Source of the DNA: Liolophura sinensis
Lineage: Eukaryota; Mollusca; Polyplacophora; Chitonida; Chitonidae
Assembly (NCBI RefSeq): GCF_032854445.1
Contig: NC_088301.1
Location: 9,358,281-9,422,280 of the forward strand
Reading direction: 5' to 3'
Length of the DNA stretch: 64,000 nt
The notes under the pieces were generated by a model, which was not told the origin of the DNA, searched no databases, and was given only the letters and a program-made list of their open reading frames with translations. The position numbers were made by a program, and so were the translations under genes. Below are positions 1-64,000 of this stretch, in pieces. Every line of letters starts with the position of its first letter. Within the stretch, counting starts at the first letter, position 1.

Positions 1-475
1 TGGACACATGAACGTCCTGGTATTACACCTTAGCTGCAAGACTTCAGAACACATGAACGTCCAGGTATTACACCTTAGCTGTAAGACTTTAGGACACCTG
101 AACGTCCAGGTATTACACCTTAGCTGTAAGACTTTAGGACACCTGAACGTCCAGGTATTACACCTTAGCTGTAAGACTTTAGGACACTTGAACGTCCAGG
201 TATTACACCTTAGCTGTAATACTTTAGGACACCTGAACGTCCAGGTATTACACCTTAGCTGCAAGACTTTAGGACACCTGAACGTCCAGGTATTACACCT
301 TAGCTGCAAGACTTTAGGACACATGAACGTCCAGGTATTACACCTTAGCTGCAAGACTTTAGGACAAATAAACGTCCAGGTATTATACCTTAGCTGGTAG
401 AACTTTAGGACACCTGAACGTCCCGGGGTAGCTTAGCTGGTAGAACTTTAAGACATCTGACCGTCCCGGTGTAAC
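1..475. repeat. 45-bp minisatellite, about 10 copies, cut by left window edge
   Basis: A unit of 45 bp containing the core gaacgtccaggtattacacc repeats head to tail from the first base. The last copies, after about 400, are degenerate. Because 45 is a multiple of three and the unit lacks a stop in one frame, it gives an apparent 130-residue protein of 15-residue repeats. This is a consequence of the period and no coding signal is seen. The array continues left of the window. Confidence 0.9.
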
Positions 476-1190
476 ACATTATATAGTCGTATATATTAAA
501 AAATCCTAGAGACGGTTTAAAAGTTTGATCAAATAATTAAATAGTTTAAATACTCATGTACTAGTGACATTCGTACTGTGACGTGTATACATAAATCATT
601 AATATTGTACGTATGTGACCTTGACATTTGATGTTGTTATAGCATACAAACACACAATATGTATTACTGGGTGAACTTTTGTGAGTGGGATAAAAAGATC
701 GCTGACCCAGAGTTTGTTAGTATGCCTGTAGTTTGTTAAAAGCATGATACTCTGGAAACCCAGACGTAGTTAAGAACCAAGCCTCTTGTTGACAGTTATC
801 TAGGCTATCTATTAAGTCCATAGGTCTGTGATTAATTACGTCGCGTGTTGGAGTCCAACTTGCCCTTTAAAATAAGGAGGCTTTAAACAAGGAGGTCCTT
901 TAGATTCTTCACCTGTGATGTGCGGTGGTCTCCGCAAGAGACTGGCCGGTTTCCTCTGTCTATAAGCCTGATCGAAATTAGGTAATCAGGTTTGATTTAT
1001 CTGTACTCAAAAATGTACTCAAGAACATTTCACTTATACGGTGGCGGCTAGAATGACATTGGGGGGAAACCAGACCATGCCGGAGGGAAACCCACGACCA
1101 TCCCCAGGTTGCTGACAGGCCATCCAACGTGAGACCAGGGAAGAATCATCAAGTCAGATAAATACTACATAATGAAAAAATAGGAATAGT
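476..1190. other. Non-coding stretch, no gene seen
   Basis: AT-rich sequence after the array with no convincing exon. It contains only a degraded SINE copy at about 991-1130. Confidence 0.5.
991..1130 (-). mobile_element. Degraded tRNA-SINE copy, family A, 3' part
   Basis: Contains the family A tail in reverse orientation (tactcaagaa.atttcacttatacg), then the conserved body (aaacccacgaccatcc, ggttgctgacaggcc). It is the same body as the full copies at 35301 and 42647. The tRNA-like head is absent. Confidence 0.65.
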
Positions 1191-1194
1191 TTAC

Positions 1195-1335
1195 CTTTAG
1201 ATGCGGCGGGATCCGGCGTAATTTGTCTCGAAATTCATCGCTCTGCAAGAGAGCGTCCATATTGTTCTGCATGATGACGGAGTGGTGAAGGACAGTCAAC
1301 AACAACAACAAGCAAAACTGCCCCTCTGTCACAAA
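1195..1335 (-). CDS. Candidate internal coding exon of an unrecognised gene
   Basis: On the minus strand an open stretch of exactly 141 bp (47 codons, phase 0 to phase 0) is bounded by a good acceptor (gctgttcag) and a strong donor (CTAAAG then gtaaac). The peptide begins FVTEGQFCLLLLL and ends DKLRRIPPHLK. It has a leucine-rich helix followed by a charged helix. I do not recognise the family and found no certain neighbouring exon. A 70-residue ORF at 1735-1947 on the same strand, with an NFS/NSS-rich start and one hydrophobic segment, might be an earlier exon, but it has no convincing donor. Confidence 0.4.
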
Positions 1336-2029
1336 CTGAACAGCGACTCGATCACGAGACACGGTAAGTCGTCCTAGGGACGTCCCATCCGGTGTGTGTT
1401 AATCCGTTCTCATCGTGTAACATGGCAAGGTATTCCAAAGTTAGGAGGCGCCTTCAAGCTCTTTTAACTCGTACTCCTTCTGCTTTGGAAAACTAGTCCG
1501 GTAACACACCATGTGATTTAGACCATTTCACAAAGTGGAATATTCGACATTCTAATGGGAGTCTTGACACTGGTAAATTTCGTTACGACCTTAGGGCTTG
1601 GGACTAGTTCCCGATTCTGTTAGATAGGAATGTACAAGTTGGATTAGGATCGATGCGACGAACGAGGTTGTCCGAACAAAGACATGTTCTGTGGAACGGG
1701 CTTGACAGCCAAGCCTCAGTGCTGTCGTGTTTGTTCAGCTACACTCAGCATCGTTGTCGCCATAGCGATACAGTCGGCCGGCCATGTCATGCCTGGTGAA
1801 GACAAGTGGGTAAAGTCGATAGTGGCAAAGGTAAATCAATATCGGGATAGCACCAACCAATAAACTCAGCTCCACGACAGCCATTATAGGCCGATTGAGA
1901 GAAGAATTGACAAATAAATTTACATCGGAAGAGAAATTGTCATTCATTGTGTCTCGTGGCTAATAGCCTATTTAAGGCGATGCGTTGCTGACTGACTGGT
2001 AGTGTACTGCCATTAACCACACTTCCATA
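1336..2029. other. No supported feature
   Basis: Unique-looking sequence. The only notable item is the weak minus-strand ORF at 1735-1947 mentioned with the candidate exon at 1195. Confidence 0.4.
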
Positions 2030-2695
2030 TTTCGTAATATGGTAGGCCTATCGTCATTAATCAAACTCTTACCTACCGTAATCTTGTTTTATCACTAATC
2101 ACGTGCACATGTACTGCAATATCGTGTTGTTATTAACCAGGCTCTCAGTTACTTCAATATCGTTTTGTCATTAACCCACATTAACGTTCTCCAGCATCCA
2201 CGCTCTCACGCACTGCAATATAGTCATGAACCAAAATGAGACTTCAATATCGTTTTGTCATTAACCAGGCCCTCACGTATTTCAATATCGTTTTGTTACT
2301 AACCCACATTAACGTTCTCTAGCATCGCTTTTTTATTTTACCACGCTCTCACGTACTGCAATATAGTTTTGTCATGAACCAAAATGAGACTTCAACATCG
2401 TTTTGTCATTAACCAGGCCCTGGCATACTTAAATATCGATGTGTCAGCAACCCACTTTAGCGTTCTCCGGCATTGTTCTTTTTATTTAACTTCGCTCGCA
2501 CTCACTGCAATGTAGATTTGTCATTAACCCATTATAACGTTCTCCAGCATCGCTTGTTTTATTATTTAACGACGCTCTCACGCACTGCAATATAGTTTTG
2601 TCATGAACCCAAATGAGACTTCAATATCGTTTAGTCCTTAACCAGGCCCTCACGTACTTCAATATCGTTTTATAATTAACATCATTTTGTCATTC
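2030..2695. repeat. Complex imperfect tandem repeat
   Basis: Phrases such as tcaatatcgttttgtcatta, cacgctctcacg, actgcaatatag and acgttctccagcatcg recur in shuffled order, giving three to four degenerate long units made of shorter related blocks. No coding potential is seen. Confidence 0.7.
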
Positions 2696-4180
2696 TCTTA
2701 CGGTCTTTGTCATTGTACAAAGACGTCATTGTATATCACGTTGGCATTAACCACGTGTGAAATACTGAACTATTATTTTGTCCATTAACATTCCTTTACG
2801 TAACCTATTATGCTTAAACATATTTTTAGCAATCATAATATCGTATTGTAGATAACCAATCTCTTAGCTACTGCATTATTGTAGAACACAGTGAACACTT
2901 GTAGTTACAGTAATATCACATTGTCATTACCCAAGCTTTTACAAATTGCACTATTGTAATTATTTTTTTAAACCTCTTTTGATGACGGTAATGCCGTAGT
3001 TCCAATAGCCTTAAGCGAGTCATTTTGAACCCTCCAAGAAGGAAGTTAAATGCTTTCCACAGACTGAAGGATTGCCAGTTCTCCCAAAACGGCATCTGCA
3101 GTTAATCTGTGTGGTCACAATGTCTGGTCAACGGATTAATATTACTGACTTTGTTTATTCATGCCGAATGTGCCTGATCTATTGTCACTAAATAACTTAA
3201 ATATCTACTGTGTTCAAGTCGCGTGTTAACCAGTTCAGATGGACATGTATTACGCGCTACGTTAATGGGGTCGATTTCAAGAAAAGTAACAACCTTGGAA
3301 CAGCCCAAATAATTACCATTTAGAAAATTTTGGCCTTGTTGCACATTTTACAGTTAAAAATCAGAGATAAAGTTTAACATTTACAAGGAGTGTTGCATTA
3401 TAATTTTTTTCAAAAGTAAGAATCATTTTAAGGCTATAAATAGTGTATGTAGGATTAAAGACAATATTCTGAGATATACTTTGTAAGAAAATTTGATTTG
3501 AATAGGGAGAATGGATTGTTTTTGCCAAATCTCCGGTATATCCTTGGTAATGTATTGCATCCCATGACCATCCTATGCAAAACATGCCATCCAAAATCAG
3601 TGCATACTATTTTTCCATAAAGTTGTTCACAGTCAGATCGGCACACAGACAAACAGGCAGACAACTAAATGCCGACAAAATCATAACCTCCTGTGTCGGA
3701 TGTTATCAAATCTAAATAGACCTTAATAAACCAGATATCAACACAAATGGACGTTCCGGGTCAATAACCGACAGACCAATCTCCAAAACAACGTTCAACA
3801 CAAATCACTAAAGAAAGATATGTTGTTATTTTCTAGTTAAACTTACATAATCGATACAGGTGTTGAACACGGGAAACTTTTATTGGGTAAGAACGGTTGT
3901 TTCATTACACCAGTGTTAATAACATATATGACTTGTAACGTGTTTCCTAATTACAGTGATCGCGTATCACTGACTTCTGTTATTTACGATGTCTAACACA
4001 CTGACTGCGTGCCCCTTGTGTTATGCACAGATCGAGTGACAGGCTGTAAATCGATCTCATCAACAAAAGTGGTTAGATCAAAGGGAGTAAAACTACGGGC
4101 CATAAATCCCCTCATTGGACAGCTTCCTCGCTAAATACACGTTGGGCAGACATCGGATATCCTCACATGCGAGATCATAT
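2696..4180. other. No supported feature
   Basis: About 1.5 kb without repeats or a convincing exon. The short minus-strand ORFs at 3159-3664 overlap each other in different frames and lack splice signals, so I regard them as chance. Confidence 0.45.
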
Positions 4181-4259
4181 TGACCAGTAGAGTACGTTTC
4201 TACGAGGAGCATGAGTAGAGCAGCTAGGCCTATACTGCCATGCATATATTCCTGGTATT

Positions 4260-6725
4260 CGTGTTCCATCATGTATGTGTGATCACCAGCATATATCCAA
4301 GTAATAATGTGATATCACTCATGTATGTGAACACCAGCATACATCCAAGTAATAATGTTCCATCATGTATGTGAACGCCAGCATACATACGGATAATAAT
4401 GCTCCATCTTGTATGTGAACGCCAGCATACGTCCAGGTAATAATGCTCCATCTTGTATGTGAACGCCAGCATAATCCAGGTAATAATGTTCCACCATGTA
4501 TGTGAATGTCATCAAATGTCCAGGTAATAATGTTCCATCATGTATGTGAACGCCAGCATACGTCCAGATAATAATGTTCCATCATGTATGTGAACGTCAT
4601 CAAATGTCCAGGTAATAATGCTCCATCTTGTATGTGAACGCCAGCATATACCCAGGTAATAATGTTCCATCATGTATGTGAACGCCAGCATGCATCCAGG
4701 TAATAATGTTCCAACATGTATGTGAACGTCATCAAATGTCCAGGTAATAATGTCCCATCATGTATGTAAACGCCAGCATATACCCAGGTAATAATGTTCC
4801 ATCATGTATGTGAACGCCAGCATGCATCCAGGTAATAATGTTCCATCTTGTATGTGAACGCCAGCATACACCCATGTAATAATTTTCCATCATGTATGTG
4901 AATGCGAACATACATTCAGGTAATAATGTCCCATCATGTATGTGAACGTCATCAAATGTCCAGGTAATAATGTCCCATCATGTATGTGAACGCCAGCATA
5001 CATCCAGGTAATAATGTTCCATCATATATGTGAACGTCATAAAATGTCCAGGTAATAATGTCCCATCATGTATGTAAACGCCAGCATATACCCAGGTAAT
5101 AATGTTCCACCATGTATGTGAACGTCATCAAATGTCCAGGTAAAAATGTCCCATCATGTATGTGAACGTCAGCATCTTGTATGTGAACGCCAGCATACAC
5201 CCATGTAATAATTTTCCATCATGTATGTGAACGCGAACATACATTCAGGTAATAATGTCCCATCATGTATGTAAACGCCAGCATATACCCAGGTAATAAT
5301 GTTCCATCATGTATGTGAACGCCAGCATGCATCCAGGTAATAATGTTCCACCATGTATGTGAACGTCATCAAATGTCCAGGTAATAATGTCCCATCATGT
5401 ATGTGAACGCCAGCATACGTCCAGGTAATAATGCTCCATCTTGTATGTGAACGCCAGCATACACCCATGTAATAATTTTCCATCATGTATGTGAACGCGA
5501 ACATACATTCAGGTAATAATGTTTTATCATGTATGTGAACGCCAGCATACATCCAGGTAATAATGTTCCATCATCTTTGTGAACGTCATCAAATGTCCAG
5601 GTAATAATGTCCCATCATGTATGTAAACGCCAGCATATACCCAGGTAATAATGTTCCACCATGTATGTGAACGTCATCAAATGACCAGGTAAAAATGTCC
5701 CATCATGTATGTGAACGTCAGCATCTTGCATTTGAACGCCAGCATTCACCCATGTAATAATTTTCCATCATGTATGTGAACGCGAACATACATTCAGGTA
5801 ATAATGTCCCATCATGTATGTAAACGCCAGCATATACCCAGGTAATAATGTTCCATCATATATGTGAACGTCATCAAATGTCCAGGTAATAATGTTCCAT
5901 CATGTATGTGAACGCAAGCATACGTCCAGGCAATAATGCTCCATCTTGTATGTGAACGCCAGCATACATCCATGTAATAATTTTCCATCATGTATGTGAA
6001 CGCGAACATACATCCAGGTAATAATGTCCCATCATGTATGTGAACGTCATCAAATGTCCAGGTAATAATGTCCCATCATGTATGTGAACGCCAGCATACA
6101 TCCAGGTAATAATTTTCCATCATGTATGTAAACGTCATAAAATGTCCAGGTAATAATGTCCCATCATGTATGTAAACGCCAGCATATACCCAGGTAATAA
6201 TGTTCCACCATGTATGTGAACGTCATCAAATGTCCAGGTAAAAATGTCCCATCATGTATGTGAACGTCAGCATATACCCAGGTAATAATGTCCCATCAGG
6301 TATGTGAACGCCAGCATATACCCAGGTAATAATGTCCCATCAGGTATGTGAACGCCAGCATATACCCAGGTAATAATGTCCCATCATATATGTGAACGCC
6401 AGCATACATCCAGATAATAATGCTCCATCATGTATATGAACACCAGTTTACATCAGGATAATAATGTTTCATTAATTATAATCATAATAATATAATAATG
6501 TACGTGTAGGCCAAAAAACATACAGGTAATAATCTACCATGATGTATGTGAACGCCAGTACACATCCAGACAATAATGTTCCATCATGTAAGTGACCGTC
6601 AGCATACGTCCAGGTAATAATGTTTTATCATGTATGTGAACGCCACCATACAGCCAGATAATAATGTTCCATCATATATGTGAACGACAGCATACGTCCA
6701 GGTAATAATGTTCCATCAAGGATAT
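4260..6725. repeat. 44-bp minisatellite, about 55 copies, with variant types
   Basis: The consensus includes catcatgtatgtgaacgcca and ccaggtaataatg. The spacing between anchors (for example 4531 and 4575) is 44 bp. At least three unit variants are interspersed: one with gccagcata, one with gtcatcaaatg and one with gcgaacatacat. Runs of variants recur as blocks (gcgaacatacat near 4905, 5234, 5499, 5779 and 6000), showing duplication of several units at once. The short minus-strand ORFs here come from the array. Confidence 0.92.
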
Positions 6726-6728
6726 GAA

Positions 6729-6884
6729 TTTATTTATTTATTTGTTTGGAGTTTTACGCCGTACTCAAGAATATTTCACTTATACGACGCCGGCTAGCAT
6801 TATGGTGGGAGGAAACCGGGTAGAGCGCGGGGGAAACCCACGACCATCCGCACGTTGCTGACAGACCTTCCCACTTACGGCTGG
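6729..6884 (-). mobile_element. tRNA-SINE family A, 3' part, at the end of the 44-bp array
   Basis: Reads (ttta)n, then gttttacgccgtactcaaga, atatttcacttatacgac, and the conserved body up to cttcccacttacgg. It lacks the tRNA head. It starts within a few bases of the last recognisable 44-bp unit. Confidence 0.8.
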
Positions 6885-6905
6885 TGTCCATCTATGTGGG
6901 CCAAG

Positions 6906-6958
6906 TGTACGCCTAAGAGTGAGTGCGTGCTTGGGGTTTAACGTCTGTACGCCTAAGA
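6906..6958 (-). mobile_element. Ultra-short SINE family B tail with target-site duplication
   Basis: A 27-bp segment (6919-6945, containing gtgcttggggtttaacgtc) matches only the extreme 3' end of the family B element seen at 57833. It is flanked by a perfect 13-bp direct repeat, tgtacgcctaaga, at 6906-6918 and 6946-6958. This is what a retroposed copy that stopped after a few bases of reverse transcription would look like. Confidence 0.7.
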
Positions 6959-7017
6959 AGTGGCCCATGTGTTTCAGGAGAGTTTTGATGATGTTGCTGT
7001 GTGTGTATGTGTGTGTT

Positions 7018-9304
<2,287 letters not shown>

Positions 9305-12300
9305 ATGGCCAGACCAAGGCCAGAGAAATGCTCTACTTCAAAATCCAAGCCTGCTCCAAGGTAAATATTGGTATCGTCTTAAATATTCAAGGAAATTGAT
9401 TATCATTTAAGGATATATCCGCTCAACATCATTGAGAGACAAAAGAGAACGAATCTTACCTTTTTGTATTTATTCCCGTGTTAACCAAATCAGTAACTAG
9501 TTTCCTTTTAGGACATATATGAATGTCACAACATACCGGCAACGCGTTACAAATGCTACCAGTACTTTGCGGACCTTTTTAGAATTGAAGAGAATTCCTT
9601 TAAAACAGTTCTAAATACACTTAAACAGCAGAGAAAACTGACCATGGTTACAGTGTCTTACGGCTGCTGTCAGCACTTTGACGTTTTCAAAACTGAAGAT
9701 ATATCTTTTAAAGTAGTGGTGCCGTTAAACAGCGGCGAAATTTGAGGGTTGTAACGTTATTTTTATTTTTATTTATTTATTTGATTGATGTTTTATGCCA
9801 TACTGAAGAATATTTCACTTATACGACGGTGGCCAGCATTATGGTGGGAGGAGACCGCGCAGAGTGCCGGTGATAAGCGACGACCATCCGCAGGTTACTG
9901 ACAGACAATCACCAATGTGTCATCACGAAGCAGGATAATCGACTATGCATGCACAAGGCTGATTGTCTCGAACATTGTGCTGAAGTCCCCACCCCCATCC
10001 GACCCCCTCAACCACCCAAAGGTCTCTGTGGTTGACTTGTACTTGGCCAGTCAACTTACATGTATATATTATTCTGATAACGGCGGGATCATATATCAGT
10101 TATCGACATGGCAGCTACAATTGAGGGTTAGCCTTTCGTCGTATCACATGAGACTTTCTGACATTTGCAAATTAATTGTCCATATAAAAGCTCAGACGTA
10201 ATATCATCTTTAAATATGCTATCTCGGCACACTAAACTCATATGAGCTTTTGTTTATAACAAGCTTAGATTACACTCTACTTTATCTGGACATGTGCCAA
10301 TTAAAGCCGGTAACATTTCGTTCTGTGCGAAGCTTAGTCTGTGTCTAACCACCATACCAATATAAGGTGTGTTTATTTTCATCTGACGTGTGGTAAAAAA
10401 GTGTTATGAAGGTGTAAGCCGCTGGATTTGTGAGAAGTCGGTAAGGTGTTAAGCCATACAAGAATGTGGAGGGTTTTAATTGCGGAAAGTCGATCATTTG
10501 CTGTGTGGGTGACCTCTGTTCAGATGTGGTTGAGGTACAGCTATACATTTAAAAGCCATTTTCTATGAGGTTCGGACGGTATCTCTCTCCGATTACATGC
10601 GTTGTGTACCTGTGGGAATGTGGCACCATCGTAATCACCTGTTAAAGTACCTGCTGTCACCTGTGTGAGGAGTGGTGCACTGAGCACCATAATTACTCCT
10701 TAAACTACCTGCAGTTTCCTGTGTGGAAAAGTGCATAGTGGCTACTTAATTATGCATTGAGATACCTGCGGTTATCTGTGTGAGAATGTGTCCAGAGACC
10801 ACCTTACCTCCCCGTTTAGAGATCTGTCGTTATCTGTGGCAGAACATGTACAGGTACCACATTAATAATCCATCCAGATACCTGCAGATACTTGTGTGGG
10901 AATGTGTCCAGAGACCACCTTACCTCCCCGTTTAGAGACCTGTCGTTATCTGTGGCAGAACATGTACAAATACCACATTAATTACCCATCGAGATACCTG
11001 CAGTTACCTGTGTGGGTATGTGTCCAGAGACCACCTTACCTCCCCGTTTAGAGATCTGTCGTTATCTGTGGCAGAACATGTACAAATACCACATTAATTA
11101 CCCATCCAGATACCTGCAGTTACCTGTGTGGGAATGTGTCCAGAGACCACCTTACCTCCCCGTTTAGAGATCTGTCGTTATCTGTGGCAGAACATGTACA
11201 GATACCACATTAATTACCCATCCAGATATCTGCAGATACCTGTGTGGGTATGTGTCCAGAGACCACCTTACCTCCCCGTTTAGAGACCTGTCGTTATCTG
11301 TGGCAGAACATGTACAGATACCACATTAATTACCCATCCAGATATCTGCAGATACCTGTGTGGGTATGTGTCCAGAGACCACCTTACCTCCCCGTTTAGA
11401 GACCTGTCGTTATCTGTGGCAGAACATGTACAGATACCACAGTAATTACCCATCCAGATACCCGCTGTTACATGTGTGGATATGTGTACAGAAACTACCT
11501 TGCCTCCCATTTAGATACCTGCAGTTACCCGTGTGGGAACGTGTACGGTGACCACTCTAATTACCCATTGAGATACCTGCGTTAACCTTTGTGTGGCATC
11601 GTGTGGGAGGAAAGCCTGACAGAGCTCCACGAGAAACCCACCACAATCCGTAGGTTCTGTGTTAAAATATGGTTATTCTATTTAACCCGCATTGCTTTAT
11701 GCTATATGACCTCCTTACTTTCACACCTTTCTTGCAGAAAGAAAGAAAAGCCAGACTTGTGCGCTTGGATTACTGAAGAAAGCACTGATGACACAGGTAC
11801 GACTTACATCTATACACAAGGGCTTGACAACATGGTGCCTTAGTAACTATTGTATTTCTTTGATGTATTTGAGTGGTGCGCCATTCTCAAGAAGTTTCCA
11901 CTTATAGACGATGGTTTTCAGCATTATGGGTGGATAGAAACTCAGTGCCCGGGAAAAACCACCGAACTTTAGCAAGCTTCTGAAGAACTTATGTGACGTG
12001 CAGATATGTACACCATGCTGGTGGAGGGCAAGCGATCTTTAGCGAACTTCAGACCGACCCACTATCGTCGTCGATCGCTTATTGTCGCATGCCCCTCATG
12101 GAGTAAAGAAAACACGTGGTCCTACACAAACAGTCTGGACAGGCAATGTCTGGTCCCTCTATCTAGAACGAAAAAAAAACCTCAGGTCCTCCACATGTTC
12201 CACCTACCCTCGTGATAAATATTGCTCGCTTCCTTAACACTACACAAGTTAGCTGATGCTTACTATATATATATATATATACTTCGTGAATATTTCTGTA

Positions 12301-15300
12301 TATGTATATATTTACTTTGATGTATTTCAGATATCGGTCCATGGATGGTACGGAGGGTTGAAGGGGAGACGAGGAGAGGTACAACATTCGAACATTTTTA
12401 TCTTGCCTGTCAACAGATTTATTTATTTTATTTATTTGATTGGTGTTTTACGCCATACCCAAGAATATTTCACTTGTACGACAGCCAGTAATAGTGAGAG
12501 GGAACCGGGCAGATCTGTCAGTAGAGGCACGCTGCCTATTGCTGATTCAAGTTCACGAACAATCCCCACTTACGGGTGAAGGCCTAAAACACTAGCATTT
12601 TAATGCTTTGAACCACTTCGAGCCCACGCTGCCTTTTTCAGATGCTGTTTTCCAAGACTACAAGGAAACTTTATCCTCTGGCAGGAAACCTACCTTAAGC
12701 TGAAAATAAGTGAAACTGCATTGTTCCATGCACAGGTACTAGCTCCACAGTTGGTCAGTATATCATTGCAATGTATCGAGTAAAAAAATAAGGTAAAGAG
12801 ATTGGGAGCAGTGTTTTTTGACTGACATACCAAGTACTCACTTAATCGGACGGCAGTGGCTTTGGCGAATGGCTGTCTGATTCTATATATTTTCTAATTC
12901 GACAAATGTGAACTAATCATTTTGTAAAATACATTTAGACAACATTCAGCCCATGTCATTGAAAATGCGGAAAGTGAGAGTTAAGCAAATAATCTTTTGT
13001 CATGCAGGGAAACACAAGACCAATAAGGACAAATCAGGTTAATATTTGTGTTTGGTCATGTTTCGATGTTGTTTATTGTATATGTTATATGTACTGCCAG
13101 TAGTGTAGTTCTAAGCACAACAATTAACTACGTTGTATACATTCACCATGTCCAGTAAATACTAACTTTAAAGTGGCAATTAAAATCCCTTCCAAACAAA
13201 CTATCCCTGGCCAAATAGTTAACAGAAAAGTATCTGCTTAAAACGTAAGTGCTCACATCGTAAGAGAAAGACTCCGCGAATCGGAACATGAAATGCATTT
13301 ATGCAATCTTTGTCTTCAGCATGACGTTTCAGTGAGTCAGCATTATAAATATGCCGACATTGATACCTGCCTCCTACACTGTCGTCATCTGACTAAAGCG
13401 GAGTTAACCTTCAAACAAAAATAAATTGTTATGAACAAAATTTTGAAATAATTATGAAGTTACCCTATGCATTGTGAAGAATTTTGCTGCCTTGTTTGAG
13501 GTCCCCATATGGCTCATTAAAACTCTCTTGACATCTATGTCATGCCGTCTCGTTTCTCCACCATGCCAGCCAATTTTATCACATATCCTAAAAAGTCTTA
13601 ATTTCATGCAAAATTATTTTATTGGCTGTAACAAGATTGCCTGGGGAAACCCGACGAGATTTATAATACTAGTAACCGTCATGCCGTAGTGTACATTTGA
13701 CCCTGTGGGCAATAATGAATGGTCTTTCTGAACATCAAAAGAGCATGGCAGGTAGCATTGTTTCTCTTGTGTCCACTCCTTCTCTATAGTGTATCCATTT
13801 AGCCGCAAACATATACGAACCTTTAACGGTTTGATAAGTACAATCCCTTTCTAAAGTTAAATGTCTCAAACTCACTGTCACTACACAGGTCATTTTATCC
13901 TCTCAATAAAATAGACAAACATGTTTTTATCTCTCTGGTGCCAAGTTTGACCGCACGAATGGTTTCCCTGTATTACCATCGGTCTGCTCCAACAACTACA
14001 TAATTGTTCCCTTGAGTGGTTTTCTTCTGGATTTTGGCAGCACTAAGTGGCATTGTATTGTCATGGCCATGTGAGCACTGGTGTTCTCCCACTACTTAAC
14101 ATGTACCTGTAGATGTGTCTTCAGTCAAGTAAATGCTCTTTGTATCTGTACTTCTGTTGTTCATGTAGACCTATTTGTATGTTCGTCTGCAAAGACACCG
14201 AGTGCTCTATTCTGTACAAAGTTGTTTTTAACGTTTCCGGTCAAAGATGGGCGATTGGCGGGGATCAATCTCACTAAAGTCAGATCTAGAGGTAGCTCCC
14301 TATTTACTGCACGGCTTGTCTCCAGTCAGATCTACCGGAGCCTTTACAATATTGTATTGTATTTCTGCATAAACCAGGATTCTACCGGTGAACTAAGCAT
14401 TCCCGAGAATTAGTTAGCGAAAAATCGGTATATAGACAACGACTTCTATTGTAGATCCACCTTTTTTGTTCAGATTGGGTGGGAACGACGTAGGAAAGGA
14501 TCAGGGCCCAGTTTCACAAAGCTCTCTTAACGTTACGAACTCGCATCTACCAGGACAACGTAATGCCTACAGTACTAGTTCCTGTGATAGTTCAGTGAAC
14601 GTAACATTAAGAGTGCTTCGTGAAACCGATCCTCAAAGCAGCCGTAATTTCAATGCGTAATTACCAAGGACAGTCACCATGAACTATGCCAGGCCGTAAT
14701 TCTATATCGGATCGCCTTAACCTCCCCATGGTTACCAAGAAGGAAAATCTGACTGACATAATTCGTAACACAGGCGTTGTAACCTAATGCTTACAACGCC
14801 TGTAAGTGTACTATGCTGGTTTATGCTGGTCGACTATTAAACCATCCATGGTCCATTTTATTGTTTTTTAAATATGAATTTTGAGTAATTCTAGACCAGT
14901 GAAGAGTACTAAATTGCAAGTAATATTCGCACATTTTTTACTTAATTCTCCTTCGGAGATATGTTTAAACATTGGTGACAAGAATAACATCAAAATGTAA
15001 ATTTGATGTCTTTTGTTTCAGTATTTATATACATTGTTAACAAATTTGTTGTCTGTGGTGTTTTGTACTGAATATTTTGATAAGTTGTTTCCTGTCCATT
15101 GTTGAACTACATACACTGAATGCACTTATTGGTGTCTATGCTCGTTGAGTGTTCTTGAAATGCCTTCCATGGTGCAAAATGAAAAGGAGACGCATTAACT
15201 TTGTTTAGACGCAACAACAAATTTGTTTTTCTGCTGTAACATCGGAAATCATGCTCTTTTGAAATATTCGATGGTGTCCCAGGTTTGCAAATTTATCCAA

Positions 15301-18300
15301 TAAATTCTTTCTCTAGATGGTACATGTAGAAGGTTTACATTATTAATGAGTTTTATTTTGAATCGCTGATACAATTATTGTAAACATGAGTCACAAGTGT
15401 TACCATTGTGATAAGAGATAAGATTATGATCCACCTTAAGGTACACTGATCATAATCATCTATATATTAATAAAGTATCATTATCTTTAACAGTAGGACA
15501 TTGATCTTGAATCATTTGGTGAACTCAAAACGCAATCTTTTTATTCCGAAATGTTAAATTATATATGACGAAGTTATCATTATGTTTAACACCTGGTTAC
15601 AGATTTTAAATTATTTCGCACTCTTTACACGTAATCTCTTTATTCCGAAATGTTGCGTAGTATATAGATAAGCTATCATTACCGTTAACACCAGAACACG
15701 GATCATTTCTGACACTAGATCTAATCCCCTTAATCTGACAGGTTATGTTGGGTATGAGGAACCTACCATTATTGCAAATAACTGGTGATATGTGATAGTC
15801 ATTCTCTCTCTCTACAGATCCACGAGCCGCTCCGCCTTTCAACAAATTCCTTTGGGCATCCAAATCCTTGTGTAAAGCAATAGAAAATGTCACCCTATTC
15901 GCTCATGAAAGTCTGCACGACCATTTCCTGGGCCGAGTTCAAGTCCGACTAAAACAGATTCCTGCTGACTTAACAAACAACCCTGATGGCAAAACTACAG
16001 ACAAAACCATAGCAGTCCCCAAAATCCTCAGTAAAAGTGCAAGCAATGTCGTAGGTGTGGATATAAATGAACGCGACACAAGTCTGGAAAATAGAGCTAC
16101 CTCACATCGATGCCAAAGTGCAACAGTCAATGTGTCCGGCTGTGTGAATGGTGAAAAAGCACAAGAAGCCGTGGCGCAAGACAATCGTGAAACGGAAGTG
16201 ACGCGGTTAAAGCGCCTAATCGCGATTGCAAGGCGTTATCGACAAGAAGCTTCAGAAGGAGGGTTTCAGTCGCAGAGCTGTGACGTGGACAATCCGTACA
16301 CCAGCTACATTTCCATCAGTAGCGAAGTGTCAGACGCGACAGGTGATAGCGGTGTGTCGCTTAGCTCATTGAAAAGTCATTTAGCCGAGGTGGATGGCGT
16401 TTGGGCGTTAGAATACATAAACGGTGACTCGGAAAATTGCTACACGGTGTCAACAGGGGAAAGAGAGTCTGTGTTAGGAGAGGACCATTCTCTTAATCAG
16501 CCCATTCGGTTCTCGTACACCCAAGGAAACAATGGCCGTGGGTCTTTTTTCACACCCTGTGATAACAGGGTGACGATTGCATGTGATCACAGTTTTACGA
16601 AGGACCCGCCGTCAACCAAAGATTCCACCCCATTTATAACGGCATTGAGGAATTATAGAGCAAACAAAGGAGATGTTGACGGTATTAAACCTTTAGTGAG
16701 GTCTTTGAAATCCGGAATATCCAAAGATTGCCGCGTCAGCGGTGTAGACGAAAATGGAATCACAAAGACAACGTCACCCGCTCCGAATGAGAGCTTAGAA
16801 GACATTAAAAGTCATCCATATGCCAATATAACAAACACTGATTTGGACCATTCGGATATTAACATCGAAAAGGGCAATAACTCAAAAGGGGAGACAATTA
16901 TTCGTCCCAGTTCAGGGGCTTCCTTTAAAATACAGAGATTTAAAATCATATTTCCAAACAGAGATCCCAATATTTTACAGTCTGAAGACAACATAGAGAG
17001 AAATCTGTCACCTTTCCATCCCGCCAACGTGATTCTGCAAAAACTTCGTGAGAATGGCATAAACGCCAAGGCTTCTGTGAAAGACGAGAGTTCTAAACTA
17101 GAAACTTCTTCTCGTGCTTCCAGCGCCGTGTTTCCTATCGGGCGGATACTACCTGTCGTTAACGCCAGCCAGCATAGAGCTAGTGGACCCACGGCGCTGG
17201 CAGGTCGGGATCGCAGGCTGGGGTTTTCTAACAGCATGAGCGACTCTTGTTTGTCAGACAGCGCTAACATCACAGCCAATGACCTGCTCTTGCATCGAGG
17301 AGACCCTCGGTATGAAGGAGACAAATACTATGTCGTACAGCATGGAGACAGGGTGGTAAGTCAATTACGCTTTGATTCTTGGCGCAAATACACAAAGGCT
17401 GCGACATGGCGTAAAGAGACGATGTAGTTCTTGTCCCTGAGGCCCTTTGGTTTGTAAGTAAATGGACCTCGTTAAAATAGAGTGTCAAAAATGGTACTGA
17501 TCGACCAACAGGCAAAACAGAACAACTCACTCAAAGCTCGGCACAAACGAGAGCTGAAGACGTGAATCAACTCAACTCAGCTGATTGTACCAAGTTGGTC
17601 CCCAGGCGCTGACGGACAAACGTCTTTAACATGGGATTGTATTCACGTAACAACAGGGTACAGTTAACTGACATCAACTTTTTCATATAGATTCTTTAGG
17701 AACAGCAATCTTTTTGTCGCAGCCATTTTGGTCCGTGACCAAAATTAATAGTGACTTTATTTCTCAGTATGTCAAATCTGAGGCTACAAAAACATTTTCC
17801 TTTAATCCTACAATATTAACCCCTATTAACGATAATACTGTTACCATTAAAAGGGCAATTGGTGACTTCTTTGAGTGTTTTAACTTAGTTCATTGTTCTA
17901 ATAATTAAGAAAAGCAACTAACAGCAAATACTGCAAAGGAAGAAGAAGTCTAGTCTTCCCTAGCAAAGGAGTCTTGTGAGTAAGAAAAGGGTGGTTTGCG
18001 AAGTTCGGATGCTGTCCGAGTACCCGTCGGTTAAATTGTGTTAATTACGACGTATGGTCTTTGGTATTTCAAGATGTTGAGGCGATATGAATTTAGAATT
18101 ATTTAAAGGTCACGGAAAGCCAGTCTTTGTGGCTGCCGGCGTAGATTTGATGACAGTGCTGGCAACCAAGCCGAGTTTCATTGTTTGGGAGTTTAACGAT
18201 TCGGAGCTGTTAATGTGGAAACTAAGCTGCGAACATGACCAACCGATCTCAGAGTTACGTACTACGTGCGTACCGAAACTCATCATGGTAGTTTTGTACG

Positions 18301-21300
18301 ACGAAATTACCACGTTCTGCGTATCTTTAGATTGTCTCAGACCCTCTCTGACAGAACAGGCCTAGAGGGTGGAATCTTTTGGACGGCACGTACAGTTGAT
18401 GTCCTTTGTATCCTTGACCATTGAAAAAATGAGTGTCAGTATACTTGTTACTGGATGAACTCAGTAAAGTGAGATTTATGGTTTTCGTGGAATTATTGAA
18501 AGATCAGCTGGTGACTGATGGTGCAGCGCTAGTTATATGAACTACAGATCCAGAGAATGATATGACTGACTGAATGACCCACTTCTCACCCCCTACCTCC
18601 CCCCCCCCAACCCCACATAATTTGCCATGCCCCCTGGTCGTCATGTATTAGAGGAAAAAAAAAATCATAATCGAACTCTTCACTAAAACGTTGCGTTATC
18701 ACTTCTCTCTTCACAGTTAGGACCTCCTCCATTCCGGCCGATGACAAACAGGACGCCATTACATAGAGCACGTGACACAAGCAGGAAGCGGATGTACGGC
18801 CATAGCTTCGCCCAGGTAGGCATATATACGTAAGCTATATCCAGCATTGCATTTGTGATTTACACAAGAACACACTCAAGTCAATCCGTTACAAAGCATT
18901 TTTGCTCATCGTTTATTACACAAATGACTTTGACAACCTTAATTACATCTTTTTAAACACTTAATCCATTTGAACACTCAAACAATTGATTTGTTAATTT
19001 TAACAGAAAGTCTGTTGTCTGATGGATGCTAGAATGTATTCTGTTATTATTATATTCTGTTTAGTCTATAATATAATCTTTATGTCGAATTAACGGAATA
19101 TGTGTGTTATATCACTCAGACGACAGACTTTCTGTTAAATATTCCAGATTACTTTTTCATTGATATTTATTCAACTCAGTACATACATCTCTAGGCTTCT
19201 AGATTCCAAGATGTATAAAGTTTTGTTCCGAACTCTTTAGTTTACGAAACCCGTTTTACAAAGTAGTTGTAAATTGCTCAAAATTCATTGTAGACGGGAA
19301 GTATATAATGGTTCAAATGACATTTGTTTCAGTTTCCTTCATCAGTAAATCCGTTTTATTTCCTTCTTTTATTTCGAAAAGCTATGTATAAGTCATAGTT
19401 TACGCTTGTGCTACGCGTTTACAGGAGACTCAAGATCTGTACCAGAAGTTGATACTCGCAAAGAATGGGGTAACTGACCACCGGCAAGACCTGGTGTCCG
19501 GCAGAAGATCGGGAACCATGAATTTGTGAGTGGGCGTTGCTCAAAGATATATCCTGTGGCCGACGTGCAGCTTAATATAGGCTTCGGTTTGCATAGCTGG
19601 CATCGGTCCGCTTCGATTGCTTATTAACATATGCTTCCTCACTGTACACTCCTGATAACAGGAACTGGGGAAAATCTGGTTCTAGGCGGTGACCAACAAC
19701 CACAGTCTCCATACATGTCACAGCATCGTAACTCCGGGCAGTCACACACCTGGAACTTTGTATATTAAACTATTTTCTAGTCGGAAACATAGGAAAATGC
19801 CCGGAAATTCTGTACCTACGGGGCTACAAGTCATAAAGAAAGAGTAAGGTGCCAGCATAATGATTTTATTCGTTTAATTATATATTTATTCATTTATTTG
19901 ATGGTTGCTTCACACTGTACTCAAGAACATTGAGGCATTGTGGCACGAAGAAACCAAACAGAGCCCAGAGAAAGACACGACCACCCGAAGAACTTTGCCG
20001 TGTTACTGACTCTCGCATGTGCGACAAAGATCACATTGGTAGAAGGCAAGTTGTCTTCGGCGAGCTTAATGTAAGACTGCACGAAAGATCAACTGGACCG
20101 GTTATCGGCAAGGCCCCGAGAACCATGGAAGCAGGCGAATCTAGAAAATCTCCTGCCAGAGATACTATACTGTCCAAGGTTGTCCTTCTTACATAGATAT
20201 AGATACTGTACTGTCGAAGAAATCCTCTTGTCTGAGGTGTGCTAGAACGTATTCTGTTATTGCAGCTGGTTATTCCGTCATTACCACCGATAGTTCTACT
20301 GAATATAACACATACATATTGTATGTGTTATTAATGTATTGTATTAATTCAAATTTTTTAAATTTAATTCAAAATTTTTTAATTTAATTCAAAATTTTTT
20401 AATTTAATTCAAAAACAAGTTTGTGTTAGACTAACAGCATATTATGTTGAATTTGACACAGTAGTATGTTATATAATAACAGAATACATCCTGGCATCTT
20501 TTCAAACACTAGGCTCTCTGTTAAAAATGTCAGACTATTGTTTTCAGTGTATGTATAAGGGGATTTGTAAGGCACAGGCCTGTTGGTAAATGCTTTAGTC
20601 ATATATTGTACTGTGTACCGCATAGACGTAATAAATATGGGATATATATTCCTGCTGTGTGCAAGTTATCATTTGTCTAGAGTGTGTATTGGCTGGCAGT
20701 GCTTGCTTATGTGGTGTGTCACAAGCTAACCTCATTCGTTGTATTTTACTGAAATGTGACAGATAATTAGGCAAACCTATGTCTTGTCAAACTATTTTCT
20801 TGTGAAAATGTCATGAACCTTCTTGGCAGTGCTTTAAAAATCATTTTACATCCATCTTCCCATTATATCCCAGAACACAGTTAATCGCTCATTCACACGC
20901 AGGTAAACAGCACTACAAGGCTTTGATGAAAGCTTATGCTTCTTAATCTAATCAGTACAACTGCGTGCACGACAGCCCACACTTTCCTTCATAAAGACAA
21001 CCTTTATGCCAAACGTGTGAACAGGGAAATAATCTGAAGCGGTCACGTACATGTAAATAGAGTAAAACGACTCATAGCATTTCTGTATAAATCTTATCAT
21101 GTTCCCCAGGAAGCCGTGGGGAAAACCCCCGAATAACAATACATGCACAATATAATAAAGCATCAAACGATTTCCAGTCTATATGAAATAGATTTTTATA
21201 TTCATTATTTATTAGTGTTTTACGCCGCAAATAAGACTGTTTCATTTAGCATACAACAGCCCTACGATTTAGTGAGGGCGTCAGGATTGTACTATAGACT

Positions 21301-24300
21301 TAAATCGTCGCCAAGAATTTAACAAATCTGCGAGCGTATAATTCGAACTCACGACTCGCCTGAGTACTCAAAGGACAGTGATATCAACTATTGTATGGCA
21401 ATATAGCTCTTTGCATATTCCTATATTAATCTACTTCTTGCTTAAAGCTCAATACTCATGAACTTTTTACTTGTACAACGGTGGTCGTTTTACCGAAGTG
21501 CCTGGGGTAAGCTTCCGACTTTTGGTGCGTTAGTAACGAACATTTTAACGTGTCACATAATTCTTTAGAATGATACGGTGATAAATAAACACACTGTTAA
21601 TGTTAAACATGTGAACCATTTTCTAACCTTCCAAACATGACTGAGCTAACACAATAATTAAACACAAACCGCGACGTTACAATCTGTTAACAAAAAACAA
21701 AAAACAAAAAAAAAAAAGGGAGGAAAAAAGAAATGCCTCAATGATACTAACAAACTGAATACTTTAACCAGCGTAATGCTTTGACTTTGTGTGTAAGAGT
21801 GTGAATACATACTTTATAGGTACTGTATATTATATATATGATACTTGTTAGTGATCAGTATATTTGCTTAAAGCAGACTCTCGTTGAAATGATTGGCGTT
21901 AATTGACTATAGTACATACTCATGAATCCTTTTTTCTATTTGGAAGTTTAGGAATATTTGGTCTAATTCTACACACTGAACATAACTTATTTAACAATTG
22001 CAATTATATTTGTTTGTACCATTGCAAATTTGTTATATTAATTTGGTGTTTATACACAGCCATGGCCCATGCATCGGCTGGCAATAAATGTCAGTGTAGT
22101 TTTATTTAAAATAAAGTGTCAAAAAATCAGTAGTATCGAAAAGGGATTGGCAAATTGGGTTTGCAGCTCCATGAGTCGGAGTGCCGGAAGTAACCGAAGG
22201 TGGACGGGGAGACCTCTTGGTCACACTATGACAGATACGCAGTTTCACGAAGCTCGAGCAAGCCTCAGCGCACGTTTTCAGGACTTCGACCTCAGGTAAC
22301 TGTACATGATACCAGGCCTAAGGCTCTACCCATTAATCAGTTATCCACCCAAAGTATAGAGTTTATAAATATAAAAACTTCAAATATGACCGTGAAACTT
22401 GCTTTAAACGTATTTATAAGCGACACTGGAAAAAATTCAATGCAGTTAAAAACAGCCCTACATGGTCTCGCTTAGCGTTCGGCACTCAGAGGTTAGGACA
22501 AGGAAACATGACTGATTCAAGATTAGAGGCCTTTCGGAGGAATAGACGTCCATGTTTTCACTCCGTACTGAGTTACACTGACCGATTTTATAAATTACAA
22601 AATTTCAGATAAAGCCTTTCAATAACGACATGATCGCTTTTGCCCATGCAGGTTAAAATACTTGACCATTAAAATCACAGTGCGTTAATCTGTTTGAACA
22701 AATGGAAAGAAATGTTTCAACATCCGATTCAAAATAGTAAGGAGAATCATTGAACACCCAATGTGGTGTATGTTTTATAGATAAAAGAATGTATATAAAT
22801 CTATAAGTTTACTAATATTTTGTCTAAATGTATGACTTGGTTAAATAGTGTGGGGAGTGGGGGAGGGGGGGGCCTTTTTAACTACATTACTCCCCCCCCC
22901 ACACACACACACACACAATGCATGGGAGCTAACCCAGAACACGAGATAGTTCGATGGAATGTAAATCCTTGAAAAACCATGGTAAATAATTAGAAAATGT
23001 TAAAAGTTTCGAATGGCACTAACAGGCCACCGTAGTTATCCGTGGGTAACTGGGTTAACTGACATCTGTGAACTCTGCGCTATGATAGTTCTTGCTAACA
23101 GCGGCAATACCTTATTTGAATACTGACAATTATTTTACATTTTCAATTCATTTTGCATTTTCGATTTACACCCTTCGTGTAAAGGCTGTCGCCGAAAGTC
23201 ACCTTCTGACGTCACCTTAATCAACTTGTATTTAAGAACCATATCTATCTGTCATGTTGATCATCAGATTTTGTAAATTTCAGACGATCTGCGACAGATT
23301 TGTGATAATGGCATGACAGATGGCGGTATTCATCCCATCTCACAACTCGCACCTACGTGATTCCGCATTTTCATATACACTCCATATAAGAATTGTTGCC
23401 AAATTACTGATTAAAATTTTTAAGAAGCTGTACTATCTGTGATACGTTTGTTATTTTCTAATTGTGAATATATAAGAAAGAATTTTAAAACTACAATTCA
23501 ATTTGTCCACAAACGTTTCAAGGGAGGCAAGCACATAGCTGCATTTACTGTAGGCCTATATTTATTTTAGCGGTGATTACGACGTACATGACATTGTTAG
23601 AATTCACTGACACCTCGGCTGTCAGATTTAATGTATGGATGGGGGAATGCATTTTCAATTCCATACAAAGCATGACATATGATATATTCTCCTTCATTTT
23701 CTTTCTCATTTCCTTCCTCGAGAAAAACAGTTATTTGGTTTTTTTAAATAATATACTTACAAAATGTACATGGATGTGGTCAACGGGCAAAGCCTAGAGA
23801 GAAATGGCTGCCAAACGCGAGGTACACGGGGAACACCCTGACATAATGTCACAGTTATACCAGCGAGAGCTGAACTGGAACGCACGACATACACAGATAA
23901 TTATACAGTCAAGACCTATAGTGCTCTGAAATACATGTATATGGCATTCTCGACCCCTTTCGCATTTGAGGGTCAGGTTTACATGGGGAGGATTTGAACA
24001 TGCGACCTCACTGGTGAAAGCCTGGTTATCTTCCAGGACAACCCCAGAGCCGTTCTCTTCCAGTGACTTCATGCGCGTAGACTTTGGTCCCTATGTCAGA
24101 TGTTCAGACTTGACCTCACAATTTCGTGTGTAGATGGTGACATCTGTCCTGTGTGGAGGCTTCTGTTAGTGCCGGCAGCAATTCTTTTGCAATTCTTTCA
24201 GGAAACGGTCAAGTGCTATCAATATTCTAGAGGAGCCCAGGAACCCAAGAGGCAACTCTCACACTAATAAGGCAACTCTGAAACCCACCAGGCAGGCAGG

Positions 24301-24340
24301 TTTACTATGGTTTATTCCAGGAGAACCCTACATTTTTTAA
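9305..24340 (+). CDS. Uncharacterised nine-exon gene, about 732 residues
   Basis: Phase-consistent exons: 9305-9360, 11738-11796, 12331-12378, 13008-13037, 15818-17355, 18717-18815, 19425-19525, 22167-22295 and 24202-24340 (stop TAA at 24338). All have GT-AG borders and sum to 733 codons. The start ATG has a good context (aaccATGGcc). The 48- and 30-bp exons keep the frame whether included or skipped, so they may be alternative. The large fifth exon opens with FLWASKSLCKAIENVTLF and DHFLGRVQVRL, which resembles the end of a C2-type beta sandwich. A long polar Ser/Asn-rich, probably disordered stretch follows, then DPRYEGDKYYVVQHGDRV. The last exons are basic and Ser/Arg-rich. I do not recognise the family. 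The big exon can also be read through its donor to a stop at 17425-17427, giving a shorter product if the intron is retained. The last exon boundary is the least certain; an upstream exon is also possible. Confidence 0.6.
9756..9906 (-). mobile_element. tRNA-SINE family A, 3' part, in intron 1
   Basis: A-T rich (attt)n tail, tgatgttttatgcc, atatttcacttatacgacgg, then the conserved body ending ggttactgacagac. The head is missing. It lies in the first intron of the 9305 gene. Confidence 0.8.
10580..11590. repeat. 58-bp satellite with 116-bp dimeric higher-order core
   Basis: The anchor accttacctcccc recurs at 10801, 10917, 11033, 11149 and 11265, exactly 116 bp apart. Each 116-bp unit consists of two diverged 58-bp halves, one with ttacctgtgtgggaatgtg and one with ttatctgtggcagaacatg. 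Both flanks (10580-10800 and 11460-11590) hold single, more diverged 58-bp units. It lies wholly in intron 1 of the 9305 gene. Confidence 0.88.
11877..12010 (-). mobile_element. Degraded interspersed repeat, family C
   Basis: Contains gccattctcaagaagtttcc, cagcattatgggtgg and accgaactttagcaagcttc. The same body is seen at 47862 in an ORC1 intron. It is a non-coding dispersed element, probably another SINE family. Confidence 0.5.
12416..12575 (-). mobile_element. tRNA-SINE family A, 3' part, degraded
   Basis: Starts with (attt)n and tgattggtgttttacgcc, then aagaatatttcacttgtacg. The body is partly lost. It lies about 40 bp after the 48-bp third exon (12331-12378) of the 9305 gene. Confidence 0.75.
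14502..14634. mobile_element. MITE-like element with about 33-bp terminal inverted repeats
   Basis: The left arm (cagtttcacaaagctctctt, aacgttacg) and the reverse complement of the right arm (ggtttcacgaagcactctta, atgttacg) match with a few differences. There is about 60 bp between the arms and no ORF of its own. Such a small palindromic element is typical of a non-autonomous DNA transposon. It lies in the intron before the large exon of the 9305 gene. Confidence 0.65.
17428..18716 (+). other. Intron after the large exon; contains an open 92-codon stretch
   Basis: The intron runs from the strong donor at 17356 (gtg then gtaagt) to the acceptor before 18717. It contains a plus-strand ORF at 18087-18365 that looks like no known protein and has no splice signals. 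A C-rich stretch at 18591-18612 precedes the acceptor. Confidence 0.4.
19001..19138. mobile_element. Short inverted-repeat (MITE-like) element
   Basis: The left end taacagaaagtctgttgtct and the right end agacgacagactttctgtta (19119-19138) are inverted copies with one mismatch, enclosing about 100 bp of AT-rich sequence. A related inner motif, tctagaatgtattctgttat in varied form, is found again at 20226-20262. Confidence 0.65.
19881..20015 (-). mobile_element. Degraded SINE family A remnant
   Basis: (attt)n-like start, cacactgtactcaagaac and a body resembling the family (cacgaccaccc). It is strongly diverged. Confidence 0.45.
20226..20524. mobile_element. Larger relative of the inverted-repeat element at 19001
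   Basis: The left motif gctagaacgtattctgttat near 20241-20260 pairs with aataacagaatacatcctgg near 20476-20495. The outer parts (cttgtctgagg and ctctctgtta) also match the arms at 19001. The interior holds an AT-rich tandem repeat. Confidence 0.45.
20345..20416. repeat. 20-bp AT-rich tandem repeat
   Basis: attcaaaattttttaattta repeats about 3.5 times, inside the inverted-repeat element at 20226-20524. Confidence 0.85.
22848..22916. repeat. G-run facing a C-run, followed by (CA)n
   Basis: A G-rich stretch (22848-22872) is followed 18 bp later by a run of C and (AC)n. The two sides can pair as an imperfect hairpin of GTGTGGGG-type arms. It lies in the last intron of the 9305 gene. Confidence 0.6.
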
Positions 24341-24524
24341 AACAGATTCCTGCAACAGCAAGGGTCTGTCGCTCTTACTGAGCTGGACTATATATCAAAG
24401 GTGGATACATTCACAAAGCCAAGTGTTATCTCTGGAATCCCTGAGACAGTTGGAACCAGTAGCAATAACCGAGGACTTTACATAGACAATGGCTAGTAGT
24501 CTTTAAAGACAATCTTGGAACCCC

Positions 24525-25140
24525 TAAAGCTGGGGACACACAAGGCGGATTTTTTGATTCGCAGGGACGAATATAATCGACCGCGAAATTCATAGTTTTG
24601 AGAATCTGGGTTACTCACAATGACCCGGAGATGATAAATAACATGGAGCTGAATGGGCGAAATGCTGATTTTTGTCGATTTCTAACGTTTAAGTCAGTCT
24701 ACTGATGATTGGCCCAGAGCAGCTATGACATCACTTCAAAACTAGTGAACCTAGTTCCTAGTAAACGATGTAACACAAACAAAATGTCACAGGTCAACAC
24801 ATGCAATTCCGTGTTGCTTAATTGGTCAGCTCAATCGTCTCGTTCGCGAAAATTCGCAAGAACGGAAACACTACGCAAACAGAGTGAAATCGCCGGCGTA
24901 TTTCCTCGTTAATGCACGTATCTGAAATGTTTGATGCAAGCGAATTTCGGGGCTGACAAAATCGCATGTGAAATACGCCGTCGCCTGCGCGGACACACAA
25001 GGCGGATTTTTGGAAATTCACAAAATATGCCTGTGCGAGCGGAAAAAATTCGTCTAGTTCGTCCGCGGCTTATGACAGTTCGGTTTAGCGGGAGACCCGT
25101 CAAGTTTAATGTTGCGCGATATAGCAATAGCAAAGATCTT
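24525..25140. mobile_element. Possible non-autonomous DNA element with repeated motif
   Basis: The 18-bp motif gacacacaaggcggattt occurs twice, near 24533 and 24992. Around them lie related pieces in both orientations (gggacgaa and ttcgtccgcgg; aaattcgc and gcgaattt). Overlapping ORFs on both strands at 24818-25158 reflect this internal symmetry. Ends and target duplication are not clear. Confidence 0.35.
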
Positions 25141-25261
25141 CACACGGTCAAATGCTAGTTTGACCTGTCATGTTTACTGTAGAAGCTATATAACAGTAGA
25201 TTATAGTAGAGGGCATATTCCAAAATGGGTCCTCCGTAACCCAATGTTAGCTTGATAGCGA

Positions 25262-25412
25262 AGGGCAATGACCGGAGTTCAAGTCAAACTCATTCTGGCT
25301 TCTTCTCCGGTCACACATGGGAAGATCTGCCAGCAACATGCGGGTGACACTGGGTTTCCCCTGGGTTCTATCCGCCGTGATACAGCTGAAATATTTTTGA
25401 GTATGACACAAA
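25262..25412 (+). mobile_element. Diverged tRNA-SINE family A copy
   Basis: Reads ggagttcaagtcaaactcat (B-box region), gggaagatctgccagcaac, gggtttcccctgggttc and tgaaatatttttgagtatga in the family order, with many substitutions. Confidence 0.65.
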
Positions 25413-27241
25413 ACACAAACAATAGATATATATTACTGGACAGCTCTGGAACCTGTTCGACCAGCGAGGGCCTCGAGTTTCCTGAGGCAGCAGTTAGCAG
25501 TATGTGGGGCCCTCACCTAGACAAAAGCAAAACAATACACTGAAAACCTAGTATAAGCAATATTAACCCACATGCAAGGCAACTGAAGTTTTTGGAAAAT
25601 CTTTGCAAGGCATACATCTCGACCCAATCTATTACCATAACGTAAACAAAACTGATTAACCATGCTATACTCATTGTTGGTGCAAATTAAGTAATTTAGC
25701 AAGTACTACAACATAATTTCCGATGTGATTTTATTGTTCAACACTTTTCAACCGTGGTGTGAAACACAACCGGGTGTAAATACATTAACTGAAAATATCC
25801 ATATGTACACAGATTAACCAAAAAATATGTGTAATAAATTAATCCTATACAAAAACAATATTTACAAAAGCATTCAATCAAAATCTTAACAAACGATATG
25901 CACACAAGCCAATTCAAAGTCTATATACAATACTAGTATCTGGTGTGGTTTCTCCTTTGTAAATGTAAACATCCTTTTACAATTAAAGATTAAATATTGA
26001 TCAATTAAATAAATAATGGAATATAACAAATCTACTATATTCAGGTATAAGAAACAAATGATGAATAAAGTTCGTTCTCACTTATTTACATGTATATACA
26101 CAAACATTTTGGAGTTAATTTCATATACACAAAAAGAGCAATACTGAATGTGGACTATCTTATTACATGTACAAAAGAAGTTGCACAATGTAAGTGTTGT
26201 ATGCATGGGAGTTCTGATGGTGGAGGTAACTCCTACCAGACCCTGTGTAGATACCCTTCATGGAATGTATTACCTTAACCAGGTGTAGATCAGGCATACT
26301 GACATATATAGGACATTCCTTTTGTCTTTCTAACCACTTCTGGTCGCAGACTTAATGGCCAGCACTGAGCTCTTTATAAATAAGTACTGTCTATTAATGT
26401 TGAAAGAGCTCCAGTACATTGGTCACTAGATCCTTCACTAGCCACCAGCGGTTAAATAGAGCAAACAAATTCTTGCACAAAATTGCAACATTAGATTGAG
26501 ACAACAGTAACATCATACTTATTTGAGAAGAACAGAATGACACTTCTGTCATTAAGTTCATGAAAATACAGCACATTCAAATATCAGTACATAATAATGC
26601 ACTGTTATAAAAACATGCATGAGTTGTCAAGTACCAATTTCACAAAGGGTTTTGAATTGACTGCTAAATTGTTTCATGTGCCAGGGGTTCAAACTAAATT
26701 AGGTTCAAATTAGATAATGTGTATTCACAGTTCTAAATTCCAAGATACATTAAGAAGAGTTAAAATCTGGTTTGAAATTTGAACTTAAAAGTATATGAAA
26801 AATAGCTTCATGGAATCAGTGGGGGTTGTGGAAAAGTTGCAGAGTATGAATGACAACGCAATATTTTGCAGACAACACAAGTGTATGACTGCAAAGGTCA
26901 GAGAGTTTACAGTTATGTTTACAAGTATTTCTGGCCAGTAAAATACGTACTTTTCATACAATATCACATGTGGCTATTGTCAGTTTCCAGTGTTCTCACA
27001 TGGACTACCATGCTTAGCAGCAGACATATTTTATCATTAATCAATAAAACTGATCACTGATCAATAAAACTGGTGATGATGGCACGTACATGTATTCCAT
27101 AGCGTTCAAACAAACACTATGCAGTTAGTGCCTTGATAAACTCTGTCATCATGGCATATCACTGACACAATTCCATAGGGCTGGAAAAGTTCCACAAAGT
27201 GTTTGAGCTGTACACAACGAAGAATAATCTCAGCAATCTGT

Positions 27242-30200
27242 TCAGACACCGTCACGGCTTTGTATAACCATCTTCCGGAATCTGTCAGCTGAGCTTGGTC
27301 GAGAAATCTTTGGTCGTGCAGGACCAGGCGGAGATGGGATTATTCCCCCTGTTTGATCAGAGTAATCTGCCCCTGATACCGCTGATATCTGGACAACCTG
27401 AGCTCTTGAAGAAGCATTAGCCACACGTATCCTGATCGCACTGTTAGTGTCTTGCGGTGACGGGTTTTGTGGGGAAGGTGCCTTTTTTGGACTTCGCTGC
27501 GCTGGAACCCTGACAGATTGACCCTCAGGTGGACTGACCTGATGAGTAGCTTTGACAGGTGACATTTTGTTGGTGTTACCCAACACAGCTGTGTGCTCAC
27601 TTCTGCTGAGTCTGGTAGGAGTCAGTGGGCTGTATTTCCTAATGCCACAAACACAGAAGACACAATTGTAACTGACTCTCTGGCAACAGTCGTATTAATA
27701 AATGACTTTATTTATGATATTCTGACTTCAAATATTTCTTAATCACATTCCATTTCTATCTGTCGTACGTGTCAGTTAAGTTTCTGATTTCCAACAACGT
27801 ACATGTATATACAGTGAGGAAAATGCCTGGAGAGCAGCATACTGTAGTGTAGTTACACCATTACTGTTCTTATCAAAGTGGAAAAAATTAAGTATACTTT
27901 AGTCAAATAACCCTAGTGTTGTGCTCTAGTTATGTACCTGAGTTGGGCAGACAAAGCCGGTTTGGACACAGCATCTGACGGGGAAGGTAAAGGAAGATCA
28001 GCTTTTAACATGTCCTTCTCTAATGATGCTCTCTCCTCTCGCAGCTCTGAAAACAACAAGGAAAAAAGAAAAAAATGATTTCTTCGCACAGTTTTCACAA
28101 TAGCTGATATGTCATCATCTCACTGCCCACTTGTATAATAACACAATAGTGACTGTTTTTATTTTTCCATGAAAAAAAGTGTACTAAAACTCTTTATAGG
28201 GATACAGAATCGACGCTGATTGGCCTTATATGAGATTGATCTGGTATAAGGGTTGAGGCAACCAGAGGGCCTACAGTAAACCACTGCTCTTGCCCAACAT
28301 GTATTAATACTGCTGCCTCAATTGGAATGTCACAATGAAGACACCTGACCTGATGCACCATCAATTCACATTATAATGACACAGGGCTGACCTGTGCATG
28401 GTTTGTCTCCTCATGTTAAGTGATGAAGTACACTACAAGTACAACAGGACTTCACATTTCTATAGGTATCCCATTTTCATCATCACTCCTAAAGTCACAA
28501 AAAGTTGTAGATGACCAAATATTGTCAAATTGCCAATTAAGCTTTAAACAAGTGAACATTAAAGTTTCATGTCATTTAAGTTATGAACATGAAATACACA
28601 AAATCTGTCAAATTTTTTGTGCATGAAAAGCTTTACTTGGAGATTGTGGTGGATACCCGCAAAGCAAATCTACAGGAATCCATTTATCTTCTGGTAATAC
28701 AAAGACAAAAGACAGGCCTGACTGTACAAGATTGCAAACTTTGGGTTGGCAAACCCTTTGACCATTCAGTGTCCACAGTACGGTTACATACAACATGATG
28801 ATAAGTTAGCAGGCAGGCAGGCCCTTATCTTGGATCTCATAAATGGGTGGTACATACAGACCTGCATACACACATGTACATAGCTTGAATAGATGCTGGT
28901 TTGACAGTTCCACTGTTCCCAAATGCTTGAAGAGAGCAGTCAGTTCTTCTCCATATCTGTCACGTATGTACCAGCAGACGCGTTTAACTTTGCAATCAGG
29001 GACAGGCACACTTTGTAAAATGGGCCCCTGGGACTCTTACCTGAGATACTTGGCTCTGCATTCGTTACCCCTGTAGCTTCATCTCTAAAATTAGCTTCAT
29101 CATCCAAACAACCCTGTCAAAGGTAAGCACAAAATCAAAGAATAACACAATATGATAGGGATTTATGGTATATTTTCTTCCGCTTTTATTTTTTTTACTT
29201 AAGAGTAAAAAACATTTAAAATGATTTTTATGGAGCGTAGATTGGCTTATTCCCAATGGATATATTATTGATGATGGCCTCAGTAATCTAAGATGTCACT
29301 TTTGCTGCAGATGACAAGCTATTGACTAATGAGGTCATAGGTTCAAATCCAGCTTCTGCTGGTTCAGCTCTGACTTAACTAATGCCAAGAAGTTTGTAGA
29401 TTAAGACCGGTGGTCACTGCCACAGTTTGCCTCTTGCCAACTATAAAGATAACTACTGCCATAGTGAAATATTCTAGAGAGGGACTCAATGTCCCAATCA
29501 CGTACATCAATACACCAACCACACACAAGCAAGAAGGGCACTAACTCACTCTATCTATCCTTCAACGAAGAAGACTTGACACACCCTATTTAACTTACCT
29601 GAAGAAAAGCAATATCGGAAACTAACTGCGAGATTTCATCCTCTAAAGTAACCCTGAAAATATCACAACAAATGTAATCAATGTATTAGTCAACATCTCT
29701 TTAGCCATGTGCTTTAAAAACCACAGAAACTGAGCTTGCATTCCAGATCCCTTGACTGAGAGCAGTACATTTCTGTGCAATGATTCTTCAATAATTACAT
29801 CACTGTGTTTATCCGAGATTTAATAGGAAAATATGTGTTTGTTAGAGATGTAATAGGAAAATATGTGTTTGTTAGAGATTTAACAGGAAAATACACAGAA
29901 ACCAGACCAACATGAAATACATCATTAATGTGCATAGATACTGTTATGAAGCAAAAAATGACCATGGTTTGCTGAAGTCCACTTCATCGGTATTTCAGTC
30001 AGTTGTCAATCCTTAAAAAAACACTGCACCAGGGTCATCATAAGGGACTTTGAAAGGCTAGTGCCCAGTGAAATACAAGAAGGTTAAATGACCGTTAAAT
30101 GACAAAGTTGCCCATTTTACCTAAATCTGAGCATTTTACTGGATTTAGAATGGTGTTTCAGAAAGGTTTCTTTGGAAGAGTCATATTCATTTGGTAAAAC

Positions 30201-32858
30201 ATAAGTTTCAGCATCAACGCCAATGTTATATGACATTTACTTACCTCTAAAAAAAGGCACTTTTGGTGTTGAAAGTTTCGGTCATTTACTACAAGTCCAA
30301 TTCACTCCAAAAACATACATGTAGAGAATAGGAACAGTCCATTTTAAGCTAGCTTTTGCAATTACATGTATTTACGCTTCTGTTTATACAAGGCATATAT
30401 TTCCGTCAACCAACCTTAAATGTTGAACAACTTCATCCACTTCTAAGATATTTAGTTTATCATTCATGGCTTCTACTTCATCACTGATGGTTGATGCGAG
30501 TGACATTCTGTTAAGAAATAAATACAATGAAACAAAGCAGCAGATACATACATGTGCTACAAATTATTTTCATTAAAACTACAAGTTATCCAATCGTAAT
30601 TAAAATCTTAATGTGGATAAGTAACAAGTCTGAGTCAGGGTTAAAGAATCTGACCAATAAAATGTATTTATTTTATTCTGACTGGTGTTTTACACCGTTT
30701 TCAAGAATATTTCATTTATACGATGGCTGCGAACATTTTGGTGGGAGGAAACTAGGCTCAGCCTGCGGGAAATCCAACGCCATACAACCGGAGAGGAAGC
30801 CAGCATGAGCTGGACTTGAACATGCTGCGATGAGGCTCCTGGATCATTACGCTGTCCAGTAAAATGTAGTCAACCCATTAAATTTCTCAAAACTGAATAT
30901 ATAAAAGTTGGTTGTGAATTAACTGAACATACCTATCACTGCAGGGTGATGTCATCATGGGGGTTTCCCTGCCATGAGAAGTCATCATTGTGGAGGGTCT
31001 TGAGGGAGTGGACGGTTTATCGGCTTCTATAAAAACAACACAGGTTTGTCAGAATACAATCTTGTTTTCTTTTTAATAACTGTTTCCAGGGCCCAGTCAT
31101 TCCAAAGTGCAGTAAGCTGCAATGTTAACTTTACACATAACGTTATGCTCATTTGAATATAACGTAGATGAAGTTGAAGTCTTGACAAAGATTCAAACAA
31201 CTTCAAACCCATAAAATCCACATTCTTTATAAATGTTCATAGACAAACACACATGAACAGATTTGCAACTGTTTCTTTCTTTTTCATAAGAAACTCTAAA
31301 ACATACTTTCCAATGCATAGCTCAGAACAGCTTTGTTATGGGATGCAAAGATTTTCTCCAGATCCCTGGAATAAAAAGAATTTTCGGTTATATTTATAGA
31401 TGTCAGTCATTCATTACATGTACTACATACATTGTAATCAGAATCTGAAAATGAAAATGAATGGCTATGAAGTAGAGTACAATTACTAGTATCCTATCTT
31501 TTATTATCTTAGACTGATGATTATATACAATGTACCTGATTATAAAATATACTGAACTCAATTATACTGAATCTATGTTTCTGTTAACAGCCTTGTACTT
31601 TTGCCAGTCAAAGACTCAAACCTGCTTCTAAGTAGAAGATTAAAGCAAGACCTGTCGAACTGGATATATGCATTCTGGATTGTGCTATTTCTCCTAAATC
31701 AAACAGTTCTTGCCACAAGAATTAGACCAGTACATTTGTACCAGTATATTCATTTAGGTTGAAGAACAACAGCATAATAATGCTCTGCTCTGTAGATAAT
31801 ACTTAAATACAGAATAGATGCTGCAGTGTCTGGTATACTCACACTCCCTGTCTATTTGCTCGCTCTCGTATGTTCTCAACAAAAAACTGGATTTCTTGTT
31901 TAAGGCGATCTCTAACAGCCGGTGGTTCTGGAAGCCTATTCTGGTAACTCTCAGTGTACGTCTGACACCTGAAGTCTCTCCAAATATCCAGTAATGTGTC
32001 AATCTAAACCAAACACAAAGAACAGTATTCAACAAAGTACTTAAAGAAGATGACCAACAACTGTAATGCAGACTGTTAAGCAGCTCACAACAATGTCCAG
32101 ACTACACATTATCTGTATAAATGTTTTTGCACAGGTTTATGAGATATGGTTTCAAACTGATTACATGGAGTGGGCAAGATAGGACACATATAGACTAACT
32201 GTAAGGAAATTTATAAAGTGTATCTCATTATAAAAGCTCAACTACTTTTGACTGCAAAAGCTACTCTGAAGATGCCACTCAAAACAGAATTTAGGAGAAG
32301 ACTTATACAGAGTAACTTGAGCCCAAGAAGATAATGACGGGAGAACCTTAAAGATACCCCTCTGCCTTTGCAGCTTAACATTTTTTGTCTGTGAAAGAAT
32401 ATTTCTGGTTATAAATATTATTTTAATGTTAAATTATTTATTTATTTATTTTTTTTTCGATTGGTATTTTTGATACACTCAACAATATTTCACTTTTTCG
32501 ATGGTAGCCAGCATTATCGTGAAAAGAAAGAGGGAAAACTGTTGTAATATGAAGATCAGCAGCAGTATACAAAAGATAAATGTTGCAATACAAGAAAAGG
32601 GTGAGTTATTATTTGGCTCTAAGTTTCAAAACTAATATCATCACATTATACAAAGACAATTTTACACAAATATATGTGTATGTATCGCACCTCTTCATGT
32701 AACTCCAGGCTTTGTTCCACTAGCGACTCGCCTAGCACCTCCTTAATCTCTTGTCTCTCATACTCAGGTGTGTACTGCTCCACTAACTTCCACAATGACA
32801 CTGGTGGTTCATAGGCACAGGGATTGAAGGTTGGAGATTCCGCCATTGTTCCCACCAT
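27242..32858 (-). CDS. CCDC24: CCDC24 homologue, complete, nine exons
   Basis: Minus-strand exons in transcript order: 32691-32858, 31843-32003, 31307-31365, 30933-31026, 30415-30507, 29599-29653, 29041-29113, 27938-28046 and 27242-27638. Every junction is GT-AG and in frame; they sum to 403 codons (402 residues). The protein opens with SLWKLVEQYTPEYERQEIKE and ESLVEQSLELHEEV, which resembles the opening of vertebrate CCDC24 closely. Later segments (LNILEVDEVVQHLR; LEDEISQLVSDIAFLQ; ELREERASLEKDM) match its central and C-terminal coiled coil. Exon 9 encodes a Pro/Ser-rich tail absent from the shorter human protein. ATG at 32858 has a purine at -3 and G at +4; a second in-frame ATG follows at 32846. 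CCDC24 is a coiled-coil protein with no well-established molecular role. An acceptor (ccctag) just upstream of the ATG suggests a further 5' untranslated exon. Confidence 0.88.
30663..30840 (-). mobile_element. tRNA-SINE family A in a CCDC24 intron
   Basis: Near full-length but diverged. Tail ctggtgttttacaccg, body gtgggaggaaactaggc, and the head region gaagccagcatgagctggac and gaggctcctgg are all recognisable. Confidence 0.75.
32431..32535 (-). mobile_element. SINE family A tail fragment in CCDC24 intron 1
   Basis: (attt)n, cgattggtatttttgataca, caatatttcactttttcgat and gccagcattatcgtg. Confidence 0.65.
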
Positions 32859-33683
32859 CTTCTACAGCATCCACCTAGGGTTGTCAAGTGACGGGACTGG
32901 ATCCCACTCAGTTCAACCAAAGACCATTAACTGGAAAATAAAATTTTAGAAAAAATGTAACCAATACTTATCCTCATCGTATGCACTAATCATTTAAAAC
33001 ATTTCAGTCAAGTCCAGGAACAAATGCTCGAAAACAAAGAGTGCAATAAGTAAATACCTGCACAAGGTCACTTGTCATAGTGTTCCTTGTCAGTTCACTG
33101 AAGCTGATGTCCATGCCTACTACAATCCCATAAATTTTTTAGTATAAATAAAGTTAAATAACTACGCATAACTTGCCTTTCACACTCTAAACTACCTTTT
33201 CAAATAGTAACTGAACAAGTATCAGAATTTCGGTTGATATACATGGGCTAAGGGATTACACTGGGTTCATATTCCGCGACAGGCTAGAATATACTCGTCT
33301 TATGTTGTCTCGAATGGAAGAAAACACTGTAGGCTGTGTTTCACCACAAAACCTATATAAAAACACCTACAACATATATATTTATTGAACTGAGGCAGTC
33401 GACGGTATAATAATGGCCCATTTTACGCTGAAATTACGGACATACTCAGTTTGTTGTCAAGCGTTGTCAGGGCGACCACAACTTCAGATCGCAACTTGTA
33501 CCTTTCAAAGACAATTAAATTGTAGAAATAATCAGAGACTTACCGCTGTGTATATTTTTATCGATTCATCAGTACCAAACTGATGTAGAAAATGGTCACA
33601 AAACAAACAAAACATAAATTTCCAGGTGCAACTCTCTTTGAGTCCTCGCACTGGTGACCTTACACGTCTTCGTATATTCTTAC
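32859..33683. other. Upstream region of CCDC24
   Basis: Presumed promoter and 5' leader area. No repeat or certain exon seen, and no clear TATA element can be assigned. Confidence 0.35.
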
Positions 33684-33840
33684 CTCCTTCAGCAAAGATT
33701 TCCAAAACAGAAACACGTGCTTTCCAAGTAGACGAAGATATGTACATTTTACGAACGCCATACATGTTTTTAAGCACTTTCTCGGGTCGTACATTGTAGT
33801 AGCCATACACTTTTCGTATCAGGTACTTTAAAATGTACAT
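33684..33840 (-). CDS. Possible first exon of an unrecognised or alternative transcript
   Basis: On the minus strand an ATG (33840) opens about 52 codons ending at a strong donor (GAAGGAG then gtaaga). The peptide starts MYILKYLIRKVYGYYN and is basic and aromatic-rich, like a mitochondrial presequence. It does not join CCDC24 in frame. Without a partner exon it may be a 5' leader exon or chance. Confidence 0.2.
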
Positions 33841-34480
33841 CTATTCCTGAATTAATAAATAATGATATTGTGTCCTTAATATAGGCTACTTAAATGTGTT
33901 TTCAGACGCCAGTGTCTTACACAATAGCTTTGTAATTTCTATTCGCATCCTTGTATGTCCATTTATACATCAGAGTAAAACAATGTGGTTGTGCCTTTAA
34001 TAGAGATAGATATAGATGGATGAGTGGATCAATGGACGAATTTGGGTACTTTGATTTGAGTTTAAATATTTGGACGTACATGCAGGCTACATGTACATTG
34101 TATATATAGACCTACAATGCAAGTGTAAACAAGGCTTCGTGCACAATGCCCCATCCTCTAGGTTTTTAAATTAATATATCGGCTGTTAAATGTATGTTTC
34201 AATAAGTAAATTTTCTTTTAATATCCCATCTGGATGGAGATTAAGTAAAGGTGTGAAAGTGTGCCTACTCTTTAAACTTGCTGAGAGAGTTTTGTGTAAT
34301 ATCCAGTTGTGAGTTGTTTACTCTATTAACTGTTGGTCTGATGAGGTCATTTGTTAGCAGTTCGATATCCTAAATCCACAAGGAGCTTACTCCACTTAAA
34401 GACAAATAAGAACATCTAAACTCTTACATTTTCATTCCTGTATGTCGTTTTTCACGTTGCCCTGATTTATGATACTCATA
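33841..34480. other. No supported feature
   Basis: AT-rich unique sequence between the candidate exon and the minisatellite. Confidence 0.4.
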
Positions 34481-34489
34481 AGGATTCTG

Positions 34490-35765
34490 ATTTATACTCT
34501 CCTCTTACATTATCCTTCCAGCATCCTGACTTATAGGCCTACTCTCCACTTACATTATCCTTCCAGCATCCTGCTTTAAACTCTACTCTCACATTATCCT
34601 CCCAGCATCCTGATTTATAGTCCTACTTTCCTCTCACATTATCTTTACAGCATCCTGATTTATACTTTACTCTCACATTATCCTCCCAGCATCCTGATTT
34701 ATATTATCCTGTCATTGTCCTCCCAGCATCGTGATTTATACTTTACTCTCACAAATTATCCTTCAAGCATTCTGATTTATACTCTCCTCTTACATTATCC
34801 TCCCAGCATCCTGATATATATTATCCTATCACATTATCCTCCCAGCATCGTGATTTCTATTATCCTCTCACATTATCTTTACAGCATTCTAATTTATACT
34901 TTACTCTCACAAATTATCCTTCAAGCGTTCTGATTTATACTCTCCTCTCACATTATCCTCCCAGCATCCTGATATATATTATCCTCTCACATTATCTTTA
35001 CAGCATTCTGATTTATACTTTACTCTCACACTATCCTCCCAGCATCCTGATTTATATTATCCTGTCATTGTCCTCCCAGCATCGTGATTTATACTTTACT
35101 CTCACAAATTATACTTCAAGCATTATGATTTATACTCTCCTCTCATACTATCCTCTCAGCATCCTGATTTATATTATCCTATAACATTATCCTTAGAGCA
35201 TTCAGTTTTACACGTTTATCCTTTCATCACCCTGATATATGTTTGATCAGCCCTTCTGATGCTGATTTATAGTCTTCTTTCACATTTATCTTTGGTATAG
35301 GGGCCTCCGTGGCTCAGTTGGTTAGCGCGCTAGCGCAGCGTAATGACCCAGGAGCCTCTCACCAATGCGGTCGCTGTGAGTTCATGTCCAGCTCATGCTG
35401 GCTTTCTCTCTGGCCGTATGTGGGAAGGTCTGTCAGCTACCTGCGGATGGTCGTGGGTTTCCCCGGGTTCTGCCCGGTTTCCACCCACCATAATGCTGGC
35501 TGCCGTCGTATAAGTGAAATATTCTTGAGTCGGCGTAAAACACCAATCAAAAAAAAAAAAAAAAAATCTTTGGCATAGCATTCATCATATTATTTAACCA
35601 GCATCCTGAGTTACGGCCTTCATTTACATTAACCGTCCTGCATCCAGGTTTTTACTCTCCTGCCTCATTAACCTTCCTGCATCCAGATTTTTACTCTCCT
35701 GCCTCATTAACCTTCCTGCATCCATATTTATAGTTTCCATGTCACTACATTTTCCCAGCACGCCG
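34490..35765. repeat. Imperfect minisatellite, about 37-42 bp, split by a SINE
   Basis: Units contain cagcatcctgatttata and ctctcacattatcctccc. The spacing between anchors varies (34685, 34722 and 34764). The array is interrupted at 35301-35565 by a SINE and resumes at 35579 with a related 39-bp form (cattaaccttcctgcatcca). Confidence 0.85.
35301..35565 (+). mobile_element. Full-length tRNA-derived SINE, family A, with 13-bp target duplication
   Basis: The head is tRNA-like: an A-box region (tggctcagttggttagcgcg) and a B-box region (gtgagttcatgtccagctc). The body follows (ctgcggatggtcgtgggttt), then the tail (gtaaaacaccaatc) and about 17 A. The target duplication atctttggtatag / atctttggcatag at 35288-35300 and 35566-35578 differs by one base. 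This is the best reference copy in the window. Such elements are transcribed by RNA polymerase III and copied by a partner LINE. Confidence 0.93.
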
Positions 35766-35784
35766 CTTCTACTCTCCTCTCTTA

Positions 35785-36106
35785 TTCGGGAGACCAGGGA
35801 TCAAACCCAGGTCAGGTCATACCAAAGGCCATTGGTACTTACTGCTGCCTTGCATGGAGCTCAGCACTGAGAGCTCAGAGCAAGCAAACAGGACTGATTA
35901 GCCCTGTGTCAGTATAATATGACGGTGTGAGGTGTCATGTATGGTGTCTTCGCGGTCATACTTCAGAGGCAGCAGCACGTTGGCGGCACGGACTTGACTG
36001 CCACAAGAAGACACAGTATATGTACACACACCTAATGACTGCTCGTCGCTATATGACTGAAAAATTGTTAAGTACGCCGTTAAACCCCCAGCATTCATTC
36101 ATTCAT
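35785..36106 (+). mobile_element. Family B SINE-like element
   Basis: Begins with a tRNA 3'-half-like segment (gggatcaaacccaggtcagg) and ends gctatatgactgaaaaattg, ttaagtacgccgttaaaccc and (cattcatt)n. The reverse complement of this tail is found at 6919, 53325 and 57833. Confidence 0.75.
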
Positions 36107-36380
36107 GGGGCCTCCGTGGCTCAGTCGGTTAGCACGCTAACGCAGCGTAATAACTCAGAAGCCTCTCACTAATGCGGTCGCTGTGGGTTCAAGTCCAGCT
36201 CATGCTGGTTTCCTCTCCGGCCGTAAGTGGGAAGATCTGCCAGCAAACCTGCAGATGGTCGTGGGTTTCCCCCGGGCTGTGCCCACTTTCGACCCACCAT
36301 AATGCTGGCCACTGTCGTGTAAGTGAAATATTCCTGAGTACGGCGTAAAACACCAATCAAATAAATAAATAAATAAATAA
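36107..36380 (+). mobile_element. Full-length SINE family A nested in the family B tail
   Basis: Complete head, body and (aaat)n tail as at 35301. It starts directly after the (cattcatt)n of the family B element, and the same (attc)n sequence resumes at 36381. This indicates insertion into that tail with duplication of the target. Confidence 0.88.
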
Positions 36381-36399
36381 TTCATTCATTCATTCCACC

Positions 36400-36935
36400 T
36401 TCCTGTAACATTATTATACCTGCAAGCTCGTTCAATTTATTTACTTCATTCACTCCCAAATAAAACAATGTAGATCAGGTAAGTATTAGTCAGTTGATCA
36501 GGTTCATCAATTCTAAAAGGCGTCTGAACTCATCAATGGGAAAACCCCAGATGTTCGGTGTTGATTTGCACATCTTAATTCATACCATGATTCCTCACTA
36601 TGCCAGGTGTGTTATTTACACAACTAGGTTTTCAGGTTTTAGACAAGGCCAACCAAGGTGTGAAGTCTGACAGCATGCCTAAAATTCCAAGGTTTGCGTA
36701 ATATGCTGGATGGACGCCAATATGCCAAAATCACACAGCTACAACGCTGTGGGCACGACACCCACTCTAATCTACTTACATCAGATATGACACCCAATGC
36801 AGACACAGAGTACTGACACCAGACATCATGGCACCCTGCCTAGTCACAGTATACTGAACCCATACTAGCATGACACCTACCCAATTATTGTACTACTACC
36901 ACTACACATAACAAACTAACCTGACATCAGACATG
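36400..36935. other. No supported feature
   Basis: Unique sequence leading into the 35-bp array; the last 150 bp contain early degenerate units (gacatgacacc and similar). Confidence 0.4.
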
Positions 36936-36939
36936 ACAC

Positions 36940-37925
36940 CTCGTCCAGACACAGTGCACCACCATCAAACACAACACCCCACTCAGACACAGTGTACCGA
37001 CCTCAGACACAACACCCCACCCAGTCACAGTGCATTGACATCAGACACAACACCCCACCGAGACACAGTGTACCGACGTCAGACACATCACCCCACCCAG
37101 TCACAGTGTACTGACATCTGACACAATACCCCACCCAGACAGTGTACCGACGTCAGACATAACACCCCACTAGTCACAGTGTATCATCAGGCACAACACC
37201 CCACCCAGTCACAGTGTATCATCAGGCACAACACCAATCCCAGTCACAGAGTATCATCAGACACAACACCCCACCCAGTCACAGAGTATCATCAGACACA
37301 ACACCCCACACAGACACAGTGTAGCGACGTCAGACACAACACCCCACCTAGTCACAGTGTATCATCACACACAACACCCCACCCAGACACAGTATATCAT
37401 CAGACACAACACCCTACCAGACACAGTGTATCATCACACACAACACCCCACCTAGTCACAGAGTATCATCAGACACAACACCCCACCCAGACACAGTGTA
37501 TCATCACACACAACACCCCACCCAGTCACAGAGTATCATCAGACACAACACCCCACACAGACACAGTGTAGCGACGTCAGACACAACACCCCACCTAGTC
37601 ACAGTGTATCATCAGACACAACACCCCACCCAGACACAGTGTATCATCACACACAACACCCCACCCAGACACAGTATATCATCAGACACAACACCCCACC
37701 CAGACACAGTGTATCATCACACACAACACCCCACCCAGTCACAGAGTATCATCAGACACAACACCCCACACAGACACAGTGTAGCGACGTCAGACACAAC
37801 ACCCCACCTAGTCACAGTGTATCATCAGACACAACACCCCACCTAGTCACAGTGTATCATCACACACAACACCCCACCCAGTCACAGTGTACCGACATCA
37901 AACACAACACCCCACCCAGTCACAT
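36940..37925. repeat. 35-bp minisatellite, about 27 copies, with longer-range blocks
   Basis: Unit core: cacaacaccccacccagaca, then cagtgtatcatcag. Anchors at 37441 and 37476 are 35 bp apart. A longer variant containing gtagcgacgtcagacaca recurs near 37321, 37568 and 37781, showing block duplication. The overlapping His/Thr-rich ORFs come from the array. Confidence 0.92.
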
Positions 37926-38085
37926 ATTTATTTGATTGGTGTTTTAGGCTGTACCCAAGAATATTTCACTTATACAATGGTGGCAAGCATTATGGTAGGA
38001 GGAATGCAGAAAGGCAGAGCCTGGAGGAACCCATGACCATCCGCAGGTTGCTGATAGGCCATCTCACTCATAAAGCGGTCAGCTT
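37926..38085 (-). mobile_element. SINE family A, 3' part, at the end of the 35-bp array
   Basis: Starts atttatttgattggtgtttt immediately after the last repeat unit (cccagtcac), then aagaatatttcacttataca and the body to gataggccatctcac. Confidence 0.8.
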
Positions 38086-40156
38086 TACGGGAAAGAACTG
38101 CACAGCCCAGGGGAAATCAACTGTATGAAGTTACTACTGTAATTCTTCAAACTTTTCAAGTGCCTCATCAATATTTTCAAACATTCTGAGAGAACTATGA
38201 GGTGCAAAGAAATAAGCTGCATCTTGAGTGACAAAAACAAATAATTTTAGATTCATTTTCATAATAGTTGTTTGAATAAATTCCACTGAAAAAAGTGCGT
38301 TTAGTGCTTGAAAATGTTGAAGATTAAAGTTTATTTAACTATTTTGCGTAGAAAAATGAATAAAAGTTAAGGACAACATAAATTAATTTTGATACTTTGA
38401 GCATCGTGATCATAATGATGCATGAATAACAGCAGAAGCTAATTAAACTGAAGCAGAAAATATTTGTGATTTTTGGCACGCAAGAAAAAGCCATAACAAA
38501 GATGACAAATGGAGTTAACACTGATGTCAACTGATAACAATGTAACAATATATAATGAACTATGGGAATCTCTTAGAAAAATACGGTCTTATCGCAATCT
38601 GGTCTAACCTTACAACATGTTTGCCTTTCCTGTTCTTAAAGAACCATCCCATCACCTCTGCTTGATCGACAATTTTATCACAGCTGTCAAAATGTTTCAC
38701 TTTTTACAAAAAACATTCAGATGCATGAAAGTGAAGGCAAATAAGAGGAACATTTTGCTGCTGCAAGTACCTATATCTAAATGGAAGGTAGTCCACAGCA
38801 TAGATTTAGCCAGAATTTCAGATCAGGCCATCTCATTTCCAATTTTCTCCAATTTTCCTCATCTCTCCCATGTTAGTTTTGTCAGAGTACGCAGTGTCAA
38901 ATACACTGAGACTACATATTCATTTACTTCAATGGTATGTTTATTGTCGTACTGAAGAATTTTACACTCAGTATACGACAGCAGTCAAGTTGATTGGAGT
39001 AATGCGTAGACCATCACTAGGTACTTCAGTAGCCACAGGCCTGTTAGCCACAGTGTTATCTCTGCCAGCAAGCACCTTCCAGATGTATCAGCAAATGCCA
39101 AATCAGCCACTACACATTCAATTAACATTCTTGGATATTTTTCAGCTTTTTGTTCATGTTTTATTAGCATGTCTTAACTGATTAACCATGTTCTTCTCTC
39201 CTGTACACTATCTGACCTAAATTTTTTCTCAGCCATTAATGTCATGAACTTTGCCAAAACATGAAGATTGTGTTAAACACAGGGGTAAAACTGAAACAAT
39301 TTTTGTTACTTGTATACTGACAAATCTTGCCTATTTTTTTAGATGAGGAAGAGTTTCTTACAATGGGAGACACACAAGAATTATTTTCTTGAAAAATAAA
39401 GAAAATTTTTAAAGAAAACTCTTGGATTCTCTCATCTAAGAAAGAAATGGATCGACCTGTCAATTTACGAGTAGTTTAAGCATCTGTGTTTTCCACAATT
39501 CCCATTCTTGGGCAAAGTCCAAGACAAAATTTAAGATTTGAGACTGCAATAGAAGTCAAAACAAGTTTCCTCACTGGTAAGAAAAAAAACCTAGGAAAAG
39601 GCGTGAGATTTCAAGAATTATATTTGGACTGTATATCAGTTCTCTTGACTGAAGTTTCTGAAGAAAGCCAAATGTTTGTTGCCAGTGGATTTTTTGTAAT
39701 GTAAAATATACTTTGATTCAATCATAACATTTATTCACTTGGTTCCATTACCCCACATATTAGCTAAAATACATTTAATTTACAGTGATTTAATACAATT
39801 AAATTGATTGAGAGAAAGCCTCATGTTTCTATATTACATGCATGTGTGAAACAACTGTACCAGCCCCTCATTTTTCTTCTCATTTTGCACAAAAAAAATT
39901 CTTATTTAAAAAACATCACTGTTAAAAAAATTATAAAACATTCATTAGTGTTACTTCTTGAAGGCAAATCGATCTTTTCCCAGTATGCAATTTCTCCACA
40001 AAAATGCCACTAATCTTTCAGTGCAAAAATTACTTGATTTCTACTTGATGTTAAGCCATATTCTCATAATTTAGATCACAATTAATGCATGCCTAAATAT
40101 GGACATGACATTGCTAATGATGTTCTGCCTTTTATCATAAACAAAAGGCAACTCTC
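38086..40156. other. AT-rich intergenic region downstream of ORC1
   Basis: No convincing exon. A segment around 38180-38215 (aaacattctgagagaactat) has a relative in ORC1 intron 4 near 53810, so it is an interspersed repeat. Confidence 0.4.
39730..39735 (-). terminator. Possible ORC1 polyadenylation signal
   Basis: The first AATAAA on the minus strand after the ORC1 stop codon. If used, the 3' untranslated region would be about 2.4 kb and would contain the whole 64-bp array. Confidence 0.25.
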
Positions 40157-42155
40157 AACACATATACAAACATCACAGCATCACTTTCGACATTCAGCTG
40201 TATCCTCATAACAATAAGTCTCTCAAGGCAACCACGACATCATCACTGCTGACATTCAGACGGATTCCCATGTCAAGACGCATCTCTCAAGGCAAACATG
40301 ACATCATCACTGCTGACATTCAGACGGATTCCCATGTCAAGACGCATCTCTCAAGGCAAACATGACATCATCACTGCTGACATTCAGACGGATTCCCATG
40401 TCAAGACACATCTCTCAAGCCAAACATGACATCATCACTGCTGACGTTCAGACGGATTCCCATGTCAAGACGCATCTCTCAAGGCAAACATGACATCATC
40501 ACTGCTGACGTTCAGACGGATTCCCGTATCAAGACACATCTCTCAAGGCAACCACGACATCATCACTGCTGACATTCGGACGGATTCCCATGTCAAGATG
40601 CATCTCTCAAGGCAAACATGACATCATCACTGCTGACATTCGGACGGATTCCCATCACTGCTGACATTCGGACGGATTCCCGTATCAAGACACATCTCTC
40701 AAGGCAACCACGACATCATCACTGCTGACATTCGGACGGATTCCCATGTCAAGATGCATCTCTCAAGGCAAACATGACATCATCACTGCTGACATTCAGA
40801 CAGATTCCCGTATCAAGACACATCTCTCAAGGCAACCACGACATCATCACTGCTGACATTCGGACGGATTCCCGTATCAAGACGCATCTCTCAAGGCAAC
40901 CACGACATCATCACTGCTGACATTCGGACGGATTCCATGTCAAGACGCATCTCTCAAGGCAAACATGACATCATCACTGCTGACATTCGGACGGATTCCT
41001 GTATCAAGATGCATCTCTCAAGGCAAACATGACATCATCACTGCTGACATTCGGACGGATTCCTGTATCAAGATGCATCTCTCAAGGCAAACATGACATC
41101 ATCACTGCTGACATTCGGACGGATTCCCATGTCAAGACACATCTCTCAAGGCAACCACGACATCATCACTGCTGACATTCGGACGGATTCCCATGTCAAG
41201 ACGCATCTCTCAAGGCAAACATGACATCATCACTGCTGACATTCGGACGGATTCCTGTATCAAGATGCATCTCTCAAGGCAAACATGACATCATCACTGC
41301 TGACATTCGGACAAATTCCCGTATCAAGACGCATCTCTCAAGGCAAACATGACATCATCACTGCTGACATTCAGACAGATTCCCGTATCAAGACGCATCT
41401 CTCAAGGCAAACATGACATCATCACTGCTGACGTTCAGACGGATTCCCATGTCAAGACACATCTCTCAAGGCAACCACGACATCATCACTGCTGACATTC
41501 GGACGGATTCCCGTATCAAGACGCATCTCTCAAGGCAACCACGACATCATCACTGCTGACATTCGGACGGATTCCCATGTCAAGACGCATCTCTCAAGGC
41601 AAACATGACATCATCACTGCTGACATTCGGACGGATTCCCGTATCAAGATGCATCTCTCAAGGCAAACATGACATCATCACTGCTGACATTCGGACAGAT
41701 TCCCATATCAAGATGCATCTCACAAGGCAAACATGACATCATCACTGCTGACGTTCAGACGGATTCCCATGTCAAGACGCATCTCTCAAGGCAACCACAA
41801 CATCATCACTGCTGACATTCGGACGGATTCCTGTATCAAGATGCATCTCTCAAGGCAACCACGACATCATCACTGCTGATATTCAGATGGATTCCCATGT
41901 CAAGATCCATCTCTCAAGGCAAACATGACATCATCACTGCTGACATTCGGACAGATTCCAATATCAAGATGCATCTCTCAAGGCAAACATGACATCATCA
42001 CTGCTGACGTTCAGACGGATTCCCATGTCAAGACGCATCTCTCAAGGCAACCACGACATCATCACTGCTGACATTCGGACGGATTCCCACATTAAGACGC
42101 ATCTCTCAAGGCAAACATCACATCATCACTGCTGACGTTCAGACGGATTCTCATG
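40157..42155 (-). repeat. 64-bp minisatellite made from the end of the ORC1 coding sequence
   Basis: On the minus strand each unit reads ATG GGA ATC CGT CTG AAC, continues through the codons for [14 protein letters not shown] and a TGA stop, and has one extra base. Thus 64 bp equals 20 codons plus stop plus 1. The anchor tctcaagg runs from 40221 to 42104; 1883 bp equals 29 units of 64 plus one 28-bp partial unit minus one deleted base. This gives 30 anchored units, the last (42092-42155) being the true ORC1 coding end with TAA as stop. Two main variants exist: one with caaacatgac, one with caaccacgac (codon change to GTC GTG GTT). The distal copy at about 40157-40220 is degenerate. Confidence 0.95.
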
Positions 42156-45100
42156 TTGATGTCATTCCTGCCATGCTCTAGTAACAACAGTCGAGTGCTG
42201 CCCAGCTTGGTGCATAGCCCACACACTTCTGACACAGACGGTGATGCATAGCCTGTGGGAGGAGAAAATATTTATTTGTTCACTTATTTGATTGAAGTTT
42301 AATGCTGTACTCATTTATACAACCAGCATTATGGTGTGAGGAAACCAGGCTGGGGGAAACCCACAACCATACGCAGGGCGCTTGAAAACCTTCCCACAAA
42401 CGACTGTAGTTGTGCCTTTAGAAATTTACAGTATCCAAATTTCAACTTTTTGTTCCAAAAACTAAGCCTTCTGAAGTTTCAAATTTTGACCTAAGTCAGA
42501 AATGGCTTTGTGGAACGACCATATGCAGACTGCTTGAAGACCTTCCCACAAACAACTGGAGAGGAAGCCAGCATGAGCTGGACTTGAACTCAAAGCAATT
42601 ACTTTTGTCAGAGGCTCATCGGGCTTTGATTCAACAAAGCCATTTCGGGGCCTCCGTGGCTCAGTCGGTCAAAGCGCTAGCGCAGCGTAATGACCCAGGA
42701 GTCTCTCACCAATGCGGTCGCTGTGAGTTCAAGTCCAGCGCATGCTGGCTTTCTCTCCGGCCGTACGTGAGAAGGTCTGTCAGCAACCTGCGGATGGTCG
42801 TGGGTTTCCCCTGGGCTCTGCCCGGTTTCCACCCACCATAATGCTGGCCGCCGTCGTATAAGTGAAATATTCTTGAGTAGGGCGTAAAACACCAGTCTAA
42901 GCCATTTCTGACTTAAGTCAATATCTGAAATACGATCTGAAAGCTTAGTTTTCCTCTTCAGAAACTAAAAGGTTGTCAACCTCATAAATGTTATCTTAAC
43001 AAGACAAATACATCCAAATTTCAACTTCCTGTTCCAAAAACTTATCTTTATTAAGAAGTTTCAAATTTTGACTTATATCAGAAAGGGCTTTGTGGAATTG
43101 GCACCTGGGTCTTTATGCTCTGCCAGCACCCTAACCTCTAGGCGAGAGAGATGGCAGTGAGATTTATTTATTTATTTATTTGATTGGTGTTTTACGCCGT
43201 ACTCAAGAATATTTCACTTATACAACGGCGGCCAGTATTATGGTGGGTAGAAACCAGGCACAGCCCGGCGGGAACCCACAATCATCCGCAGGTTGCTGGT
43301 AGACCTTCCCACTTACGTCTGGAGAGGAAGCCAACATGAGCTGGACTTGAACTCACAGCGACCGCATTGGTGAGAGGCTCCTGGGTCATTATGCTGCGCT
43401 AGCACGCTAACCGACTGAGCCATGGAGGCCCCTATGGGAGTGAGAAGAGTTAATAATGCTGCAATCAATGGACATGTCAGTAAACATGGCCTTCCCTGGC
43501 TAAGTTATCTAATGAGCTCTATGAAACGATTAGTACTTAGCCTATTTGCCACTGAGAACTCTCACGCATCCTGGAATTCATATTTCGCCCCTGAATTCGG
43601 ATCTAATAAAACTCCAATTAAACAAAACCAAGAGTTGCTCACTAAAAGGATTTACTATAGGGGTAAGATTAATTATTAGATCTCTGGTGTAGCCACTGCC
43701 TTTCACCAGGTAACTGACTAATCTTCAGACATAAACCCACAGTAAACCAAGAGCTGGATTTGAACTCTGTTCAGGAGACTACAGTTCCCAACCAAATAAA
43801 TACTCTGAATTGCTTATCTATAGGTACAACTTTATAACTTAGCTGGTCATATTTATACAAGTATTTAACTGCAATGACTTAAATGGTATGAAAATAGGAC
43901 ATGTTTGGATTCAAGTTGCTCTCATCAAAAATGTCTGCAACAAAACCAACATTCATTAATATGATTTTGATGTCACTTGATTTTTACTTTGATGCTGAAA
44001 TATATGATGCATCCACACGATTCTCTGAATCATTTTCAATCAATACTAGCTATCGACTGAAAATTAAAAGTAAGAAAGATGTCTGCAGTCTGAATGTTGG
44101 ATGACATTGTACCATACCTTCCAGACGACACAGTGCTACATGCTGGGAGAAGACCTTAGCAAACAAGGCTTCCTCTACTCCTGTCCGCTCAAACTCAGAC
44201 ACTATTGCTTTTAGAAACGTCTGCTCTTGAACTGATGCATTCCTGCAAAAAATTCAAGGGTGTCTTGTTATTACAGAATTTATCAGCTCTGTTTTCCTGT
44301 TGAAATCAGATGAAAAACATGGTGATCATGCTATTGTCTAAGGATTTGGCCTGCTTTCCGTCAAGCAAGTTACAGTATATGAGAGTAAATTTTCAGGGCT
44401 AAATTTTCACGGAAAAGATGGTGGGAAAGCGATTATTAATAGGGCTGTTTGTATTTCCAGGTTTTCAGAGGGTTGGAGCTGTTGCTTGCCGTAATGGGAG
44501 CACTGTGTACACAGTCATCTAAGGATTGTTTGAAGTAGGGCTGTACTGCCCATTCCAAAGGTTCTCAATACAATGATTTTAATACCTAACCAGTTTCAAT
44601 GGCCTAAGTGCCTGGGCCCAGTTGCTTGAAAGTGTATTAGCTAATACTGGTGTTAAGTCATATTGTATATTTATAATTTTGGCCAAACTCAGCAGTAAAT
44701 GCAGTTCTCCAAAGTCACACGTATAGCAGCAGAAGTTTTAGTTTAGTTGGGTTGAAAGTGTGACAGAGCCTTCATTTTGGAAGGAACGCACTAAAGTTCT
44801 TGGAGCTGGCCCGTAACACCAAGTGTCCATATATAGTTAAAACTCAGTGACAAATGTAAAAACTCTGACATAGTCCACCTTTAAGTCCCAGCGTGCTTAC
44901 CTCATGGCAACAATTTTAGGGGACGTGAACATTTCCTTGAGGGCAGCATCCACGTGAGCCATACCAACAAGGTTGTCTCCCTTGCCTGACATCTCTGTGA
45001 TTTCTGTGGCTCTACGACAGATGTCCAGAGCTCTCCTAGCATCACCCGACACAGCTGCCACCTTAAACACAAACCAAGTTTTCCTTACACTGAACTACTG

Positions 45101-48100
45101 ATTCTTCTTACTTAGTTGATTCCACTTCTACATGTATGTTGGTGGTCAGATTTTTGACAGGATAACTGATGCTGTATTCAACATGTATTTCTTTATTTAT
45201 CTGACATGTATTGATCATCATACTCAAGAATTCTTCCACCAGAAGTCTTGATGATGGAGGAAACAAGCGTGCTTGAGAGAAACAACCTTCCTTCACCAAA
45301 TACACATACATGACAAATCTCTAAACTTCAAGAACTGGAGTTTAATTTTAAGACAACTGACATTGCCACTCAGACAGAACCAGATGCCTCAAGCCACAAC
45401 GGTCTTAAGCTTGACAATGTTATTTTCTAATGAAATTACGAATGCCAAATTGAGTTGGTCTGTTGAGGCCTATTGCGTACATGCATTATATTAATTTCTT
45501 TCTGTTCATGCAGATTTCAACTGATTTTAATGAGCCCATTAAATATCAAGAAGAAAAATTTAATTTGTCGCATATTTTTAGTTTTCTGTGCTCATAACGT
45601 CACAGTTTTCTGTCAATGCCAATTTCAACTGATTTTAACAACCCCCAAGCCATTTGGATGAGCTACTTTCATGCTAAATTTTTCCCTAAATCTGAAACAG
45701 TTTTCTGTGTTCATAATGCCAAGGCCAGTATTGAACCATGACGTAATGAAGATGACCTGTTTATCTGATTGCTGCTGTACACTACACCCAAAAATGTTTG
45801 GCTTCATCACATGATGGCGGTTGGTCATATGAGTGAAATAAACCACTGGGCTTTGACATGTTAATGAGAACTTTTCAAACTGTAACATGCAAATCTGCAC
45901 ACCACTACAAGTGGTTTTGAACGTTACACTGCAAAAACAGTCACAAAAGCGTTGTCAACCAAGCGTTATAATCAGCATGGCCAGGGTGACAGCAGGGGAA
46001 TCTGTAGTGAAGATGTCTTTAGCTTGACTTTAAGCTGAAGCAGGGCTGTATTCATGCCTTACCTTCCTGGCAGCTAACTGAACAGCGTCCTCGTCAAACA
46101 CTTCCAATCCTCGCATGCGTGATACAACTATCTCCTGTAGCTGCTTGAAGTTGTATGGTTGAAAGGTCATCCGAGTTAAGCCCTGAAGAATAAACATTCA
46201 TGTTTTCATAAAGATTTCATCATGTTTTCGGACATTATCTGCACTGAAGCTGAAGAGTTCACAAGCTACTTCAAGAAGTGCTCGTTATTTAAACATTTTC
46301 AAAGCAAGAATAAAGTCTTGCACTTTATCAAATACTGCAAGATTTTCATATCATGATAATAAACAATTATTGTATAGAAGGCTTTCTACATCTGGAATAG
46401 TCTACATAAATGTCTAGTTTACATGCCACGTGACACTTATGAAGGAAATGTAAGCAATCTGTTGTTTAATGCCATACTCAAGACTTTTTCACTTATGCTC
46501 TATCTCACCATCAGTGCCCACGAGAACCAATCAGCTCACACCCTTTTCGGTGCATTATGTACAGACAGGCACATGGTATTGGTGGAAAACAGGTGATCTT
46601 CAATAAACATTTGCCTGCTCAAATCACCAAAAGAACAACGTCAACCAATTTTTGTCACCAAGGCCCCATGAACAATGTAAGCAGACAAATGTAAAAACTC
46701 CTTGTACAGGGCCGGGTATGAACCTACATCTCAGGTGCCATACTGACTGCAGGCCAGAACCCTGACCAGTCTGTCTCAGCCTGTTTCCAGCCGGGATGTC
46801 AAGACTTGAAGTTTTACTCAACTCACCAGTCGACTGGAGACCCTGTTCATCATGAGCCTCTCCGGTAAGTCCATGGTGTTAGCCACAGCCAGCACAACCA
46901 GCTTTGCCTGGGGTTTGGTCGGCCAATCAAAAATGTTATACATGACATCCTGCTTCCTCGTCCACAGTAGATCCAGCTGAGCACAAAACAGGTGAAGGTT
47001 AAGTCAAAATCTTAACCTGAATAATTTACACAACATTATAAGCCTAAGCTTGAGTAAAACACACACCTATAGAAAAAAATGCCATTGTAAACCTTTTCAG
47101 ATCAAACTTCAGTTCTCCCTCTTCCCACACTATAGACCAAAGTTGTCTGAATCGGACATAAAAGCAAATTAACAAGTCCTATGTCCAAATTGACACACCT
47201 CAAAAGAAATCTACTTGGTATCAAAATTTCAGAAATTTTTTTTTTCTGTTTTTTTTTTTTTGATTATTACCCAGAAACTACCTTACCTCATCCACTAATA
47301 ACACAACTGTCTCTCGTCTTGGAGCACTGGAGTTGAACCTCTTGTTTAGGATCTCTGAAGCATGACTGGCTGTAGCTCTCTGCTTAGTTAGTTGCTATGG
47401 AAGCAAAATAAAAAGAATTGTAATAAATAAGCCCTGCACAACTGAGGTTGTGAGTCAAAGTCCATCTCTGATTCTGCTTTCATGTCCACTTTGTCATCTG
47501 CCTTACAAAATAAATCAATAGGTATATTTACAAAGGGAAAACAGCAATATACATGTATGTATTTCTAATGGCCTCTTTGCTCGCTTCAAACATATTTCAC
47601 TTCAATAATTATTTCTTTTTTGGTCACGGTGTTATTTTCAGAAAATCTCCACTTGCCAATAAATTTGTTCCAGAAAACAATTTGTTAGGCATCTAATCAA
47701 TTGCTAGACCACTTGTACTATGATGTTGTTTCAATTTGTTCTTCACAACATTTATTTTAAATCGAGTAAAAAACTTATGAAAAACTGGTTCGCACAGTTT
47801 TGTCAAAATGATCCCTTACCTTACCTGATCTATCATATTTTTATAATTTTTTTTATCTAGTTGTTGTTTAATGCCATTCCAAAGAATTTTTCACTCAAAC
47901 AATGGTGGTCAAGTTTATGGGCAGAGGAAAATGGAGTTCCTGGCAAAAACCACCAACCTTTGAAAAGCTAGTGGCATACTTTCCCTCATGAGATGTAGAG
48001 ATATGCACATCCTATCAGTGGAAAACAAGTGAACTTCAATGAGCCTTAGACCGCACAATCAGCCACATGAACTCAAATCTTCCCAAGAACAGTGACAGTG

Positions 48101-51100
48101 GGGAATTATACAAATACCCGCATAAGGTAATCGTCTGATACTCTTACCTGACATCCCCCACAGCTATCTTACCTGTAAGATCTGCACATATGCCTGGTGG
48201 GGGTCAGTCAGCCTCATACCGTTCACCTCTATAAACCTGAAAGACGGGATCTCGCCATCTTCCATGGCCTCTACCAGTGATCTGACCACCTCACGCACTG
48301 TCGCAGTTTTACCTGTCCCTGGCACTCCAGATATGTACATACACCTGCCAAACAATCAGGCAAAATGATTAAATTTGTAACGGACAAAGTTTTAGGTTAA
48401 ATGCAGAATTTGTCATGCATGAAATGAGTGTAATGTAACACTGGTTCTTCTGTGCATGGCCTTGGCCTTTCAAGGTCACACTAGCATTGTTATCAAGCGG
48501 TCAGCGCACATTTGATCTCAAAGAGACAAAAATAGTCCCTCAGATTATCCTATAAATAGGACCTCCACAACAGTGTTCACAGTTTTTAAAGCGCTTGCAA
48601 ATGCCTGTTGGAATCCAGGGAGGGGGAATTCACTTCCAGGAACAAACACCATTTGTTCTCCATACCTGCAAAATTTCACCTGTAAAGGTGAATGACATTA
48701 GGTGGGTGTGACCCCCTCAAGGCTGAAAGGCCTTGGCATACTGACAGAATCCCTCTCATCTGGCACATCAGAGATGCTGGTACGAGAGGCAGGAATTATT
48801 ACACTTTAACTATTACATGGCCAGATTACATTTTATCCCAAACCATTATTGGATTTTTCAGAGCTCACCTTTGAAAAATCATAATTGCAAAACTTCAGCT
48901 CATTACATACAGGAGACAACAGATCACGTGTCAGTGAGTGTTTCATCACTGTCACTCATCAATCACGTATGATTTTCGTATGATGAAGCCTCACCAATGC
49001 GGTCGCTGTGAGTTCAAGTCCAGCTCATGCTGGCTTCCTCCTTGGCCGTACATGAGAAGGTCTTCCAGCAACCTATGGATCTCCCTGCATGTTACTGGCT
49101 GCCGTCCCAAGAGTGAAATATTCTTTAATGTGGTGTAAAAATCAATCAATTGTAAAAGTTGATTCAATATTTCCCCTCTTGTACTTTATTTTACATCCAG
49201 CATTAATGCACAACTTACCCTCCCGTACCATCCATGACTTTTCCCTCCACGAAGTTGTAGATATCGGAGTATTCTTGCTCACGACACGGCAGACTGTCTG
49301 GTACTACAGCCACATGCAGTCTGCAGAGAGAGAGAGAGAGAGAGGTGCGTGATCCGTGTACACATTGTATGTCGCCAGAATATCTGAACTAAGTACTATG
49401 GGTTAAAATGTAACTTTCTTCTCACAAACTTAAACTGTTTATCTGTGAAATTTTACTTTGGGCCCTAAAAATGAGCCCAAAGAGATGTTTTTAAAAGTCA
49501 AATAAAGGTCATAAAGTATTACCTTTGGTGCCGAAACTTACGTTTTTTTCAACTCTGATATTATCCTAGGCAAAATCACTCACTCTGTGATGGACAAGAT
49601 TTTTAGTGAAATTCAGTATTCATTTTGCATGAAATGAATATTTCAAATTGTGCAGAGTGTTTTATAACCTTGGTTATTACAAATTTGTTATCACATAACC
49701 GGACACACCAATCATTAACCAAACCAATTATTTGATTTAACTGACAGCTTGACAAAACTTTTGACTTTCACAATAGATACTGTACAGTTTCAGTGGAATT
49801 TATGCATACTATTATAATGAAAATGCTACCAAAATGATTTGTTTACCTCACGAAATATACATGTTTCATAAAACTGTGCAAATTATTTCTCCACACCCAA
49901 TAATTTCTAAAAATGTTTTAAAATGTTCACTGCAGAGGGAGTATATAGTGTTCTGTCTTTATTGCTTAAGGTATCCTCTACATACATTTCACTTTGAAAA
50001 AGAAGATTCCCAAAGTTTCTCTCAAAACGGGGTTGTGCATATGGGTGAGAAGGACTCCTCCACCAACTGCCAAATTATACCAGCTTTTACCCATTTTGCT
50101 ACAGGTAAGATTGACACTCCACCACTATAGGCATGGCAGGTTTAGTTATCTCCCTTACTTGACTGTATTAGCACCTGGTTTTAAGTTATATTTCATGTTT
50201 AAAATTTTAGCCAAACTCCGCAGCCAATGCAGTTTTCCAAGGCCAAAGTTTAACAGTTGATAATCAATATGCTGGAATACAAATTTTTTGAGCATAAATA
50301 TAAAACTGAAAACTTCGCTTGTTTTGAACAACCGTGCCTGGAAGCCTAGTGTTCTGACAGCCAATGACAATGCGGCTACCCCCAACATACTTCTGCCAGG
50401 GTATTTTCAACCAAAATTACCCATTTGTAAATTAACAAATCTAATTTTAAAAAATTTAAAGCGAGGAGTAATTTTTGAGACTAACATGTCTACGTGTACT
50501 GTTACATAAATTTAGTCCATACATCCTCTTTCTATCACCATATTCTTTTCAACTCCTGTCAGCAATCAATGTCAGTAACTAAGGTGCCTGTGTAAAGTGG
50601 AACCTGACTGGTCTGTGAATCATTCACATTTATGAGCGAATACAACACAGGGGTTACAGGAGTTAATTTAATTTGGTGAAATTGAATCCAAGGTAGATAA
50701 AGTTGGACATCATGAACTGGATTAAACGAAGACGCTTTCAGGTTGTGTTTCCATGGATATGTGACTGCGCTTACGTTACTTCATGCGATTACTTGAAGAG
50801 TTCATTAGTGTTGGCAACTATGACCCTACTACACTTGTCAACCCACCTAAGCAGTCAATCCTCGTCCGATACATTAAACATGGGACGTTCCATTCAGTCT
50901 GTGATTATGGGCGAGTTAAAAAATCTGTGGAGACACTCCAGCGTATTTATGGTAATCCCCATTAGGGAAGAATTACTTTACAAGTAATACAAACACAACT
51001 GCATGTCTGTGGAACATAGCATTACCTGGGCTCTGGCTTCCTCTAGTGCACTGGTCGGTGAGGTCAGAGGTTGAGAGCGCTTGGACACACTAGGCGTCCC

Positions 51101-54100
51101 TTGCTTGGCAGAAGGTCTCCTCTGCAATACAGCAGAAAACATCATACTGATTTAACCATCCAAAAAGGAAACCAAAGATAATGGTATTTTATCTAACACA
51201 ACTGAGCGTGTAGTAATATTCATACACATGAAAGGAAGTTTTATGATAATTTGCATAATATTACATTCAATCGTGTTCAGATGAGCGGGGTCATAAGGAA
51301 ATGACTGTTACAAGCCAGGAAATAAGTGGCTGGGGGCAAAGAGAATGTGCTGCACCAAAGGGTATTTTGACAGGAACCATGTATTAGTTACAGGCCAAGA
51401 CTGTCATACAAATACATGTAAAATTATTAATAAAAGCAGTAGCTCAAGGTTTTACCATAATATCCTGCACCAACTTGGAAATTATTTCCATGCCCGCACT
51501 TTACCCATCTGAGCCAGAGAGGCCCTAACTACACCGGCATGACTGGATACCTTTGGAGTTTTAACACTCTGTTGCCTTTTTCTTGCAGATGATTTTGGCT
51601 TGGAAAAAGCATCATCATCGTAGCCAGGGTCAGACAACTCATCCTCTGACACAGCAGATTCATCCAACTCTTCGTCACTAGAGGACTGTACAGCTGAGGC
51701 CAAGGCTTTTTCAAATTCCATCCCACCACTCTCACGGTAGTTCACCCGAGGTGTCCCTCTACAAGGATAACTACATTTACAAATTGGATCTTTTATACAT
51801 TTAGTTCTGCAGTCAACACCACCTTCAGGGCCATTTCCATAGTCTAATGTTTGCCATGTGTATAACAACACTGAATATAGTGTGCATATCTGTATGTCCC
51901 ACATGGAAAAGTTTATCAGTAACTTGCCAAAGGTTTGTGGTTTACAACAGGCACCCTGGCTTCCTCAAATTCCCATAAAAATAATGGCCGTTGTGAGGAA
52001 GAAAGCATTTAAGAACAGTCAAACAAGCATATAAATGAATACAAATATTAACACAATCAGAAGGTGTTCAAAGTGCAGTGGCATCCAAACAAGCGGTTAA
52101 AATATGACATGTCTGCAACAGTGCTGGATGTAAATTACTTCAGTAATGTCAGTGTTTGTATTAATTATTAGAATACTTCACCTGTCACCTCATTGGTCAA
52201 TGGCTAGTGATCTTCCAATAGAGCTCATCAGAAGACCTGGACAAGAAGCTTCCAACAAAACCCTCCATGAACTCAAACTCACCTAACGCTTCTTCGTAGC
52301 CCTGGTTTACTCTTCACAGCATACATGGTATTGTCTTCATCTTTCAGAATTTTTAGAGGTGTTACTTTCTTGGTGGTCTGAAGAGATTTGTTCCTTTTCT
52401 TAATATCACTTTTATATGTTTCCACACCATCCTTAGAAAACGTCATAACAATAGGACTGTTGACATCTCTACGTGTTTGAGCACCTGGGCCCACAGGACT
52501 GTTTCTTGTAGTTCGACTAGAGGACACAACCTCTGCCACTTTTCCCTTCCTATCGATCACAGCTGTTTTGGGAACTTTCACTTTCTTAACAGAAACACGC
52601 ACATCTAACAATTCCTCATTTTGATTCAGTTCTGCTCTACTCCCAGTTCGTGACGGTGTCTTAGAACCCTGACCTTCCCTGAATTCAGAAATCTTTCTGT
52701 TCTTCACCGGCGAACAACTTTCACTCTTGACCTCTGAATTTGTTTGCCGAGATTGTCTTTTAACACTGTGCACCCTGTCACTTGACCCAATCAGTTTAGA
52801 ACTGGAAGACTTTTGTTTCGGAGTCTTTGTGACACTTTCTTTCTGTTTTTTCCGTGTTGTCCTTGTTGCTGACCTAGAAGATATTTCATTTTCTTTGTTA
52901 CCTTTCTGTGTTTCTCTTGTTGCTGACCTAGAAGATAGTTCATTTTCTTTGATACTTTTCTGTGTTTCTCTTGTTGCTGACTTAGATAATGGTTCATTTT
53001 TATTTGATTCAAATTTACGTCGCATGCTTCTTCTGTTACGACCCGATCTTGTGGAGCTGTCTGAGCTTGTAGCCGCACTTTGGACGCTGAATTCTGACAT
53101 AGTAGACACGGAGTCATCATCAGATACAAGATCAACTGCACCATTAGACATGAAGAGTGATGCAACAACATCGCCTTTCAATCGAGCGCTGTGAGGACTG
53201 AATTTGGCTAGCGTGATGTCCCGCACTGAAAAACATCAAAATACATGTGTACGTGGTACTGATGACAAAAGGACCACAAAAATATTTCTACACGCACAAG
53301 TATTTGATGAACTACTGCGCTTAGAGTGAGTGAGTGAGTGCTTGGGGTTTAATGTCGTGCTCAACAATTTTTCAGTCATGTGACAACGAGCGCTTAGCTT
53401 AAGGCCATGTTGTTAACACACAGGTGTAGATTACATGTACATGAATGGATTAAAAAAATCAAACTCTGTAAATTAACACACACGCACAAAACTTCTTCTG
53501 CAAAATCAAGGCATACATGTAGTGCACATGCATGCTGAAAGTCTCTAGTAAAATAGAGGAAAAATACCTGTTGGTTTCACAATTTTTTATTTGTAACTAT
53601 AGATATAGGTAAAACATTAACCTGTACATAATCAGTAAACACCTAAAATTTAGCTCATGACTTAAGTTGACACATTAGTCTACAAGCTCCACTGATATTA
53701 GCAAGGTGTTTTCATGTCTCTTGGGAGCAATGGAAATGACTGGAAATATCTAAGTCTCAGCACAAAAAGCACCCAAATTTTTCAACCACTTCTGCAACCA
53801 ATGTTTTGAGACATTCTGAGAGAACTATGGGGCTTGGAGAAATAATTTGCATAGTTTTATGAAACTTACACCTTTATTGATACAAACACATCATTTGACG
53901 GTGAACATAGGGCCAACCTGAATTACCTCCCTGGAGGTCACTCTCCTGCTTTAAAGGTGAGTTTATAGCAATAAGCTGTGGTGAGGTGGGACCTCCGGTA
54001 AAATTGCTTATGGCAAGTTTCCGAGTTAAAGCGACATAAGCCAGTTAAAGGCCTAACTTTAAGACAAATTTTAATTTTGTAAACTTATTTGGACAGCCAT

Positions 54101-57100
54101 GAATAAAGGTTATGTATTTTTTAAAATTTGGAAGTACTTTTAAAGTTCTGGTCAAAACACAATATAGACAGCTTTGGTGATTCAGCCACATACATCTACT
54201 TAAGTTGAAAATCACAGGCTGCATTTAGTATCTCCTGACATTTCGAAGACTCTCAAAGTCTCATATCATGTGTTTTTATGTTCTGTTGCCCAGAAAATAT
54301 TTAACACTCTCATGATATACCCTACGAGCTGCATGCTGTAATAGGAGGTCCCACTTTCGTAGTTTCATGCCTTAAAAACTAATCTAACATTATGTCATAG
54401 TCGATGTCATATAACAAGGGAGGTAAATCAGAGCAGGCCAATTGTATGCACAAATTCCATTGTAAAACGTGCTTTAGTACACTGACATGTCAAGATTTCC
54501 AGTAATATCTTATTTATTTGCGTCAACAAATCTGCAATTTTCGGGGGCAACATTTGAAGGTATTTACCGTATAATATGGGTTTTACTTACTCAGGTCATC
54601 CTTAGGTGTCCCCTTATTGATGCTTCCCTGTAATGGAATGACCGGTGACCTGGACAGGCCATCCACTTCATCTCCTGACTCCTCCTCCTGACCGTTTGTC
54701 TCTGCTAAGGAGGTCGTCCTGCTTCTCATTCTGCGACCGGGAGTTCTTGTGACAAGACGGTCAGTTTTAGGCACATTTTTTTGCTCTCCATTTTCAGGCC
54801 CGAGGCTTCCGGCGACACTTCTCCGGCGCATCCTCTTCTCGGTAGGACATTTTTCTGTTTCCCCCATCAGTCTGAACTTTTTTCCGTCGAAATCATACCT
54901 GGAGTAGAATACAGGTTTTTTTTTCTTCACAGAGAGGATTTCTGAACAAACATCTGGCAGCTCTGATGTGACCATTATCTGAAACAAGGATTGATTTGTG
55001 TTAGTTCAATAATCTACTAAAAATATTTCACCTCAAGATGATTTGATTGTTCTTTTAATGCCATACGAACGCATTTCTGACATGGGTGATCGTGGTCAGT
55101 ATTACACACAGATATAAGAAAGTAGAATGCCTGAGGTAAACCACTGACCTTTGGCAAGTCACTGAGAAACATTTCAACATGTACGTACAGCTCAGGTTAA
55201 ATGTCAATCGTTTACCGCTTGTACTGCGCTACAAGGCACTGGTTAACGTTCTACTACCCCATGAAAAACCCTCTGCTGAGGTGAGTAGGATTATCGTTGC
55301 AAGGTGTGAATATAATTCCTTCTAACGAAGGTGCGGTCATAGTGTATTCAGTCATGTGAAAATATACTAGCCGTGAAGGTGGACAATTTATCTTGCAATA
55401 AGTTACCAGCCTGAGCACAACAAAATCAGTTCGTCAACTTAATTAAGGGAGTAAACATGTTATCAAAGTCCTCTTTTGGTGTCGATGGTCGGCGTAGGCC
55501 TTCTCATTTTGATATACATATATATTATGAAATACAGAATCTTGCCGCAGAGATTTTAGAGTAAACTCGCCAAATCTCTGCATTAACTTCACAAACCAAT
55601 GAGACTTTCTTGTGAATCCAGCACATGCAATACCGCACACTTCCCGTCTGGGGTATCACCCCGACACAGGCGCAATACTGCACACTTCCCGTCTGGGGTA
55701 TCACCCCAACACAGGCCCAATACCGCACACTTCCTGCCTGGGGTATCACCCCAACACAAGCGCAATATCGCACACTTCCTGCCTGGGGTATCACCCCAAC
55801 ACAAGCGCAATATCGCACACTTCCTGCCTGGGGTATCACCCCAACACAGGCCCAATACCGCACACTTCCTGCCTGGGGTATCACCCCAACACAGGCGCAA
55901 TACTGCACACTTCCCGTCTGGGGTATCACCCCAACACAGGCGCAATACCGCACACTTCCCGTCTCGGGTATCACCCCAACACAGGCACAATATCGCACAC
56001 TTCCTGCCTGGGGTATCACCCCAACACAAGCGCAATATCGCACACTTCCTGCCTGGGGTATCACCCCAACACAAGCGCAATATCGCACACTTCCTGCCTG
56101 GGGAATCACCCCAACACAGGCGCAATACCGCACACTTCCTGCCTGGGGTATCAACCCAACACAGGCGCAATACTGCACACTTCCCGTCTGGGGTATCACC
56201 CCAACACAGGCGCAATACCGCACACTTCCCGTCTCGGGTATCACCCCAACACAGGCGCAATACCGCACACTTCCCGCCTGGGGTATCACCCCAACACAGG
56301 CGCAATACCGCACACTTCCCGTCTGGGGTATCACCCCAACACAAGCGCAATACCGCACACTTCCCGTCTGGGGTATCACCCCAACACAGGCGCAATACCG
56401 CACACTTCCCGCCTGGGGTATCACCCCAACACAGGCGCAATACTGCACACTTCCCGTCTGGGGTATCACCCCAACACAGGCGCAATACCGCACACTTCCC
56501 GTCTGGGGTATCACCCCAACACAGGCGCAATACCGTGCACTTCCTGCCTGGGGTATCATCCCAACACAGGTGCAATACCGCACACTTCCCGTCTGGGGTA
56601 TCACCCCAACACAGGCGCAATACCGCACACTTCCCGTCTGGGGTATCACCCCAACACAGGCGCAATACCGCACACTTCCCGTCTGGGGTATCACAGGCAG
56701 ACAGCAGTCTTGTGTGGCTGTGCCTTTCCATGATCCTTCACAATCATGTCTTCTCATCTGACACATTTGTATGAAGGTCACATCTAATAAACATCATGTA
56801 TTTATATTACTGCAAGGACCGAGTAAGCCTCATATCAAAATAACAAAAAGAAAACATCTAAAAACAAGTATGTTCAGGGCATTGCCAAGCTGCAAACCTT
56901 TCACTGTAGGCTACTTGCTATAGCCGCAGCTATCGGTGTTTTCAATAAGTAAGCCGAAATGGCGGGTGCTCTGTTTTACTTTGACTGCTGCATTTTGTTT
57001 GACACTTGTGAGTAGTATTTACACCAAATGTAATACCACATGCCTACTGTTCTTCAATCTTCTCACTGGGGGGCCTCCGTGGCTCAGTTGGTTAGCGCGC

Positions 57101-59466
57101 TAGCGCAGCATAATGATCCAGGAGCCTCTCACCAATGCAATCGCTGTGAGTTCAAGTCCAGCTCATGATGCCACTGACATTCACGTATATCATGCTGGAG
57201 ACACCAGACACAACAACTCATCCAGTCACACTATACTGACACCGAGCCAAATAGTCCGGTGTCCTTGATCAAACTTGTCAGCTATGACAGCCAATCAATT
57301 GCAGCAAAAAGCACCATTTTTAAAATCTTGTATAACCCACATCTGCAGAGGTGGACGGTCTAACCACTATGCCACTGACCTGGTTCCTTCGAACATGCGA
57401 TGCACACCATATTGGTGGAAGAAAAGTGGATTTTAACGAATGTTTGACTGCACAAACAAACCCATGAGCACAACTCATCTTTCAATGAAAAATCAAGGAA
57501 TCCAATTTTCAAATTTCTATTAAGTCACAAATTGGAATCAAATTAATTCCTTAAAGCTTTCATTTGAAACACTAAAAACATGTACCTCACAATGTCCCAT
57601 AATGGTTTCCACATCAATCTCTGGATCAATCTTGCTGACGTTCATAAAGACTTCTCGTGGGTCAGGCTTCCCATTCTTCTTAACATGAGCAGACAAGTAA
57701 CGTGAGGGGATTTCAATGGGACGCCAAAACCACTGCACACATGCGACTTTTACTGAAGATGAGTTTTTTTCTGCAAGAACAGAATAACAATAAATGATAT
57801 TACAATAGCATTATATTTCCCTTGGACATATTTGAGTGAGTGAGTGTGAGTGTTTGGGGTTTAATGTCATACTTAACAATTTTTCAGTCATGTGACAGGA
57901 TGCATGTACAAATAATGTGCCCCCTTGTTGCAGGACAGATTTCCACCGTTCTTTTATCTAGTGCTGCTTCACTGAGGCAGCTTACCAAAGGCAAGTAAAC
58001 CGACCCGCCAAAACCATTATACTGGTACAGGTCATCCAGTCGTTGCACCATCCCCTTAATGCTGAACGCCAAGCGAGAAAGCTACAACTTCCTCTTTCAA
58101 GGTATTAGGTGTGACCCGACTCAGGATTGACTAACCTTGTTTAGTGGTGGGAGTCAGTAAAGTGAGTGTGGAAACTAGTGTATGCACTGTGAGGAGTGTG
58201 AGGAGTGCCAGGAGTCCATTCTTCTTGGGATGTAAAAATGGATTTAAACTACAATTTTCCTAAGGCCCCAGTGATCAGTCTGGAAATTAAGTAGCCTGCT
58301 ATGGTGATGTGAATGGTGATAGCCATCACAACTGCTATGCTGGAGAGTGTGTCCAAGCTGTGCGGTGCTAAGCTGGTTCTGCGTTCTAAGATTTTAATGG
58401 ATGACATCATTTCCGTACATTTCTGACCACTGATGAAAAAATATGCATTAAATAGAGAACTCAATAGGAAATATAGAATATGAAATTTTTTTTCAATTTT
58501 TTGGGGCATGAAAATGATAGCTTTTTTGACCTTCATTAAAATTATACTCTTCATATTTACAGTACCATTTCATGTATCCTTTGAATGAATTAGAAGTCAT
58601 GATAAAGCAAGAGGTGGAGTCAAATAACTGAATATTTTGATTCGCACATGTTCCTAACAAGCTTCTTTAGAAAAGACGTTGCAGAATATGCAATGGTCAG
58701 ACTTCTTGCAAAAACTTCATGGCACAGTATGTCCTGATGTCTAGCCTAGCAAAATTAGATTGACTCCTTTTTTATTTTCCTGGTCGGGATATATTCATGA
58801 ACGAAGTGTAGGCAAACTGATCTTGTTCTATACAGAGAAAATATTAGGGACATTTCCTTAAAGGGTCTCACACTCCCAACATGACATATTGGTGCACAGC
58901 AACTTACTTCTTTCATACAGATCTACAATCTTGCCTAGGTAGGCTGTGTGTACTGAGTCTTCTCCGGAGTCTGAGTTAGAAATAAACACACCATCCCCAA
59001 TATTATACACTGATTCGTCCACACTCACAGAACTGGAAAAAAGAACAAGACAACACATTAATGTCTGCATATATTTGCTTAGGGTTTGTTTATCAGCCGC
59101 ATCACAACACTGCACAGATTTATTCAGAATATGAAATCATGCCGTTTCATTTCCAACTTTCTCCTATTTTCACTATCCATGGGAATTTTGTCACAATACA
59201 GCCTCTGAAAGAGATTAAGACCAAAATTAAGACCAGATTAAATGAGTAGTAAAGTATCGAAAATCGGCCTCCAGCTGATGCTTTTCTCAACAATCTCGGC
59301 TCGTAATCTGACACTGTGAATTGTACGAAAACACATGCTACATGTCAGATATTTACTTGTAATGCGTTTGTATCGACCGCCGATTGTTTCCCGGTCTTCC
59401 TTCGCCGACCCAATAAAAGAAAGTTTCATGTTCACTTGGAAAATGTTTTTCCTTGGCTGTCGGCAT
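42092..59466 (-). CDS. ORC1: ORC1, origin recognition complex subunit 1, complete
   Basis: ORC1 is the ATPase of the complex that marks replication origins and, with CDC6, loads the MCM helicase in the nucleus. Minus-strand coding exons in order: 59357-59466, 58908-59032, 57586-57770, 54591-54978, 52283-53225, 51505-51758, 51026-51121 (or to 51119), 49219-49320, 48173-48344, 47287-47394, 46827-46976, 46063-46182, 44901-45061, 44118-44242 and 42092-42252. The total is about 1066 codons, longer than the 861-residue human protein because of the linker. The N-terminal BAH domain spans exons 1-4 ([44 protein letters not shown]). It is followed by a Ser/Lys-rich linker (about residues 180-690), then the AAA+ domain: Walker A GVPGTGKT in exon 9, Walker B VVLLVDE ending exon 10, sensor 1 [11 protein letters not shown] in exon 11, sensor 2 [13 protein letters not shown] in exon 13. 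The C-terminal winged helix ends [16 protein letters not shown]. Phases agree at all junctions except both sides of exon 7, where one base is unaccounted for on each side. ATG 59466 has A at -3. Confidence 0.96.
42268..42600 (-). mobile_element. Rearranged SINE family A with internal duplication, ORC1 intron 14
   Basis: The tail (acttatttgattgaagttta) and body occupy 42268-42405. The phrase gcttgaaaaccttcccacaa is then repeated near 42533 as gcttgaagaccttcccacaa, followed by the tRNA head side (gccagcatgagctggacttg). Between them lies about 115 bp resembling the right half of the MITE at 42629. Confidence 0.6.
42629..43102. mobile_element. MITE-like element interrupted by a SINE
   Basis: The left arm (caacaaagccatttc, resumed after the SINE as gccatttctgacttaagtca) and the reverse complement of the right arm (ccacaaagccctttctgata) are inverted copies. 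The host element is split by the SINE at 42647-42899. It lies in the last ORC1 intron. Confidence 0.6.
42647..42899 (+). mobile_element. Full-length SINE family A nested in a MITE
   Basis: Head ggggcctccgtggctcagtc, complete body and tail gcgtaaaacaccagtct. The 9-bp target duplication agccatttc is seen at 42638-42646 and again from 42900, inside the arm of the surrounding MITE. Confidence 0.9.
43161..43433 (-). mobile_element. Full-length SINE family A, reverse orientation
   Basis: Runs from (attt)n tgattggtgttttacgccgt to gactgagccatggaggcccc, so tail, body and tRNA head are all present. A short direct repeat, agtgaga, lies on both sides (gcagtgaga before, ggagtgaga after). It lies in the last ORC1 intron. 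Confidence 0.9.
44630..44720. repeat. Interspersed repeat shared by two ORC1 introns
   Basis: The stretch ggccaaactcagcagtaaat and its neighbours reappear in diverged form at 50170-50245 (agccaaactccgcagccaat). It is a non-coding dispersed element of unknown class. Confidence 0.5.
46457..46600 (-). mobile_element. Degraded interspersed repeat near family C
   Basis: tgttgtttaatgccatactc and aagactttttcacttatgct open the element; the remainder is diverged. It lies in ORC1 intron 11. Confidence 0.4.
47862..48050 (-). mobile_element. Family C interspersed repeat, ORC1 intron 9
   Basis: ttgtttaatgccattccaaa, gaatttttcactcaaacaat, ccaccaacctttgaaaagct and a tail with ggaaaacaagtgaacttcaa. The same order of blocks is seen near 11877. 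Confidence 0.55.
48987..49150 (+). mobile_element. SINE family A lacking its 5' end, ORC1 intron 8
   Basis: Starts at cctcaccaatgcggtcgctg, continues with the B-box region and body, and ends gtggtgtaaaaatcaatcaa. Confidence 0.75.
50150..50245. repeat. Second copy of the repeat seen at 44630
   Basis: tgttttaagttat-like start, aaaattttagccaaactccg and aatgcagttttccaaggcca. It lies in ORC1 intron 7. Confidence 0.45.
51885..51995 (+). mobile_element. Family C repeat fragment, ORC1 intron 5
   Basis: cccacatggaaaagtttatc, agtaacttgccaaaggtttg and caggcaccctggcttcctc match the element at 62705 in the same orientation. Confidence 0.55.
52865..53010 (-). repeat. 54-bp coding repeat (3 copies) in the ORC1 linker, duplicating a KEN motif
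   Basis: The anchor gttgctga occurs at 52865, 52919 and 52973, 54 bp apart, so 18 residues per unit. The encoded unit reads roughly [19 protein letters not shown] is present in two copies (codons at 52942-52950 and 52888-52896) and altered to KNE in the first. KEN boxes are recognised by the APC/C ubiquitin ligase. Confidence 0.88.
53317..53397 (-). mobile_element. 5'-truncated family B SINE with 8-bp target duplication
   Basis: About 65 bp (53325-53389) matching the 3' end of family B (gagtgagtgagtgcttgggg, caacaatttttcagtcatgt) flanked by gcgcttag at 53317-53324 and 53390-53397. It lies in ORC1 intron 4. Confidence 0.75.
53905..54445. mobile_element. Inverted-repeat element of about 540 bp, ORC1 intron 4
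   Basis: The outer arms cctgaattacctccctgg and the reverse complement of caagggaggtaaatcagagc match. An inner pair, gtgggacctccgg near 53985 and ggaggtcccacttt near 54343, is also inverted. No ORF. It is probably a non-autonomous DNA transposon. Confidence 0.55.
55047..55230 (-). mobile_element. Degraded family C repeat, ORC1 intron 3
   Basis: cttttaatgccatacgaacg, gcctgaggtaaaccactgac, ctttggcaagtcactgagaa and acatgtacgtacagctcagg follow the family C block order. Confidence 0.5.
55622..56698. repeat. 45-bp minisatellite, about 24 copies, with a hairpin in each unit
   Basis: The unit contains cgcaataccgcacacttccc and tctggggtatcaccccaaca. Each unit carries ggggtatcacccc, a 5-bp stem with a 3-base loop. 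Copies are nearly identical, differing mainly as cccgtctgg or cctgcctgg. The period of 45 and lack of stops leave several frames on both strands open for 370-418 codons. It lies between ORC1 exons 4 and 3. Confidence 0.95.
57067..57168 (+). mobile_element. SINE family A, tRNA head only
   Basis: ggggcctccgtggctcagtt through gtgagttcaagtccagctca, then an abrupt loss of similarity. SINEs normally lose the 5' end, so a copy with only the head indicates a later deletion or a recombination. It lies in ORC1 intron 3. Confidence 0.8.
57833..58132 (-). mobile_element. Near full-length family B SINE-like element, ORC1 intron 2
   Basis: (gagt)n, gtttggggtttaatgtcata, caatttttcagtcatgtgac, then ggacagatttccaccgttct, gtgctgcttcactgaggcag and cccttaatgctgaacgccaa, ending ggtgtgacccgactcaggat. 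This is the longest family B copy in the window. Confidence 0.75.
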
Positions 59467-59853
59467 CCTGCTCTTGTGATGGGCCACGCTTCTCCCGCCA
59501 AATGTTTATATCTCGCCTTCTTCTCGAGAAATCGTGAGATTGACCTAATTTGTTTCAAGGAAAAGAACTAGCACTCGTCGAGCACAAAGACAATGACTTT
59601 TTCTTGTCTGTGCATAAAACAAACTTTCCGAAAAAGTGATATTTAACCCAAACCCAAAAACTGAATGCATTAAGCAACTCACAGAGGAATTGCTAAAGTT
59701 GAATGTAAACATATAATTTAGACATTGTACATAAAACACTCACGACCTAATTATGACCCAGTTATTCTCTCAAAATCTAGTTACAAGGTCAAGGTCATTT
59801 GTGTGTTTCAAACTCAAGATCATCCCTTTTGCTGTTGTGTAGACCGGGGGAAA
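59467..59853. promoter_or_regulatory. Bidirectional promoter between ORC1 and PRPF38A
   Basis: 387 bp separate the two divergent start codons. No TATA box is evident on either side. An E2F site lies next to the ORC1 start. The human genes share the same head-to-head layout with a very short spacer, so a common promoter is a reasonable inference. Confidence 0.75.
59493..59502 (-). promoter_or_regulatory. E2F binding site at the ORC1 start
   Basis: On the minus strand the sequence is TTTGGCGGGA, a strong E2F match, 26 bp before the ORC1 ATG. ORC1 is a known E2F target in flies and mammals. The closeness to the ATG implies a very short leader or that the site overlaps the leader. Confidence 0.65.
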
Positions 59854-62800
59854 ATGGCGAACCGCACCGTGAAGGATGCGCACTCGGTGAAGGGGACAAA
59901 TCCCCAATACCTGATAGAAAAGATCACCAGAACACGTATATATGAATGCAGATATTGGAAAGAAGAATGTTTTGCTTTAACAGGTTTGTTAATTTTTTTT
60001 ATATGCCCTTGTCACAAGAATTTAATGTCGTCTTGAGCATGGAGTGAAACCTTTGGATGGTATTACTAATGGCCCAATTTTCGAAAGCATTGCTATATCT
60101 TATGTATTTGTTCATTTTATTTGCAAAGATACTGATCTGGAATGAATCACTTATTTTATCGGAAATAATGATATCAAAATAATGCAGAGTCAGTTCTTGT
60201 ACAAGACTTATTAATGGGACAACAACTGATTGCATTCACATGAATGGCAAGTTCAAATTACAATTTTAAACAACATTCAAATAAACCTATCCCTTGTCAC
60301 ATGTGTGAAAATTTCTTGATTAAGGAGTTAATTACAACAAGTAAATATATCGTTTACATGTAGAACAGTAGATAAAATAGCACAACGTATCTATCTACAT
60401 GTAAGGTGGACTTCAACAACTAACAAGGTTATTTAATCAACTGTACATAAATAAATTACTCATTGACACTGTTATAAATCACTTTAGTATGTGATTGGAT
60501 TAAGCTGAAGTAAGGCTCATTTAATTTTTTTGTTTTATTTAGCCGAACTGATGGTGGACAAAGCAATGGAGCTTAAATACGTTGGAGGAATTTATGGAGG
60601 AAATATCAAACCAACACCGTTCTTGTGTCTCGTGCTCAAAATGTTACAGATCCAACCAGAGAAAGACATTGTCGTGGAGTTCATAAGAAATGAAGATTTC
60701 AAGTAAGAATCACAAATCATATACAACCCATGACCACTGAGATCCCGTGCTTGATTCCAGCTCTCGCTTAGTTTGGCTGAAGCTTTATACCAGGAGCCTG
60801 GAGGAGTGTGACAGCTATCTGACAAATGCTGGGGGTTTTCTCCAGAATATATCTATATCTAGCTTTGCTCATAAACTTGACTACCGTCTTACAACTCCTA
60901 CAACCCTCAAAATGTGAAAAACCTGCTTAACCAGAAAACAGGTTATATGAAATTTACCTTGCCGAACCTTTAGTTTGGTAAAGCAAATTATATTTGCATA
61001 ACCATGGGTTATACAAACGGGCTATGTCAAAACAGGTTTCACAGGAATCAGTTATGAAATTCAAGTACACTTTATTACCTGTATACATGTATGTAATTGA
61101 TTTTAACTTCGTCGTCAGGTATGTGAGAGCTCTGGGAGCTGTGTACATGAGGTTGACAGGCACAGCTATTGACTGTTACAAATATCTAGAACCTTTATAC
61201 AACGACTACAGGAAAGTGCGCCGCATGAACAGACAAGGGGGTGAGATGGACAGATCAGTTTTCCTTATATCTGCACTCTTGCAAAAGAAAAATTAGTGCA
61301 AATATTAAAATACATAAACCAACTCTTGAAGTGTTGTGCACGGAAAACTTAGTGTATTAGTGCTGTTCTTTTCTTTATATTTATAATGCTTTATATTGTC
61401 ATGATTCTGATGAAGTATGCATTTGCAGATAATGTAACAAAGTCAAATTAAGTCAGTGGAAAATTAGTACACATTTATGTATTGTTTTGTTGATTTCAGG
61501 AAAATCAAGTCTTGTCTTGAGCAAGTCTTGACAATGAATTCCATAAATGCCAAGGGGAGTATCAATATTTTTGTTTCTTTTCATCCTTTGGCAGAATTTG
61601 AAGTGGTTCACATGGATGAATTTATTGACGAACTTTTAAGGGAGGAGCGTGCTCTGGATATCATATTACCCAGAATTCAGGTGGGACTGTTTTGATGTCA
61701 GATTCACATCTTCTGATTTTACAGCAGCACAGTTGTTTTGATTCTTCGACCTTTTCTGATGTTCCTAAAAGATTATTCAAGCATCAGTATTCTGTGTAGT
61801 CTGATAAACTTACACCATTTCTGAAGCCCATTCTGAAATTGAACAACCCAACTATGTAGTTTTGTCAAATCAAAAAGTGCATTAAATGCACAGAAATTTT
61901 GCTCTTTTATATTCAAAAATGTTAGGCAATTAAAGGATATCCCTGTCTATAGTAACATCCCTGATTTAATGACATGCTCAAGTGACTCGCTCCTTCATTA
62001 TTTCAGATTTTCAGATCAGGAAAAACTCTTGACAGAATTTCTGTATATGTGAACTCTACACCCCACTGCCCAGTCAGTGCTCATATTTCATGGTTGTTAT
62101 GTTTATTTTCAGTGCAGACTGCCACATGAATGCCGTTAAAAATCTGGAAACATTTTAATCATACTGTCATGTCTGTTTTGAGACTATTTTTTTTACTAGA
62201 TTAAACTAAAGAATGAAGATTGATTGGGTTTTGTGTGTGGCAGGCTGCTTTGACGATAGTTGGAAATACAGTTGAAGCAATGGGACATCTCTACCAGCTG
62301 ATCAGCCACACTGTGAAGTATCACTATGCTGATGTCAGCCTCTGGGTATTCTAGGCCTACTTTCACAAGATTACATATATCCATTTCTTTTCATGAGAAT
62401 TTTTTTTAGAAAATACTGACGTGTGGGCAAGAATCTACATGTATGTGATAACATGCAAATTTTGCTATCAAGGTTTTGAGTGTGGGGTTCTTAATATAAA
62501 ATATATGTTTGATTAACACAAGTTATAGAGAAAAGCAACTTTAATATTCCATGTGTTGCAGAAGCGAAATGTGTTGGAAGACACAAACTTGTTAGACCCC
62601 CGTGTGAGTGCTTTGGACGAGGATATAGAGGATATGGAAACTTCCGATGAAGAAGACGCAATGAAGGTTTGTGTTATGTCACAGTTACAGCACAGTTTTA
62701 TGTTCGTTGAAGGCCACTTGCCTTCCACTAATATGACTTATATCTGCGATATCAGTATGTTACATGTGGGAAAGTTTGTCAATAATTTGCCAGGATCTGC

Positions 62801-63567
62801 GGTTTATTCCAGGCACTCTGGCCTTTTTCACGCATAAAACTGACAGCAGTAAATGAAAAAAGTCTTAAGTATGGCGTTAAGTAACACACAAACCAAATAT
62901 GTGTTTTGATTTTCGGTGTGAATAATTGCTATATACTCACATGTACATTATGTTTTTGTAAATGTGTATTTCCAGGATGGCAACCGAAGTCCGGTGGGTG
63001 ATAAGAAGCGAAGTGGTTACAGAGATACAGACAGACCTGCCCGCAGTCCGTCCCCGCGATATAGAAGAAGCCGCAGTCGTTCACCCAGAAAGTAAGCTGC
63101 CTTTGTGACATTTATAGTCCCAAGCAAAAAACGTGTTTCATTTCCGTAAATCTTCAGAATCTACAGAGAATTAAACTATGTTATTTATTGTTGTCCTTAA
63201 TGAACAAATATCAGTGTTAAGTAGTTTTGAAAAAATGTTGCAATATTATGACTTTAGAAAAGGATATTATAAAAGATGTATGTGTGTGTTGTTTTCCAAA
63301 ATTTATTACCTTCTTACCACACTTCTGTTAATCTAAGACTTGGTTAAGTCAAAGAAAGCTTGTTATCCTGCGGCTAGCGAATGTCTTTTATTGCTTGCTG
63401 TTCCCGATTAAACTGGTTAATTCACTTGAACTTCTCGAGGCTTGATATAATTCAGCTGAAGTGAAGCTTGGTCTCAGTTTTATTTCTGTGTCTCTGTTCT
63501 CCCAGGGAGCGTCATTCCAAACGAAGAAGTCGGTCGAAGGACAGAGACAGAGGTCATAGGTCATCAG
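59854..63567 (+). CDS. PRPF38A: PRPF38A, pre-mRNA-splicing factor 38A, 3' end outside window
   Basis: Component of the spliceosomal B complex, needed for its activation in the nucleus. Exons: 59854-59983, 60543-60702, 61119-61240, 61595-61680, 62562-62666, 62976-63091 and 63506-63567, all GT-AG and in frame (260 codons). The ATG follows ggggaaa, with A at -3 and G at +4. The sequence is almost identical in type to vertebrate PRPF38A: MANRTVKDAHSVKGTNPQYL, YGGNIKPTPFLCLVLKMLQI, YMRLTGTAIDCYKYLEPLYN, VHMDEFIDELLREER. This is the PRP38 domain (about residues 1-170). An acidic segment (EDIEDMETSDEED) and the start of an Arg/Ser tail (SPRYRRSRSRSPRK) follow. The open phase after exon 7 shows the RS tail continues beyond 64000. 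Confidence 0.97.
62705..62895 (+). mobile_element. Family C SINE-like element in a PRPF38A intron
   Basis: ccacttgccttccactaata, gtgggaaagtttgtcaataa, tttattccaggcactctggc and ataaaactgacagcagtaaa, ending gtatggcgttaagtaacaca. The end resembles the SINE tails of families A and B, suggesting a shared LINE partner. Confidence 0.6.
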
Positions 63568-64000
63568 GTATGTTTGTTCATGATAAACTCAAGGATGCTT
63601 GGTAAAATTCCATAAGACAGCATGAACTTCTTTAAAGGATAAGGCAGTGAATGGTTATGTTTCATTGCCAATGCAAGACCTTTTGGGAGGTTTGCATTAT
63701 GTTTATTTCCATGCATTAACATTGTCAAAGTGCAGATACGTCGGTATGATGTCACAATTACTCTCACCAGCCATTTTCGTGATATTGCCATTATATTTTA
63801 CTTCTTATTCAGCAAAATGATATTGAAAGTGTGATACTTTATAGTTCTTGAACATTCTGCTTTCAACAAAGTGCTACCTCATCCTTTAAAGCGATGTGTA
63901 AATTTTCTGTTGACGTGACTTTGTGATCATGATTACATCAGGACTGAGTGTTTGTAGTATGGTCAGCGGAAAAGAGACCACAATTGCTCTAGGATTTTTT
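63568..64000 (+). other. PRPF38A intron 7, cut by window edge
   Basis: Begins with the donor gtatgt after exon 7. No further exon is seen before the window ends. Confidence 0.7.

Follow-up and report, generated by a model that had tools for sequence, protein, structure and literature searches.

Minisatellites, including those made of coding sequence, are a familiar kind of repeat. By its head-to-tail organization, with a unit of 64 bp (the class being defined by units of about 10-100 bp) and 30 copies beyond an exon, the array described here at the 3' end of the ORC1 gene of a chiton belongs to the minisatellites. With minisatellites or VNTRs of genic origin it shares head-to-tail units of tens of base pairs, a decayed edge, a truncated copy and a recurring block. 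It differs from them in that its unit is a recognizable, conserved coding end complete with a stop codon, which makes it possible to name the source and to polarize the direction of change. Coding minisatellites, such as the PRDM9 zinc fingers and the MUC2 repeats, likewise have a unit of coding sequence; in contrast, the ORC1 copies lie behind the stop codon, their period of 64 is not a multiple of three and no repeat protein is formed. Tandem repeats derived from transposable elements, as presented in PMC6947457, resemble the array in that non-tandem sequence has been turned into tandem sequence, whereas the ORC1 array stems from a host exon. In that review, the legend of Figure 6 describes a path in which transposable elements give rise to satellites and these to coding sequence, and adds that the reverse sense "was not proved yet". 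Among the titles and opening lines of abstracts listed for the open-licence literature on coding-derived tandem repeats (queried without ORC1 as a term), none concerned the present array or an ORC1-derived minisatellite. The present locus is an unusually legible and polarized case of coding sequence becoming tandem repeat, since a single locus displays the source, a founder-like unit, decayed early copies and a mutational bias.

The species name of the chiton studied in PMC11068029 was corrected to Liolophura sinensis (PMC12441733). The window, i.e., the whole 64-kb stretch of DNA that was analyzed, carries the ORC1 gene on its minus strand. Assembled AAA+ and winged-helix pieces, joined approximately, matched human ORC1 (5uj7_A) over 364 residues (E 1.8e-160). 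The ORC1 exon cores span 54,966 to 42,092 on the minus strand, and the reading frames found at about 59.1 and 57.8 kb, inspected by eye, presumably correspond to the N-terminal BAH region. The terminal exon (42092-42252, minus strand) was delimited by a cccacag acceptor, by its frame and by alignment to the end of human ORC1, and it terminates in a TAA stop codon at 42094-42092. The human ORC1 end, RVRLNVSQDDVLYALKD, aligns with the segment that constitutes the repeat unit, and 12 of 17 residues are identical.

The 64-bp array is confirmed at this location, far beyond chance expectation. It directly continues the terminal exon, repeating every 64 bases from position 42154, and was reported by TRF as two adjoining arrays of the same period: 40653-42154 (23.5 copies, 91% matches, score 2423) and 40219-40655 (6.8 copies, 94% matches, score 776). 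Each unit comprises the last 20 codons of ORC1, the stop codon and one further base. Anchoring on a shared motif gave 31 copies, namely the exon end (unit 0; 42091-42154, minus strand), identified as the source of the array by the anchoring, the comparison with the units and the tree, followed by units 1-30 (40210-42090, minus strand). The thirty units counted in the first-pass annotation are thus correct when the exon itself is left out. Twenty-eight of them are full 64-bp units, counting unit 19, which lacks one base; unit 23 (40656-40683) is truncated to 28 bp, and unit 30 is a 62-bp copy at the edge of the array, in which the stop codon has been lost. All unit counts given below rest on the 28 full units, units 23 and 30 being excluded throughout. 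Contrary to the earlier suggestion that in every unit the 20-codon end is open and followed by a stop codon, unit 6 (41707-41770, minus strand) has an internal TGA at codon 17, in addition to the truncated unit 23 and the stopless unit 30. A three-unit block recurs ten units further on, units 8-10 and 18-20 showing only 2 differences. A higher-order repeat was rejected, as the values at lags 4 and 5 (p 0.0275 and 0.014) were not significant over 12 lags, and the similarity of the units to the exon showed no significant trend with their place in the array (Spearman -0.30, p 0.12). At the deletion in unit 23 (40650-40683), the ATG after GCAGTG could belong to either flank and may represent a microhomology of 3 bp.

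Tandem arrays easily collapse or expand during assembly, and the copy number given here may be inaccurate. That the array as a whole is an assembly artefact is hardly credible, however, given that its units differ among themselves and that the assembly is described in PMC11068029 as based on PacBio HiFi reads (mean 8,347 bp, 14x), which are about four times as long as the array.

Comparison of the exon end with the full units revealed three differences that are fixed between them, in agreement with the AGA/GGA, GTG/GTC and TAA/TGA changes pointed out previously. At position 4, the exon has A and the array G (Arg to Gly) in 27 of the 27 units that could be scored, the remaining unit being deleted there. 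At position 36, the G of the exon is replaced by C in 27 units and by T in one, which is silent, and at position 62 the TAA stop codon of the exon is TGA in all 28 units. None of the three fixed differences is located at a CpG of the exon. Unit 11 (41387-41450, minus strand) differs from the exon end at these three positions only and is thus founder-like. Other positions vary within the array, including codons 5 (CTG/CCG) and 6 (AAC/AAT). The exact end of ORC1 is encoded by none of the 28 units; five match it from codon 3 onward, of which four differ by Arg2 to Gly alone, and one differs also at codon 1.

The opposite direction, in which a satellite that existed already was captured at the 3' end of ORC1, would suit a genome rich in minisatellites. 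The protein encoded by the unit is the conserved C-terminus of ORC1, which argues that the exon is not a captured satellite. In a maximum-likelihood tree of the exon, the two distal relics described below and the 28 units, moreover, the units were united in a single clade (ultrafast bootstrap 92), and the exon, on a branch of zero length, was placed beside the relics. The alignment and tree of the units that had been recommended as a check thus place the exon at the base and the units as derived, although most inner branches were weak on 64 sites, the relics paired with a support of only 65 and on very long branches, and positions 2, 14, 18, 56 and 57 are CpG-recurrent and therefore poor markers of descent. 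A DNA search of the species' own assembly (609,464,459 bases in 632 contigs; very common words skipped and one candidate region scored) returned 19 matches, all of which fell in this array, the last one extending into relic 1. No other locus, and hence no dispersed satellite family, was evident in this search, and the occurrence of the same array at unrelated loci, named earlier as the observation that would point to capture, was not encountered within the same scope. Capture is accordingly regarded as extremely improbable. The status of the exon as the ancestral sequence, with the units derived from it, is well supported by the conservation of the ORC1 end to human, the exon-like relics and the single locus found, with small margins and in one assembly. 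The earlier proposal of a tandem duplication of the exon end as the origin of the array is supported by the fixed differences, the tree, the relics, the single locus and the conservation to human.

Degenerate copies at the far end of the array had been noted before. Their presence was borne out, but they consist of two separate decayed copies, the second of which is situated beyond the limit given previously. Relic 1 (40143-40209, minus strand) has a 6-bp insertion and shares 47 of 61 aligned bases with the exon end (score 26), while relic 2 (40013-40067, minus strand) has a 1-bp insertion and shares 41 of 61 (score 22). Neither score was reached in 5000 dinucleotide shuffles of the 1-kb stretch, in which the maximum was 21, and the 238 other 1-kb tiles of the window scored at most 17 against the exon end. 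Against the array consensus the relics scored lower (23 and 16), and the value of 16 was reached by 5% of 300 shuffles. The same tendency was observed for individual units, none of which exceeded 46 of 61 identical bases with relic 1 or 40 of 61 with relic 2. Both relics retain the A4 of the exon, which is found in no unit. T14 is common to the exon and both relics, and occurs also in 10 of the 28 units. Relic 1 carries G36 as in the exon, but T18, the commoner state of the array; relic 2 carries C18, but an A at position 36 that matches neither exon nor array. After the 1-bp insertion, relic 2 reads VIFALKD followed by a stop codon (40067-40010), and this is closer to the ALKD of human ORC1 than the ALRDAS of the present chiton exon; an older ORC1 end may be preserved in this copy. 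A putative third decayed copy in the vicinity of 40138-40095 was rejected because its score of 10 is at chance level, and so was a match at 38662-38634, with a score of 15 (p 0.11).

Taken as a whole, the array is very probably a neutral, non-functional minisatellite that originated from the 3' end of the ORC1 coding sequence. From the sequence comparisons we infer the following order of events and mode of amplification, together with the lack of function. A segment of about 64 bp, consisting of the last 20 codons, the stop codon and one base, would have been duplicated in tandem. The copy that remained joined to the body of the exon would have stayed under selection, while the copies behind the stop codon were free to decay, such that the duplication would cost the protein nothing. 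Early copies would have decayed into the two distal relics, and at a later stage one daughter unit bearing A4G, G36C and A62G would have been amplified into the present array, by unequal exchange or slippage. The present array shows no detectable exchange with the exon.

This last point bears on another explanation, whereby the array serves as a reservoir from which the ORC1 end is repaired or swapped by gene conversion or unequal exchange. In favor of such a role, the units adjoin the exon, and each is identical to it at all but 3 to 10 of the 64 bases. The fixed sites, two of which are silent, nevertheless differ from the exon in 27 of 27, 28 of 28 and 28 of 28 units, the G at position 4 would turn Arg2 into Gly, and no unit encodes the exact end. 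A reservoir is therefore considered very improbable. Crossing over with any unit had been proposed to leave the C-terminus correct, whereas joining the start of the exon to the end of a unit would yield the correct C-terminus in none of the 28 units for a switch at up to nucleotide 3, in five after nucleotide 6, in 15 after nucleotide 15, in 20 after nucleotide 42 and in all 28 only after nucleotide 57. These counts confine the notion of the units as safe exchange partners to the last codons. The gene conversion between exon and array that had been envisaged is similarly at odds with the three fixed sites, at which no scored unit has the base of the exon. This pattern argues that no tract covering the two silent fixed sites has passed in either direction since the founder; shorter tracts between the fixed sites may have been exchanged, as may sequence before the founder unit arose.

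The variation among the units gave no indication of coding constraint. In codons 1-20, the unit variants comprised 4 synonymous and 14 nonsynonymous changes, compared with 37 and 143 possible ones, and the polymorphic sites were distributed as 6, 5 and 5 over codon positions 1, 2 and 3. The test of third codon positions that had been proposed thus gave the result expected without constraint. With its period of 64, stop codons in the path of any read-through and no codon constraint, the array does not qualify as a coding minisatellite.

Between the ORC1 stop codon and position 39794, the minus strand is free of AATAAA and ATTAAA. The first such hexamers after the stop codon, at 39730-39794, are candidate polyadenylation signals (ATTAAA at 39794 and 39779; AATAAA at 39735), and the same hexamer scan registered a GATAAA at 40136. 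A transcript that uses these signals would include both the array and the relics, and the array is likely to lie within the 3'UTR of ORC1. Given that the mRNA probably carries it, the array might act as a functional 3'UTR element, its copy number for example tuning the mRNA level or translation. Folding of two dimers of the RNA, however, was not stronger than that of shuffled sequences (z 0.28 and 0.78), the distal copies have decayed and such arrays are common in the genome. A functional element is thus judged improbable, and the neutral minisatellite is preferred.

The diversity of the units is concentrated at CpG sites. The six exon sites that are part of a CpG all vary among the units, versus 11 of the 58 other sites (Fisher p = 1.7e-4). 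For sites that form a CpG in any unit the numbers are 11 of 12, versus 6 of 52 for the others, although this count is partly circular. On the basis of this concentration, methylation of the array in the germ line is a reasonable inference. In molluscs, methylation is mosaic, in the CG context and mostly in gene bodies, according to PMC11050768, which concerns gastropods. The observed/expected ratio of CpG was 0.79 in the array, 0.61 in the window and 0.43 in the 42.2-55 kb region. The last value fits a methylated gene body, whereas the ratio of the array does not by itself fit long and heavy methylation, unless amplification renews CpG-bearing units.

The frequency of comparable arrays was estimated from a genome sample of 20 stretches taken at set positions from ten contigs; one stretch consisted entirely of N, leaving 190,000 readable bases. 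Arrays were defined by a period of at least 25, at least 4 copies and a length of at least 300 bp. In total, 27 such arrays filled 29,592 of the 190,000 bases (15.6%), with a mean smallest period of 51.7. The genome is reported to contain 28,010 protein-coding genes (PMC11068029); with the sample scaled to the genome and random placement, ∼206 stop codons would be located in the founding segments of arrays (128-284, from the Poisson error on the array count), a rough estimate that assumes random and tolerated segments and ignores selection and clustering. With so many expected by chance, the ORC1 case is an expected product of this genome, and the array is probably ordinary in this respect.

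A broader proposition is that, in genomes rich in minisatellites, these arise preferentially at coding ends, since a duplication spanning the stop codon leaves the protein intact and frees the copies at once. Many chiton genes would then carry a 3'UTR array of their own end, some of which would alter expression. This proposition is speculative and appears unlikely; if true, the 3'UTR arrays of chitons would be a fossil record of their own coding ends. The simple rule suggested by the locus is that selection on the protein does not see a tandem duplication that spans a stop codon.

The proportion of arrays in the sample, ∼15.6%, differs widely from the 0.08% published for "other (simple repeat, microsatellite, RNA)" in the repeat table of PMC11068029, which also lists 14.04% as unclassified. 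The unclassified share may consist largely of tandem arrays. Within the window, 8 arrays were detected by the same definition. The introns of ORC1 contain additional repeats. Two copies in opposite orientation (42677-42912 and 43135-43400, limits approximate) are located in the last intron and presumably represent SINE-like sequence. A 45-bp array of 23.7 copies (55627-56694) apparently resides inside an ORC1 intron, and several of its reading frames are open on both strands.
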